This document shows positions 1 to 64,000 of a DNA stretch of 64,000 bases, piece by piece. This DNA comes from Burkholderiales bacterium (lineage in GTDB: Bacteria > Pseudomonadota > Gammaproteobacteria > Burkholderiales > Burkholderiaceae_C). The stretch's first letter is position 1, and each line of letters opens with the position of its first letter. The notes beneath the pieces are model-generated. The model worked only from the letters and a program-made list of their open reading frames with translations. It ran no database searches and was not told the origin of the DNA. The stretch spans positions 1 to 64,000 of the forward strand of contig JAFKGE010000019.1 of the NCBI GenBank assembly GCA_017307865.1, in the 5' to 3' direction. The position numbers and the translations under genes are program-made.

Positions 1-93
1 CGTCGCGAGCACATCAATCGATTCGGGGAGTATCCGCTGGACCTGAACCGGGAAGTGGAGCCGATCAACTACAAGCAGGATTTTGTTCTATAA
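1..93 (+). CDS. C-terminal fragment of a transposase (probably Tn3 family)
   Basis: Thirty codons are open from base 1 to a TAA at 91-93. The peptide contains EHINRFGEYPLDLN, which resembles the extreme C-terminus of Tn3-family transposases, where a 'HIN-(x)-G-Y' block follows the catalytic domain. The catalytic residues would lie upstream, outside the window. The frame ends about 43 bases before the inferred transposon edge, normal spacing for a transposase gene next to a terminal repeat. The family assignment rests on this one block, so another transposase type is possible. Confidence 0.45.
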   Translation, partial: RREHINRFGEYPLDLNREVEPINYKQDFVL

Positions 94-136
94 ATCAGCA
101 AGTTAAGTTGGTTTTGGCGAAAAAAACCGTAATCCC
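1..136 (+). mobile_element. Right end of a probable Tn3-family transposon (partial)
   Basis: The first 136 bases look like the terminal part of a transposable element that continues beyond the window. It holds the end of a transposase-like reading frame (to 93) and about 40 non-coding bases. Read inward on the minus strand from 136, the end begins GGGATTACGG and runs to about CAACTTAA. This fits the G-rich outer and A/T-rich inner layout of Tn3-family terminal repeats of about 38 bp. Immediately beyond 136 the sequence becomes a normal MBL hydrolase gene read toward the element, so the junction lies near 136/137. The other end is not in the window, so the inverted-repeat match is unproven. 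Confidence 0.5.
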
Positions 137-767
137 GGCCGGACCTCAGTTGCGCCAGGGCCTGCGCGGCCTGCTCGTTGCTCAGGTGGCCCCGCTCGCC
201 GGCGATGCGGCGCTTGAGAAAATCGGGATAGCGGGAGTGCGCCAGCAGCGCCGGGTCGTGGTTGCTCTCCATCTGCAGGGCGTGGCAGCCCGCCAACTGC
301 GCCAGCGCGTGCGGCGTGACGTGGCCCAGGTCGGTCAGGATGCCCAAGCGGCGCGCGCCGTCGCTGCAGTGCAGTTGCAGCGGCTCGCGCGCGTCGTGTG
401 GCACGGTGAACGGGCTGACTTGCAGGGCGCCGATGGCGACCTGATGGCCGTCGGCGGTCAGGTGCACGATGGGCTCGAAGCGCTCGTCCGCGATCGCGGC
501 CCAAGTGCCGGCGCTGGTCCAGAGGGGGATGCGGTGGCGGCTGGACAGGGCGAGCGCGCAGCCCACGTGGTCGCCGTGCTCGTGGGTGATGAAGATGGCG
601 TCGAGGTCGCCCAGCCCCAGCCCGGCGGCGGCCAGGCGCGCGGCGAGCTGGCGCAGGCCCAGCCCGCAATCGACCAGCACGCGGGTGGGGGCGCCGCTGC
701 CGGCGCGCGCCTCGACGAGGGTGGCGTTGCCGGAGCTGCCGCTGGCCAGGCTGCGAAAGCGCAGCAT
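69..767 (-). pseudogene. MBL-fold metallohydrolase (YycJ/WalJ-like), 3' end cut off by a transposon
   Basis: The start ATG (767-765) follows GGATCGAAGGC. The first 210 or so residues form a metallo-beta-lactamase-fold hydrolase of the YycJ/PhnP-like type: SLASGSSGNA near the N-terminus, then the metal-binding THEHGDH, a later SNHD and RGHLSNEQ. The frame should then carry a C-terminal His-containing strand and helix. Instead, after LAQLR it runs into the transposon and ends with about 20 foreign residues at 69. The C-terminal metal-site segment and roughly 45-50 residues are therefore missing, and the product is probably inactive. It sits just downstream of bamC on the same strand. Native function is unknown; in the family it is usually a nuclease or phosphodiesterase. 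Confidence 0.75.
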
Positions 768-790
768 TGCCTTCGATCCGCGCCCGGCTC

Positions 791-1906
791 TTACTTCAGG
801 TCGTCGGCCAGCACCTTGATGATGCGCTGCACGTCGCTCTCGGGCACCGTCGCGCCCTGGCTGCCCTGCACCGTCACCAGGCTGGCGTTGCCTTGCGACT
901 GCACGCCGATCTGGTACTGGATGGCGGGCAATTGCGCGCTGGCACCGCCGAACAGCTTGCTGAAGAAGCCGGGCTCCTTCTTCTCGATCGTCGGGTCGAC
1001 GTAGCGCACGTAGTAGATGCCCTTGGCGCGGTCGCGGTCGACGACGGTGAAGCCGGTGCGGTCCAGCGTCAGGCCGACGCGGCGCCAGGCGCGGTCGAAG
1101 TCGTCGCTGAGCGCGATGGCGGGGGCGCCGTTCTGGTTGACGACGCGCGCCTGCGGGCCGGCCGCCGCGGCGGCGGCCGAGGCGCTGGCCAGCGCGGCCT
1201 TGGACTGCTCTTGCGACACGCCCAGGGCCACCATCAGGCGGCGCAGGAACTCGTCTTCCAGGCCCGGGTCGCGCGCTCGCGGCTGCCACACGGTGCTGTC
1301 GCGGCGGGCCGAGTTGTAGACCTCTTCCATGCCGCGGTGGGTGATGTAGATGTCGGTGCCGCCCTTGGCGTCGCGCTCGACGCGCACGCGGAACTTGTCG
1401 CGCTCGCCGGTGGAATAGAGCGAGTCGAACACCTTGCCCAGCGTGTTGCGGATGATGTCCTGCGGGATCTTGGCGCGGTTCTCGGCCCAGTCGGTCTCCA
1501 GGACGCCGGTGGTCGGGTTGTCGACGGCGATCAGGAAGCCGTTGTCGAGCCAGAAGTCGCGCACCAGGGGCCAGACCTTTTCGGGCGGGCGGTCGACTTG
1601 CAGCCAGCGCTCGTCGCCCGCGCGCATGTAGTGCACGTCGGCGATGGTGTTGGGCACGGTGGTCTTGGTGGCGCCGGCCGTGGCCGCCTGGCCGGCCTGG
1701 TAGCCGCTGGCGGTGACGGTGGCGGGCACGCTGTAGCGCGACTGGCCGGGCAGTTGCGTCAGGTCGGGCGGCACCTCGAGCGACACGCCGCGCCCGGAGC
1801 TGCGGTAGTCGATCTTGTCCGGCTCCAGGCTCGAACAGCCGGCCAGGGCCAGCACCAGCGTGGCCACGATCGGGGCGGCGTGCAGAGGGCGTTGAGCGAA
1901 CGTCAC
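791..1906 (-). CDS. bamC: BamC, outer-membrane assembly lipoprotein
   Basis: This is a 371-residue lipoprotein component of the BAM complex that inserts beta-barrel proteins into the outer membrane. A hydrophobic leader ends in the lipobox LALAGCSS, followed by the BamC N-terminal SLEPDKIDYRSS segment and two helix-grip domains. I chose the GTG at 1906-1904 because AAGGA lies nine bases upstream and it puts the leader directly at the N-terminus. An in-frame ATG 18 codons further upstream would give an unusually long charged leader. The gene follows dapA on the same strand, as in E. coli and many beta-proteobacteria, and the truncated MBL gene follows it. Confidence 0.93.
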   Translation of the reverse strand: MTFAQRPLHAAPIVATLVLALAGCSSLEPDKIDYRSSGRGVSLEVPPDLTQLPGQSRYSVPATVTASGYQAGQAATAGATKTTVPNTIADVHYMRAGDERWLQVDRPPEKVWPLVRDFWLDNGFLIAVDNPTTGVLETDWAENRAKIPQDIIRNTLGKVFDSLYSTGERDKFRVRVERDAKGGTDIYITHRGMEEVYNSARRDSTVWQPRARDPGLEDEFLRRLMVALGVSQEQSKAALASASAAAAAAGPQARVVNQNGAPAIALSDDFDRAWRRVGLTLDRTGFTVVDRDRAKGIYYVRYVDPTIEKKEPGFFSKLFGGASAQLPAIQYQIGVQSQGNASLVTVQGSQGATVPESDVQRIIKVLADDLK

Positions 1907-1982
1907 GTGGAGTGATCCTTTGAGTGAAACCGGGCGTTTGCGCCCGCCAAGCAAGCGCAAGATGCTATGAAAACGATATTGA

Positions 1983-2879
1983 TCAGAGCAGGCCGGCGCT
2001 CTTCAGCGCCTGCTCCACCACGGCCTGGTGGGCGTCGGCCAGCTCGGTCATGGGCAGGCGCAGCGTGGGGCCGCACAGGCCCAGGCGCGCCATCGCCCAC
2101 TTGACGGGGATGGGGTTGGCCTCGACGAACAGGTGCTTGTGCAGCGGCATCAGCTTGAACTGGATGTCCATGGCGGTGCGGCGATCACCGGCGACGGCGG
2201 CCACGCACAGCTCGTGCATCAGGCGCGGCGCCACGTTGGCGGTGACGCTGATGTTGCCCTGGCCGCCGCACAGCATCAGCGCCACGGCGGTGGGGTCGTC
2301 GCCCGAATAGACGGCAAAGCCCTTGGGCACGTCGCGGATCAGCCACTGCGCGCGCTCGAGGTTGCCGGTGGCCTCCTTGATGCCGATGATGCCCGGCACC
2401 TGGGCGCAACGCAGCACGGTGTCGTGCAGCATGTCGCCCACCGTGCGGCCGGGCACGTTGTACAGCACCATGGGCAGGTCGCCCACGGCCTCGGCGATGG
2501 CCTTGAAGTGGCGGTACTGGCCCTCTTGCGTGGGCTTGTTGTAGTAGGGCACCACCTGCAGCTGGCAGTCGGCGCCGACCTTCTTGGCGTAGCGCGCCAG
2601 CTCGATCGCCTCGGCCGTGGAGTTGGCGCCGCAGCCGGCCATGACGGGCACGTGACGCGCCGTGTGCTTGCGCGTCTGCTCGACCGACACGCGGATGATC
2701 TCCTGGTGCTCCTCGACGTCGACGGTGGGCGACTCGCCCGTGGTGCCGACCACGCCGATGCAGTCGGTGCCTTGCTCGATGTGCCAGTCGATCAGCTTGC
2801 GCAGGGTGGGGTAGTCGACGCTGCCGTCTTCGTGCATGGGGGTGACGAGAGCGACGGTGCTGCCGGTGATGGGGGTCAT
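1983..2879 (-). CDS. dapA: 4-hydroxy-tetrahydrodipicolinate synthase
   Basis: This enzyme condenses pyruvate with aspartate semialdehyde in lysine and diaminopimelate synthesis. The 298-residue TIM barrel shows GTTGES (Thr46-Thr47), Tyr140 in LYNVPGRT and the Schiff-base Lys168 in GIKEATG, numbered from the ATG at 2879. That start (MTPITGS) matches the usual N-terminus; an ATG 12 codons upstream (2915) would add a Pro/Asp-rich tail not typical of the family. The gene precedes bamC. asd, which makes its other substrate, lies at the far end of the window. Confidence 0.95.
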
Positions 2880-2945
2880 GGGGTCCGGTGGGGTCTGGTC
2901 GGAAGAAACAGGCATTTTAGTGCCGCGCGGGGCGGGCCGGCGGGT

Positions 2946-3518
2946 TCAGACGGCGGCCAGCGGATGGCGCGGCGGCGGCTGCGTCGCCGGCGCGCCGTCA
3001 AGCTCGCGCACGGCAGCGATGCGCTGCACGAAGCGCGCCGGCGCATCGAGAAAGCCGTCCTCGTAGGCCACCACGTGCAGACCCTGGCAGGCGCGCAGCA
3101 GTTCCCCGGGCTGCAGCAGAAAGTCGGGCCGCGACGGCTTGCCGACGGTCTCGTTGCCGGCGGCAAAGGTCTCGTACAGCAGTACGCCGCCGGGCGCGAC
3201 GCTGCCGACGATGGCCGGCAGCAGCGGGCGCCACAGGTAGTGGGTGACGACCACGCAGCCAAAGCGCCGGCCGGGCAAGGGCCAGGGGCCGCCTTCGATG
3301 TCGGCCTCGACGACTTCGCCCCAGGCGCGTGCGGCGGCCAGCGCCTGCGGGTCGCGATCCACCCCCGTGACCGGATGGCCGCGCTGCGCAAACCAGCACA
3401 TGTGGCGGCCGCTGCCGCAGGCCACGTCGAGCACCGAGGCGCCGGGCGCCAGCAGCGCGGAGAAGCGCCGCACCCAGGGCGAGGGCGAAGGGGTCGAGGC
3501 CGAAGGAGAGGGCGTCAT
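2946..3518 (-). CDS. Class I SAM-dependent methyltransferase
   Basis: The 190-residue protein carries the class I methyltransferase motif I VLDVACGSGRH near residue 32, an acidic residue after the second strand (GVDRDP), and VVVTHYLWRPLL in the region where the substrate pocket forms. The ATG at 3518 is preferred; an ATG 36 codons upstream (3626) would overlap parE on the opposite strand. The overall layout resembles tellurite-resistance/UbiE-like small-molecule methyltransferases, but the substrate cannot be read from the sequence. It is divergent from parE with about 95 bases between the starts. Confidence 0.8.
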   Translation of the reverse strand: MTPSPSASTPSPSPWVRRFSALLAPGASVLDVACGSGRHMCWFAQRGHPVTGVDRDPQALAAARAWGEVVEADIEGGPWPLPGRRFGCVVVTHYLWRPLLPAIVGSVAPGGVLLYETFAAGNETVGKPSRPDFLLQPGELLRACQGLHVVAYEDGFLDAPARFVQRIAAVRELDGAPATQPPPRHPLAAV

Positions 3519-3613
3519 GGTCTTGATTGTGCAGGGGCGCGGCCCGTGCACGGCGGCTTGCCAACTGTGATTAAACCCAGCCAGCCGCCGGCCCGTCGCT
3601 AGAATCGCCGCCC

Positions 3614-5578
<1,965 letters not shown>

Positions 5579-5585
5579 TTTCGAT

Positions 5586-5617
5586 AATTTGGCTAATTTG
5601 TACAAAATAGCTAAAAT
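5586..5617 (+). promoter_or_regulatory. Promoter with overlapping TGTACA palindrome (toxin-antitoxin operator)
   Basis: An A/T-rich block just after parE contains a 32-bp palindrome centred on TGTACA (5599-5604), in which 13 of 16 base pairs match. The same bases contain a sigma-70-like promoter, TTGGCT (5589-5594), 17 bases, TAAAAT (5612-5617), pointing at the antitoxin gene. YefM-type antitoxins are known to bind palindromes with a TGTACA core and repress their own promoter. Autoregulation of the downstream pair is therefore the natural reading, although binding is inferred. Confidence 0.7.
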
Positions 5618-5651
5618 AGGGAGATTGATCTGATCTTCCTAGGAGTTCCTG

Positions 5652-5963
5652 ATGCAGCAAGTTACTTCCGCCGAGGCGCAGAACCGCTTTGGTCAACTGC
5701 TTGACATGGCGCAGCGCGAACCTGTGGCCGTCACGCGCCATGGGCGCACGGCGGGCTATGTCATCGGGCCTGCCGACATGCAGATTCTGATGGCGGCGCT
5801 AGAGCGTCGTACCCAGGCGCAACAGGCGTTGGAGGACTATGCGCGGCTTTTTGAAGCGGAGCGCGCCGCCGATGCACCGCAGATCACCGACGAAGAAATC
5901 GCTCAGGAAATCAAGGCCGTGCGCGCTGAGCGCCGTGCACTGCAAAAACGGCAGCGCGCATGA
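5652..5963 (+). CDS. Phd/YefM-family antitoxin
   Basis: This is a 103-residue antitoxin. The N-terminal half has the Phd/YefM DNA-binding fold signature (SAEAQNRFGQLLD, EPVAVTRHGRTAGYVIG). The charged C-terminal half, with helical stretches ending in ERRALQKRQRA, is expected to wrap and neutralise the toxin. AGGAG precedes the ATG. Its stop overlaps the start of the PIN toxin gene (ATGA at 5960), so the two are translationally coupled. It likely represses its own promoter through the TGTACA palindrome just upstream. The pairing of a Phd-type antitoxin with a PIN toxin is known though less common than Phd-Doc or YefM-YoeB. Confidence 0.85.
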   Translation: MQQVTSAEAQNRFGQLLDMAQREPVAVTRHGRTAGYVIGPADMQILMAALERRTQAQQALEDYARLFEAERAADAPQITDEEIAQEIKAVRAERRALQKRQRA

Positions 5964-6385
5964 GCCGGAGCGCACGGGTTGTTCTGGACACCAACGTCTT
6001 GGTCAGTGCTGCGCTGCGACCGCATTCGGTTCCGTGGCAGGCGCTTGATTTCGCATTGGCAGCGGGCGCACTGGTGGCCTGCGATCAATCCATTGCTGAA
6101 CTGCAGGCCACACTCCTGCGGCCAAAGTTCGATCGCTATGCGACGCGCGAGCGGCGCGCCGAAATCCTTGCGTTGATCCGTGCACATGCGGTGTTTGTCA
6201 CCGTGGCGGCGGGTGACCTGGCTGCAGCGCACGGCGTGTGCCGCGATCCGGATGACGAGCTGTTCCTTTCGTTGGCGCTCGCAGCGCGGGCAGGCACTAT
6301 CGTCAGCGGCGACACCGACTTGCTTGCATTGCATCCTTGGCGGGGTATCGGCATTTGCACGGCAGCAGCTTATTTGGCAATGTGA
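5960..6385 (+). CDS. PIN-domain toxin (COG1569-type ribonuclease)
   Basis: This is a 141-residue PIN-fold nuclease, the toxin partner of the preceding antitoxin. Acidic residues expected to bind Mg/Mn are visible: Asp10 in VVLDTNVLVS, Glu47 in SIAELQ, Asp98/Asp99 in RDPDDE and Asp118/Asp120 in SGDTDLL. All appear intact, so the nuclease is probably active; the RNA target is unknown. It belongs to the 'putative toxin-antitoxin system toxin component, PIN family' group rather than VapC proper. It ends 65 bases before parC. Confidence 0.85.
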   Translation: MSRSARVVLDTNVLVSAALRPHSVPWQALDFALAAGALVACDQSIAELQATLLRPKFDRYATRERRAEILALIRAHAVFVTVAAGDLAAAHGVCRDPDDELFLSLALAARAGTIVSGDTDLLALHPWRGIGICTAAAYLAM

Positions 6386-6392
6386 ACGTATT

Positions 6393-6436
6393 GGATTTGC
6401 TGGCTTGTAGCGCTTGTCAATGAGACGCTTGCCACT
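6393..6436. repeat. Degenerate copy of the GCGCTTG dispersed repeat
   Basis: The short gap between the toxin gene and parC contains TTGCTGGCTTGTAGCGCTTG and a second GACGCTTGCC segment, which resemble the outer part of the dispersed GATAGCTG...GCGCTTG repeat found elsewhere in the window. The copy is partial and diverged. Confidence 0.35.
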
Positions 6437-6450
6437 TGTGTTTCTGAAGC

Positions 6451-8843
<2,393 letters not shown>

Positions 8844-8844
<1 letters not shown>

Positions 8845-9038
8845 TGTGGGGCCAGGACGTTTCCGCGCTGGGCGTGGCCATCGCGGCCATCACGGGGGTG
8901 GGCGCCTTCTGGCTGGGGCGCTCGCTGTCGCGTCGCTGGCAGCAGCGGCGGCGCAACAAGGAGCAGGCGGCGGCGCGTGCGCAGGAAAGCCGCCAGGCGC
9001 GGCGGGCGCGCGAGCGCGGCGAAAAGCGCGGGCGCTGA
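8844..9038 (+). CDS. Small membrane protein with a basic tail (hypothetical)
   Basis: The ATG at 8844 overlaps the parC stop (TGATG), which suggests translational coupling. The 64-residue product has one hydrophobic segment (about residues 8-26, including AAITGVGAFWLG) and then a strongly charged tail rich in Arg, Gln, Ala and Lys that is likely an alpha-helix facing the cytoplasm. I recognise no family. The overlap with parC and the sensible membrane-plus-helix layout are the only support for its being a real gene. Confidence 0.5.
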
Positions 9039-9041
9039 ACG

Positions 9042-9404
9042 TCAGCCGCCAGCCGTGCCACCGTGGGCCTGCGCGTGCGCGGCCATGGTGTCGATGGCCA
9101 GCACCGAATGTGCGTAGGCGCCGCCGGCGCGCATCTCGGCAGCCACCCAGATGGCTTCCATGATCTCGGCCTCGCTGGCGCCGGCCTTGAGCGCGGCCTC
9201 GGTGTGGCCGCGGATGCAGTAGGGGCACTGCGTGGTGTGCGCCACGGCCACGGCGATCAGCTGCTTCATCTTGCCCGGCAGCGCGCCGTCGGCAAAGCAG
9301 GCGGCGCTGAAGGCGCGAAACGCCTCCATCTGCTTGGGCGCCAGCTCGCGCCGCTTGCGCGCGATGTCGGCGTCGACCTTGGGGAACATGCGGTGCTCGT
9401 CCAT
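9042..9404 (-). CDS. AhpD-like carboxymuconolactone decarboxylase-family protein
   Basis: This is a 120-residue all-helical protein of the CMD/AhpD family. The redox motif is visible as CPYCIRGHT (CxxC followed three residues later by His), and EIMEAIWVAAEMRAGGAYAHS is the conserved following helix pair. Such proteins act as peroxidatic or thiol-disulfide partners, often in hydroperoxide defence; the substrate is not evident. A related family member lies immediately upstream on the same strand, so the two may be co-transcribed and act as a pair. Confidence 0.85.
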   Translation of the reverse strand: MDEHRMFPKVDADIARKRRELAPKQMEAFRAFSAACFADGALPGKMKQLIAVAVAHTTQCPYCIRGHTEAALKAGASEAEIMEAIWVAAEMRAGGAYAHSVLAIDTMAAHAQAHGGTAGG

Positions 9405-9449
9405 GGTTGCTCCTGGGTTGTTCGGGTCGTGCGTTGACGAACGCCGGAG

Positions 9450-9920
9450 TCAGGCCTTGTGGCGCTGCGCCGGCTGGTAGTGGCCGGCCTCGACGCGAAA
9501 CGGGATCGACAGCCGGTTCCAGCCGTTGATGGCGATGGTGGCCAGCGTCAGGTCGACCAGTTCCTTCTCGCTGAACTGCGCACGTGCCGCGTCGTAGACC
9601 GCGTCGCTCACCTCCTGGTTGGTCAGCTTGGTCACGGCCTCGGCCCAGCCCAGGGCGGCGCGCTCGCGCGGGGTGTAGATGGTGCCCGCCTCGCGCCAGG
9701 CGCCCAGCATGTACAGGCGCTGCTCGGTCTCTCCGGCGGCGCGCGCGTCCTTGGTATGCATGTCCAGGCAAAAGGCGCAGCCGTTGATTTGCGACACACG
9801 GGTCTTGACCAGCTCCAGCAGCGAATGCTCCAGGCCGCTGCCGCGCGCGTAGTTCTCCAGTCCCAGCATGGCCTTCAGGCCATCGGGGGCGACCTGGCCG
9901 TAGTTGATGCGTTGCGTCAT
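9450..9920 (-). CDS. AhpD-like carboxymuconolactone decarboxylase-family protein
   Basis: The 156-residue protein starts MTQRINYGQVAPDGLKAMLG, typical of the longer AhpD-like subgroup. It carries the CxxC-His motif GCAFCLDMHTKDAR, a TPRERAALGWAEAVT segment and a conserved IAINGWNRL near the end. It is probably a thiol peroxidase-like redox protein and differs in subgroup from its neighbour at 9042-9404. The minus-strand order DUF488 - this gene - second CMD gene suggests one small operon. Confidence 0.87.
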   Translation of the reverse strand: MTQRINYGQVAPDGLKAMLGLENYARGSGLEHSLLELVKTRVSQINGCAFCLDMHTKDARAAGETEQRLYMLGAWREAGTIYTPRERAALGWAEAVTKLTNQEVSDAVYDAARAQFSEKELVDLTLATIAINGWNRLSIPFRVEAGHYQPAQRHKA

Positions 9921-9950
9921 GGTGTGTCCTTCAAGGTTTTGGCGGCGGGG

Positions 9951-10340
9951 TCAGCGCACGTCGTCCAGTCCGCCGGGATGCAGCAGAAATTCGCGCATCG
10001 CACCGGCGTTGTTCAGCTTTTCTTCGTGCGACGAGAACACCAGCGTGACCACGCCGTGCCGTGCACGCTCGCGCAGCGCCTCGAAGCGCGCAGCGTGCTG
10101 GCGCAGCTCGGCCGCGTAGCGGCGGCGAAACTCGTCCCAGCGCGCGGGCTCGTGGCCGTACCACTGGCGCAACTCGGTGCTGGGCGACAGGTCCTTGTCC
10201 CACTCGGCCAGCGCCAGGTTTTCCTTCTTGATGCCGCGCGGCCACAGGCGGTCGATCAGGATGCGCGCGCCGTCCCCGGGCGCGGGCGCGTCGTATGCGC
10301 GCTTGATGCGGACGTTGTGGGCGGGGATGGCCTGGGTCAT
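9951..10340 (-). CDS. DUF488 (YeaO-like) family protein
   Basis: The 129-residue protein shows the family blocks ILIDRLWPRGIKKE, LAEWDKDLSPSTELRQWYGH and VTLVFSSHEEKLNNA. The function of this small cytoplasmic family is not established. It is the first gene of the minus-strand group and is divergent from the thiamin riboswitch, with about 130 bases between them. Confidence 0.85.
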   Translation of the reverse strand: MTQAIPAHNVRIKRAYDAPAPGDGARILIDRLWPRGIKKENLALAEWDKDLSPSTELRQWYGHEPARWDEFRRRYAAELRQHAARFEALRERARHGVVTLVFSSHEEKLNNAGAMREFLLHPGGLDDVR

Positions 10341-10471
10341 GGCATCGGCGATGGGTTCATCGGTCGCTGATCAGGATACGCCGCGGCCGGGCCGTCAAGC
10401 GCTGTAGGGGTATTGGCGCGATCGGGCGGCGCGCATGGCGTGGCACGGCGCGCTGCGCTATGATGGCCGCC

Positions 10472-12546
<2,075 letters not shown>

Positions 12547-12549
12547 AGA

Positions 12550-12603
12550 CAAATCGCTATTCTGCGCTTGCTGGATAAGCGCGAGCAGCTATCGATATCA
12601 TAG
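12550..12603. repeat. Dispersed GATAGCTG-GCGCTTG repeat
   Basis: This lies between thiC and thiO. On the minus strand it reads ATAGCTGCTCGCGCTTATCC followed by a matching AAGCGCAG arm, so the core can fold back on itself. It is one of the clearest copies in the window. Confidence 0.7.
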
Positions 12604-12610
12604 TAATTCC

Positions 12611-13750
12611 ATGACTTCATCACTGTGCATCGGCATTGCCGGCGCCGGCCTTCTCGGGCGCCTGCTGGCCTGGCGGCTGGCGCGTGCCGGGCATGCGGTG
12701 CAGGTGTTCGACGCCGCCGCTGGCCCCGAGCCGGTGTTTCGCAGCCAGGCGCCGGATGCCAGCCATGTGCCCACCGCCGCCGGCTTTACCGCGGCTGGCA
12801 TGCTCAGCCCGATCGCCGAGCTGGACAACGCCGAGCCGTCGATCGCGGCCCTGGGCTGGCGCTCGATCGCGCTGTGGCGGTCGATCGTGGCGGCGCTGCC
12901 TGAACCCAGGCCGCTCTTCTCGGTGCAAGGCAGCCTGCTGCTGGCGCACCGTGCCGACCTGGGCGCGGCGCAGCGCGTGCTGGCTCGCATGCAGGCGGCC
13001 GTGGCCACGCCCGAGTGGCGCGCCGCCAGTCCCGCCGAAGGCGTGCAACCGCTGGACACCGCCGCGTTGCGTGAGATGGAGCCGTCGATCCAGGGCCCGG
13101 CACACGCCTGGCTGCTGCCGGGCGAGGGCTTCATCGACACCGTGGCCACCATGGTTGCTCTGTATTCAGGAGCGGTCGGCGCCGATTGGCACTGGGGCCG
13201 GCGCGTGCTGGCCGTGGAGGCGGGCGAGGGCGGCGGCACGCTGCGCCTGGCCGACGGGCGCGTGCTGGCATTCGATGCCGTGATCGACGTGCGCGGCGTC
13301 GGTGCCCAGGCCGCGCTGCCGGTGCGCGGCGTGCGCGGCGAGGTCATCACGCTGGACTGCCCGGGCCACGGCCTCACGCGCCCGGTGCGCCTGCTGCACC
13401 CGCGCCATCGCGTGTACGTGGTGCCGCGCTCGGCGCGCCAGCTGATCGTCGGCGCCAGCGAGATCGAGAGCGAAGACCGCTCGCCGGTCAGCCTGCGCAG
13501 CGCGGTCGAGCTGATGGCCGCCGCGCACAGCGTGCTGCCCGCGTTGGCGGAGGCGCGCATCGAGCGGCTGGACGTCAACCTGCGCCCGGCCTTGCCCGAC
13601 AACAACCCGCTGCTCGAACACGGCGCGCGCCTGCTGCGCATCAACGGCCTGTTTCGCCACGGCTGGCTGCTGGCGCCCGCGCTGGTGGAGCAGGCCCTGC
13701 GGTCGACCGGCTGGGCGTCCGCGATGAACACCGAGCAGGAGTTGGCATGA
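12611..13750 (+). CDS. thiO: Glycine oxidase ThiO
   Basis: This FAD enzyme of the DAAO fold oxidises glycine to iminoglycine (dehydroglycine), which ThiG uses to build the thiazole. The 379-residue protein begins with the dinucleotide-binding GIAGAGLLGRLLAWRL, and later has PAAGFTAAGMLSP, DVRGVGAQA and a C-terminal NGLFRHGWLLAP segment typical of ThiO. The start ATG at 12611 follows the repeat. Its stop overlaps the thiS start by four bases (ATGA at 13747). Confidence 0.92.
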   Translation: MTSSLCIGIAGAGLLGRLLAWRLARAGHAVQVFDAAAGPEPVFRSQAPDASHVPTAAGFTAAGMLSPIAELDNAEPSIAALGWRSIALWRSIVAALPEPRPLFSVQGSLLLAHRADLGAAQRVLARMQAAVATPEWRAASPAEGVQPLDTAALREMEPSIQGPAHAWLLPGEGFIDTVATMVALYSGAVGADWHWGRRVLAVEAGEGGGTLRLADGRVLAFDAVIDVRGVGAQAALPVRGVRGEVITLDCPGHGLTRPVRLLHPRHRVYVVPRSARQLIVGASEIESEDRSPVSLRSAVELMAAAHSVLPALAEARIERLDVNLRPALPDNNPLLEHGARLLRINGLFRHGWLLAPALVEQALRSTGWASAMNTEQELA

Positions 13751-13974
13751 GCCCATCGCCGTCAACATCAACCGTCACGATTCAAGTGGACGGCCACGCG
13801 CGCGACGTGGCGCCGGGCACCACGCTGGCGCAGCTGGTCGAGGCGCTGGGCCACGCGCCGCAGGCCGTCAGCACGGCGGTCAACGCCGAGTTCGTGGCGC
13901 GCGCCGCGCGCGGCGATCGCGTACTGCGCGCGGGTGACCAGGTGCTGCTGTTTCAGCCCATCGTCGGCGGCTGA
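13747..13974 (+). CDS. thiS: Sulfur carrier protein ThiS (first copy)
   Basis: This is a 75-residue ubiquitin-like sulfur carrier. It ends in the required Gly-Gly (QPIVGG), whose C-terminus is converted to a thiocarboxylate for thiazole formation by ThiG. Family features include TLAQLVEALG and AVSTAVNAEFVARAA. The start overlaps the thiO stop. It is longer at the N-terminus than the usual 66 residues by a Ser/Thr-rich stretch. A second ThiS domain is encoded 1.6 kb downstream. Confidence 0.93.
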   Translation: MSPSPSTSTVTIQVDGHARDVAPGTTLAQLVEALGHAPQAVSTAVNAEFVARAARGDRVLRAGDQVLLFQPIVGG

Positions 13975-14014
13975 GGGCGGGTGCATGGCAGGCCGATGCA
14001 CCGCGCCGATGCGC

Positions 14015-15361
14015 TCACTCTTCGACGCGTTTTTTCTCGGGCCGGTGGGCCGGTGCCGGCCGATGCGGCGGCGCGGCGCGGGGCGCACGTGGGGTGGGGC
14101 GGGGTTCCAGCTCACGCGCCTGCGCCACGCGTGGCCGTGGCTCGCGGGCGCGCTCTTCGCGTGGCGCTTCGTCGAGCTTCGGCAGGCGGGCGGCCTGCTC
14201 GTCGGGCCTGGCTTCGATGCCCTTGGGGTGCGTGCTCTCGACCATGGCCTCGCGCGGCTTGGCCGGCTGCGGCGCGCGGGCCCGTTCGGGTTCGGTCGCC
14301 GCGCGTTCGACGTGCGCTGGCGCGTTCACGGCACGCTCCTCGTGCGGCAGCGTGGCCAGTGGCTCGGGGCGGCGCGGCTCGGGCATGCGGGCCTGGGGCG
14401 TGGGCGGACGGGGCTCGGCGCCGGCGCGCAGCACGTGCACCGGCTGCGCGGCCGGCAGGGCCACGGGCGCCTGGCCGGCGGGCGCCAGCTTGATGCGCTC
14501 GCGCGATTGCGGCAGCGGGGCCTGCCAGTGCGCCAGCGGCGGGGCGGCCGCCGCCAGCGCGGCGCGCGCCGGTGCGGTGCCGTGGAAGGCCTGGTGGTTG
14601 GCGGTGGCGCTGGCCGGCGCTTCGATCGTGACCTGGTTCACCGTGCGGTTGATCTCGGTGACCTGCGTCACGTTGTTGACGACATGGATGTTGTTGGTCA
14701 CGCGCATGCCCTCGCGCACGATGGCGGGCGCAGCGGTGACCACCCCAGGCGCCGTGCCGATGGGGGCCGGCACGATCAGGCCCAGGCGCGAGCCGGGCGG
14801 CGCCGGCACGAACACGCCGGTCGGCCCGATGGGCGCCAGGCCGACCGCGCCGGCGAGCGTGATCGACAGCGACAGATGCAGCGTGGGCGCCGGCGGCACG
14901 AAGGCGATGCCGGGCGCGGCCCAGAAGCCGTTGACGAACACCACCGCGCCGCCGCGATGCTCGTAGTACGGCTCGCACCAGGTGTAGCCGGGGTGCGGCG
15001 GGCGGTCCCAGTAGCCGGCCGACCACACCCAGCGCTCTTGCCAAGCCCAGTAGCCGCCCACCCAGATGGCGTCGGCAAAGGGCGGCGGCGGGGGCGCCTG
15101 CACCAGCAGGGGCGGCGGCGCCCAGGGCACCAGCACGGCTGGCGGCTGCGCCAGCGGCGGATCGACGTAGACGCTGACCACCGGGCCCGGCTCGACCACC
15201 GCCGGCGCGGCAACGACCGGCGGCGCCGCACGGACGGCCACCGGCTGTTCGACCACCGTGGTGCAGCCGGCCAGCGCGGCGGCCAGGCCGAGCGCGCTCA
15301 GCGGCCAGCGTCCGAAGCGGTATGGCGCGCGCGGCGCCGCGGCGAAATGCGGGAACGACAT
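14015..15361 (-). CDS. Proline-rich WxxGYW-repeat lipoprotein
   Basis: The 448-residue product begins with a signal peptide ending in the lipobox AAALAGCTT. A Pro/Ala/Val-rich linker is followed by aromatic repeats such as IWVGGYWAWQERWVW, SAGYWDRPP and GYTWCEPYYEHRGG, the YxWGxW/BcpO-like type of envelope protein. The C-terminal third is a long disordered stretch rich in Pro, Arg, Glu and Ala. AAGGATCATC precedes the ATG at 15361. It probably sits in the outer membrane or periplasm; the role is unknown. It lies on the strand opposite to the thiamin genes and splits that cluster in two. Confidence 0.8.
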   Translation of the reverse strand: MSFPHFAAAPRAPYRFGRWPLSALGLAAALAGCTTVVEQPVAVRAAPPVVAAPAVVEPGPVVSVYVDPPLAQPPAVLVPWAPPPLLVQAPPPPPFADAIWVGGYWAWQERWVWSAGYWDRPPHPGYTWCEPYYEHRGGAVVFVNGFWAAPGIAFVPPAPTLHLSLSITLAGAVGLAPIGPTGVFVPAPPGSRLGLIVPAPIGTAPGVVTAAPAIVREGMRVTNNIHVVNNVTQVTEINRTVNQVTIEAPASATANHQAFHGTAPARAALAAAAPPLAHWQAPLPQSRERIKLAPAGQAPVALPAAQPVHVLRAGAEPRPPTPQARMPEPRRPEPLATLPHEERAVNAPAHVERAATEPERARAPQPAKPREAMVESTHPKGIEARPDEQAARLPKLDEAPREERAREPRPRVAQARELEPRPTPRAPRAAPPHRPAPAHRPEKKRVEE

Positions 15362-15564
15362 GATGATCCTTGAAGACAGTGAAAGTCCTGTGGGGCGATC
15401 GGAAAATCGGCGGCCGAAAGGACTCTGGGGTTCTGCCGTGCGGTGCCCGCCAAGGGCACGGGACGATCGTCGTCGCCCCTTCAACGGCCGCCCGTTGGGG
15501 CGCGTTGACAGCCGCCCAAGCCGCGGCCGTGCCATAGACTGTGCGAACCCTCGATGCTTCTTCC

Positions 15565-15882
15565 ATGACTGAATTGCCTGCCTGTCTTGCCACCGCCGGC
15601 TACGCCTCGCCCCGGGTACTGGTCGATGCGAAAACACTTGAAAACCCGAAGCTGCCCGCGGCCGCTGCGCCGCCGGCCGGCATCATCCTCCAGCTCGACG
15701 GTCAGCCGCACCCCGTGCCGGCCGGCACCACGCTGGCCGAGCTGGTGGCGACGCTCGGCCACGAGGCCCAGGCCGTTAGCACAGCGGTCAACGGCGAATT
15801 CGTCGCCCGCGCCGCGCGCGCGGCGCGGCCCTTGCGCGAGGGCGATGCGGTGCTGCTGTTTCGGCCCATCGTGGGCGGCTGA
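15565..15882 (+). CDS. ThiG remnant fused to a second ThiS domain
   Basis: The 105-residue frame has two parts. Residues about 1-23 (MTELPACLATAGYASPRVLV) match the start of ThiG (MTE... and LGTAGYPSPQVLADA); over 15586-15630 about 36 of 45 bases agree with thiG 16586-16630. Residues about 35-105 are a complete ThiS domain, very close to the first copy (AVSTAVNGEFVARAARAA), ending in RPIVGG. The ATG at 15565 starts with the same MTE as ThiG; a GTG 8 codons upstream is possible. It looks like a duplication followed by a deletion that joined the thiG head to thiS. The Gly-Gly tail is intact, so the carrier may still work. Confidence 0.8.
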   Translation: MTELPACLATAGYASPRVLVDAKTLENPKLPAAAAPPAGIILQLDGQPHPVPAGTTLAELVATLGHEAQAVSTAVNGEFVARAARAARPLREGDAVLLFRPIVGG

Positions 15883-15896
15883 ACAGGCAGGATGCA

Positions 15897-16496
15897 ATGA
15901 CAGTCATGAGAACCGCGTTGCTCGTCATCGGTCACCCCGCGCCCGGAAGTTTCAGTCACGCGATGGCGCAAGCGGCTCAGCACGTGCTGGCCGCCAGCGG
16001 CTATCGCTGCGTGCGGCATGACCTGTACGCCGAGGGTTTCAACCCCGTGCAGCCGGTGCCCGAGGCGAGCAACGTGGCATCTGACGATCCGCTGGTGGAA
16101 GCGCACTGCGCCGATCTGGCGCAGGCCGACCTGATCCTGGTGTTCCACCCCAACTGGTGGAGCCAGCCGCCGGCCATCGTCAAGGGCTGGATCGACCGCG
16201 TGTTCCGCCTGGGCACGGCCTACGGCTACCCCGAAGGCGTGGGCTTCGAGGGCGTGCCGCAGGGCCTGCTGCGGGCGCGCCACGCCCTGGTGTTCAATAC
16301 CTCCAACACGCCGCCGGCGCGCGAGCAGGCCGTGTTCGGCGATCCGCTCGACGGCTTGTGGCGCACCGCCGTGTTCGGGCTGTGCGGGGTGGGCAGCGTC
16401 CACCGCCGCATGGTCGGACCGATGGCGGGCAGCTCCGACGCGCAGCGTGCCGCCTGGCTGGATGAAGTGGATGCCCTGGTGCGCCAAGTTTTGTGA
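15897..16496 (+). CDS. Flavodoxin-fold NAD(P)H:quinone oxidoreductase-like protein
   Basis: The 199-residue protein has the features of the NQO/KefF-type flavodoxin-like family: VIGHPAPGSFSHAMAQAA for FMN phosphate binding, LILVFHPNWWSQPPAIVKGW and FNTSNTPPAREQ. It would use FMN or FAD to reduce quinones or similar compounds. It lies 14 bases after the thiS-like gene and ends against thiG, so it is part of the thiamin transcription unit. That position is unusual and no thiamin step needs it. Start ATG at 15897; a second in-frame ATG lies three codons on. Confidence 0.85.
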   Translation: MTVMRTALLVIGHPAPGSFSHAMAQAAQHVLAASGYRCVRHDLYAEGFNPVQPVPEASNVASDDPLVEAHCADLAQADLILVFHPNWWSQPPAIVKGWIDRVFRLGTAYGYPEGVGFEGVPQGLLRARHALVFNTSNTPPAREQAVFGDPLDGLWRTAVFGLCGVGSVHRRMVGPMAGSSDAQRAAWLDEVDALVRQVL

Positions 16497-16504
16497 ACCT
16501 GACC

Positions 16505-17329
16505 ATGACTGAAGCTTTGAATGAACCGGCGCGCGGCGCCGATGTGTGGCGCGTCGGCGACGTCGTCCTGAGCAGCCGCTTCCTCCTCGGCACCGCCGGC
16601 TACCCTTCGCCCCAGGTGCTGGCCGACGCCATCGCCGCGTCGGGCACGCAGATCGTCACCGTGGGGCTCAAGCGCCAGCTGGCCACGGGCGCGGACAACG
16701 GCTTCGTCGACATCATTCGCGCCGCCCTGCGCACACAGGGCGCGCGCCTGCTGCCCAACACCGCCGGCTGCACCACGGCGCGCGAGGCGGTGCAGTTGGC
16801 CCACATGGCGCGCGAGCTGTACGACACGCCCTGGGTCAAGCTGGAGGTGGTGGGCGACGACTACACGCTGCAGCCCGACCCGCTGGAGCTGGTCGAGGCC
16901 GCGCGGCAACTGGCGCGTGACGGTTTCACCGTGTTCCCCTACTGCACCGACGACCTCGTCACCTGCAAGCGCCTGCTCGACGCCGGCTGCCCGCTGCTGA
17001 TGCCCTGGGGCGCGCCCATCGGCTCGGGCCAGGGCCTCATCAACCCTTTTGCGCTGCGCCTGCTGCGCGAGCGCCTGCCGGGCGTGGTGCTGATCGTCGA
17101 CGCCGGCATCGGCGCGCCCAGCCACGCGGCGCAGGCGCTGGAGATGGGTTATGACGCGGTGCTGCTCAACAGCGCCGTCAGCCAGTCGCCCGAGCCGGTG
17201 CGCATGGCGGGCGCCTTCAGGCAGGCCATCGAGGCCGGGCGCGCCGCGTATCGGGCCGGCGTGATGGCGCGGCAGGACTTTGCCGTCGCCAGCACGCCGG
17301 TGACGGGCAACCCGCTGCTGATCGAATGA
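16505..17329 (+). CDS. thiG: Thiazole synthase
   Basis: ThiG joins deoxyxylulose phosphate, the ThiS thiocarboxylate and iminoglycine into the thiazole phosphate. The 274-residue TIM barrel shows LGTAGYPSPQVL, VGLKRQ, the Schiff-base lysine Lys113 in WVKLEVVGDD, and phosphate-binding LMPWGAPIGSGQG and DAGIGAPSHAA. I prefer the ATG at 16505; a GTG at 16493 overlaps the stop of the preceding gene and would add four residues. Neither has a strong Shine-Dalgarno. The stop overlaps the next gene (ATGA at 17326). Confidence 0.95.
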   Translation: MTEALNEPARGADVWRVGDVVLSSRFLLGTAGYPSPQVLADAIAASGTQIVTVGLKRQLATGADNGFVDIIRAALRTQGARLLPNTAGCTTAREAVQLAHMARELYDTPWVKLEVVGDDYTLQPDPLELVEAARQLARDGFTVFPYCTDDLVTCKRLLDAGCPLLMPWGAPIGSGQGLINPFALRLLRERLPGVVLIVDAGIGAPSHAAQALEMGYDAVLLNSAVSQSPEPVRMAGAFRQAIEAGRAAYRAGVMARQDFAVASTPVTGNPLLIE

Positions 17330-19068
17330 GCGCCGTGCCCTGGCCCATCGTGTGGAGCATCGCCGGCAACGACAGCGGCGGCGGCGCGGGCTTGTCGGCC
17401 GATGCGCGCGCAGCTGAGGCCTTCGGCGCGCACCTGTGCCCGGTGGTGGCGGCCGTCACGGCGCAGAACTCGCGCGCGGTGACGCGCATCGCGCCGGCCC
17501 CCCCCGATCTGCTCGATGCCCAGCTGGCCGCGCTGGCCGACGACATGCCGCCGGCGGCCATCAAGACGGGGCTTTTGGGCAGCGCCGAGAACGTGGCCGT
17601 GGTGGCGCGCTGGGTGGACCGGCTGCGTGCGCGCGGGCCCGTGGCTCTGGTGATTGACCCGGTGCTGGGTTCGACAACGGGCGCAGCCTTTGCGGGTGAT
17701 GCGGTGTTGCGGGCGTATCGCGATTTGCTGCTGCCGCGCGCGACGCTGGTGACGCCCAATGAGCGGGAGGCGCGATGGCTGGTGGGGGATGTGGGGGAGG
17801 GCGATGCGCCGCTGCCCCTCACCCCAGCCCTCTCCCCAGAGGGGCGAGGGAGGAATACCGGCGCGGCTGTTTTGCCCCCTCTCCCCTCTGGGGAGAGGGC
17901 TGGGGTGAGGGGCGCGGCGGATCAAGAACCGGCCGAGTCAACCATTCCCCTGCTCGCCCAAGCCGTGCGCGACCAAGGCGCGCAAGCCGTCGCCATCACC
18001 GGCGGCGACAGCGCGCACGCGCCCGACCGCTCGCTGGACTGGATCGACACCCCGCACGCGCGCGGCTGGCTGGCGCTGCCGCGCATCGATACGGCACACA
18101 CCCACGGCACAGGCTGTACCTTCGCCACCAGCGCCGCCTGCGCGCTGGCGCTGGGCTTTGTCGCGGCCGACGCGCTGGTGCTGGCCAAGATGGCGGCCAC
18201 GCACGCCATCGCGCACGGCCACGCGGCCGGGCAGGGCGCGGGACCGGTGGCGGCGCGCGCCGGTTTTGCCACGCAGCCCGAGCGGATGCCGTGCCTGTCC
18301 TGGGATGAAAACTACAATTTCGATAGCTGTCTGCGCTTGGTGGATGCGGGCCAGAGCCCGATTTCGTCTAAAGATGCGGACCTCGGCGTGTACGCCATCG
18401 TCGATGCGTCCGAGCGCGTGCGCGCCGTGGTGCAGGCCGGCGTGCGCACGGTGCAGCTGCGCATCAAGACCCCGCCGCGGCCGGACGCCGAATGGCACGC
18501 TGCGCTGCGCGCCGCCATCGCGCAGTCGCTGGCTGCCTGTCGCGCGGCGGGCGCCACCTTGGTCGTCAACGACCACTGGCGCCTGGCGGCTGAACTGGCG
18601 GCGGGCGACAGGGCCCACGTGGCCGTGCACCTGGGGCAGGAAGACCTGCTGGCACTGGGCGCATCGGGCCGCGCCGAGCTGGCCGCCAGCGGCCTGCGTC
18701 TGGGCATCAGCAGCCACAGCCTGTGGGAGCTGGCGCGCGCGCGCGCCCTGGCGCCCTGGTACGTGGCCTGCGGCCCGGTGTGGCCCACGCTGACCAAGGC
18801 CATGCCCTGGCGGCCGCAGGGGCTGGACAACCTGGCCTGGTGGGTGCGCATGGCGGGCGTGCCGGTGGCGGCCATCGGCGGCATCCTGGAGCCGGCGCAG
18901 GCCGCGCAGGCGGCGGCCAGCGGCGCGGCCGGCGTGTGCGTGGTGCGCGGCCTGGGGGCCGAGCCCGCGCGCAGCGTGCCGACGTGGCAGGCGGCCCTGA
19001 CCCAGGGGCGCGCCGGCCAGCGCCTGCCGGTGCCCGCGCTGCCGCATCCGTCGCTCCTCGATTCATAG
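17326..19068 (+). CDS. ThiD-like kinase fused to thiamine-phosphate synthase ThiE
   Basis: The 580-residue protein has two enzyme domains. Residues about 1-320 form a ribokinase-fold HMP/HMP-P kinase (SIAGNDSGGGAGLSADARA, AAIKTGLLG, LVIDPVLGSTTG, and the anion-hole HGTGCTF). Residues about 350-575 form a ThiE barrel (QLRIKTPP, LVVNDHW, VAVHLGQEDL, CGPVWPTLTK, AAIGGILEP) that couples HMP-PP to thiazole phosphate. Both domains keep their expected active-site motifs. Two repeats are embedded in frame: a 24-bp-armed inverted repeat gives about 33 extra residues in a ThiD loop (17815-17912), and a GCGCTTG repeat encodes the linker between the domains (18309-18368). A separate thiD follows. Confidence 0.93.
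   Translation: MSAVPWPIVWSIAGNDSGGGAGLSADARAAEAFGAHLCPVVAAVTAQNSRAVTRIAPAPPDLLDAQLAALADDMPPAAIKTGLLGSAENVAVVARWVDRLRARGPVALVIDPVLGSTTGAAFAGDAVLRAYRDLLLPRATLVTPNEREARWLVGDVGEGDAPLPLTPALSPEGRGRNTGAAVLPPLPSGERAGVRGAADQEPAESTIPLLAQAVRDQGAQAVAITGGDSAHAPDRSLDWIDTPHARGWLALPRIDTAHTHGTGCTFATSAACALALGFVAADALVLAKMAATHAIAHGHAAGQGAGPVAARAGFATQPERMPCLSWDENYNFDSCLRLVDAGQSPISSKDADLGVYAIVDASERVRAVVQAGVRTVQLRIKTPPRPDAEWHAALRAAIAQSLAACRAAGATLVVNDHWRLAAELAAGDRAHVAVHLGQEDLLALGASGRAELAASGLRLGISSHSLWELARARALAPWYVACGPVWPTLTKAMPWRPQGLDNLAWWVRMAGVPVAAIGGILEPAQAAQAAASGAAGVCVVRGLGAEPARSVPTWQAALTQGRAGQRLPVPALPHPSLLDS
17815..17912. repeat. Inverted repeat with perfect 24-bp arms inside the ThiD domain
   Basis: The left arm (17815-17838, starting CCCCTCACCCCAGCCCTCTC) is exactly complementary to the right arm (17889-17912), with a 50-base centre. 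The encoded peptide includes LTPALSPEGRG and LPSGERAGVRG, a sequence pair known from a widespread proteobacterial repeat. The frame stays open across it. It falls in the loop between the LLG region and the next strand of the kinase fold. Confidence 0.9.
18309..18368. repeat. Dispersed GATAGCTG-GCGCTTG repeat forming the ThiD-ThiE linker
   Basis: The sequence CGATAGCTGTCTGCGCTTGG followed by a GGGCCAGAGCCCGATTT tail matches the copies at 19061 and 37753. It occupies the codons between the kinase domain and the synthase domain (residues about 328-347), so it appears to have helped create, or fill, the join. Confidence 0.75.
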
Positions 19069-19108
19069 CTGTCCGCGCTTGTCGAATGCGGGCTTGAGCC
19101 CATTTCAA
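19061..19108. repeat. Dispersed GATAGCTG-GCGCTTG repeat
   Basis: TTCATAGCTGTCCGCGCTTG followed by GGGCTTGAGCCCATTTC overlaps the end of the thiD-thiE fusion and supplies its TAG stop (19066-19068). It reaches to just before the thiD start. Confidence 0.7.
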
Positions 19109-19110
19109 CC

Positions 19111-19950
19111 ATGAAAACCATGACGCAGCAATACGTTCGCGTGCTCACCATTGCCGGCAGCGACTCGGGCGGCGGCGCCGGCATCCAGGCCGACCTGAAG
19201 ACCTTTGCCGCGCTGGGCTGCTACGGCATGAGCGCCATCACCGCGCTGACGGCGCAAAACACCCGGGGCGTGACGGCCATCCACGCCGCGCCGGCCGACT
19301 TCCTGGCGGCGCAGATCGACGCGGTGATGGGCGACATCGGCGCGCACGCGGTCAAGATCGGCATGCTGCACGCGAGCGACATCGTGCACACCGTGGCCGC
19401 CGCCATCGACCGCCACGCGATGGCCCCCGTGGTGCTCGACCCGGTGATGGTCTCGGCCACCGGCGCGCCGCTGATCGAGCCCGCCGCCGTGCAGGCCGTG
19501 GTGCGCGAGCTGTTCGCCCGCGCCACGCTCATCACGCCCAACCTGGACGAGGCCGCGCTGCTGCTGGGCCGCCCCGTCACCCGCGCGGCCGAGCTGGAGG
19601 GCGCGGCGCAGGCGCTGATCGAGCTGGGCGCGCGCGCCGTGCTGCTCAAGGGCGGCCACCTGCCGGGCGACGCCGTGCAGGACGTGCTGGTCATCGCCGG
19701 CCAGCCGCCGCTGCGCATGACGGACGCGCGCATCGCCACCCACAACCTGCACGGCGCCGGCTGCACGCTGTCCTCGGCCATCGCCGCGCAACTGGCGCTG
19801 GGCTTGGACTTGCCCGCCGCCGTGCAGGCCGCGCGGCACTACGTGCGCCAGGCGCTGGCGGCCGGTGCGACGGTGCGCACGGGGCAGGGCGTGGGGCCGC
19901 TGGATCATGGTTTTGCACCGTGCCCCATGGTGCTGCGCGCGTGCCTTTGA
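19111..19950 (+). CDS. thiD: Hydroxymethylpyrimidine/phosphomethylpyrimidine kinase
   Basis: This 279-residue ribokinase-fold enzyme phosphorylates HMP and HMP-P to HMP-PP for ThiE. It has TIAGSDSGGGAGIQADLKTF, the MSAITALTAQNT pocket, VKIGMLHASD, VVLDPVMVSATG, LITPNLDEA and the anion-hole GAGCTLSSAIAA. All look intact, and it has no repeat insertion, unlike the kinase domain of the upstream fusion. Two ATGs (19111 and 19120) are possible starts. It is the last gene of the thiamin cluster. Confidence 0.95.
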   Translation: MKTMTQQYVRVLTIAGSDSGGGAGIQADLKTFAALGCYGMSAITALTAQNTRGVTAIHAAPADFLAAQIDAVMGDIGAHAVKIGMLHASDIVHTVAAAIDRHAMAPVVLDPVMVSATGAPLIEPAAVQAVVRELFARATLITPNLDEAALLLGRPVTRAAELEGAAQALIELGARAVLLKGGHLPGDAVQDVLVIAGQPPLRMTDARIATHNLHGAGCTLSSAIAAQLALGLDLPAAVQAARHYVRQALAAGATVRTGQGVGPLDHGFAPCPMVLRACL

Positions 19951-20187
19951 ATGCCTTGGCTGCCGCCAAAACTTGGCGCCTCGACTGACAACAAAAGATG
20001 TAACTCGATACCAATTTTTTGTTCGTCATGCGTCTTAAGCGGTACAAATGGCGGCGGAACCCGGCGCCTTGGCACCACGTCGTCGACCGTGTCGGCGCGG
20101 CGGGTTTGCAAGCTGGCTGCCATGGATGAAATCGAGCGTCGATGCCATGACGCACGACGGGTTCGACGGCCGAGAAAGAAGTCGAAT

Positions 20188-21078
20188 ATGGCCACGCAAT
20201 CTCCCGCACGTCCGAGCCCGATCGAGTTCGCGCCACAGTCGGTGCGCGCGGTGTGGATCGACCTGCGCTGCCAGTGCGGCGCACGCAGCCTGTGGCATGA
20301 GGCCGCAGCCCGGGGCGAGTGGTTGCGCATCAGTCGGCCGGCCGACGCGAGCGGCGCCATCGCGCGCCAGCGGGCGCAGTTCACCTGCCTCGAATTCGAC
20401 TACCCGGACCGCAGTCGCCTGGCCGTCGTTCCGCTGCTGCGGCGCGAACATCCGGCGCTGCCGCTGCTGATGTTCACCGAATACCACACGGAGGCGCTGG
20501 CGGTGTGGGCTTTTCGCTCGCGCGTCTGGGACTATCGCGTCAAGCCCGTCGCCGCCGCCACACTGGCGCGGCTGATCGAGGCGGCGAGCCTCGCGGTTCG
20601 CCGCGCCGTGCCGCTGGAAGGGTGGCTCGCGTCGGCGCTGCCGGCTCATCTGTTGGCCCCGGTCGGGCACCTCATGCTGCCGCCGACGGCGGCCCCGCGC
20701 ACGTCGGTTGCCGTGGCCTGGGTCGGCGAGCACTACGCCGAACCGTGCCCGCTCCAGGCTGTCGCCGAGCTGTGCCACCTGTCCGAATCCGAGTTCAGCC
20801 GTGCCTTCCATCGTGAGCAGGGCACCTCGTATCGGCGCTTTTTGCTGCACTACCGCATCGGCAAGGCGCGCGAGTTTCTGGCCGAGCCGCGGGCTTCGGT
20901 GTCGCAGGTCGCCTACGCAGTCGGCTTCAACGACCTGTCGCAGTTCGGGCGCATGTTCCGGCGCATCGTCGGCCTGCCGGCCTCGTGCTTCCAGCAGCAG
21001 GTGGAAGCGCGCGCAGGCGTGCCGGTGCCTGTATCCGGGCGCGCAGAATCCTTCCATTCAAGCGCAGATCGCTGCTAA
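20188..21078 (+). CDS. Receiver-like/AraC-family transcription regulator
   Basis: The 296-residue protein has an N-terminal receiver-like domain (residues about 10-135). A candidate phospho-Asp lies in CLEFDYPD, the conserved Thr in MFTEY and the conserved Lys in RVKPV. The C-terminal AraC DNA-binding domain (about 165-275) has two helix-turn-helices, the first with LCHLSESEFSRAFHREQG and the second with VSQVAYAVGFNDLSQFGRMF. I chose the ATG at 20188 after AGAAAGAAG; an ATG at 20122 is also in frame. No histidine kinase is nearby. It heads a same-strand group of genes of unknown function and is the likely regulator of them. Confidence 0.8.
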   Translation: MATQSPARPSPIEFAPQSVRAVWIDLRCQCGARSLWHEAAARGEWLRISRPADASGAIARQRAQFTCLEFDYPDRSRLAVVPLLRREHPALPLLMFTEYHTEALAVWAFRSRVWDYRVKPVAAATLARLIEAASLAVRRAVPLEGWLASALPAHLLAPVGHLMLPPTAAPRTSVAVAWVGEHYAEPCPLQAVAELCHLSESEFSRAFHREQGTSYRRFLLHYRIGKAREFLAEPRASVSQVAYAVGFNDLSQFGRMFRRIVGLPASCFQQQVEARAGVPVPVSGRAESFHSSADRC

Positions 21079-21171
21079 CGCAGCGCGCCGGCGCAGCGGC
21101 AAGCTGACGGCTCCGATTCACGTGCGCGGCCCATCGCGCGATCGATGGCAAGCGCACCCGAGGAGCCCAGC

Positions 21172-23523
21172 ATGACCAAGATCGTCGGCGAATTGGATCT
21201 GAGCCAGATCCCCGAGACGGAATACAAGCCCGAACTGGAACTGCGCGTGGCCGTGGTGCGCGAGGATGGCATCCTCGACTCGACCGTCGTCAAGCCGGCC
21301 GGCGCCAAGCAGCGGCGCCTGCCCTTCGAGGTCGAGTTCACGCCGCCTGTGCTGCCCGGCGCACACCGGCCGTGCCCCGTGGTGCTGCTGGCCGGCCCCA
21401 ACCTGAGCGATCGCGAATTTCTGGCGCTGGATACCGTCCGCCATGTGGTGGACTTGGGCGCCCCGGCCGAGCGCGCGTCGACCCGAGCGGCGTCCACCGC
21501 CGCGGCGCAATTGAAGATCGGCCCGATCGAGGTCGAAGCGTCCATCTACCGTTGCTGGATCCTCTGCTGTCGCACCTTCACCATCAACGGCCGCATCGTC
21601 TGTCGCCATTGGCAATACGACCCCAGGCGCCATCGCTGGACCCATTGCGACGAGCCCGTGCCCGGCGCCGTGATCGAGGCTTGGGACGTCGACCGCTTCT
21701 GGTGGTGGTACTGGCGCGACGAGATCGTCAGCGCCACCAGCGATATCAACGGCAACTTCCACATGACGTTCCGCTGGTGCTGCCTGCGCTGGCGCCCGTG
21801 GCTGCGGCCCAACCCGGCGATCGACCCGGAAATCTTGGCGCGCATCCAGCACTTGCTGGCCGCAGCGCAACTGCCGCTGCCGACAATCCCGCCCGGCCCC
21901 GATCCGGACCCGGTGGTATTCCAGCGCCTGCTGGGCGGCGCGGCCAACCTGCCGGGGCCGGTGCTGGCGGCGGCCACCACGCACGGCGCGGCGAGCTTGC
22001 CCGCCTTGCAGCAGCCGGCTGCCACGCTGTCGGCGCAAGCCCTGCGCGCCATGTTGCCGGCCTCGGCCGAGCTGGCGGCGCTGCGCGTGTGGCCGTGGTG
22101 GGACTGGGATGACTGCGCGCCGGATGTGGTGTTCCGTGCCACGCAGCGCTGCGACGGGCGCGTCAGCGTGATCTACGAGGAGTCGAACGCGCAGACGCGC
22201 TGGGACATCCCGACCACGCTGAACGTCACCCTGATTGCCAACGACCTGGCCTGCTGCCTGCCGAGCTGCCGCGACCCGGAATGTCCCGAATGTCTGAAGC
22301 TCACCCAAGTCGGCTGTACGCCCGTCAATTTGATCAGTGCCAACGCCGGCCCGCCCGATCTGCGCGGCTACGCGCGCGTCGCGGCAGCTGATGCCGATCC
22401 GTGGAAGGACAACCCGTTCTGTGACGCGCTGCGCGTTCGCGGTGGGGTGGGATGGGACGTGGACTACTTCAAGGTGCAGTACTCGAAGGACGGTGCGCCG
22501 TGGGCCGATTTGCCGGTGGCGGCGTTTGCCGGCTACTCGCGCCGCTACTGGGACGGCAGCGTCTTCTCGCCCGGCATCGACTTCTCGCCGAAGAACCACA
22601 GCGGCCAGACGGTGATCATGACCCGCCGCCACTACGAACAGCTCAATCCCAGCGTCCCGCGCTTCGGCGGCCAGGTGGTGTGGGACGACTACGACTCGCT
22701 GTTCACCTTCGACACCACGCAGCCGGGCCTGGCGCCGGACGGGCTGTACGAATTGCGCTTTGTCGGCTGGGCGGCCGACGCCGCCGACAAGCTGATCGCG
22801 ACCAGCGAGCGCATTTTGCCCACCTGCGGCCAGGACACGGCCGAGCGCGTGTTCCTGCGCATCGACAACCAGGCGCGCGTGCATCCGGGTCCGTCGCTGC
22901 TGGCGCCGTGCAAGATTCCGCACGGGCTGGAATGCAACCCCGTGACCTTGTCCTGCGGCCTGATCCACCATTACACGGTCGAGCCCGACTGCTACATCCG
23001 CGAGATCTGGAAGAACGAGGGCCAGCCCGGCCAGGCTTGCGTTTCGGCCTGCGACATCGTGCGCCTGGAACCCACCGACACGCTGACCATTCACTTCAGC
23101 GTGACCTGCCCGCCCACCGTCCAGGATGGGCACTTGGGCGGCTACTGGCTGCGCGCGGAATACGGCGCCAGTCAGGCCTTCTACATCGTCGACTCCGGCG
23201 GCAGCATCGGCACGCTCGCGGGTGATCCAACGCCTGAGTTTGGCCCCGGCTACAGCCAGGCGCTGGCGCAGGGCGCGCTGCGCCCGCACTGGAATGGCGG
23301 TGACTTCAAGGTCACGCTGCACGGTTCGGACTTTCCGCTGTGCTGCGCCTATCTGCTGCGCCTGTGGGCCTGGAAGCGCACCACGAGTGGCTGCTCCGAT
23401 CCGACGGTGACGCATTTCAACCAGTTCGAGCTGACCTTCACGGTGCTGCGTCCGGAGCTGTGCGGCGAGTTGTGCCCGCCGACGCGGGATCCTGCGGAGG
23501 GCGATGGAGGCAAGCCAAGATGA
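21172..23523 (+). CDS. Large cysteine-rich protein of unknown function
   Basis: The 783-residue product begins MTKIVGELDLSQIPETEYKP, with GAGGAG seven bases before the ATG. There is no signal peptide or membrane segment. I count about 30 cysteines, many in pairs or clusters (CWILCC, WCCLRW, ACCLPSCRDPECPEC, LCGELCPP). Residues about 155-205 (PGAVIEAWDVDRFWWWYW, then SATSDINGNFHMTF) look like a transthyretin/carboxypeptidase-regulatory beta-sandwich. The rest is rich in Trp, Pro and predicted strands and may be several more beta domains. I do not recognise the family. A metal-binding or intermolecular cross-linked structural protein is possible but not shown. Confidence 0.75.
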   Translation: MTKIVGELDLSQIPETEYKPELELRVAVVREDGILDSTVVKPAGAKQRRLPFEVEFTPPVLPGAHRPCPVVLLAGPNLSDREFLALDTVRHVVDLGAPAERASTRAASTAAAQLKIGPIEVEASIYRCWILCCRTFTINGRIVCRHWQYDPRRHRWTHCDEPVPGAVIEAWDVDRFWWWYWRDEIVSATSDINGNFHMTFRWCCLRWRPWLRPNPAIDPEILARIQHLLAAAQLPLPTIPPGPDPDPVVFQRLLGGAANLPGPVLAAATTHGAASLPALQQPAATLSAQALRAMLPASAELAALRVWPWWDWDDCAPDVVFRATQRCDGRVSVIYEESNAQTRWDIPTTLNVTLIANDLACCLPSCRDPECPECLKLTQVGCTPVNLISANAGPPDLRGYARVAAADADPWKDNPFCDALRVRGGVGWDVDYFKVQYSKDGAPWADLPVAAFAGYSRRYWDGSVFSPGIDFSPKNHSGQTVIMTRRHYEQLNPSVPRFGGQVVWDDYDSLFTFDTTQPGLAPDGLYELRFVGWAADAADKLIATSERILPTCGQDTAERVFLRIDNQARVHPGPSLLAPCKIPHGLECNPVTLSCGLIHHYTVEPDCYIREIWKNEGQPGQACVSACDIVRLEPTDTLTIHFSVTCPPTVQDGHLGGYWLRAEYGASQAFYIVDSGGSIGTLAGDPTPEFGPGYSQALAQGALRPHWNGGDFKVTLHGSDFPLCCAYLLRLWAWKRTTSGCSDPTVTHFNQFELTFTVLRPELCGELCPPTRDPAEGDGGKPR

Positions 23524-23550
23524 CGCGCGAAGCATGGCGCGAGCAGCACG

Positions 23551-23940
23551 ATGCAGGTGTCGACGGCCGTGAACGCGCTGAACCCTTGGTTGGCGTTTGC
23601 GCTGGCAGCGCTGGCGACTTGGCGCGTCACGCACCTGCTGGCCGAGGAGGACGGCCCGGGGGGGTTGGTTCTGCAGTTGCGCATGCGGCTGGGGGCCGGC
23701 AAGCTGGGGGCCTTGATGGATTGCTTTCAGTGCCTGTCGCTGTGGATCGCCATGCCGTTTGCCTTTGCCCTCGCGCATTCGGTGGCGGGATGGATCTTGG
23801 CTTGGTTGGCGCTGTCGGGCGCGGCCTGCCTGTTCGAGCGCATCGGCGCGGCGCACCCGCCGTGGCCGGGCGAGCCCTTGCATTTCCCGGAGAACAACCA
23901 TGAGCTGTTGCGGTCAAGGACGAATGGCCCTGAAAGCTAG
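23551..23940 (+). CDS. DUF1360-like small membrane protein
   Basis: This is a 129-residue protein with two or three hydrophobic segments. The pattern WRVTHLLAEEDGPGG, then CFQCLSLWIA, resembles DUF1360 membrane proteins (Thr-His-Leu-Leu, Glu-Asp-Gly-Pro, and CxxC-x-S-[LV]-W). The CxxC would face the membrane interface. It starts 27 bases after the large Cys-rich gene and overlaps the next small gene, so it is probably co-expressed. The function of the family is unknown; some members occur in phages. Confidence 0.7.
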   Translation: MQVSTAVNALNPWLAFALAALATWRVTHLLAEEDGPGGLVLQLRMRLGAGKLGALMDCFQCLSLWIAMPFAFALAHSVAGWILAWLALSGAACLFERIGAAHPPWPGEPLHFPENNHELLRSRTNGPES

Positions 23941-24175
23941 TCAAGCGGCAACCACGTCGGCCCCGCCACGAACATGGCTCGGCGCTCAGGTGCGTGCAAC
24001 CCCGCCGCCCGGCGTGGGCGTTCCGCTGCGCTATCTGGGTGTCGCCCCCGTCGTGGTGCGCGGCGCCGTCACCGGTGCGGCCTACTCGTTTGCCGGTGGT
24101 CGCGGCACTCAGACCGTGGATGCGCGCGATGTGCCCGGTTTGTTGAAGAAGGGTGTTTTCCGCAGTGGCGGTTGA
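23900..24175 (+). CDS. Small protein MSCCGQ-, unknown function
   Basis: This is a 91-residue protein whose ATG (23900) overlaps the end of the DUF1360-like gene. It begins MSCCGQGRMALKASQ, continues with a Pro/Ala/Thr-rich linker, then a compact domain RYLGVAPVVVRGAVTGAAYS and VDARDVPGLLKKGVFRS. I recall small proteins with this CCGQ head and the 'RGxVTGxxYxF ... VDxRDxxxLL' tail from phage-related gene sets, where their role is also unclear. AGAACAACC precedes the start; a stronger ribosome site (AAGGAG) follows it for the next gene. Confidence 0.65.
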   Translation: MSCCGQGRMALKASQAATTSAPPRTWLGAQVRATPPPGVGVPLRYLGVAPVVVRGAVTGAAYSFAGGRGTQTVDARDVPGLLKKGVFRSGG

Positions 24176-24186
24176 AGGAGAAAGTC

Positions 24187-24684
24187 ATGAGCACGAAACT
24201 GGACGATCCCAAAAAATTGGCCGAACTCAAGAAACAACTCGAGGCGTTGGCGGGGCATGAAATTGATGCCAGCCCGCAGCAAATCATCAGGTTCCGCTAT
24301 CCGGTCAGTTCGAGCACTTCCGCCGATGGCAGCACGACGTGGCGCAACATTTTCTTCCCAGGCAAGAGTTGCAGCGACGCGAACCTGCTGGACGTGGATG
24401 GTGCCGGTTGGACGGGGTCCAATGGCCAGCAGACCTTTTTGTTGAGCGACGTCCTGTGCTGGTCGAGCTTCATCTTTGCCTACCCAGCCAACGTGGTGGC
24501 CACGGCACGCGGCGCCAGCCCGTTCATCCTGACCACCGACTACCACACGGTCGGCCCCGCGCCGGGCACGTTGAATACCGACCTGCAGATCACCGTGTAT
24601 GCGTGGCAGCCGGGCGGGGCTCCCGCGCCGGGCGTCTCGTTCGACTGGCGCTGCCGTGTGGTCTCGGTGCCGATCATCTTCTGA
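24187..24684 (+). CDS. 165-residue beta-rich protein, unknown function
   Basis: AAGGAGAAAGTC precedes the ATG at 24187. The first 30 residues are a charged helix (LDDPKKLAELKKQLEALAG), and the rest is predicted beta-strand with NIFFPGKSC, WTGSNGQQTF and a C-terminal LQITVYAWQPGG-containing sheet. There is no signal peptide. I do not recognise the family; a single jelly-roll-like or lectin-like domain with an N-terminal helix is the simplest guess. It is tightly spaced within the same-strand cluster. Confidence 0.7.
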   Translation: MSTKLDDPKKLAELKKQLEALAGHEIDASPQQIIRFRYPVSSSTSADGSTTWRNIFFPGKSCSDANLLDVDGAGWTGSNGQQTFLLSDVLCWSSFIFAYPANVVATARGASPFILTTDYHTVGPAPGTLNTDLQITVYAWQPGGAPAPGVSFDWRCRVVSVPIIF

Positions 24685-24772
24685 TGTCCGAGGCGTGGGT
24701 CGGCGCGCCGGCATCGCGGCGAGCCGCACCCGCTCCAGCCTGTTTCATTCGTCTTCCGACAGGAGGCTCATC

Positions 24773-26077
24773 ATGGCCACGCCCGCCGACTCTGCCAATC
24801 CCACGGTTGCCTGCTGTCCGGCGCTCGCGCCCGATGGCGTGTGCGACGAGTTGGACTTTTTCTATCGCCTGACCTCTTGGACCACGGTGGTCGGCCGGCC
24901 GGGAACGGTTGCGCCGGCACCGATCCCGGTGGAGGTCAAGCTGCACTTTCATCTCAAGCGCTGCCGCGGGCCGCTGGCGCTGGGCGACCTGCTGTACACC
25001 ACCACGCTGCTGCCCGGCGAGAAGGTGCGGCTGTTCACCTCGGACCGGCGCAGCAAGTTCACCTTCGACAGTGAAAGCAAGTTCGGCTATCGCAATTCAC
25101 AGTCGTCGGAAGAGTCCTTTTTCATGCAGCAGATGAGCGACTCGCTGTTCGACGTCAACTCGCGCGACACGGCGCATTCGAGCAACCAGTCCCATTCGCA
25201 CGTGGACGGCAAGGCCGACGCCGGGGTGAACATCTTCGGTCTGGGCGGCTCGGCCAGCATGAGCGGCAACTTCGATGCCAACTCCGTGTCGGATTTTCTC
25301 GGTGAGCACAGTGCCCACGCGCACTCGTCCGCGCGCGCCGCCGAAATGGGCGTGCGCAAGGCCTCCAGCGTGTCGATCGGCGAGGCGCAAAGCCGTACCC
25401 ACACCGAAAGCGAATCGCAGGACCACTACGAGTCGGCCTCGCGCGAGTTTCAAAACGGCAACGACTGCCACGCCCTCACGTTCTATTTCTACCAGATCAA
25501 CAAGACGCAGACCATCAGCTACACGCTGGAATCGGTCGACCTGCGTGCCATGATGGATACGGACCCGGCCAGCGACTTCACGCGCGTCGCCGCCAACCCG
25601 CTGGAGCCGAGCACCGGCGTGGGGGTGCTGTCCAACAGTGTGCTGTCGACCGACGCCAACCGCCGCTCGACCTACCTGGAGGCGGCCACCAGCGTCGCCG
25701 GCAGCGATCGCCTGGCCGCGGGCGTTGCCCTGCGCCAGCAGATTCCCGTGCTGGCCGCCGCCGTGCGGGCGCAGGCGCTCAAGCAGGTGCAGGGCGACTT
25801 GGTCAAGGCGGGGTTGCTTGATGTGGGCGGCAAGGTGTCGGCCGACGCGCAGCAGCGCTACTCGTTCACGCGTCAGTCCTCACTGCCCACGCCCGGCGTG
25901 CTGGTCAAGGGGTGCCTGGACGAATGCAACGTGTGCGAGTCCACACGCCTGCAGTCGATCGAACTTGACATCGAGCGCAAGCAATTGGAAAACGCCTTGC
26001 TGCAAAAGCAAATCACCTTGCTGGAGCAGTCACAGGAGTATCGCTGCTGCCCGCCGGCGCCCCTGATCGAGTCCTGA
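24773..26077 (+). CDS. 434-residue protein with Ser/His-rich centre and coiled-coil end, unknown function
   Basis: AGGAGG precedes the ATG at 24773. Residues about 20-110 form an ordered domain (CDELDFFYRLTSW, LALGDLLYTTTLLPGEKVRL, FTSDRRSKFTFDSES). Residues about 115-230 are rich in Ser, His, Ala and Glu (SHSHVDGKAD, HSAHAHSSARAAEMG). An ordered block follows with FYFYQINKTQTISYTLESVD. The last 40 residues include CLDECNVCEST and a predicted coiled coil (LDIERKQLENALLQKQITLL). No signal peptide. The composition suggests a fibrous or assembly-forming protein, but this is inference and the family is unknown to me. Confidence 0.75.
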   Translation: MATPADSANPTVACCPALAPDGVCDELDFFYRLTSWTTVVGRPGTVAPAPIPVEVKLHFHLKRCRGPLALGDLLYTTTLLPGEKVRLFTSDRRSKFTFDSESKFGYRNSQSSEESFFMQQMSDSLFDVNSRDTAHSSNQSHSHVDGKADAGVNIFGLGGSASMSGNFDANSVSDFLGEHSAHAHSSARAAEMGVRKASSVSIGEAQSRTHTESESQDHYESASREFQNGNDCHALTFYFYQINKTQTISYTLESVDLRAMMDTDPASDFTRVAANPLEPSTGVGVLSNSVLSTDANRRSTYLEAATSVAGSDRLAAGVALRQQIPVLAAAVRAQALKQVQGDLVKAGLLDVGGKVSADAQQRYSFTRQSSLPTPGVLVKGCLDECNVCESTRLQSIELDIERKQLENALLQKQITLLEQSQEYRCCPPAPLIES

Positions 26078-26189
26078 CGTCCACGCATCGTCGCCCGAGC
26101 TCCCAGTTGGCTGCCGTTGGCGATCCATGGTCTTGGGCGATCGACACGTCGTCGGGCCGCTTCTGTTCTTGCTCGCGAAGGAGTGCGCC

Positions 26190-26936
26190 ATGTCCAACAT
26201 CCACGTTGCCGTGATCAATGCCAGCACCGTATTGAACGCCGATCAGGTCAAGGCGACCTTGCCGGCCCTGCAGACCCAGGTGCACCGCGATTTCGCACCG
26301 GCCTGGGGGGTGGATGCCGACTTGAGCTTTGTCCCCCCTGGCAGCAAGCCGCCGCCCACGGCTTGGTGGCTGACCGTGCTGGACGATTCGGACCAGGCCT
26401 CGGCGTTGGGCTATCACGAGACCACCAACGAAGGGCTGCCGCTGGCGAAAGTGTTCGCACGCACGGCGATGCAGGACGGCGTGAACTGGACCGTGACGGC
26501 CAGTCACGAATTGTTGGAGATGCTGGCCGACCCGGAGATCAACCTGACCGTGTTCGTGCAACCCACGGATACCACCGGAACCTTGTATGCCTACGAAGTG
26601 TGCGACGCCTGCGAGGCAGATCAATACGGGTACGCGATCCAGGGGGTGCACGTATCTGACTTTGTGTATCCGGCCTGGTTCGAGTCGTCGCGGCCGACGG
26701 CGCGCACCCAGTTCGACTTCGGCTCCCATCTGCATGCGCCGCTGCCGCATTTGCTGCCCGGTGGTTACATCGGCGCGTTCGATGTGGGTTCGGGCTCGGG
26801 CTGGCATCAGGTGACTGCCATGCGCGGTCACGCAATCAAGGGCATGCGACATGCCCTTGCGCCCAAGGGAAGCCGCCGCGATCGGCGAGCCATCGGGCGT
26901 GCGCGGTGGTTGACCAGCACCGTTCAGTTCGGTTGA
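26190..26936 (+). CDS. 248-residue protein with a SHELLE motif, unknown function
   Basis: GAAGGAG precedes the ATG at 26190. The protein begins MSNIHVAVINASTVL and has a central TASHELLEMLADPEINL motif, with a Tyr/Cys-rich YAYEVCDACEADQYGYAI segment about 25 residues later and VSDFVYPAWFESS after that. A His-Glu-x-x-Glu helix followed by an acidic/Cys segment could bind a metal, as in metallopeptidases, but it is not the classical HExxH. I recall similar 'SHE-(I/V/L)-LE-(M/L)-(I/L)-(A/V)-DP' proteins annotated only as hypothetical. No export signal; the basic last 30 residues are probably disordered. Confidence 0.7.
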   Translation: MSNIHVAVINASTVLNADQVKATLPALQTQVHRDFAPAWGVDADLSFVPPGSKPPPTAWWLTVLDDSDQASALGYHETTNEGLPLAKVFARTAMQDGVNWTVTASHELLEMLADPEINLTVFVQPTDTTGTLYAYEVCDACEADQYGYAIQGVHVSDFVYPAWFESSRPTARTQFDFGSHLHAPLPHLLPGGYIGAFDVGSGSGWHQVTAMRGHAIKGMRHALAPKGSRRDRRAIGRARWLTSTVQFG

Positions 26937-26978
26937 ACGCGCGCGTTTGTGAAGTAACGGAAAGGAAGGCCAGGCAAA

Positions 26979-27110
26979 CTGAAAATCGAAGTCGATGTTG
27001 CTGCAGGCCGGCCCAACCCGGTCTGGGTCATCGCCGACGACACAGAGCGGAAGCAACTCATCAAGGCGATCACCCAAGTGAGCGCGGTGCAGAAAGGACG
27101 GCATCCGTGA
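26979..27110 (+). pseudogene. Remnant of a KIEVDVxxGRPNP-family protein
   Basis: A 43-codon open stretch begins with CTG (26979) after AAAGGAAGG and reads (L)KIEVDVAAGRPNPVWVI, DDTERKQLIKAIT and stops at 27108-27110. It resembles the N-terminus of a family of hypothetical proteins that start 'MKI.VDVFSGRPNP.W'. The usual ATG is CTG here, and everything after about 35 residues is lost, so it is most likely decayed. A functional mini-protein with a CTG start cannot be excluded. It directly follows the SHELLE gene on the same strand. Confidence 0.45.
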
Positions 27111-27143
27111 CAATGGCAAATCCCCGATTGCTGGTTCGAGTCC

Positions 27144-28178
27144 ATGCTTTGCTTTGTCACCCCCGAGCAGGCGCTGCACGCGCCCGCCGACGAGTTTTTC
27201 CGCGGCCAGCGCGTGCCCTGCCTGGAGAACCCCACGCGCGCCCACTTTGTCGAAGACGCTCTGCGCGCGCGCGGCCATGCGTTGCGCACGCCCACGGTGG
27301 ACAGCACGCCGTTGCTGGCGCAGGTGCATGCGCCGCGCTACGTCGATTTTTTGCGCGGCGCGTGGGATGACTGGCTGGCGCTGGATGCGGCCAACGCCCA
27401 GCGGCAGCCCTTTCCCAGCGTATGGCCGGTGCGCACGCTGCGCAGCGACGTCGAGCCGGCCAACTTCGTGGCGCGGCTGGGCCTTTATTCGATGGACAAC
27501 GGCAGCCCCATGGTGGCAGGCACCTGGAGCGCTGCCAAGGCCGCGGCCGATGCAGCGGCCAGCGCGGCGCAGGCGCTGCTGGCGGGCGAGCGCGCGGTGT
27601 TCTGCGCCACGCGCCCGCCGGGCCACCACGCGGGGCCGGACTTCATGGGCGGCTATTGCTTCATCAACAACGCCGCCGTGTGCGCGCAGGCGCTGCGCGA
27701 CGGCGGCGCGGCACGCGTGGCGGTGCTGGACGTGGACTACCACCACGGCAACGGCACGCAGGCCATTTTTTATGAACGCGCCGACGTGCTGTTCACCAGC
27801 ATCCATGGCGACCCGCGCACCGAGTATCCGTTCTACCTGGGCCACGCCGACGAGACCGGCGCCGGCGCGGGGCAGGGCTTCAACCTGAACCTGCCCTTGC
27901 CCGCCGGCAGCACGGTGGCCGTGTGGTTCGACGCGCTGGAGCACGCGCTGGCGCGCATCGTGCGCCACGGTGCCGACGCGCTGGTGGTGTCGCTGGGGCT
28001 GGATACCTTTGCCGGCGACCCGATCAGCACCTTCCAGCTGCAGGCGGACGACTTCACGCGCCTGGGCGCGCGGCTGCAAGGCCTGGGACTGCCCACGGCC
28101 TTCATCCTCGAAGGCGGTTATGCCGCGGCCGAACTGGGGCACAACGCCGCGCAGGTGCTGCAGGGCTTCGAGTCGTGA
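27144..28178 (+). CDS. Class II histone-deacetylase-like amidohydrolase
   Basis: This is a 344-residue zinc amidohydrolase of the acetylpolyamine amidohydrolase/HDAC superfamily. Visible features are the catalytic His pair in RPPGHHAG, the zinc ligands in [24 protein letters not shown], and the third metal Asp in [10 protein letters not shown], with [10 protein letters not shown] near the end. It removes acetyl groups from polyamines or related amines; the substrate is not fixed by the sequence. Its stop overlaps the start of an FAD oxidoreductase gene (GTGA), implying coupled expression. Confidence 0.92.
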
Positions 28179-29344
28179 GCGCAGAGCAGGTCGACACGGT
28201 GGTCATCGGCGCCGGCGTGGTCGGCCTGGCCGTGGCGCGCGCGCTGGCGCTGGCCGGGCGCGAGGTGCTGGTGCTGGAGGCGTGCGAGACCTTCGGTACC
28301 CAGACCAGCTCGCGCAACAGCGAGGTGATCCACGCCGGCATCTACTACCCGCCGGGCTCGCTCAAAAGCCGGCTGTGCGTGCCGGGCCGGCAGATGCTGT
28401 ACGACTATTGCGCCGAGCGCGGCATCGGCCACCGGCGCTGCGGCAAGCTGATCGTGGCCAGCGGCGCCGGCCAGATCGACGAGTTGCGCGCCATCCAGCA
28501 GCGTGCCGGCGCCAACGGCGTCGATGACCTGCAATGGCTGACGCGCGACGAGGCGCTGGCGCTGGAGCCGGCGCTGAACTGCGACGCGGCGCTGCTGTCG
28601 CCTTCGACCGGCATCGTCGACAGCCACGGCCTCATGCAGGCACTGCTGGGCGACGTGGAGAACGCGGGTGGCGTGCTGGCCGTGCATTCCAAGGCAAATT
28701 GGCTTGCAGCGCTTGATGGACAAGCGCGAGCAGCTATAAAAATAGGGATTTCCACGGCCGGCCAGGAGGGCGACGAACTGGAGCTGCAAGCCCGCCAGGT
28801 CGTCAACGCCGCCGGCCTGGGCGCCATCGCGCTGGCGCACCGCACGCGGGGCCTGGCGCCGCGCCACCGGCCGCCGCTGCCCACGCGTTGGGCCAAGGGC
28901 AACTACTTCAGCCTGGCGGGCCGCGCGCCCTTTACGCACCTGATCTACCCGGTGGTCGAGCGCGATTCGCCCAGCCTGGGCGTGCATCTGACGCTGGACC
29001 TGGGTGGGCAAGCCAAGTTCGGCCCCGACGTGCAGTGGCAGGATTCGCCGGGCGACTACGGCGTGGATGCGGCGCGCGCCGACGCTTTCTACGACGAGGT
29101 GCGCCGCTACTGGCCGGGCCTGCCCGATGGCGCGCTGCAGGCGGGCTACGCCGGCATCCGCCCCAAGCTGACCGGGCCCGGCGAGCCGGCGGCCGACTTC
29201 GTCATCCAGGGGCCGCGCCGACACGGCGTGCCCGGCCTGGTCAACCTGCTGGGCATCGAGTCGCCGGGGCTGACCAGCTGCCTGGCGATCGGACGGGCGG
29301 TGGTGGCCGAACTGGGGCAGGGTGGCACGCCGTTGCCGGCTTGA
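28175..29344 (+). CDS. FAD-dependent oxidoreductase, LhgO/DAAO-like
   Basis: The 389-residue protein starts at GTG 28175, overlapping the preceding stop. It has the FAD-binding [17 protein letters not shown], the [19 protein letters not shown] segment typical of L-2-hydroxyglutarate oxidase-like enzymes, [31 protein letters not shown] and a C-terminal [14 protein letters not shown]. It probably oxidises a 2-hydroxy acid or amine. Residues about 173-191 ([15 protein letters not shown]) are encoded by an in-frame dispersed repeat. The overlap with the HDAC-like gene suggests a joint pathway, perhaps deacetylation followed by oxidation. Confidence 0.87.
28691..28746. repeat. Dispersed GATAGCTG-GCGCTTG repeat inside the FAD oxidoreductase gene
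   Basis: TTGGCTTGCAGCGCTTGATG, then GACAAGCGCGAGCAGCTATA, forms the full core with its fold-back arms (GCGCTTG / CAAGCGC). The copy is among the least diverged in the window, so it looks recent. The reading frame is kept. Confidence 0.85.
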
Positions 29345-29423
29345 CCGCAGCTTGGTTTGCATGAGGTGTTGAAGGCGGCCGCAAGTGTTCGCGGTTCGGA
29401 CGAACAGCTTGGCGCCAGCAAAC

Positions 29424-29439
29424 CGGACAATTTTGTCCG
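29424..29439. promoter_or_regulatory. Palindrome CGGACAA-TT-TTGTCCG, likely TetR operator
   Basis: A perfect 7-bp inverted repeat with a two-base centre lies 14 bases before the tetR start and abuts a possible -10 box (GATAAT, 29439-29444). This is the usual place and size for a TetR-family operator, so the regulator probably represses itself and the following pump genes. Confidence 0.65.
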
Positions 29440-29452
29440 ATAATTCGCCGTC

Positions 29453-30055
29453 ATGCCTTCCTCGACCACCAAGCGCTCGGACCCGGCCACGCGCCGCGCG
29501 CAGTTGCTGGACGCCGCCGACGCGGTGTTCACCATCCACGGTGTGAACGCCCCGCTGGAGCTGGTGGTGCAGCACGCCGGCGTGGGCCGCGCCACCTTGT
29601 ACCGCCAGTTTCCCGACCGCCACGCCATCCTGCTGGCGCTGCTGCAGCGCTCGGCGCAGCGCACCCAAGACCGGGCGCAAAGCCTGAAAGACCGCCCCGA
29701 TGCCTTTTTTGCGCTGCTGGAATACCAGGCCGAGCGCATCGTGCGCTCGCCGGCCGTGTCCGACTACTGGCGCATCACCAGCCTGAAGGACCCGCGCTTC
29801 GCCCCCGCGCGCCAGCAGATCCGGGATGCGTTCGCGCCCACCCTGGCGCGTGCCCAGGCCCATGGCCTGGTGCGCCCCGATGTGCAGATTCGCGACCTGT
29901 CGCTGCTGTCCGGCATGCTGGGCGCCGCGCTGCGCGGCCCGACCGACGCCGAGCGCCGTCGCCTGGTGCGCCAGGCGCTGGACATCGTGCGCCGCGGCCT
30001 GCGGCCCGAAACGGAAGCGGATGCAGACACAGGCACGAACCGTCGCGCCGACTGA
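29453..30055 (+). CDS. TetR-family transcriptional repressor
   Basis: This is a 200-residue regulator. The N-terminal helix-turn-helix domain shows RAQLLDAADAVFTIHG and HAGVGRATLYRQFPDRHAIL; the remaining all-helical domain should bind a ligand. It is the first gene of a four-gene unit with an efflux pump (10 bases to the next start), so induction by a pump substrate is likely. The CGGACAA palindrome upstream is its probable operator. Confidence 0.92.
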   Translation: MPSSTTKRSDPATRRAQLLDAADAVFTIHGVNAPLELVVQHAGVGRATLYRQFPDRHAILLALLQRSAQRTQDRAQSLKDRPDAFFALLEYQAERIVRSPAVSDYWRITSLKDPRFAPARQQIRDAFAPTLARAQAHGLVRPDVQIRDLSLLSGMLGAALRGPTDAERRRLVRQALDIVRRGLRPETEADADTGTNRRAD

Positions 30056-30065
30056 GCCCCCGCGC

Positions 30066-31871
30066 ATGGCCGAACCCGTCTACCTGAAGCGCCCGCCCGA
30101 CTGGGAGGAGCACGAGAAACCGGCCTTGCCCGGCTCGCCCGCCATGCCCTACCACGCCCCGTGGGAGCGGGCCTGCTATGTGCTGGTGGCCGTGCTGGTG
30201 GGCATCACCGGCGGCATGGGCAACGCGCTGTTCACCGTCAACATGCCCACGATACAGGGGCAACTGGGCCTGACCCCCAGCGAAGCGGCGTGGCTGTCGG
30301 GTGCCTACGTGCTCTTCAACATGACCGCCAACATCCTGATCTACAAGTTCAGGCAGCAGTTCGGCATGCGGCTGTTCAGCGAAATCAGCCTGGGCATCTA
30401 CGCCACGCTGTGCCTGCTGCACCTGGTGGTGGGCAGCGCGCACAGCCTGTTGTGGCTGCGCGCCGCCAGCGGACTGGCCGCGGCGGCCTGCACCTCGCTG
30501 GGCACGCTGTACATGCTGCAGGGCATGCCGCGCCCTTACGTGCTCAAGATGCTGGTGCTGGGCGTGGGCGTCACCCAGCTGGCCGCGCCGCTGGCCTGGC
30601 TGCTGTCGCCCAGCCTGCTCAACCACGGCCAGTGGCACAACCTGTATTTTCTGGAAGCCGGGCTGGCGCTGATGTCCTTTGCCGCCGTGGTGCTGCTCAA
30701 GCTGCCCACCGGCGTTCACGTCAAGGCGTTCGAGAAGCTCGACTTTTTGACCATGGCGCTGCTGGTACCCGGTGTCGGCCTGCTGGTGGCCGTGCTGGTG
30801 CAGGGCACCACGCGCTGGTGGTTCAACGCCCCCGAGCTGGCCTGGATGCTGGTCGGCGCCATCGTGCTGCTGTTTGCCGGTCTGTACCTGGAGCACCACC
30901 GCGCCAACCCGCTGTTTCAAACCCGCTGGTTCACCGAAAGCGCCACCATCCGCTTCGTGATCGGCGCCATCGTGCTGCGGTTCTTGACCACCGAACAAAG
31001 CTACGGCGTGGTCGGCATGCTGCGCACCCTGGGCATGACGCCCGACCAGATGCAGCCGCTGTTCGTGGTGATCTTTGCCGGCACGCTGGCGGGCATCGTG
31101 CTGTCGGCCGCGACCTTCGGCATGGAGAACCTGCGCAAGCAACTGGTCGCCGCCATCGTGCTGCTGGGCGCGGCGGCCTTCATGGACTTTGGCCGCACCA
31201 GCCTGGACCGGCCGGCCGACTTCGAGCTCAGCCAGTTCCTGCTGGCCATGGGCTCGGGTGTTTTCATGGGGCCGCTGATGCTGACCGGCGTGCGCCAGGG
31301 CCTGAAGAACGGCCCCAACCACATGATCACGGCCATCTTGACCCTGTCCATGACCCAGGCCTTCGGCGGGCTGTTGGGCTCGGCCCTGCTGGGCACCTAC
31401 CAGATCGAACGCGAGCAAGCCCACTCCGTGGCGCTGGTGCAGCAAATCAATCCGGCCGACCCCATGGTGGCGCAGCGCCTGCAGTTGCAGCAGCAGGCCC
31501 TGGCCGGCACCATCACCGACCCCGCCCTGCGCGCCGCGCAGGGGGCGGCGCAGCTGTCGCAAATCGTGCGGCGCGAGGCCAACGTGCTGGCCTTCAACGA
31601 CGTCTTTCACCTGGTGGCGCTGGTGGCCCTGGCGCACTTGGCCTGGGCGCTGCTGCTGGTGGGCCAGGCGCGCCGGGCCGCCGCCCTCGAGGCCGCGCGC
31701 ACCGGCCACAACCTGGTGCAGGCGGCGCAGGAGGGCGGCGCCGATGCGGCCATGCCCGCCGACGACATCGCCGGCCCACCGCGCGATGACGCCCCCACGG
31801 CCGATGAGGCCCCGGCCGCGCCGCCCGATGCGCCGCCGCCCCGCGGCGTCGGCAGCCTGGCCACCCCCTGA
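30066..31871 (+). CDS. MFS drug efflux transporter, EmrB/DHA2-like
   Basis: This is a 601-residue inner-membrane proton antiporter with about 14 hydrophobic helices. The DHA2-type signature is visible near residue 52-75 (VNMPTIQGQLGLTPSEAAWL), with FLEAGLALMSFAAV and HHRANPLFQTRWF further on. The C-terminal 60 residues are an Ala/Pro-rich disordered cytoplasmic tail. It works with the membrane-fusion protein and outer-membrane channel encoded next. The start ATG follows the tetR stop by 10 bases; the ribosome site is weak. Substrates cannot be predicted. Confidence 0.9.
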   Translation: MAEPVYLKRPPDWEEHEKPALPGSPAMPYHAPWERACYVLVAVLVGITGGMGNALFTVNMPTIQGQLGLTPSEAAWLSGAYVLFNMTANILIYKFRQQFGMRLFSEISLGIYATLCLLHLVVGSAHSLLWLRAASGLAAAACTSLGTLYMLQGMPRPYVLKMLVLGVGVTQLAAPLAWLLSPSLLNHGQWHNLYFLEAGLALMSFAAVVLLKLPTGVHVKAFEKLDFLTMALLVPGVGLLVAVLVQGTTRWWFNAPELAWMLVGAIVLLFAGLYLEHHRANPLFQTRWFTESATIRFVIGAIVLRFLTTEQSYGVVGMLRTLGMTPDQMQPLFVVIFAGTLAGIVLSAATFGMENLRKQLVAAIVLLGAAAFMDFGRTSLDRPADFELSQFLLAMGSGVFMGPLMLTGVRQGLKNGPNHMITAILTLSMTQAFGGLLGSALLGTYQIEREQAHSVALVQQINPADPMVAQRLQLQQQALAGTITDPALRAAQGAAQLSQIVRREANVLAFNDVFHLVALVALAHLAWALLLVGQARRAAALEAARTGHNLVQAAQEGGADAAMPADDIAGPPRDDAPTADEAPAAPPDAPPPRGVGSLATP

Positions 31872-31905
31872 TGCGTCTTCCGATCGATTCCTTTTGACGA
31901 CCCCC

Positions 31906-33045
31906 ATGAGCGCCACACCCACTCCCTCCACCGCGGCAACGCCTCCCGCCGCGGGTCCTGCCGCGCCCGCGCCCGGCCCCTCGCCCACGCCCAAGAAGGT
32001 GCGCCCCAGCCTGCGCAGCGCGCTGTTGATGACCGCGGTGGGCCTGGTGGGCATCACGCTGGTGCTGCGTGCCTGGCAGGTGGGGCCGTTTCAAACCAGC
32101 GACATCTCGACCGACAACGCCTACGTGCGCGGCCAGGTCACCGTGCTGGCGCCCCAGGTCAACGGCTATGTGACGCAGGTGCTGGTCAAGGACTACGAAC
32201 GGGTCAGCGCCGGCCAGCCCCTGGTCAGGATCGATCCGCGCATCTACGAGGCCAACCTGGCCCAGGCCGAGGCCCAGCTGGCCAACGCCAGGGCGCAACG
32301 GGCCAATTCGGCCCAGACCCAGGCCCAGAACCACGCCACGCTGCAGGCCCGGCAGGCCAGCCTGGCGGCGGCCCGGGCCGAATCGGCGCGCGCCCAGGCC
32401 GAGCTGCACCGGGTGGAAGAGCTGGCCCAGCGCGGCTCGGTGTCGCTCAACGAGCGCGACAAGGTGCGCGCCACCGCCCGCCTGGCGGCAACCAATGTCG
32501 AAAAGGCCCAGGCCGACATCGCCATCGGCAACGAAGCCATCAAGGCCACGTCGGTCAACCGCGGCGCGCTGGACGCCGCCGTGCAGATGGCCGAGGCCCA
32601 GGTGCGCCTGGCGCGCATCAACCTGGACAACACCACGGTGCACGCCCCCAGCGACGGCCAGGCCAGTGAGGTGACGGTGCGCAAGGGCCAGTACGTGGCG
32701 GCGGGCAGCCAGCTGATGTACGTGGTGCCGCCGCAGCTGTGGGTGGTGGCCAACTTCAAGGAAACGCAAACCGCCCATGTGCGCATCGGCGAGCCGGCCA
32801 GCTTCACCGTCGATGCCCTGGAAGGGGCCCGGCTCAGCGGCAAGGTGCTGGAGATCGCGCCCGCCACGGGCTCGGAATTCGCGGTGCTCAAGGCCGACAA
32901 CGCCACCGGCAACTTCACCAAGGTGGTGCAGCGCCTGGCGGTGAAGATCGCCATCGACCCCGGCCAGACCCTGGCCGCGCGCCTGCGCCCCGGCATGTCC
33001 GTCATCGCCCATGTGGACACGGCCGACGAAGGATCGAAACCATGA
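31906..33045 (+). CDS. EmrA/HlyD-like membrane-fusion protein
   Basis: This is a 379-residue periplasmic adaptor. A Pro/Ala-rich cytoplasmic head is followed by one transmembrane helix (about residues 38-58), the lipoyl-like half-motif DNAYVRGQVTVLAPQVNGYV, a long Gln/Ala-rich helical hairpin (about 110-230) and the second half-motif NTTVHAPSDGQASEV. It bridges the MFS pump and the outer-membrane channel. Its stop overlaps the channel gene start (ATGA at 33042). Confidence 0.92.
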   Translation: MSATPTPSTAATPPAAGPAAPAPGPSPTPKKVRPSLRSALLMTAVGLVGITLVLRAWQVGPFQTSDISTDNAYVRGQVTVLAPQVNGYVTQVLVKDYERVSAGQPLVRIDPRIYEANLAQAEAQLANARAQRANSAQTQAQNHATLQARQASLAAARAESARAQAELHRVEELAQRGSVSLNERDKVRATARLAATNVEKAQADIAIGNEAIKATSVNRGALDAAVQMAEAQVRLARINLDNTTVHAPSDGQASEVTVRKGQYVAAGSQLMYVVPPQLWVVANFKETQTAHVRIGEPASFTVDALEGARLSGKVLEIAPATGSEFAVLKADNATGNFTKVVQRLAVKIAIDPGQTLAARLRPGMSVIAHVDTADEGSKP

Positions 33046-34517
33046 CGCCCCGAGTTTTGGCCCATGCCGCCGCGGCGTCGATGCGTCGGGCCTGGCGGTT
33101 GCCGCTGGCCATCGCTGTTTCCGGCGTCTTGCTGGCCGCCTGCGCCCCCTTGCCCCGCGCGGCGCCGGACAACGCGCAGGTGCAGCTGCCCGCGCAGTGG
33201 AGCGTGCTGGCCGCACGCGCGGCCGACGCGCAGGCCGGCGCGCCGATCGCAGCGGATTGGTGGACCCAGTTGGGGGACACCCAACTCGACGACCTGGTGG
33301 TGCAAGCCCTGGCCAACAATACCGACGTGCTGACCGCCCTGGCGCGCGTGCGTGAGGCCCAGGCCAGCCTGGCGGTGACCGATGCTGCGCGCGGCCCCAG
33401 CGTCAACGCCGCGCTGGGCGCGCAGGTCGGGCGCAGCCTGGGTCCCTTCGGCCCCTCGCAAACCCGCTCGCTGCAGCCCGGCCTGCAAGCCAGCTGGGAG
33501 CTGGATCTGTGGGGCCGCCTGTCCCAGCAAAGCCAGGCCGCCGCCGCCCGCGTGCAGGCCAGTGCCGCCGACCGCGCCGCCGTGCAGCTGAGCGTGGCCG
33601 CCACCACGGTGCAAGCCTATGTGGGCCTGCGTGCGCTGCAGGAGCAGCTGGCCATCAGCCAGGCCACGGTGCGCTCGCGCGAGCAGGCGCTGCAACTGGC
33701 GCGCGACCAGGTGCGCGTGGGCTACATCTCGCTGCTGCAGCAGACCCAGGCCCAGGCCGAATACGACAACGTGCAGCAGCAGGTGCAGCAGTTGCAATGG
33801 CAGATCGACAAGCAGTTGGCCGCGCTGAACCTGCTGCTCGGCCAGGCCGGCGGCCACGAGAATCTGGCAACGCCCCCGGCCCATCGTCTGCAGGATATGC
33901 CCTTGCCCGCGGTGCCCGCCGGCCTGCCCTCGCAGCTGCTGGAGCGCCGGCCCGACATCGCGCGTGCCGGCTACCTGCTGGCGGCCAGCGACCACGCCCT
34001 GGCTGCCCAGCGCGCCGCCTTTTTGCCGCAGGTCAACCTGAGCGCCAGCGCGGGCAGCCTGGTCATCAACGCCTTGCACTACAACCCGCTGACCGTCTGG
34101 AGCCTGGGCGGCAGCCTGCTGGCCCCGCTGTTCAATTCCGGCCGGCTGGAGGCTCAGGTCGACGTCGCCACCGCCCAGCGCGACCAGGCCGCCTACGCCT
34201 ACCGCGGTGCCGTGCTGAACGCCTTTGCCGACGTGGAAAACGCCCTCACCGGCACCGCCCGCCTGGCGGCCCAGACCGTGCACGCCACCCAGCGGCGCGA
34301 CGTGCTGCAGCAAAGCCTGGGTTTTGCCAAGGACCGATACGAGGCCGGCTACGCGTCCTATCTGGAAGAGTTGGACGCCCAGCGCAATCTCTATGCCGCG
34401 CAGCTGGAGGTGGTGCGCCTGCACCAGGCCGAGCTGGACAACCGCGTGGCGCTGTACAAGGCGCTGGGCGGCGGCTGGCAGGTCTCGGCGGCGGCCGGAC
34501 AAGTCGGTATGCATTGA
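33042..34517 (+). CDS. Outer-membrane efflux lipoprotein, NodT/OprM family
   Basis: This is a 491-residue outer-membrane factor. The signal sequence ends in the lipobox VLLAACAP. Two related halves each carry helical hairpins: WWTQLGDTQLDDLVVQALAN and WELDLWGRLSQQSQAAAARV in the first, and RRPDIARAGYLLAASDHALA and YASYLEELDAQRNLYAAQLE in the second. It forms the trimeric exit duct for the pump encoded upstream. The gap of about 190 bases to the next gene holds a candidate FNR-type site. Confidence 0.92.
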   Translation: MTPRVLAHAAAASMRRAWRLPLAIAVSGVLLAACAPLPRAAPDNAQVQLPAQWSVLAARAADAQAGAPIAADWWTQLGDTQLDDLVVQALANNTDVLTALARVREAQASLAVTDAARGPSVNAALGAQVGRSLGPFGPSQTRSLQPGLQASWELDLWGRLSQQSQAAAARVQASAADRAAVQLSVAATTVQAYVGLRALQEQLAISQATVRSREQALQLARDQVRVGYISLLQQTQAQAEYDNVQQQVQQLQWQIDKQLAALNLLLGQAGGHENLATPPAHRLQDMPLPAVPAGLPSQLLERRPDIARAGYLLAASDHALAAQRAAFLPQVNLSASAGSLVINALHYNPLTVWSLGGSLLAPLFNSGRLEAQVDVATAQRDQAAYAYRGAVLNAFADVENALTGTARLAAQTVHATQRRDVLQQSLGFAKDRYEAGYASYLEELDAQRNLYAAQLEVVRLHQAELDNRVALYKALGGGWQVSAAAGQVGMH

Positions 34518-34633
34518 GTCGATGGCGCCAGTCGGCGGCAGCGCCGACAGAGTGTTCGGGGCGCTTGGGCGGTGTCTCGATGGTTTCCGCACCGCGGCGG
34601 AATGCGGTAGGGCAGGGGTCATTGCGCGGTCCG

Positions 34634-34647
34634 TTGATCGAAGTCAG
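34634..34647. promoter_or_regulatory. Candidate FNR/Anr-type site upstream of ubiU
   Basis: TTGATCGAAGTCAG matches the FNR consensus TTGAT-N4-ATCAA at 8 of 10 defined positions. It ends 59 bases before the ubiU start. A second GATCAA follows directly, giving a wider TTGATC-N7-GATCAA palindrome (34634-34652), so another regulator is possible. Anaerobic control would suit the oxygen-independent ubiquinone genes downstream. Confidence 0.4.
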
Positions 34648-34706
34648 ATCAAGGTCTTTGCAGGCTGCCTAAGGTAGTCGGGCTTTCCTCTTCGACGCAC
34701 ACCATC

Positions 34707-35750
34707 GTGACCGCATCCGCCAGCCCGCCCTCATCCGCCACCCGCACCGCCCCCGAACTGGTCTGCCCCGCCGGCAGCCTGCCGGCGCTCAAGACCGCCA
34801 TCGACCATGGCGCCGACTGCGTCTACCTGGGCCTGCGCGACGCCACCAACGCGCGCAACTTTGCCGGCCTGAACTTCGACGAGGCCGCCATACAAAGCGG
34901 CATTGCCTACGCCCATGCGCGCGGGCGCAAGGTGCTGATGGCGCTCAACACCTACCCGCAGGCCAGCAACCCCGCGCCCTGGCGCAGCGCCCTGGACCGG
35001 GCCAGCGCCTGGGGCGTGGATGCCGTGATCCTGGCCGACCCGGGGTTGATGCGCCATGCCGCGGACAAGCACCCGGACTTGCGCCTGCACCTGTCGGTGC
35101 AGGGCTCGGCGACCAACGCCGACGCCATCAACCTGTATCAGCAGCAGTTCAACATCCAGCGCGCCGTGCTGCCACGCGTGCTGTCGCTGGAGCAGGTCAA
35201 GCAGGTCACGCAGCGCACCAGCGTGGAGATCGAGGTCTTCGGCTTCGGCAGCCTGTGCGTGATGGTGGAGGGGCGCTGCGCGCTCTCGTCCTACGCCACG
35301 GGCGAGTCGCCCAACACCCATGGCGTGTGCTCGCCGGCCAAGTTCGTGCGCTGGAAGGAAACCCCCGCCGGCGTCGAGTCGCGCCTGAACGGCGTGCTCA
35401 TCGACCGCTACGGTGCGGGCGAGAACGCCGGCTACCCCACGCTGTGCAAGGGCCGCTTCGACGTCGGCGACGAGAGCAACTACTACGCGCTGGAGGAACC
35501 CACCAGCCTGAACACCCTGGAGCTGCTGCCCCAGCTGGTGAAGATGGGCGTGCGCGCCTTCAAGATCGAGGGCCGCCAGCGCAGCCCCGCCTACGTGGCC
35601 CAGGTCACCCAGGTCTGGCGCGAGGCCATAGACCACTGCATGGCCCAGGGCCATTTGTACGCGCCCAAGACCGCCTGGATGGCCAGCCTGGATCAAGTCG
35701 CCGAAGGCCAGCAGCACACGCTGGGCGCCTACCACCGGCCGTGGAAATGA
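34707..35750 (+). CDS. ubiU: UbiU, O2-independent ubiquinone hydroxylation protein
   Basis: This is a 347-residue U32-family protein that binds a [4Fe-4S] cluster and forms a complex with UbiV to hydroxylate ubiquinone precursors without oxygen. The N-terminal ELVCPAGSLPALKTAIDHGA and the late FKIEGRQRSPAYVAQV are typical. Four Cys expected to hold the cluster are visible: two in FGSLCVMVEGRCALSS, one in GVCSPAKF and one in YPTLCKGRF. The start is GTG at 34707. The stop overlaps ubiV (ATGA at 35747). Confidence 0.93.
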   Translation: MTASASPPSSATRTAPELVCPAGSLPALKTAIDHGADCVYLGLRDATNARNFAGLNFDEAAIQSGIAYAHARGRKVLMALNTYPQASNPAPWRSALDRASAWGVDAVILADPGLMRHAADKHPDLRLHLSVQGSATNADAINLYQQQFNIQRAVLPRVLSLEQVKQVTQRTSVEIEVFGFGSLCVMVEGRCALSSYATGESPNTHGVCSPAKFVRWKETPAGVESRLNGVLIDRYGAGENAGYPTLCKGRFDVGDESNYYALEEPTSLNTLELLPQLVKMGVRAFKIEGRQRSPAYVAQVTQVWREAIDHCMAQGHLYAPKTAWMASLDQVAEGQQHTLGAYHRPWK

Positions 35751-36664
35751 TGGAAAGCAAGATGATGAAACTGGCCCTCGGCCCGCTGCAGTACTACTGG
35801 CACCGCGACACCGTCTTCGAGTTCTACCAACAGATGGCCGAGACGGCCGTCGACATCGTCTATCTGGGCGAGGCCGTGTGCTCACGCCGCCATGAGCTCA
35901 AGCAAAGCGACTGGCTGGACATCGCGCGCATGCTGCGCGACGCCGGCAAGCAGGCCGTGCTGTCCACCATGGTGCTGCTCGAATCCACCGCCGACGTGGC
36001 CGACATGCACAAGATCGTGCGTGATGAAGAATTCCTCGTCGAGGCGGGCGACATGGGCGCCGTGCACAAGCTGGCCGGCAAGCGCCCGTTCGTCGCCGGG
36101 CCGCAGCTCAACGTCTTCAACGCCGACACCCTGGCCTGGATGGCCGGCCTGGGCGCCACGCGCTGGGTCATGCCGCTGGAGATGCGCCAAAGCGACCTGG
36201 CCGCGCTGCTGCGCTCCAGGCCCGCCGGGCTGGAGACCGAAGTCTTCGCCTACGGCCGCATGCCGCTGGCGTTTTCGGCGCGCTGCTTCACGGCGCGCCA
36301 CTACAACCTGCCGAAGGACGACTGCGGCTTTCGCTGCATCGAGCACCCCGACGGCCAGCTGCTGCAGACGCGCGAGAAGGAATCCTTCCTGGTCATCAAC
36401 GGCATCCAGACCCAGTCCGCGCGCGTGCACAACCTGATCCAGGACATCCCCTCGCTGCGCGCTGCGGGCGTGGACATCCTGCGCCTGTCGCCGCAGTCGC
36501 AGCACATGGACAAGATCATCGCGGCCTTCGACGCCGCACGCCGCGCCGAGCGGCCGGATGCGGCTGCGCTGCAGGCCATGCGCCCCTTCATGCCCGACGC
36601 GCCCTGCAACGGCTACTGGCACGGCAAGCCGGGGCTGGACCTGATCGAGCCCGCGGTGGCCTGA
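35747..36664 (+). CDS. ubiV: UbiV, O2-independent ubiquinone hydroxylation protein
   Basis: This 305-residue U32-like partner of UbiU begins its family block with LALGPLQYYWHRDTVFEFYQ. It carries four candidate cluster cysteines: GEAVCSRR in the N-terminal part, then ARCFTARH, DDCGFRC in the middle. The start could be 35747, 35750 or the MMKLALG pair six codons on; I use the first because it overlaps the ubiU stop. With ubiU and ubiT it forms the anaerobic ubiquinone set known from E. coli and many other proteobacteria. Confidence 0.93.
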   Translation: MMESKMMKLALGPLQYYWHRDTVFEFYQQMAETAVDIVYLGEAVCSRRHELKQSDWLDIARMLRDAGKQAVLSTMVLLESTADVADMHKIVRDEEFLVEAGDMGAVHKLAGKRPFVAGPQLNVFNADTLAWMAGLGATRWVMPLEMRQSDLAALLRSRPAGLETEVFAYGRMPLAFSARCFTARHYNLPKDDCGFRCIEHPDGQLLQTREKESFLVINGIQTQSARVHNLIQDIPSLRAAGVDILRLSPQSQHMDKIIAAFDAARRAERPDAAALQAMRPFMPDAPCNGYWHGKPGLDLIEPAVA

Positions 36665-36681
36665 ACGCCAAGGACAAAGCC

Positions 36682-37173
36682 ATGAACGCCTCCCAACCCG
36701 CCGCCTTCACCCTGCCGTGCCCCGTGGGCGCCGTGCTCGCGCGCCTGCCGGCCTACCCCGGCTCCATGCTGCTGGTGGCAGCCATCAACATGGCCCTGGC
36801 CCGGCAGCTGCCGCAGGACGTGAAGGACATGCTGCGGGGCAAGCAGCTGGCCATCCGCGTGCGCGACGCGCGCCTGGGCTTCGACTTCACCTGGAACGGC
36901 CGGCGCTTTGCGCCCAGCGCGCCGCACGCTGACCCGGACCTTGCCATCAGTGCCAACGCGCAGGACTTCCTGCTGCTGGCCCAGCGCCGGCAGGACCCCG
37001 ACACCCTGTTCTTCAACCGCCGCCTGGTGATGGAAGGCGACACCGAGCTGGGCCTGGTGGTGAAGAACGCGCTCGACGCGCTGGAGCTGCCCGTGCTCGA
37101 CCCCGCGCACTGGAGCCCGCGCGCCGTGCTGGCGCGCATGCCGGGCGTGGCGTCGCGCCGGGCGCGCCCATGA
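36682..37173 (+). CDS. ubiT: UbiT, SCP2-domain lipid-binding accessory factor
   Basis: The 163-residue protein has an SCP2/sterol-carrier fold (LRGKQLAIRVRDARLGFDFT, ISANAQDFLLLAQRRQDPDT, LFFNRRLVMEGDTELGLVVK). In the anaerobic pathway it is thought to present ubiquinone intermediates to the enzymes. CAAGGACAAAGCC precedes the ATG. It follows ubiV by 17 bases and overlaps ubiX by four (ATGA at 37170), so it belongs to the same unit. Confidence 0.92.
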   Translation: MNASQPAAFTLPCPVGAVLARLPAYPGSMLLVAAINMALARQLPQDVKDMLRGKQLAIRVRDARLGFDFTWNGRRFAPSAPHADPDLAISANAQDFLLLAQRRQDPDTLFFNRRLVMEGDTELGLVVKNALDALELPVLDPAHWSPRAVLARMPGVASRRARP

Positions 37174-37754
37174 CGGCGCCGCGCCGCATCGTCGTCGGCA
37201 TCTCGGGCGCCAGCGGCGCCGTCTATGGCGTGGCGCTGCTGCGGGCGCTGCGCGCCATGGCCGGCATCGAATCGCACCTGGTCGTGTCCGACGCCGGCTG
37301 GCTGAACATCGCGCACGAGACCGAGCTGGCGCGCCCCGACGTCGAGGCGCTGGCCGACGTGGTGCACGACAACGCCGCCATCGGCGCCAGCATCGCCAGC
37401 GGCTCGTTCGGCGCACAGGGCATGGTGGTGGCGCCGTGCTCCATGCGCACGCTGGCGGCCATCGCGCACGGCCTGTCGGATTCGCTGCTCACGCGCGCCG
37501 CCGACGTGATGCTGAAGGAGCGCCGCCGCCTGGTGCTGCTGGCGCGTGAATCGCCCCTGCACCTGGTCCACCTGCGCAACATGGTCACGGTGACCGAGAT
37601 GGGCGCCATTGTCTGCCCGCCCATGCCCGCGTTCTACCAGCGCCCGCGCACGGTGGATGACATCGTGCAGCACGGCGTGGCGCGCACGCTGGACCTGCTG
37701 GGCCTCGACAACGACCTGGCGCCGCGCTGGCCGGGCTTGCCACAAAAATCCTGA
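37170..37754 (+). CDS. ubiX: Flavin prenyltransferase UbiX
   Basis: This 194-residue enzyme makes the prenylated FMN cofactor of UbiD. It shows the N-terminal flavin loop VVGISGASGAVYGVALLRAL, the VVAPCSMRTLAAIAHGLSD segment, RLVLLARESPLHLVHLRNM and a C-terminal MPAFYQRPRTVDDIV. The ubiD gene that needs the cofactor follows directly, separated only by a dispersed repeat, which makes this a co-transcribed cofactor-enzyme pair placed in the anaerobic ubiquinone cluster. Confidence 0.95.
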   Translation: MTAPRRIVVGISGASGAVYGVALLRALRAMAGIESHLVVSDAGWLNIAHETELARPDVEALADVVHDNAAIGASIASGSFGAQGMVVAPCSMRTLAAIAHGLSDSLLTRAADVMLKERRRLVLLARESPLHLVHLRNMVTVTEMGAIVCPPMPAFYQRPRTVDDIVQHGVARTLDLLGLDNDLAPRWPGLPQKS

Positions 37755-37800
37755 TTTGATAGCTGCTCGCGCTTGATGGGCGGGCACCAGAGCCAGATTT
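37753..37800. repeat. Dispersed GATAGCTG-GCGCTTG repeat
   Basis: GATAGCTGCTCGCGCTTGAT followed by GGGCACCAGAGCCAGATTTG fills the 53-base gap between ubiX and ubiD, starting at the ubiX stop codon. It is a clear copy in plus orientation. Confidence 0.85.
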
Positions 37801-37807
37801 GACCAAA

Positions 37808-39292
37808 ATGCCGTACCGCGACCTGCGCGACTTCATGACCCAGCTGGAGGCCGCGGGCGAACTGCGCCGCATTGCCGAGCCCGTATCGCCCCACCTGGAA
37901 ATGACGGCGCTGGCCGACCGCGTGCTGCGCGCGGGCGGCCCGGCCCTGCTGTTCGAAAACCCCACGGGCCATGCCATGCCGGTGCTGGCCAACCTGTTCG
38001 GCACGCCCGCTCGCGTGGCGCGCGCGCTGGGCGTGGCGGGGCTGCCGGAGATCCGCGCCTTCGGCGAAGTGCTGGCGCAGCTCAAGGAGCCCGAGCCGCC
38101 GCGCGGCATGAAGGACCTGTGGGGCCGCCGCGATCTGCTCAAGACGTTGTGGAGCATGGCCCCCGCCGAAGTGCGCCGCCCGCCCTGCCAGCAGGTGGTG
38201 TGGGAGGGCGATGACGTCGACCTGGGCAGGCTGCCCATCCAGCACTGCTGGCCCGGCGACGTGGCGCCGCTCGTCACCTGGGGCCTCACCATCACGCGCG
38301 GCCCGCACAAGACGCGGCAGAACCTGGGCATCTACCGCCAGCAGCTGCTGGGCAAGAACCAGCTCATCATGCGCTGGCTGGCGCACCGCGGCGGCGCGCT
38401 GGACTTTGCCGAGCATTGCCGGCACAACCCCGGCGCTCCGTACCCCGTGGCCGTGGCCATCGGCGCCGATCCGGCGACCGTCCTCGGCGCCGTCACCCCC
38501 GTGCCCGACACGTTGTCGGAATACCAGTTCGCCGGCCTGCTGCGCGGCGCGCGCACCGAGGTCGCGCCCGCCATCGGCGTGCCGCTGCAGGTGCCGGCGC
38601 ACGCCGAGATCGTGCTCGAAGGCCATATCCACCCCGACGCCAGCCACGCCAGCGGCTGGCAGCACGCGCTCGAAGGGCCCTACGGCGACCACACCGGCTA
38701 CTACAACGAGCGCGCCGAGTTCCCCGTGTTCACCGTCGAGCGCATCACGCAGCGCGAAGGCGCGATCTACCACAGCACCTACACCGGCAAGCCACCCGAC
38801 GAGCCCGCCATGCTGGGCCTGGCGCTCAACGAGCTGTTCGTGCCGCTGCTGCAGCGCGCCTTACCCGAGATCCTCGACTTCTACCTGCCGCCCGAGGCCT
38901 GCAGCTATCGCATGGCCGTGGTGCGCATCAAGAAGGCCTACGCCGGCCACGCCCGGCGCGTGATGATGGGCGTGTGGAGCCACCTGCGGCAGTTTCTGTA
39001 CACCAAGTTCATCGTCGTCGTCGATGAGGACGTGGACGCACGCTCCTGGCCCGAGGTCATCTGGGCCATGAGCACGCGCATGGATCCGGTGCGCGACACG
39101 ATGCTGATCGAAAACACCCCCATCGACTACCTCGACTTCGCTTCGCCCGTCGCCGGCCTGGGCGGCAAGATGGGCCTGGATGCGACCAACAAATGGCCCG
39201 GTGAGACACAGCGCGAATGGGGCCGCCCGATCGCCATGGATGCGGATGTCAGCCAGCGCATGAACGCGCTGGCCGATGCGCTGGGCTTGTAG
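37808..39292 (+). CDS. ubiD: 4-hydroxy-3-polyprenylbenzoate decarboxylase UbiD
   Basis: This is a 494-residue prenylated-FMN-dependent decarboxylase in ubiquinone synthesis. Family segments include [64 protein letters not shown] and the late [15 protein letters not shown]. The ATG at 37808 follows the repeat; a TTG three codons upstream is less likely. It is the last gene of the ubiU-V-T-X-D unit and converges on pyrD. Confidence 0.95.
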
Positions 39293-39297
39293 GCGGC

Positions 39298-40368
39298 TCA
39301 GGCCTTGGCGTGTGCCCGCAGCGCCTGCGCCACCTCGGCCACCAGCGCCGGTCCCTTGTAGATCAGCCCGGTGTAGATCTGCACCGCATCGGCCCCGGCC
39401 TCGATCTTGGCCACGGCATCGGCGCCGCTCAGGATGCCGCCCACGCCGATGATGGGAAAGCCCTGGCCCAACGCGGCGCGCAGCTGGCGGATGACGCGGT
39501 TGCTGGCTTCGCGCACCGGCGCGCCCGACAGGCCGCCGGCCTCCTGGGCGTGGGGCTGGCCTTGCACGGCGTCGCGCGCCAGGGTGGTGTTGGTGGCGAT
39601 CACGCCTTCGATGGCGTGCTTTTGCAGCGCGTCGGCAATGGCCTGCACCTGCGCTTCGTCCAGGTCGGGTGCGATCTTCAGGAACAGCGGCACGCGCCGG
39701 GCGTGCTCGTCGGCCAGCTCGGCCTGGCGCGACTTCAGGGCCGCGAGCAGGACGTCCAGCGCGGCCTCGCTCTGCAGGTCGCGCAGGTTCTTGGTGTTGG
39801 GGCTGGAGATGTTGACCGTGACGTAGTCGGCGTGCGGGTACACGCCGGCCAGGCCGATCAAATAGTCGTCCGTCGCGCGCTCGATCGGCGTCACCGCGTT
39901 CTTGCCGATGTTCAGGCCAAGAATCATGCGCTGACCCGCGCCAGTCGTGCGCGAGGCGCTATGAAATCGGGACTTCTCGACGTTGGCCACGAAGGCCTGC
40001 AGGCCCTCGTTGTTGAAGCCCATGCGGTTGATCAGCGCCTCGCGCGCCGGCAGGCGGAACATGCGCGGGCGCGGGTTGCCCGGCTGCGCCAGCGGGGTGA
40101 CGGTGCCCACTTCGACAAAGCCGAAGCCCATGGCCGCCAGGCCGTCGATGGCGCGCGCGTTCTTGTCCAGCCCGGCGGCCAGGCCCACGCGGTTGGGCAG
40201 CGCCAGGCCGGCCAGCGTGACGGGATCGTGAACGCGCGCGTTGCACCAGGCCCATTGCAGGGGCGTGCCGGCCCCGCGCGCCAGCATGTCGATGGTGTGC
40301 TCGTGCGCCGTTTCGGGGTCGAGGCTGAACAGAAAGGGCCGCGCGAGGCCGTAGGGAACGAGTGCCAT
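39298..40368 (-). CDS. pyrD: Dihydroorotate dehydrogenase (class 2, quinone-dependent)
   Basis: This is a 356-residue inner-membrane-associated flavoenzyme of pyrimidine synthesis that reduces ubiquinone. The N-terminal helical region precedes [20 protein letters not shown], then [35 protein letters not shown] with the catalytic Ser, NTTLARDAV and [13 protein letters not shown]. The ATG at 40368 gives the standard start MALVPYG; upstream in-frame codons would overlap the divergent rpiA. Only 43 bases separate the two starts. Confidence 0.96.
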
Positions 40369-40411
40369 CGGATAATTCTTGCTGGTCGGATCAAACAGGA
40401 AATTGTCGCAA

Positions 40412-41101
40412 ATGACGCAGGACGAATTGAAAGCCATGGTGGGGCGCGCGGCGCTGGACTACGTGGAGGCCGGCCAGATCGTGGGCGTGGGCACGGGCTC
40501 CACGGTCAATCATTTCATCGACGCGCTGGCCGGCATCAAGGACCGCATCCCCGGCGCCGTGTCCTCGTCCGAGGCGTCCACCGCGCGCCTGGCGCGGCAC
40601 GGCATCGCCGTGTTCGACTGCAATGCGGTGGGCGAGCTGGCGGTCTACATCGACGGCGCCGACGAGATCGACGGCGCGGGCTGCATGATCAAGGGCGGCG
40701 GCGCGGCACTGACGCGCGAGAAGATCGTGGCCGCGCAGGCGCGCCGCTTTGTCTGCATCGCCGACGCCAGCAAGCGGGTGCCGGTGCTGGGGCGCTTTCC
40801 GCTGCCGGTGGAGGTGATCCCGATGGCGGCGCAGCGCATCGTGCGGCAGTTCGCCGCGCTGGGCGGGCAGGCCACGCTGCGGCTGCAGGATGGCGCACCG
40901 CTGGTGACCGACAACGGCCAGCACATCCTGGACGTGCGCGGCCTCGCGATCGCCGACCCGCTGGGCTTCGAGAGCGCGGTCAACCAGTGGCCCGGCGTGG
41001 TCACGGTGGGGGTGTTCGCGCATCAGCGGGCCAGTGTTTGCCTGCTGGGCACCGCAGATGGGGTGCAGACCCTGCGCTTCACGCCATCAGCAGGCGAATG
41101 A
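40412..41101 (+). CDS. rpiA: Ribose-5-phosphate isomerase A
   Basis: This is a 229-residue pentose-phosphate pathway enzyme. Signatures are [31 protein letters not shown], the active-site [20 protein letters not shown] and [25 protein letters not shown] precedes the ATG at 40412. Its last 23 bases overlap the 3' end of the convergent MAPEG gene. Confidence 0.96.
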
Positions 41102-41486
41102 CCCAGTAGAGGCCGATCAGCGTCTGCACCGCGAAGGCGGTGAAGCGCAGGCTCACGGCGCGCGCCGAGGTCGAGACCAGGTGGATGACGGACTGCACCA
41201 GCCGGGCCGCCAGCAGCGCCAGCGCGAGCGGGTCGGTGACGGCGGCGTGACCGGCCACCACGGCCAGCAGCAACAGCCCGCCGAAGATCGGCAGGCCCTC
41301 CAGGCAGTTGGCGTGCGCCCGCGCCAGCCGCTGCATGAAGGGCGACAGCCGCGAGTTGCCGGGATCGAAGCCGTTGGCCGGCACGCGGCCCGTCACCACC
41401 AGGCGGGTGCGCAGCACCTCCATCAACACCAGCAAGAGCAGCGTCCAGGCGATGAAGCCCAGCAGGGCCAGCAGGGAGGGCGACAT
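41079..41486 (-). CDS. MAPEG-family membrane protein
   Basis: This is a 135-residue protein with four hydrophobic segments. The pattern [20 protein letters not shown], then [20 protein letters not shown], is typical of bacterial MAPEG proteins, relatives of membrane glutathione S-transferases. The Arg-Ala-His-Ala-Asn-x-x-Glu stretch is the part that aligns with the glutathione-binding region. The physiological substrate is unknown. Confidence 0.87.
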
Positions 41487-41672
41487 GGGGGAGTCTCCTG
41501 AGGTGGCGCGGGGCCGGTGGCCCGAAGGCTAGCGCCGGGCGAGCGTGACGGCAAGCGTGACGTTTGCTTGCGATTGGCACGCGCGCTTCATCGGCCGGAA
41601 ACGGCATCCCTCTACCGTCGGCACTGGCACGCGCGGACGTGCCGCACGGAAACAACAATCAGGAGACACATC

Positions 41673-42785
41673 ATGCGAACGATCAACGAGGGACCTGGCC
41701 CGTTGCCGGCCGGGCGTTTGGCGGCGTGCACGGCCGGTGCGCTGCTGCTGGCGCTGGGGCTGGGCGCCTGCGGCGGCGGCTCGGACGACACGCCGGCGCC
41801 ACCGCCCGCGCCCGCGCCGTCACCCGCGCCGGCCCCGGCGCCCGCACCAACTCCCGCCGGCCCCGACCTGGCCACCCGCAGCAGCGCGGCAGCGGCCACG
41901 GCGCAAGGCAGTGCCAACGCCTGCGCGCCGATCCAGCCCTTCTATTGGGAAGTCGGTGACGTGGACGGGCGCCTGGCCTCGGGCTCGGTGCCGGCGGCCG
42001 GCGGCGCGCCCGTCTACACCGGCTCGACGGTGATGGCCATCGCCTCGGCCTCCAAGTGGCTGTACGGCGCCTACGTGGTGCAGTGGCGCCAGGGGCAGCT
42101 GACGGACAGCGACGTCAAGTTCCTCACCTTTCGCAGCGGCTACACCAGCTTCTCGCGCTGCCTGCCGGGGCAGACGGTGGATGCCTGCGAGGCCTATCAG
42201 AACAACGGCGTGTATTCGCCCCGCACCGACGGCTATTTCTCGTACGGCGGCGGCCACATGGAAAAGCATGCCAGCCTAATCGGGCTGGGGCCGGCCGACA
42301 ACGCGGGCCTGGCCGCGGCGCTGCAGGGGCAGCTGGGCAGCGACATCGCGCTGACCTACACTCAGCCGCAGCTGGCCGGCGGCGTGGCCACCAGCGCCGA
42401 CAACTACGCGCTCTTCCTGCGCAAGATCCTGTCGGGGCAGCTGCTGATGAAGGCGGCGCTGGGCACGCACGCGGTGTGCACCAACCCCGCCACCTGCACG
42501 CAGGCGCTGAACGCGCCGGTGCCGTCCAGCGAGAGCTATCACTACTCGATCGGCCACTGGGTGGAGGACGACCCGGTCAACGGCGACGGCGCCTTCAGCA
42601 GCGCCGGGGCCTTCGGCTTTTACCCCTGGATCGACGCCAGCAAGAGCTGGTACGGCATCGTGGCGCGCAAGGACGGCAGCCGCATCGCCGACCCGAACAA
42701 CCCCGACGCGGCGGGGCACGGCTTCGATTCGCTGCAGTGCGGGCGACTGATCCGCGCCGCGTGGATGGATGGCGTGGCGCGCTGA
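41673..42785 (+). CDS. Serine-hydrolase (beta-lactamase-fold) like lipoprotein
   Basis: This is a 370-residue lipoprotein: the signal peptide ends in LGLGACGGG, followed by a Pro/Ala linker to about residue 62. The globular part has a SxxK motif, Ser125-Ala-Ser-Lys128 in IASASKWLYG. Where class C beta-lactamase-like enzymes have Tyr-x-Asn, it reads FSYGGGHMEKHASLIG (Tyr191-Gly-Gly), so the Asn is replaced. Cys pairs at about 163/172 and 269/275 may form disulfides. AGGAGACACATC precedes the ATG. It may be an esterase or peptidase, or a degenerate binding protein. Confidence 0.75.
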   Translation: MRTINEGPGPLPAGRLAACTAGALLLALGLGACGGGSDDTPAPPPAPAPSPAPAPAPAPTPAGPDLATRSSAAAATAQGSANACAPIQPFYWEVGDVDGRLASGSVPAAGGAPVYTGSTVMAIASASKWLYGAYVVQWRQGQLTDSDVKFLTFRSGYTSFSRCLPGQTVDACEAYQNNGVYSPRTDGYFSYGGGHMEKHASLIGLGPADNAGLAAALQGQLGSDIALTYTQPQLAGGVATSADNYALFLRKILSGQLLMKAALGTHAVCTNPATCTQALNAPVPSSESYHYSIGHWVEDDPVNGDGAFSSAGAFGFYPWIDASKSWYGIVARKDGSRIADPNNPDAAGHGFDSLQCGRLIRAAWMDGVAR

Positions 42786-42803
42786 GCCTGCCGGCGCGGG
42801 CGA

Positions 42804-43538
42804 TCAGCCTTCGCCCGAGCCGCGCCGCATGGCATCCTGCTGCTCGTGCATGCGCGCGCACTGCGGGTGGCTGCCCATGCCGGGTTTGCTGCACTCGGTC
42901 TGCATGCAGTAGCCCCTGGCGACGAAGCTCTTGTCCGCGCACAGCTCGCGCGGCGGGGCGGGGCGCGGGGCCAGCACCGGCGCCGGGGCCGGGGGCTCGG
43001 GTGCTTGCTGGGCCATCACCGGTGCCGGCGGCGGCGTGGGCTCGGGGCTGGCCTTGGCTGGGCGCCGACGTGCCGCGGGCTTGGCGGCGGGGGCCGCGTC
43101 GGCAACCGGGGTGGCACTGGCGGCGGGCTGGGCGGCTGGCGATTGCAACGGCTCCAGGTCGGCAGCCGCTTGCGCCAGGGCGGCGGATTCGGGGGCGGGC
43201 ACCAGCGCCGCAGTCGGTGCAGGGGGTGCGGCTTGCGCTGCGGCCAGTGCGGGCGGCGGCGCGACGGGCGCGGGGGCGTCGGCGCGCGTGCCCCACGGCC
43301 CCAGCGCCAGGACGAGCCCGGCCAGCACGACGACCCCCACCACCGTGCCCAGCAGCATGCGCCGGCGGCGCGGCGCCTCGGGCTGGGCCTTGGGGCGACG
43401 CTTGCGCCGGCGCTTGGGGGCTTCCAGGGCGGCGGGCTCGGTCGCGGCGCTCAAGGGCACCATCTGGTGCGCGCACTTGAGGCAGAACTTGGCGGAGTCG
43501 CGATTTTCAGCGCCGCACTGGGGGCAGATCCGGGACAT
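42804..43538 (-). CDS. Zinc-ribbon membrane protein with Ala/Pro-rich linker
   Basis: The 244-residue product starts MSRICPQCGAENRDSAKFC and shows a four-Cys zinc ribbon (CPQC...CLKC). A very basic segment (RRRKRRPK) and one transmembrane helix (about residues 60-80) follow, then a long Ala/Pro linker and a small Cys-rich C-terminus (ELCADKSFVARGYCMQTECS). The ribbon should be cytoplasmic and the Cys-rich tip periplasmic. The function is unknown. Confidence 0.7.
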   Translation of the reverse strand: MSRICPQCGAENRDSAKFCLKCAHQMVPLSAATEPAALEAPKRRRKRRPKAQPEAPRRRRMLLGTVVGVVVLAGLVLALGPWGTRADAPAPVAPPPALAAAQAAPPAPTAALVPAPESAALAQAAADLEPLQSPAAQPAASATPVADAAPAAKPAARRRPAKASPEPTPPPAPVMAQQAPEPPAPAPVLAPRPAPPRELCADKSFVARGYCMQTECSKPGMGSHPQCARMHEQQDAMRRGSGEG

Positions 43539-43679
43539 GCGTGCAGGGGGCGGCGAGGGTGGCGATGAGGGGCGCGTCAATGAATTGCTTCAAAGTGTAA
43601 AGCTTTTGTGGCTTGACGCAAGGCGGGCACGAAAACCGGCGTGCGGACCCCAAGGACTCGCGGATACTCGCGTCCCATC

Positions 43680-44951
43680 ATGACCGCCCCCAAGACCGAA
43701 TCCCTCGATCGCGTGCAACGCGGCCTGCGCCAGCTCGGCCCGGGCCTGATCACCGGCGCGGCGGACGACGACCCCAGCGGCATCGCCACCTACTCGCAGG
43801 CCGGCGCGCAGTACGGGCTGAACATGCTGTGGACGGTGGTGCTGGCGTTGCCGCTGATGGTGGCCATCCAGATGGTGAGCGCGCGCATCGGCTACGTCAC
43901 CGGCCGCGGCCTGTCGGAGAACATGCGCGACGCCTACCCGCGCTGGGTGGTGCACGTGTGCGTGGGCCTGCTGGTGATGGCCAACACGCTCAACCTGTCG
44001 GCCGACATTGCCGCCATGGGCGAGGCGCTGCGCCTGCTGGTGGGCGGCTCGGCGCACATCTACGCGGTCACCTTCGGGCTGCTATGCCTGGTGCTGCAGG
44101 TGTTCCTGCCCTACGAGCGCTACGTGCGCTGGCTCAAGTGGCTCACGCTGTCGCTGTTCGCCTACGTGGCGGTGGTGCTCACCCTGCACATCGACTGGCT
44201 GGCGGTGGGGCGGGCCGTGGTGTGGCCGCAGCTGACGGTCGGGCGCGAGGTGTTCCTGGTCATCGTGGCGGTGCTGGGCACCACCATCAGCCCCTATCTG
44301 TTCTTCTGGCAGGCCAGCCAGGAGGTGGAGGACAAGAAGCCCGGCGTGCACAGCGCCGAGGAGGTGCGCTTTCACCTGCGGCGCATCCGCACCGACACGG
44401 TGATCGGCATGGGCTTCTCGGAACTGGTGGCGTTCTGCATCATCCTCAGCACCGCCGCCACGCTGTACGCCGCCGGCGTGCGCGACGTCGAGACCGCCGC
44501 GCAGGCGGCCGAGGCACTGCGGCCGGTGGCGGGCGACTTCGCCTTTTTGGTGTTCGGCCTGGGCATCATCGGCACCGGCATGCTGGCGGTACCGGTGCTG
44601 GCAGGCTCGGCCGCCTACGCGGTGGCGGGCGCCGCGGGCTGGCACGGCAGCCTGTCGCAGACGCTGCGCCGGGGCGAGGGGCGGGGTTTTTACAGCGTGA
44701 TCGCGGCGTCCACCGTGGGCGGCGTGATCCTGTGCTTCACGCCCACCACCGCCATCGAGGAGCTGTTCTGGTCGGCCGTCATCAACGGCGTGGTGGCCGT
44801 GCCCATCATGGCGGTGCTGATGCGCCTGGCCAGCCGCCCCGACGTGATGGGCGAGCACGTCATCGGCCGGCGCGTGCGCTGGCTGGGCTGGCTGGCCACC
44901 GTGTGCATGGCGCTGCCGGTGATCGGGCTGGCGCTGACCTGGAAGTCCTGA
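43680..44951 (+). CDS. NRAMP-related metal transporter
   Basis: This is a 423-residue protein with 11 or so hydrophobic helices. The first helix carries ITGAADDDPSGIATYSQAGA, the counterpart of the canonical NRAMP DPGN motif. The helix-6 counterpart reads GTTISPYLFFWQASQE, lacking the MPH methionine that favours transition metals. It therefore belongs to a divergent NRAMP-related branch, and its substrate may be another divalent cation such as Mg. I chose the ATG at 43680 because it directly precedes the family N-terminus. Confidence 0.85.
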   Translation: MTAPKTESLDRVQRGLRQLGPGLITGAADDDPSGIATYSQAGAQYGLNMLWTVVLALPLMVAIQMVSARIGYVTGRGLSENMRDAYPRWVVHVCVGLLVMANTLNLSADIAAMGEALRLLVGGSAHIYAVTFGLLCLVLQVFLPYERYVRWLKWLTLSLFAYVAVVLTLHIDWLAVGRAVVWPQLTVGREVFLVIVAVLGTTISPYLFFWQASQEVEDKKPGVHSAEEVRFHLRRIRTDTVIGMGFSELVAFCIILSTAATLYAAGVRDVETAAQAAEALRPVAGDFAFLVFGLGIIGTGMLAVPVLAGSAAYAVAGAAGWHGSLSQTLRRGEGRGFYSVIAASTVGGVILCFTPTTAIEELFWSAVINGVVAVPIMAVLMRLASRPDVMGEHVIGRRVRWLGWLATVCMALPVIGLALTWKS

Positions 44952-44957
44952 GCAGGC

Positions 44958-46334
44958 TCAAACGGGCACGCCCGGCGGCGCCTGCAGGCGCGCGATCAGG
45001 GCGTGCTCGGCCGGGCCATCGACCGGAATCCACACGCGCAGCGGGTTGCCGGGCGCGACCTGGATGGCCTGGCCCTCGGCGTTTTTCATGGTCGTGAGTT
45101 GCACGGTGCGGTTGCCGGCCGGGTGGATGATCTCGATCCAGTCGCCAACGGCAAAGCGGTTCTTGGTTTCGACCTCGGCCCAGCCGCCGGCCACGGCCTT
45201 GACCTCGCCCACGAACTGGCTGCGCGTGGCCACCGAGTGGCCGGTTTCGTAGTTCTGGTAATTCTGGGCCGGGCGCCGCTCCAGAAAGCCGCTGGTGTAG
45301 CCGCGGTTGGCCAGGCCTTCTAGCTCGGTGATCAGGTTCGGGTTGAAGGGGCGGCCGGCCACCGCGTCGTCGATGGCGCGGCGGTACACCTGCGCGGTGC
45401 GCGCCACGTAATACTGGCTCTTGGTGCGGCCCTCGATCTTGAGCGAATCGACACCGATTTTCGCCAGCTTCTCGACCAGCTCGACCGCACGCAAGTCCTT
45501 GCTGTTCATGATGTAGGTGCCGTGCTCGTCTTCCATGATGGGCATCAGCTGGCCGGGGCGGCCTTCTTCCTCGATCAGGTAGACCTTGTCGGCGGCGGGG
45601 TGACGCGCGGGCCGCGCGGCGCCGGCTTCGTCGGCACGCTCCTGCTCGGCGCCGAATGAGAAGCCGGCGAGTTGCTCGCCGCGCGCCAGCGCCTCGCCGG
45701 TGTTGGGGTCGACGTCGGCATCCTGCGTCCTGTAGTTCCAGCGGCAGGCGTTGGTGCAGGTGCCCTGGTTGGGGTCGCGCCGGTTGAAGTAGCCCGACAG
45801 CAGGCAGCGGCCCGAATAGGCGATGCAGAGGGCCCCGTGCACGAACACCTCCAGCTCCATGTCGGGGCATTCGTTGCGGATCTGCTCGACCTCGGCCAGG
45901 CTCAACTCGCGCGACAGGATGATGCGCGCCACGCCCACGCGCTGCCAGAACTTCACCGCCGCCCAGTTGGTGGTGTTGGCCTGCACCGACAGGTGAATCG
46001 GGATGTGCGGCCACTTCTCGCGCACCTGCATGATCAGGCCCGCGTCGGCCATGATCAGGGCGTCGGGCGCCAGCTCGATCACCGGCTGCAGGTCGCGCAG
46101 GTAGGTGCGCAGCTTGTCGTTGTGGGCCAGCAGGTTGCTGGTGACGAAGAATTTCTTGCCGCGCGCGTGCGCCTCGGCAATGCCTTGCTGCAGCTGCTCC
46201 AGGCGAAATTCGTTGTTGCGCGCGCGCAGGGAGTAGCGCGGCTGGCCGGCGTACACGGCATCGGCGCCGAAGTCGTAGGCGGCGCGCATCTTGTCCAGGC
46301 TGCCCGCGGGCAGCAGCAGTTCGGGGGCTTTCAT
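44958..46334 (-). CDS. trhP: U32 peptidase-family tRNA hydroxylation protein TrhP (YegQ-like)
   Basis: The 458-residue protein starts MKAPELLLPAGSLDKMRAAY and carries the cluster cysteines in HGALCIAYSGRCLLSGYFN and GTCTNACRWNY, followed by DSLKIEGRTKSQYYVA and a C-terminal beta-barrel domain. In E. coli TrhP forms 5-hydroxyuridine at tRNA position 34. It is a paralogue of ubiU and ubiV, also in this window, but much longer. Starts further upstream would need an unusual Gly/Arg-rich leader. Confidence 0.88.
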   Translation of the reverse strand: MKAPELLLPAGSLDKMRAAYDFGADAVYAGQPRYSLRARNNEFRLEQLQQGIAEAHARGKKFFVTSNLLAHNDKLRTYLRDLQPVIELAPDALIMADAGLIMQVREKWPHIPIHLSVQANTTNWAAVKFWQRVGVARIILSRELSLAEVEQIRNECPDMELEVFVHGALCIAYSGRCLLSGYFNRRDPNQGTCTNACRWNYRTQDADVDPNTGEALARGEQLAGFSFGAEQERADEAGAARPARHPAADKVYLIEEEGRPGQLMPIMEDEHGTYIMNSKDLRAVELVEKLAKIGVDSLKIEGRTKSQYYVARTAQVYRRAIDDAVAGRPFNPNLITELEGLANRGYTSGFLERRPAQNYQNYETGHSVATRSQFVGEVKAVAGGWAEVETKNRFAVGDWIEIIHPAGNRTVQLTTMKNAEGQAIQVAPGNPLRVWIPVDGPAEHALIARLQAPPGVPV

Positions 46335-46579
46335 GGGGCGGCATTTTCGCCGGTTTCGCCGCGCCCGCAGCGCGCCGCCGGGGCCTTGGTGGCATCGGCC
46401 GGCTTCTTCAACGCTGCACAATCGGTAGCTGGTGGCGCAGGGTGGGGGCGGGCTGAAAGCCCATTTTGCTTGTAGCGGCATGGCGCGGGGTGATCCGCGC
46501 GGGCGGCCGCCAAGGCTGCCACAATCGGCGCACAATGCCCCAAAACCCACTGCGATCGACGAAGGAAAAGGAGAACCCC

Positions 46580-49444
<2,865 letters not shown>

Positions 49445-49480
49445 GGCCCGGCCTGGGTCCGGCGCGGGAGGGAGCGGGTC

Positions 49481-50692
49481 TTGAGCGCAGCACCGCAACT
49501 GCTGGTGGCCGGCGGCGGCATCGGCGCCATGGCCGCCGCCTGCGCCGTGGCGCGCGCCGGCTGGCAGGTGCGGGTGTTCGAGCGCACGCCGGTGTTCACC
49601 GAGGTGGGCGCCGGGCTGCAGCTGGGCCCCAATGTCACGCGCATCCTGCACGCCTGGGGCCAGCAGGACGCCTTGCGCGCGGTGGCGGCCTACCCGCGGC
49701 GCTTGGTGGTGCGCAACGCCGAATCGGGCGCCGAGCTGGGCGAACTGCCGCTGGGCGAGCGTGCGCTGCAGCGCTATGGTGCACCCTATGTCACGGTGCA
49801 CCGCGCCGACCTGCATGCCCTGCTGCACGCCCTGGCCCAGACGGCGGGCGAGGTGCAGATCCGCCTGGGCCAGACCCTGACCCACTTTCAGGACGACGGC
49901 GCCGCCGTGCGGGTGCGCACGGGCGGCGCCGGCGAGGTCGAGGGCGATGCGCTGCTGGGCGCCGACGGCCTGCTGAGTGCCGTGCGCCAGCAGCTGCTGG
50001 CCGACGGCCCGCCGCAGCCGGTGGGCGACCTGGCCTACCGCGCCATGCTGCGCATGGACGCGCTGCCCACCGCCTGGCACGCCAACGAGGTCACGGTGTG
50101 GATGGGCACCGACCTGCACCTGGTGCATTACCCGGTGCGCGCCGGCGCGGCCCTGAATGTGGTGGCCATCGTGCGCCACGCTGCCCCCCGGGTGCCGGCC
50201 GCGCACGACGACGACGCCGTGCCGTCGGGCGAGCTGGCGCACATGCTGGGCAGCCTGGGCGTCATCTGCGCGCCGCTGCGCGAGCTGGTCGACGCCGCCG
50301 CGCCGGCCAGCCTGAATGCGCAGACCTGGCGCCGCTGGGTGCTGGCGGCGCGCGCGCCGGTCGGCAGCGCACCCGAGATGGCGCGCGGGCGCGTGGCGCT
50401 GCTGGGCGATGCGGCCCACCCCATGCGCCCCTACATGGCGCAGGGCGCCGGCATGGCGATCGAGGACGCGGCCGAGCTGGCGCAGTCGCTGGCCATGACG
50501 GCGGTGGACGTGCCCACCCGCCTGCGCCGCTACGCGCAGGCGCGCTGGCAGCGCGTGGCGCGCGTGCAGGCGCGCTCCATGCGAAACGGCGAGATCTTTC
50601 ATGCCCGCGGGCTGGTGCGGATGGGGCGCGACGCTTCGATCCGCCTGCTGGGCGAGCGCGTGCTGGACGTGCCCTGGCTGTATTCGCGCTGA
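49481..50692 (+). CDS. FAD-dependent aromatic-ring monooxygenase-like protein
   Basis: The 403-residue protein resembles salicylate/3-hydroxybenzoate hydroxylases. It has the N-terminal FAD motif LLVAGGGIGAMAAACAVARA, the EVGAGLQLGPNVTRIL loop, LLGADGLLSAVRQQ and the second FAD motif VALLGDAAHPMRPYMAQGA. The start is a TTG at 49481 after GGGAGGGAGCGG. The substrate is unknown; no ring-cleavage genes are nearby. It lies 36 bases after acnA. Confidence 0.87.
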   Translation: MSAAPQLLVAGGGIGAMAAACAVARAGWQVRVFERTPVFTEVGAGLQLGPNVTRILHAWGQQDALRAVAAYPRRLVVRNAESGAELGELPLGERALQRYGAPYVTVHRADLHALLHALAQTAGEVQIRLGQTLTHFQDDGAAVRVRTGGAGEVEGDALLGADGLLSAVRQQLLADGPPQPVGDLAYRAMLRMDALPTAWHANEVTVWMGTDLHLVHYPVRAGAALNVVAIVRHAAPRVPAAHDDDAVPSGELAHMLGSLGVICAPLRELVDAAAPASLNAQTWRRWVLAARAPVGSAPEMARGRVALLGDAAHPMRPYMAQGAGMAIEDAAELAQSLAMTAVDVPTRLRRYAQARWQRVARVQARSMRNGEIFHARGLVRMGRDASIRLLGERVLDVPWLYSR

Positions 50693-50775
50693 GCGGTGCG
50701 GCCTGGGGGGGAGGGCCCAAAGGCAACGCTGAACCAGTCCTCGCGCGCGTCGCATCCCTGGGCTCGGGCGGTCTG

Positions 50776-50826
50776 CGGCGTTGAAAATCCTCGCGATACC
50801 GCCCGGTATCGCTGCGGTTTTCGCCT
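50776..50826. repeat. Palindromic dispersed repeat
   Basis: GCGATACCG-CC-CGGTATCGC (50793-50812) is a perfect 9-bp inverted repeat, flanked by a TTGAAAATCCTC / TGCGGTTTTCGCC pair that extends the palindrome imperfectly. I recall closely similar elements scattered through Comamonadaceae genomes. It occupies the 202-base gap between the monooxygenase gene and the next gene; nothing else is evident in that gap. Confidence 0.65.
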
Positions 50827-50894
50827 TGCAGCCCATCCCGATCCAGGGTGCGCCACATCGCGCCGACTTGTTCAGCGTCGCCTAAACTCGACTC

Positions 50895-51890
50895 ATGAGT
50901 ACCGCCGCATCCGCCAAGCCCGCCGTCTTCGTCGCACGCCGCATCTTTCCCGAGGTGATCGAGAAACTGTCCGCCCAGCTGGACGTCAGCCACAACCAGG
51001 CCGACGAGCGCCTGTCACCCGAGGAGCTGATCGCCCGCCTGCAGGGCAAGCAGGGCGTCTTCACCACCGGCAGCGAACGCATCGACGCCCGCCTGCTGGC
51101 CGCCTGCCCGGGGCTGCGCATCTGCGCCAACATGGCCGTGGGCTACAACAACTTCGACGTCCCCGCCATGACGACCGCCGGCGTGCTGGCCACCAACGCG
51201 CCGGACGTGCTGACCGAGACCACCGCCGACGGCGGCTTCGCCCTGCTGATGGCCGCCGCGCGCCGCGTCACCGAGGGCGAGCACTACCTGCGCGCCGGCC
51301 GGTGGCAGCGCTGGTCCTACGACATGCTGGTGGGCCAGGACGTGCATGGCGCCACCCTGGGCATCTTCGGCATGGGCCGCATCGGCCAGGCCATTGCCCG
51401 GCGCGGCGCGCTGGGCTTCGGCATGAAGGTGCTCTATCACAACCGCACGCGCCTGCCGGCCGATGAAGAAGCGGCCGTGCGGGCCGAATACGTGGCCAAG
51501 GACGAACTGCTGCGCCGCGCCGACCACGTGATGGTGGTGCTGCCCCTGACGCCCGAGACGCGGCACTACGTCGGCGCGGCCGAACTCGCGCTGATGAAGC
51601 CCAGCGCCACCCTGGTCAACATCGGCCGCGGCGGCGTGGTCGACGACGCCGCGCTGGCCGCCGCCCTGCGCGAAGGGCGCATCGCGGCCGCCGGGCTGGA
51701 CGTGTTCGAGGGCGAACCCCAGGTGCATCCCGAACTGCTGGCCTGCAGCAACGTGGCACTCACCCCGCACATCGCCAGCGCCAGCCTGCCCACCCGCCTG
51801 GCCATGGCCCACCTGGCGGCCGACAACCTGATCGGCTACCTGCTGCACGGCCAGGCGCAGACGCCGATCAACCCTGAGGTGATGGCGTGA
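50895..51890 (+). CDS. D-2-hydroxyacid dehydrogenase (glyoxylate/hydroxypyruvate reductase-like)
   Basis: This 331-residue NAD(P)-dependent enzyme reduces glyoxylate or hydroxypyruvate to the hydroxy acid. It has the nucleotide-binding LGIFGMGRIGQAIARRG, the substrate loop NMAVGYNNFDV, VNIGRGGVVDDAALAAAL with the catalytic Arg region, GLDVFEGEPQVHP and the catalytic His in LTPHIASAS. It converges on lysS across a dispersed repeat. Confidence 0.93.
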   Translation: MSTAASAKPAVFVARRIFPEVIEKLSAQLDVSHNQADERLSPEELIARLQGKQGVFTTGSERIDARLLAACPGLRICANMAVGYNNFDVPAMTTAGVLATNAPDVLTETTADGGFALLMAAARRVTEGEHYLRAGRWQRWSYDMLVGQDVHGATLGIFGMGRIGQAIARRGALGFGMKVLYHNRTRLPADEEAAVRAEYVAKDELLRRADHVMVVLPLTPETRHYVGAAELALMKPSATLVNIGRGGVVDDAALAAALREGRIAAAGLDVFEGEPQVHPELLACSNVALTPHIASASLPTRLAMAHLAADNLIGYLLHGQAQTPINPEVMA

Positions 51891-51908
51891 CGCCCAAGCG
51901 TCGGTTGC

Positions 51909-51962
51909 TCTTGAAACAGTAGCTACCGGCGCTTGTTGGGAAAGCGCCAGAGGCCGATTCGT
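51909..51962. repeat. Dispersed GATAGCTG-GCGCTTG repeat
   Basis: CAGTAGCTACCGGCGCTTGT, then AAAGCGCCAGAGGCCGATTC, lies between two convergent genes and touches the lysS stop codon. Its fold-back arms (GGCGCTT / AAGCGCC) could serve both genes as a transcript end. Confidence 0.7.
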
Positions 51963-53525
51963 CTATGAATTGGCTTCGCGCCGCAGCGCCGGAAACAAGA
52001 TCACGTCGCGGATGCTGGCGCTGTCGGTCAGCAGCATCATCAGGCGGTCGATGCCGACACCGCAGCCGCCGGTGGGCGGCATGCCGTATTCGAGTGCGCG
52101 CACGAAATCCTGGTCGTAGAACATCGCCTCCTCGTCGCCCGCGTCCTTGGCGCTGGCCTGCTGCTGAAAGCGCGCGGCCTGGTCCTCGGCGTCGTTCAGC
52201 TCGCTGAAGCCGTTGGCCATCTCGCGGCCAGTGATGTACAGCTCGAAGCGCTCGGTCACCTCGGGGCGTGTGTCGTTGGCGCGCGCCAGCGGGCTGATCT
52301 CGGTCGGGTGCTCCATGATGAAGGTGGGCTGCCAGAGCTTTTCCTCCACCACCTCCTCGAAGTACAGCACCTGCAGGCTGGCCAGGCTGCGGCGGCCGAG
52401 CTTGTCCTTGGCTTCCGACAGGCCGAGCTTTTTCAAGCGCTCGATCAGCGCCGCCGCATCGTCCACGCCGGCGCCGATGTCGGTGTGCGCGCCGATGGCC
52501 TCGCGAATGGTCAGGCGCGCGAAGGGCTGCGACAGATCGACCGGCTTGCCCTGATAGGTCAGCTGCAGCGTGCCCGCGGCCTTGAGCGCCGCGTCGCGCA
52601 GCAGGCGCTCGGTGAAGTCCATCAGGTCCTGGTAGTTCCAGTACGCGGCGTAGAACTCCATCATCGTGAACTCGGGGTTGTGCCGCACGCTGATGCCTTC
52701 GTTGCGAAAGCTGCGGTTGATCTCGAACACGCGCTCGAAGCCGCCGACGATCAGGCGTTTCAGGTACAGCTCGGGCGCGATGCGCAGGAACATGTCCTGG
52801 TCCAGCGCGTTGTGGTGCGTGACGAAGGGCTTGGCGTTGGCGCCGCCCGGAATGGGGTGCAGCATGGGGGTTTCGACCTCCATGAAGCCGGCCTCGGTCA
52901 TGAAGGCGCGCATGGCGGCCAGCGTCTGGCTGCGCAGGGCGAAGCGCGCGCGCGCCGTCTCGTCCATGATCAGATCGACGTAGCGCTGGCGGTATTTCAG
53001 CTCCTGGTCCTGCATGCCGTGGAACTTGTCGGGCAGTGGGCGCAGGCTCTTGGTCAGCAGACGCACCGAGGTGGCATGGATCGACAGCTCGCCGGTCTTG
53101 GTCTTGAACACGTGGCCCTCGGCGGCCACGATGTCGCCCAGGTCCCAGTGCTTGAAGGCGGCGTAGGCGTCCTCGCCCACGTCGTCACGCACCACGTAGA
53201 TCTGGATGCGCCCGGTGGCGTCCTGCAGCGTGGCGAAGCTGGCCTTGCCCATCACGCGCTTGAGCATCATGCGCCCGGCCACGCTCACGATGCTTTTCTT
53301 GCCGGCGGCCAGGTCGGCCTCGAATGCTTCTTTTTCAGTAGTATCGTGCGCTTGATGGATGGCCTCTGCGCGGTCTTTTGGCTTGAAATCGTTGGGAAAG
53401 GCGACGGCCCCGCCCGCCGCCTGCGCCGCGCGCAAGGCCTTGAGCTTGTCGCGCCGCTCGGCGACCAGCTTGTTGTCGTCTTGATCGGGGGCGGTCACGG
53501 CAGCGGGGGCGGAGGCTTGGTTCAT
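51963..53525 (-). CDS. lysS: Lysyl-tRNA synthetase (class II)
   Basis: This 520-residue enzyme has an N-terminal anticodon-binding OB-fold ([32 protein letters not shown]) and a class II catalytic domain with motif 2 [20 protein letters not shown] and motif 3 [16 protein letters not shown]. The N-terminal 30 residues are Ala/Asp-rich. The 241-base gap upstream, to 53766, contains only a dispersed repeat and perhaps the promoter. Confidence 0.96.
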
Positions 53526-53710
53526 GAGGTTGCGGTGAGGGCGGGGCGCCGCGAGGATCGTCGCGGCGAAGCGCCCGAGTGGGAGGCCCGAAATGGGTCA
53601 GCCGGGTATTTTAATGAGTGGCTTGGCGCGAGCTTGCGGCCACGGCCAAGCTGCCGGCCACCGCGTGGAGGAGCGCCCGGCCAAAGCGCCTCGGTGACGC
53701 GAATTCGAGG

Positions 53711-53765
53711 TCATTTTGGCCTGTAGCGGTTATGGATCGAGCGCCACCAGCTATCAAAAATATAG
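53711..53765. repeat. Dispersed GATAGCTG-GCGCTTG repeat
   Basis: On the minus strand this reads TTTTTGATAGCTGGTGGCGC followed by a diverged arm and AGGCCAAAATGACC. It lies upstream of lysS and abuts the 3' end of the Lon-N-domain gene. Confidence 0.65.
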
Positions 53766-53766
53766 T

Positions 53767-54414
53767 TTACGGCGATGGCGGGCCGGAGCCGATGCCCGCG
53801 CGCTCCAGCAGGTCGGCCACCAGTTCGAGCCGCAGCAGGGGGCTGTCAATGCCCAGCAGGCGCTGGCGGGCGGCGGTGGGCAGGGGCAGCCGCTCGCACC
53901 AGCGGTTGGCCACCCAGCCGCAGTCGTCGAAGCGCTCGTCGTCGTCCGACGCGGGCGCGCCGGCGGCCTGCAGGTGCGCGCGCGGATCGGCCAGCAGCCG
54001 GCGCAGGGCCTCGGCCACGGGGTGCAGGTCGTCCGGTACGGCCATGGGCGTGTCGCGCGCCAGCAGGCTCACGTCGGCCACCCACAGGCCGTGCTTGAGC
54101 AGGCTCGACCGCTCGATGCGAAAGCCATCGCCGCCCACGCATTCGATCAACAGCAGGCCGGGCCGGGGCTGCTCCAGGCGCCGGATGTGCGCCAGCGTGC
54201 CGATGGGGGCCAGCTGCTCGGGCGGCGTGCCGGCCGCGCGCACTTCGCGCCCCTGGGCCAGCGCCACGACGCCGAAGGGCGCGCCGGCGCGCTGGCACCG
54301 GCCCACCATGTCGAGGTAGCGCGGCTCGAACACCTGCAGCGGCAGCACGCCGTCCGGAAACAGCACGGTGTCGAGCGGAAACAGGGGCAGGGCGGTCAAG
54401 GTGAGGGCGGTCAT
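53767..54414 (-). CDS. Lon substrate-binding (LON N) domain protein
   Basis: The 215-residue protein corresponds to the Lon N-terminal domain alone: LPLFPLDTVLFPDGVLPLQV, FEPRYLDMVGRC, and FGVVAL with a late LLRLELVADLLE helix. No ATPase or protease domain is attached. Members of this family are common single-domain proteins of unknown role, possibly binding unfolded protein. It is divergent from yggT with under 90 bases between starts. Confidence 0.88.
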   Translation of the reverse strand: MTALTLTALPLFPLDTVLFPDGVLPLQVFEPRYLDMVGRCQRAGAPFGVVALAQGREVRAAGTPPEQLAPIGTLAHIRRLEQPRPGLLLIECVGGDGFRIERSSLLKHGLWVADVSLLARDTPMAVPDDLHPVAEALRRLLADPRAHLQAAGAPASDDDERFDDCGWVANRWCERLPLPTAARQRLLGIDSPLLRLELVADLLERAGIGSGPPSP

Positions 54415-54500
54415 GAAGGGAAGCCGGCGTGGTGATGGGGCGCGGGTGAGGCCGCTATCATCCTACGCATGTTCCAACCCGATCCGTGGTCCGCACCCGC

Positions 54501-55070
54501 ATGCTGTTCGAGATCCTGACCTTCCTGGTCGAAGTGGCCGTCACCCTGGTCGGCGCGGCCTGCCTGCTGCGGCTGGCCACGCGCTGGCGCCGCATGTCGT
54601 TTGCCAACCCGGTCGGGCGCTTCGTGCAGGCCCTGTCGGACTGGCTGGTGCTGCCGCTGCAGCGCCTGCTGCCGGCCGGGGGGCGCCTGGACGTGGCCAG
54701 CCTGCTGGCGGTGTGGCTGCTCAAGCTGGTGCAGTACGCCATGCTGATGAGCCTGCTGGCCAGCCAGCGCTGGAGCGTACTGCCGGTGCTGGCGCTGCTG
54801 GGGGTGGCCAAGCTGGCGGTGTCGGTGGGCACGGCCATCGTCATCGTCGCGGCCGTGATGTCGTGGATGCAGAACCGTACCCTGCTGACCGACGTGCTGG
54901 AGCGCCTGGCCGAACCCATGCTGGCGCCGCTGCGCCGCGTGATCCCGCTGGTCGGCGGCATCGATCTGTCGCCCTTGGCAGCCGTGGTGGCGCTGCAGGT
55001 GCTGGGCATCGTCATCGGCTCGCTGCAGGCAGGGCTGCTGGGCAATGCGGTGATGATGGGGGCGGCGTGA
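54501..55070 (+). CDS. YggT-family membrane protein
   Basis: The 189-residue protein shows two YggT repeats, each with a hydrophobic helix pair and a short loop: FANPVGRFVQALSDWLVLPL in the first and LLTDVLERLAEPMLAPLRRV in the second, followed by PLVGGIDLSPL. The second copy has the typical 'P-x-(R)-x-x-P-x-x-G-x-(D)-x-(S)' signature. Family members are linked to osmotic stress or membrane organisation; no specific role is evident. ATG at 54501; a GTG five codons upstream is weaker. Confidence 0.88.
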   Translation: MLFEILTFLVEVAVTLVGAACLLRLATRWRRMSFANPVGRFVQALSDWLVLPLQRLLPAGGRLDVASLLAVWLLKLVQYAMLMSLLASQRWSVLPVLALLGVAKLAVSVGTAIVIVAAVMSWMQNRTLLTDVLERLAEPMLAPLRRVIPLVGGIDLSPLAAVVALQVLGIVIGSLQAGLLGNAVMMGAA

Positions 55071-55098
55071 CTTTGCGTGCGCGCCGGCGGGTCGCGAG

Positions 55099-55971
55099 TT
55101 ACTCCACCGCATCCGCCGGCTGGCGCTGCAGCATGGCCAGGATGCTGGCGACCTTGTCGCGCAGTTCGCGCCGGTCGCAGATGAAGTCGACCGCGCCCTT
55201 GTCCTGCAGGAACTCGGCGCGCTGAAAGCCTTCGGGCAGCTTCACGCGCACGGTGTTCTCGATCACGCGCGGGCCGGCAAAGCCGATCAGGGCCTTGGGC
55301 TCAGCAATGACCACGTCGCCCACGAAGGCGAAGCCGGCCGAGACGCCGCCCATGGTGGGGTCGGTCAGCACGCTGATGTAGGGCAGGCCCTTCTTGGCCA
55401 GGCGGGTGAGGGCGGCGTTGGTCTTGGCCATCTGCATCAGGCTCATCAGGCCCTCCTGCATGCGCGCGCCGCCGGTGGCGGTAAAGCAGATGAAGGGCAC
55501 CTTCTGCTCGATGGCGGTGTGCACGCCGCGCGCAAAGCGCTCGCCCACCACGCTGCCCATGGAGCCGCCCATGAAGTCGAACTCGAAGGCGGCGGCCACC
55601 ACGCTGATGCTCTTGACGGCACCGCCCATCACCACCAGCGCGTCGGTCTCGCCGGTGTTTTCCATTGCTTCCTTGATGCGCTCGGGGTACTTGCGGCTGT
55701 CCTTGAACTTGAGCGCGTCGACCGGCACCACCTCTTGCCCGATCTCGTAGCGGCCTTCGCCGTCGAGAAAGACGTTCAGCCGCTCGCGCGCGCCGATGCG
55801 GTGGTGGTGGCCGCAGTGCGGGCAGACGTTCTGGTTCTGCTCCAGGTCGGTCTTGTACAGCACCGTGTCGCACTCGGGGCACTTGATCCACAGGCCCTCG
55901 GGCATCTGCCGGCGCTCGGCGGCGTCGCTGGGTTGGATCTTGGGGGGCAGCAGTTTTTCAAGCCAGCTCAT
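55099..55971 (-). CDS. accD: Acetyl-CoA carboxylase carboxyltransferase subunit beta
   Basis: This 290-residue subunit carries the N-terminal zinc ribbon ([11 protein letters not shown] and [10 protein letters not shown]) and the crotonase-like core with [32 protein letters not shown] and GPRVIENTV. It transfers the carboxyl group from biotin to acetyl-CoA in fatty-acid synthesis. AAAGGAACCCAAC precedes the ATG. It follows trpA by 26 bases, the usual beta-proteobacterial arrangement. Confidence 0.97.
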
Positions 55972-55997
55972 GTTGGGTTCCTTTGGGGGTGGCGCGC

Positions 55998-56807
55998 TCA
56001 GGCGTCGAGGGCGGCGCGGATCGGGCGCAAAAAGTCGGCGGCGGCGGCGGCCACGCGCTCGTGCGGCTGCTGCTCGATCTGCTGGATCAGCCGGCTGCCG
56101 ATGACCACGGCGTCGGCGACCCGGCCGATGGCGCGGGCGGTCTCGGCATCGCGGATGCCGAAACCCACGCCGACGGGGATGTGCACGTGCTGGCGAATGC
56201 GCGGCAGCATGGCCTCGACCTCGGCCGTGTTGAGCGCGCCCGAGCCGGTGACGCCCTTGAGCGACACGTAGTACACGTAGCCGCTGGCCACCTGGGCCAC
56301 CTGTTGCATGCGCGCGTCGGTGGAGGTGGGGGCCAGCAGAAAGATCAGGTCCATGCCCGCGGCCTTGAGCGCGGCGGAGAACTCGGCGCATTCCTCGGGC
56401 GGATAGTCCACCACCAGCACGCCGTCCACGCCCACGGCGGCCGCATCGCGCACGAAGGCGCCTTCGCCATGCTGCTGCTCGTAGCGCTCGATCGGGTTGG
56501 CGTAGCCCATCAGCACCACGGGGGTGGTCTGATCCTTGGCGCGAAAGGCCTTGACCATGGCCAGCACCTGCGCCAGGCCGATGCCCAGCGCCAGCGCACG
56601 GTCGCCCGCCTTCTGGATCACGGGGCCGTCGGCGCTGGGGTCGGAGAAGGGCACGCCCAGCTCGATCACGTCGGCGCCGGCGGCCACCATGCCGTGCATC
56701 AGCGCGGGCGTGATGTCGGCATAGGGAAAGCCGGCGGTGACGTAGGGCACCAGCGCCTTGCGGCCCTGGGCCTTGAGGGTGTCGAAGGTGGCGGTGATGC
56801 GGCTCAT
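55998..56807 (-). CDS. trpA: Tryptophan synthase alpha chain
   Basis: This 269-residue TIM barrel cleaves indole-3-glycerol phosphate. Catalytic Glu49 ([17 protein letters not shown]) and Asp60 are present, as are [11 protein letters not shown] and the phosphate-binding [10 protein letters not shown]. Its start overlaps the trpB stop by four bases (ATGA at 56804-56807), so synthesis of the two subunits is coupled. The frame reads open further upstream inside trpB but the overlapping ATG is clearly the start. Confidence 0.97.
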
Positions 56808-58051
56808 GCCTTGGCCCCCTTCACCACGTGGCCGCGCATCGAGGGGCGGTCGTAGAAGTCGGCACCCTGAAGGTCGGCCACGGTGCCGATGTCCTTGTCG
56901 CCCCGGCCCGACAGGCACACCAGGATGGACTGGTCGGGCCGCATGGTGGGCGCCAGCTTGAGCGCGTGGGCAAAGGCGTGGCTGGATTCGAGCGCGGGGA
57001 TGATGCCCTCGACCCGGCACAGGTGATGAAAGGCGGCCAGCGCCTCGGCATCGGTCGCGCCCACGTATTCGGCGCGGCCGCTGTCCTTGAGCCAGGCGTG
57101 CTCGGGGCCGACGCCGGGGTAGTCCAGGCCGGCGCTGATGCTGTGCGTTTCGGTGATCTGGCCGTTGGCGTCCTGCAGGATGTAGGTGCGGTTGCCGTGC
57201 AGCACGCCGGGGCTGCCGCGCTCCAGGCTGGCCGAATGGTGGCCAGAGTCCAAGCCTTCGCCCGCGGCCTCGACGCCGATCAGACGCACCTGCTCGTGCG
57301 GGATGTAGGGGTAGAAGATGCCCATGGCGTTGCTGCCGCCGCCCACGCAGGCCAGCACCGCGTCGGGCTGCTGGCCGGCCAGCTCGGGCATCTGCGTCAG
57401 GCATTCGGTGCCGATCACGCTCTGGAAGTCGCGCACCATCATGGGGTAAGGGTGCGGGCCGGCCACGGTGCCGATGATGTAGAAGGTGTTGTCCACGTTG
57501 GCCACCCAGTCGCGCATGGCCTCGTTCAGCGCATCCTTCAAGGTCTTGCTGCCGCTGTCGACCGGGGCCACGGTGGCGCCCAGCAGCTTCATGCGGTAGA
57601 CGTTGGGGCTTTGGCGCTTGATGTCCTCGCTGCCCATGTAGACCACGCATTCCAGCCCGTAGCGCGCGCAGATGGTGGCGGTGGCCACGCCGTGCTGGCC
57701 GGCGCCGGTCTCGGCAATGATGCGCGGCTTGCCCATGCGCTTGGCCAGCATGGCCTGGCCGATCACGTTATTGATCTTGTGCGCGCCGGTGTGATTGAGG
57801 TCCTCGCGCTTGAGGTAGATCTGCGCGCCCCCCAGTTCGCGGCTGGTACGCGCGGCGTGGTAGATGGGCGAGGGGCGGCCGACGTAATGCGCCAGCTCGT
57901 ACCTGAATTCACTCAGGAAGTCCGGGTCGTGCTGGTATTTGGCGTAGGCGTCTTTCAGCTCGTTGATGGCGTAGGTGAGCGTCTCGCTCACGAAGCTGCC
58001 GCCGTAGCGGCCGAAGTGCCCGCTGGCGTCGGGCTGGTGATAGTCGATCAT
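56804..58051 (-). CDS. trpB: Tryptophan synthase beta chain
   Basis: This 415-residue PLP enzyme condenses indole with serine. It shows [12 protein letters not shown], the PLP-binding Lys92 in [23 protein letters not shown], and the phosphate-binding GGGSNAMG. Its start overlaps the trpF stop (ATGA), and its stop overlaps trpA. Confidence 0.98.
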
Positions 58052-58857
58052 GGGGTGTTCAATCCGGCAAAGTGCGCATCGTTCGCGCGCACGGCGGCGA
58101 CGAAACGCATGATTTTTTCGGCGTCCTTGATGCCCTTGAGCGTGCTGCCCCCAGGGCCATCGGCTTCGACGCCGGACGAGACGTCAACCGCGAGCGAATG
58201 CCCGCGGCCGCGCAGCGCCGCAAGACCTGCGCTCACGTTTGCAGGTGTGAGCCCACCAGACAAGACGAGGTGAGCGGGAACGTTTGGTGGCAGGCGTGAC
58301 CAATCGAATGTCTTTCCGCCGCCGCCGTAGCCATCGACCTGGGCATCCAGCAAGATGGCCTGGGCGGCGCTGTAATCGTGGGCAAATTTTAACAAGTCGA
58401 AGCCGCTGGCGGCGTCGGCCGGCATGCGCGCCGCGCGCCAGAAGGGGCAATGGGCGCGCTGCGCGGCCGCGGCGCACGCTTGGGGCGTTTCATCACCATG
58501 AAATTGCAGGATGGCCGGCGTCAGCAGGGCGGCGGCAACTTCTATTTCTATAGCGCTCGCATTGACGAAGAGCAGCACCGGCGTCACCAGCGGCGGCAGG
58601 CGCCGCGCCAATTCGGCCGCCCGCTGCGGCGTGACGTGGCGCGGACTCTTGGCGTAGAGCACGAAGCCCACCGCGTCGACACCGGCAGCTACGGCGGCAT
58701 CCACGTCCTGCTCGCGCGTCAGGCCGCAGATCTTGATGCGGGTGCGGGGACCGGCACGTGTGGCCGCGCCGCCGCCGGGCCGTCCCAAGGCGGTGCGAGC
58801 CCCCTCGGGGGGCAGCGAACCACGCGCAGCGGGGAGCGTGGGGGCTTGATTCTTCAT
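58048..58857 (-). CDS. trpF: Phosphoribosylanthranilate isomerase with repeat-derived N-terminus
   Basis: This TIM-barrel isomerase of tryptophan synthesis should begin about [17 protein letters not shown], with the catalytic Cys in that block, and shows [22 protein letters not shown] and [11 protein letters not shown]. Preceding this core are about 40 extra residues ([19 protein letters not shown]) encoded by a dispersed repeat. The ATG at 58857 overlaps the truA stop. The 269-residue length is well above the usual 205-220. Translation from an internal start near the core is possible, but no good candidate ATG is seen there. Confidence 0.93.
58764..58848. repeat. Dispersed CCCCCGAGGGGGC repeat inside the 5' end of trpF
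   Basis: On the minus strand it reads from about CCCCCACGCTCCCCGCTGCG through CGCTGCCCCCCGAGGGGGCT to CCTTGGGACGGCCCGGCGGC. I recall this element from many Comamonadaceae intergenic regions. Its centre can form a hairpin. Here it lies in frame within the coding region, so the trpF N-terminus is read from it. Confidence 0.8.
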
Positions 58858-59639
58858 GGCAGCCAATCATAGGCTGCGGTGCGCGTCGGCAGGCCCCAGT
58901 GCTCGGCATAGACCGGCCCGCGAAAGTACAGGCCATCGGGCGCAAAAGTGGGTGCCGCGGCGTTGCGGTCGCGCGCCTGCAGAACTTCGCCCAGCCAGTC
59001 GGGCGGGTGCAGGCCCTGGCCGACCTGGATCAGGCAGCCCATGATGTTGCGGATCATGTGGTGCAGGAAGGCGTTGGCCTCGAAATCGAAGCGCCAGTAG
59101 GCGCCGCGCTGCTCGATGGCGATGGGGGCGAGCTGCTTGACGGGCGACAGCGCCTGGCACAGGCTGGCGCGAAAGGAGCTGAAGTCGTGCTCACCTTCGA
59201 GATGGGCCGCCGCCGCGCGCATCGCCGCGCCGTCGAGCGGGCGAAAGCTCCAGCCCACGCGCGCGGCGTCCAGGCTGGGGCGCACCGGGGACTGCAGGAC
59301 GATGTAGGTGTAGCGGCGGGCGAGGGCGCTGGCGCGGGCATGGAACGCGTCGGGCACCGCTTGCGCCCACTGCACGGCGATGTCGGGCGGCAGGTAGCGG
59401 TTGGTGCCGCGCACCCACGAGAACGGCGCGCGCTGCAGCGTGGTGTCGAAGTGCACCACCTGCATCAGGCCGTGCACGCCGGCGTCGGTGCGACCGGCGC
59501 ACAGGGTGTGCAGGGGCTGGGTGGCGAATTGCAGCAGGGCGCGCTCCAGCCGGTCCTGCACGGTCTGGCCGGACGGCTGACTTTGCCAGCCGTGGTAGCG
59601 GGTGCCGGCAAAGCTGAGCCCCAGGGCGATTCGGGTCAT
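58854..59639 (-). CDS. truA: tRNA pseudouridine synthase A (38-40)
   Basis: This 261-residue enzyme makes pseudouridine at tRNA positions 38-40. The catalytic Asp lies in AGRTDAGVHGLMQVVHF; also seen are YHGWQSQPSGQTVQ, RRYTYIVLQSP and the C-terminal HHMIRNIMGCLI. It overlaps trpF at its stop, and a terminator separates it from fimV. Confidence 0.96.
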   Translation of the reverse strand: MTRIALGLSFAGTRYHGWQSQPSGQTVQDRLERALLQFATQPLHTLCAGRTDAGVHGLMQVVHFDTTLQRAPFSWVRGTNRYLPPDIAVQWAQAVPDAFHARASALARRYTYIVLQSPVRPSLDAARVGWSFRPLDGAAMRAAAAHLEGEHDFSSFRASLCQALSPVKQLAPIAIEQRGAYWRFDFEANAFLHHMIRNIMGCLIQVGQGLHPPDWLGEVLQARDRNAAAPTFAPDGLYFRGPVYAEHWGLPTRTAAYDWLP

Positions 59640-59681
59640 GGGCGGATTGTGGCGCGCCAGGCCCCACTAAAAACCCTCACC

Positions 59682-59710
59682 AAAAAAACCGGCGCCTCGC
59701 GGGCGCCGGC
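59682..59710 (-). terminator. Rho-independent terminator after fimV
   Basis: In transcript sense (minus strand) the stem CCGGCGCC-CGCGA-GGCGCCGG has eight perfect base pairs and is followed by seven T residues. It lies 35 bases after the fimV stop and before truA, so it should separate fimV transcription from the truA-trp-accD unit. Confidence 0.9.
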
Positions 59711-59744
59711 TGGCGTAAGGCCTGTGGGGTCCGGAGCCTGCGGA

Positions 59745-62426
59745 TCAGAGCTCCGTCAGAAAGCGCTCGGCGCGCACCTTGAGCGCGCCCGTGGCCTCGG
59801 CCACGACCTCGGATGCCAGGGTGCGGGCACCGTCGATGTCGCCGATGGCACGGAACTCCTGCGCCAGCGACAGCTTGGTGGACAGCGGGTTGTCGTCGGC
59901 ATCATCGGGCTGCTCGGTCTTGATGTCGCCCGAGCGCGAGTCGGGGTCGACGGACAGCGCATCCATGTCGAACTCGATCATGCCGGAGTTGGATTTTGGC
60001 AAGGCAGCCGAGGGCGCGGCCGCCAGCGCGGGCGCCGGCGCGGACGTGGCGGCCAATTCGGACGGCGGGGCAAAGTCCATGCCCAGGTCCAGGTCAACGA
60101 ACTCGCTGTCGGCCTTGACCGGAGCGGGTGTGTCCAGAGCCTGGCGGGCCGACGTCGGCACGCTGTCGGCCGCAGCGGCCACGGTGCCGACGGCGGCGCC
60201 CGTGGCCGCCGTCACGGCCGCAGCACCCAGCCCAGCGGGCGTGCTGTGCTTGGGCGCGGCCTGGCGCACCGATTCGCCCAGGTCGAGGTTCAGGTCGAGT
60301 GGCGGGCGGCCGGTGGACGTGGCTTCATCCTTGTCTTTGCCCAGAATGACCTGTGCCGTCTGCGGCTCGGTGTCGGCGCCGAACTGGCGACGGGCGCTGG
60401 CCGGCGCCACCTTGGGCACCGGCATGCCGCCGGGCTTGTACAAGGGGTTGTTGGGGTCCAACTCGGCACCCAGGCTGGCAATGGCCTGCCAGTCGGGGCC
60501 GTCGCCCTGCGTGAGCGTATGGGCCTCGGTGGCAAGCGCCTCGAGCGCGCGGGCATCGCGGCGCTTGGCATAGATTTCGGCCAGCTTGCGGTGCACCGAG
60601 ATGCGGCCGGGGTGGGTGAGCAGGGCTTCCTTGAGGATTTCCTCGGCCTGCATGTCGCGGCCGTAGGCCAGGTAGACGTCGGCCTCGGCCACCGGGTCCA
60701 CGTCGCCCGCGGCGTCGAGCTGACTGGGCGAATAAGCCATGGACGAGGAGCCGCCGCTGGCACGCTCCTTGGTGTCGACCTGCTGGCCGCCGCTGCCGCC
60801 GAAGAACGAGTCGGGCTGCAGGCGGCTTTCGATGAATTCGCTGTCGCGTGCGGCGTCCTTTTGCTTGCGCTGGCGGGCGCGGTAGATGCCCAGGCCGGCC
60901 AGCAGCGCGATCAGGCCGGCGCCTGCCACGGGCAGCAGGGGGTTGTCCGTCAGGCCGTCGAGGAAGGAGGGCTCGGCCGCCGGGGCCGGCGTGGGTGCGG
61001 CAACCGTGGGCGCGGGTGCGGGGGCGGCGGTGGCGGCGGTGGCCGATGCCGCGTCTGCGGGCGCCGATGCCGTCGCGGCCGGCGCCTCGGCCGTGGCAGC
61101 CGCGCTGGCGTCGGGCGCCGGCGCTGCGGCGCTGGTCTCGGTAGTGCTTGCCGCAGCAGCCGTCGCGGCGGAGGCGGCCGTCGCAGCTGCCGTGGCGGCG
61201 GCACCGGCGGCCAGAGGAACGTTCGCGCCCGGGGTCTCGCTGCTGGCGGCCGCTGCCGCGGGTGTTGGGGCGGGAGCGCTTGTCGCGGGAGCGCTGGCCG
61301 TGCTGGTCAGGTCTTTGAGCGCGCTGATGTTGCGCTTGAGCTCGGCTTCGCGGTCGGCCTGTTCTTGCGCCTGGCGCGAGAGCGCCGCGGTGGTTTCGGC
61401 CCCACCCGGCGCGCCGCCCTTGCTGATCTTCAGTTGGTCGGGGGTGGGGGCGGGTGCCTTGCGGTCGCTCACCTGCGCCTGCACGCTGCCGCTGGCCGTC
61501 TGGCCGCCGCTGGCCTCATTGGGTTGCGCCGGCGCCGCCTTGGCCACGGCGTGGCGATAGGCCTGAAAGTCCTTGCTTTGCGCCACCACGGCCCTGCGCG
61601 CGGCTTGGCGCGGGGTGGCCCGGGCTTGCTCGGCGCTGGGCATTTGCAGCACGGCGCCGGCCTTGATGAGGTTGACGTTGCCGCGGATGAAGGCGTCGGG
61701 GTTGGCCTGCAGCAGGGCGACCATCATCTGGTCGAGCGACACGCCGTCGATGGCGTGGGCGCCGGCAATGCGCGAGAGGGTGTCGCCCCGCTGGACGGTG
61801 ATCTGCTCGCCGCCGGCCGCGCTTGCCGTGCGCTCGGGTCGGGGTGCGGCCCTGGGCGCGGGCGTGGCGCTGGGACGTGGCGTGGTCTGTTCGGCGACGG
61901 CGGGACGTGCGGGCGCCGGGGCCTGGGGCTGGGTTGCCACCACCGCGGGCAAGGCCTCGCGGCCCGGCGGATCGAGCAGCAGGGTGTAGTCGCGCACGAC
62001 GCGGCCATTGGCCCAACTGGCCTCGATGACGACGCCGACATAGGGCTCGTTGATCGGCCGGCTGCCGATGATGCGCAAATAGGCCTGGCCGTTGGCGCGG
62101 CGCTGCAGCGTGACACGCGCACCGGCCAGCGCTGGGCTGTATTCCACGCCGGCGGCGCGGAACGCCTGCGGCGTGCCTACGCTGGCCTGCAGGGTGGAGG
62201 CTTCTTCGGACGAAATCTGCGGAATTTCGACGTCGGCCCGCAGGGGCTCGCCGAGTGCCGAACGCACCGAGACGGCGCCCAGGGCGAGCGCCTGGGCATC
62301 CAGGCTGACACCCAGAAGGGCCAGTGCGACGGCCGAGGCCAGAGCGGCTTTTCGGATGAGTGGCTGACGCGCGGCGGCGGCCAGCTCGGGCAATCCCTCA
62401 TGGCTCTGGACGATGGTCTTGTGCAT
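59745..62426 (-). CDS. fimV: FimV-like peptidoglycan-binding pilus/motility protein
   Basis: This is an 893-residue inner-membrane protein. A signal-like hydrophobic N-terminus (about 26-46) precedes the FimV N-terminal domain (ALGAVSVRSALGEPLRADVE). A LysM domain lies at about 207-263 (QITVQRGDTLSRIAGAHAID), an Ala/Thr/Pro-rich stretch runs to about 490, one transmembrane helix spans about 496-515, and a cytoplasmic region has TPR-like helices and the C-terminal FimV motif (LSLAQEFRAIGDIDGARTLA). In Pseudomonas FimV supports type IV pili and polar localisation. Confidence 0.93.
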   Translation of the reverse strand: MHKTIVQSHEGLPELAAAARQPLIRKAALASAVALALLGVSLDAQALALGAVSVRSALGEPLRADVEIPQISSEEASTLQASVGTPQAFRAAGVEYSPALAGARVTLQRRANGQAYLRIIGSRPINEPYVGVVIEASWANGRVVRDYTLLLDPPGREALPAVVATQPQAPAPARPAVAEQTTPRPSATPAPRAAPRPERTASAAGGEQITVQRGDTLSRIAGAHAIDGVSLDQMMVALLQANPDAFIRGNVNLIKAGAVLQMPSAEQARATPRQAARRAVVAQSKDFQAYRHAVAKAAPAQPNEASGGQTASGSVQAQVSDRKAPAPTPDQLKISKGGAPGGAETTAALSRQAQEQADREAELKRNISALKDLTSTASAPATSAPAPTPAAAAASSETPGANVPLAAGAAATAAATAASAATAAAASTTETSAAAPAPDASAAATAEAPAATASAPADAASATAATAAPAPAPTVAAPTPAPAAEPSFLDGLTDNPLLPVAGAGLIALLAGLGIYRARQRKQKDAARDSEFIESRLQPDSFFGGSGGQQVDTKERASGGSSSMAYSPSQLDAAGDVDPVAEADVYLAYGRDMQAEEILKEALLTHPGRISVHRKLAEIYAKRRDARALEALATEAHTLTQGDGPDWQAIASLGAELDPNNPLYKPGGMPVPKVAPASARRQFGADTEPQTAQVILGKDKDEATSTGRPPLDLNLDLGESVRQAAPKHSTPAGLGAAAVTAATGAAVGTVAAAADSVPTSARQALDTPAPVKADSEFVDLDLGMDFAPPSELAATSAPAPALAAAPSAALPKSNSGMIEFDMDALSVDPDSRSGDIKTEQPDDADDNPLSTKLSLAQEFRAIGDIDGARTLASEVVAEATGALKVRAERFLTEL

Positions 62427-62544
62427 GGCTTTTGAGTGTGGGGCAGGGGCGTCCTGCCAATACCGACTTGGAAATCGACGTTAACATCAACGTATTGGAC
62501 TGACAAGCTGAGACGCCTGTTAAGTCCTGACACATGTACAAAGT

Positions 62545-62564
62545 TTGGCCGCATGTGCGGCCAA
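62545..62564. other. Perfect inverted repeat between asd and fimV
   Basis: TTGGCCGCA-TG-TGCGGCCAA is a perfect 9-bp inverted repeat with a two-base centre. There is no clear T run on the minus strand after it, so it is either a weak terminator for asd or an operator in the fimV leader. It lies 45 bases after the asd stop. Confidence 0.5.
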
Positions 62565-62608
62565 TGTTGTCTGCTCACAACGACCCAGTCTGCTGGGCCG
62601 AAAGACGC

Positions 62609-63739
62609 TCAGCGCTCCAGCAGGATGCGCAGCATGCGGCGCAGCGGTTCGGCCGCGCCCCACAGCAGCTGGTCGCCCACGGTGAAGGCACCCAGGTACT
62701 CGGGGCCCATGGCCAGCTTGCGGATGCGGCCGACCGGGATGCTCATGGTGCCGGTCACGGCCACCGGCGTCAAATCCTTGAGCGTGGCTTCCTTGGTGTT
62801 GGGCACCACCTTCACCCAATCGTTGTCGGCCGCGATCATGGCCTCGATGTCGGCCACCGGCACGTCCTTCTTGAGCTTGAAGGTCAGCGCCTGGCTGTGG
62901 CAGCGCATGGCGCCCACGCGCACGCAAAAACCATCGACCGGAATCGCCGGCGTGCCGAAGCCTTCGCCCTGGCCCATGATCTTGTTGGTTTCGGCCATGC
63001 CCTTCCACTCTTCCTTGGACATGCCGTCGCCCAGGTCCTTGTCGATCCAGGGAATCAGGCTGCCACCCAGCGGCACGCCGAAGTTGGCGGTCTCGGTGGC
63101 CGACAGGGCGCGTTGCTTGCCGATCACCTTGCGGTCGATCTCCAGGATGGCGCTCTTGGGATCATCGAGCAGGTTCGCCACCTCGGCGTTCAGCGTGCCG
63201 TACTGCGTCAGCAGTTCGCGCATGTGCTGCGCGCCACCGCCGCTGGCCGCCTGGTAGGTCTGCGTGTTCATCCATTCGACCAGGCCGGCCTTGTAGAGTG
63301 CGCCCACGCCCATCAGCATGCAGCTGACGGTGCAGTTGCCGCCGATCCAGTTGTTGCCGCCCTTGGCCAGCGCGTTCTGGATGACCGGCATGTTGACCGG
63401 ATCGAGAATGATGACCGCGTCGTCCTTCATGCGCAGCGCGCTGGCGGCGTCGATCCAGTGGCCCTTCCAGCCGGCGGCGCGCAGCTTGGGGAACACCTCG
63501 TTGGTGTAGTCGCCGCCCTGGCAGGTGACGATGATGTCGCAGCGCGCCAGTTGCCGGATGTCGTGCGCGTCCGCCAGCTTCTTTTCGTTCTTGGCCATCG
63601 CGGGTGCCGCGCCGCCGGCGTTGGAGGTGGAGAAGAACAGGGGCTCGATCAAGTCGAAGTCCTTTTCCTCCTGCATGCGATCCATGAGGACGGAGCCGAC
63701 CATGCCGCGCCAGCCGACCAAACCAACCAAACTGCTCAT
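62609..63739 (-). CDS. asd: Aspartate-semialdehyde dehydrogenase
   Basis: This 376-residue enzyme makes aspartate semialdehyde for lysine, threonine and methionine synthesis. It shows [16 protein letters not shown] for NADP binding, the catalytic Cys136 in [26 protein letters not shown] and [17 protein letters not shown] with the catalytic His. It feeds dapA, which lies at the other end of the window. Confidence 0.97.
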
Positions 63740-64000
63740 TTTCTAGCCCTTTACAAGTGAAAAACCGGTCAACGGCCACACTGCTCGCCCGGCTCGTCTG
63801 GCCAGGAAGGGCGCACGACGAGCCAGGGCTGGATCAGCCGGTCGTCTTTTTGGTGATGATTGCGCACGCCGCCACGCCAGCCGAGGCGGCGGCGGTGTTC
63901 TGGAGGAACGATTCGGCGGCGAACATGGGGCGATATTGTACCGGAGTCCGGCCCTGCGCCGCTGGTTTTGGGGCGCCTGGCCGCCATCCTCGGCTACAGT
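63740..64000. other. Region upstream of asd, no gene recognised
   Basis: These 261 bases hold no convincing gene. On the minus strand a 30-codon frame (63926-63834, MFAAESFLQNTAAASAG) lacks a ribosome site. TTGACC (about 63768-63773 on the minus strand) could be part of an asd promoter, but no well-spaced -10 box was found. The next gene is presumably beyond the window. Confidence 0.4.

What the first reader, a model, noticed from the sequence alone, without database searches (positions are those of the whole stretch)
20188..27110. Candidate undescribed system: receiver-AraC regulator with six unknown genes
Seven same-strand genes and a remnant form a block between ordinary metabolic genes. 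Each unknown product has an ordered, distinctive sequence with good ribosome sites, so they are not spurious. Shared traits are many Cys (CxxC in four products), no export signals, one membrane partner with a CxxC, and fibrous or beta-rich predicted folds. I recall relatives of several of them as 'hypothetical' in distant bacteria, which suggests a conserved but undescribed set. Possible roles are a cytoplasmic or cell-surface assembly, a phage-derived particle, or a metal- or redox-dependent defence device; none is proven.
Basis: inference. Interest (0 to 1): 0.85.

Follow-up and report, generated by a model that had tools for sequence, protein, structure and literature searches.

The report
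Undescribed operon with swappable protease partners
A set of four bacterial genes of unknown function is shared by very distant bacteria, sometimes beside or fused to protein-cutting enzymes of unrelated kinds, which hints at an undescribed cell-damaging, defence or cell-surface device.

Summary
Seven complete same-strand genes and a remnant lie at 20188-27110 between thiD and a deacetylase gene. Four form a conserved core: A (783 aa, Ig-like), B (DUF1360-like membrane protein), C (91 aa) and E (434 aa). A genome scan with E confirmed 95 relatives (80 kept); of 82 loci examined, 29 carry all four genes on one strand within 5 kb, in two orders, and E occurs in ten named phyla. Pfam, NCBIfam, PADLOC and PHROGs gave no accepted match for A, C, D, E or F. 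New here: E is tied to peptidases. Two chains fuse a subtilisin domain to an E domain, and 14 of 82 loci have a gene of a peptidase family (A4, S8, C1, C70, S1, M6, S15, weakly M35) beside the block; the only four A4 genes in 48 of these genomes all follow E. A small random-gene control did not by itself show enrichment (11 of 52 against 2 of 20). F, with an invariant SHExxE motif, holds that slot in the window, and in the window only. Best reading, unproven: a regulated system in which E is a membrane-acting protein switched by an exchangeable peptidase; an exported protease scaffold is nearly as likely. The phage-particle idea found little support.

The parts
20188..21078 (+). Regulator: AraC-type HTH with a degenerate receiver-like first half
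   Evidence: Pfam HTH_18 5.2e-20; Response_reg 0.0014, below cut-off. Homologues (cluster c16) upstream of A or E in L016, L023, L025, L031, L092, L094.
21172..23523 (+). Core gene A, 783 aa: Ig-like beta domains, Pro-rich linker, 30 Cys
   Evidence: No match in four libraries. AF2 model pLDDT 66.5; best PDB match RbmA 5.5e-5, TM 0.10 by query. Homologue in the same locus as E in 43 of 82 loci.
23551..23940 (+). Core gene B, 129 aa: DUF1360-like membrane protein with invariant DC..C motif
   Evidence: DUF1360 20.1 bits against a cut-off of 21; conserved motif; in 31 of 82 loci.
23900..24175 (+). Core gene C, 91 aa, begins MSCCG, overlaps B by 41 bases
   Evidence: No match above cut-off; homologues in 32 of 82 loci.
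24187..24684 (+). Accessory gene D, 165 aa
   Evidence: No family match above cut-off; homologues only in G018 and G214 among all loci held.
24773..26077 (+). Core gene E, 434 aa: long beta strands, inserted helical hairpin, C-terminal helix, conserved Cys
   Evidence: 95 relatives confirmed, 80 kept; alignment A3; AF2 model pLDDT 72.4; E domain in one chain with subtilisin in L019 and L020.
26190..26936 (+). Accessory gene F, 248 aa: metallohydrolase-like by motif, in the slot where relatives carry a peptidase
   Evidence: H76, S105-H106-E107, E110, D114, E136, D139 invariant in 6 sequences; same domain fused to Phosphoesterase (L107) and DUF7379 (L106).
26979..27110 (+). Remnant frame without start codon (..DVAAGRPNPVW..)
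   Evidence: read from the sequence

Best explanation
The block is one copy of a horizontally spread system: core E-A-B-C, a dedicated regulator, and an exchangeable hydrolase, often a peptidase (F here). Shown: the four genes co-occur, and E domains are found beside peptidases or in one chain with them. Inferred: E is a dormant protein whose helical hairpin with a Gly/Ser-rich tip enters or perforates a membrane once the partner peptidase cuts or releases it; A is an Ig-like scaffold or sensor; B and C dock the complex at the inner membrane; the regulator switches the set on under stress. It would work like a bacterial gasdermin system without being one.
For: Core: of 82 E loci 29 hold E, A, B and C on one strand in 4.1-4.9 kb, 22 as E-A-B-C and 7 as A-B-C-E; with at least 4.5 kb on both sides of E it is 25 of 49. 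Peptidases: an S8 match over positions 4-288 of 288 (2.7e-39 and 9.7e-39) and an E domain in one chain in two genera. Beside the block on the same strand: A4 in L024, L025, L028, L094; S8 in L031, L065 and, cut by the contig end and seen by homology only, L073; C1 in L093, L098; C70 in L080; Trypsin_2 in L102; M6 in L068; S15 in L096; M35 below cut-off in L091. In 48 of these genomes there are four A4 genes in all, each directly after E. S8: 192 matches in 197.8 Mb (sums), roughly one gene in a thousand. Nine combinations of family and branch fall on separate parts of the E tree or next to it (L094 and L098 were not in the tree). Membrane idea: the hairpin tip has 21% Gly and the hairpin 24% Ser (medians) against 5% and 11% overall; tips of L021 and L022 reach hydropathy 1.7; most leading but non-significant fold matches are pore formers. 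Conflict context: an EAD7-TIR gene follows E in L057; a NACHT-like STAND gene precedes E in L065.
Against: The fold matches are not significant (best E 0.39, TM about 0.1). The median tip hydropathy over 69 E proteins is only 0.48, the window's 0.46, below the most hydrophobic stretch elsewhere in the same protein (1.12). Of 52 automatically chosen adjacent genes 11 are peptidases, against 2 of 20 random flank genes (one-sided Fisher p 0.23); 26 of the 52 were scanned, F included. In 68 of 82 loci I found no peptidase neighbour. F lies beside E only in the window. Several Bacteroidota loci keep the set beside the same two housekeeping-like genes, with no peptidase seen. In 24 of 35 genomes with E but no A in the locus, no A was found, and in 7 of 10 other A regions no B or C was found. 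No cleavage, membrane or killing assay exists.
Confidence: 0.4

Rival explanations
1. Exported protease scaffold: A and E form a Cys-rich assembly that leaves the cell by a non-Sec route helped by B and C and carries or anchors a hydrolase on the surface or into neighbours.
For: A's best fold match is the biofilm scaffold RbmA. Of nine partner peptidases, six (A4, two S8, C1, M35, M6) show no hydrophobic N-terminus, although their families are often secreted (recalled). F domains are also fused to Phosphoesterase and DUF7379; long E-domain proteins differ at the C-terminus.
Against: No export route shown; B is not a known holin; the RbmA match is at Ig-fold level (TM 0.10 by query). C70 and S1 partners have a hydrophobic N-terminus (2.65, 1.68), and S15 has a hydrophobic stretch just beyond the 45 residues scanned (by eye).
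Confidence: 0.3
2. Cytoplasmic stress or housekeeping assembly: E, A, B and C form a metal- or redox-responsive complex that recruits a peptidase for local protein quality control.
For: Ten Cys of E are invariant or nearly so, CxxC in B, constant chromosomal place in several Bacteroidota.
Against: Rare and patchy: 2 of 398 genomes of the phylum sample, 8 of 321 of the class sample, own genome included; phyla mixed in the tree.
Confidence: 0.2
3. Phage-derived particle or remnant prophage.
For: A DUF1360-like gene lies between terminase and portal genes in Microbacterium phage A3Wally. One giant-virus protein resembles E in fold and sequence (4.0e-16, 23% identity), though that virus is no phage.
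Against: Pattern scans of viral contigs confirmed no relative of E or B; no phage match for C; only weak PHROG matches, for B and E; the small phage gene after portal is unlike C by eye.
Confidence: 0.03

Closest known systems
Bacterial gasdermins with partner proteases (recalled; commentary PMC9079055 seen in a search listing only)
   Same: A gene beside an exchangeable protease; proposed activation by proteolysis and action on membranes
   Different: No significant sequence or fold match of E to gasdermin; three more conserved core genes; other peptidase families here
Nuclease-protease pairs of Hachiman, AVAST and canu loci (PMC12799240; abstract and start of introduction seen)
   Same: One effector repeatedly paired with different proteases
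   Different: The effector there is an MBL-type nuclease; E shows no nuclease match and PADLOC found no defence gene in the window block
Conflict systems with EADs, STAND NTPases and peptidases (PMC7159879, PMC8195603; passages seen)
   Same: An EAD7-TIR and NACHT-like STAND gene beside some E genes; trypsin and subtilisin partners
   Different: I saw EAD or STAND genes at only a few E loci; not all neighbours were scanned
Polymorphic toxins (PMC3482391; search listing only)
   Same: Long E-domain proteins share a middle part and differ at the C-terminus
   Different: Standalone E has no recognised toxin domain; immunity genes were not looked for
DUF1360 family (PF07098)
   Same: B scores 20.1 bits against a cut-off of 21
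   Different: Function unknown; the one listed paper naming it (PMC10551460, listing only) was not read

Membership tests
Bacterial gasdermin | Gasdermin sequence or fold | tested here: not met
   no Pfam match; gasdermin A3 pore at rank 44, E 5.8
Bacterial gasdermin | Protease encoded beside it | tested here: inconclusive
   14 of 82 loci and two fusions; no peptidase found at the other 68
Bacterial gasdermin | Pore after cleavage | not testable with these tools
   needs a membrane assay
Aerolysin or MACPF pore formers | Significant structural match | tested here: inconclusive
   most leading matches are pore formers but none is significant; model pLDDT 72.4
Known anti-phage defence system | Match to a PADLOC model | tested here: not met
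   0 of 7 proteins at E up to 1
Phage or phage-like particle | Homologues in phages with structural genes | tested here: not met
   weak B match only
Peptidase (gene F) | Match to a catalogued peptidase family | tested here: not met
   no Pfam or NCBIfam match; no significant PDB relative
Peptidase (gene F) | Invariant metal-type motif | tested here: met
   SHExxE with H76, D114, E136, D139 invariant in 6 sequences
DUF1360 (gene B) | Score over the curated cut-off | tested here: inconclusive
   20.1 against 21 bits

The most novel reading that the evidence does not exclude
E founds a new class of protease-gated membrane effectors, spread over ten phyla and with a likely relative in a giant virus, in which both the activating peptidase and the sensing regulator are exchanged around a fixed four-gene core.
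Probability: 0.33. Interest if true: 0.88.

Novelty: categorically new. Interest (0 to 1): 0.7.

Why it matters
Core families that no library searched accepts gain a shared context and one handle on function, peptidases. If E is switched by proteolysis, this would be another, independent protease-gated effector system in bacteria, with natural pairs in cultured strains. If it is an exported scaffold instead, it would be a new way to display or deliver proteases. Either way DUF1360, a family without known function, gets a testable one.

Tried and rejected
Family libraries gave nothing accepted for A, C, D, E, F. PDB sequence searches gave no convincing relative of E, A, F or B; C's hits are to de novo TIM barrels and repeats with no stretch passing on its own, taken as noise. 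Phage origin: see rivals. A domain shared by A and the long E proteins: no profile support. A sample of the phylum of L095's genome gave E in 1 of 148, that genome itself. No plasmid match for E. Literature searches (open PMC papers) listed no paper that I recognised as treating these genes; keyword searches cannot exclude one.

Peptidase enrichment by bulk adjacency was not shown (11 of 52 against 2 of 20); 20 of 30 sampled control genes were scanned. I rest on the fusions and on family-wide counts. For C1, the 2 adjacent genes (L093, L098) stand among 53 match rows in 48 genomes, several rows being pieces of one gene. For S8 the capped listing shows L031's gene; L065's, a Pfam hit, is not in the printed part. 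One search used probes chosen from adjacent genes, so its 13 of 14 adjacent rows are biased; one of these is an MBL hydrolase, and L052's trypsin-like gene lay 4.4 kb off. S15 also holds enzymes that are not peptidases (recalled).

Full report
What is there. A, C, D, E and F have no accepted match in Pfam, PHROGs, NCBIfam or PADLOC; B falls just under the DUF1360 cut-off; the regulator is AraC-type with a degenerate receiver-like half.

Co-occurrence. E profiles matched 4 of 41 relatives, 9 of 299 genomes of the family sample, 2 of 398 of the phylum sample and 8 of 321 of the class sample, the own genome included each time; some matches are only the E domain in longer proteins. A scan of genome contigs confirmed 95 relatives and kept 80. 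I clustered the reading frames of these 80 loci, the window and L016 and labelled A, B, C and E by profile. Of 82 loci 29 hold E, A, B and C; 13 E and A; 1 E, A and C; 2 E, B and C; 37 E alone. Many contigs are short; among the 49 with at least 4.5 kb on each side of E the numbers are 25, 4, 0, 1 and 19. All 29 full sets lie on one strand within 4.1-4.9 kb, 22 as E-A-B-C and 7 as A-B-C-E. In 35 genomes whose E locus showed no A, 11 have an A homologue on another contig (one only at 6.7e-4); three positive controls also rang, making 14 of 38. Of ten such A regions read out, three have B and C behind A (L129, L131, L135) and seven show neither, some near contig ends. So the four genes form a set, but a loose one: E often occurs without the others.

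History. A tree of 69 of the E proteins mixes ten named phyla; Pseudomonadota alone need at least 11 changes. The window's E groups with L025 and L028 (Rhodanobacteraceae, Lysobacteraceae) at 99/85, with L024 at 100/100, and next with Verrucomicrobiota at 100/99. The A-B-C-E order is kept in L024, L028 and L094. This fits transfer of the block, though bins of mixed origin can imitate it.

The peptidase link. Two long proteins (L019, L020; two genera) carry a subtilisin domain over 4-288 of 288 profile positions followed by an E domain (genome-wide E 4.7e-15 and 5.5e-15 with the first profile; 6.9e-21 and 2.3e-19 in a set of seven proteins). A third (L022, 1623 aa) has an E domain and a C-terminal HExxH stretch read by eye, without a Pfam peptidase match. 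Beside the E/A/B/C block, on the same strand, lie Peptidase_A4 (L024, L025, L028, L094), S8 (L031, L065; L073 a homologue cut by the contig end with no Pfam match of its own), C1 (L093, L098), C70 (L080), Trypsin_2 (L102), M6 (L068), S15 (L096) and, below cut-off, M35 (L091): 14 of 82 loci, nine combinations of family and branch. In L065 and L073 the S8 gene stands 330-450 bases behind A, with a small frame between in L073. In 48 of the genomes there are only four A4 genes, and all four directly follow E. S8 has 192 matches in 197.8 Mb (sums), roughly one gene in a thousand, so about 0.1 would be expected in 96 flanking places against 2 seen; this is rough arithmetic, and only L031's is in the printed listing. 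Against this, 2 of 20 random flank genes were peptidases (M23/M56 and S41) against 11 of 52 adjacent genes, p 0.23. The fusions and the A4 count carry the claim, not bulk adjacency.

Gene F. F begins 112 bases after E, in the slot of the A4 gene of L024, L025, L028 and L094. No other E locus held carries F. Its relatives (6 of 250 genomes of the order, own included) keep H76, S105-H106-E107, E110, D114, E136 and D139; the domain is also fused to Phosphoesterase (3.6e-72) and DUF7379 (2e-40). That F is a metallohydrolase is my inference.

Structure. E is modelled with modest confidence (pLDDT 72.4, 69 rows): long strands 49-79, 233-259 and 365-386, helices 113-131 and 169-197 around an unsure tip, and a C-terminal helix. 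No PDB match is significant; the leading ones are Cry toxins, parasporin and aerolysin. In the viral library the one good match is an uncharacterised 642-aa Yasminevirus protein (4.0e-16, 23% identity, TM 0.39). The hairpin is rich in Gly and Ser but only mildly hydrophobic in most members. A looks like a chain of Ig-like domains (pLDDT 66.5; RbmA 5.5e-5).

Control of expression. The gene upstream varies: AraC-type in the window's clade, L031 and L092; NACHT-like STAND in L065 with relatives in L073, L075 and L033; in L057 a BTAD-NACHT-TPR protein some 1.8 kb upstream; a sigma-54 activator in Rhodanobacter L045, and a relative in L062. This suggests an induced function.

Mechanism. Shown: co-occurrence, and E domains joined to or beside peptidases. 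Inferred: that the peptidase acts on E, that E acts on membranes, that A, B and C hold the complex. I give the whole chain 0.4 and the exported-scaffold rival 0.3. That the core is a real, spreading, undescribed gene set I hold at about 0.9, within the literature searched.

Noticed in passing
window 17326-19068: A ThiD/ThiE-like fusion frame (by eye) contains an in-frame stretch (..LTPALSPEGRG..PLPSGERAGVRG..) that looks like a translated repeat element.
   Followed up: no
window 26979-27110: Remnant frame ..DVAAGRPNPVWVIADDTERKQL..; the GRPNP.W motif recalls small hypothetical proteins elsewhere (recalled, not searched).
   Followed up: no
L063, L064, L066, L067, L070, L071, L084, L087, L097: In these Bacteroidota E-A-B-C lies between the same clusters c8 (L-aspartate-oxidase-like by eye) and c6 (IspG-like by eye), so there it seems inherited in place.
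   Followed up: partly
L057:8137-8796: An EAD7-TIR gene follows E in a Thermoflexales bin.
   Followed up: partly
L099:8726-9682: An AbiEii toxin gene lies directly upstream of E.
   Followed up: no
L109 (phage A3Wally): A DUF1360-like gene sits between terminase and portal genes in a Microbacterium phage; its role there is unknown.
   Followed up: partly
L151, L153, L004, L021, L022: Long E-domain proteins (1042-1623 aa) share a middle part and differ at the C-terminus (DUF3238 below cut-off in L153, HExxH by eye in L022).
   Followed up: partly
L018:9418-11278: A 380-aa E-like protein is followed by a lipoprotein-like gene (signal read by eye).
   Followed up: no
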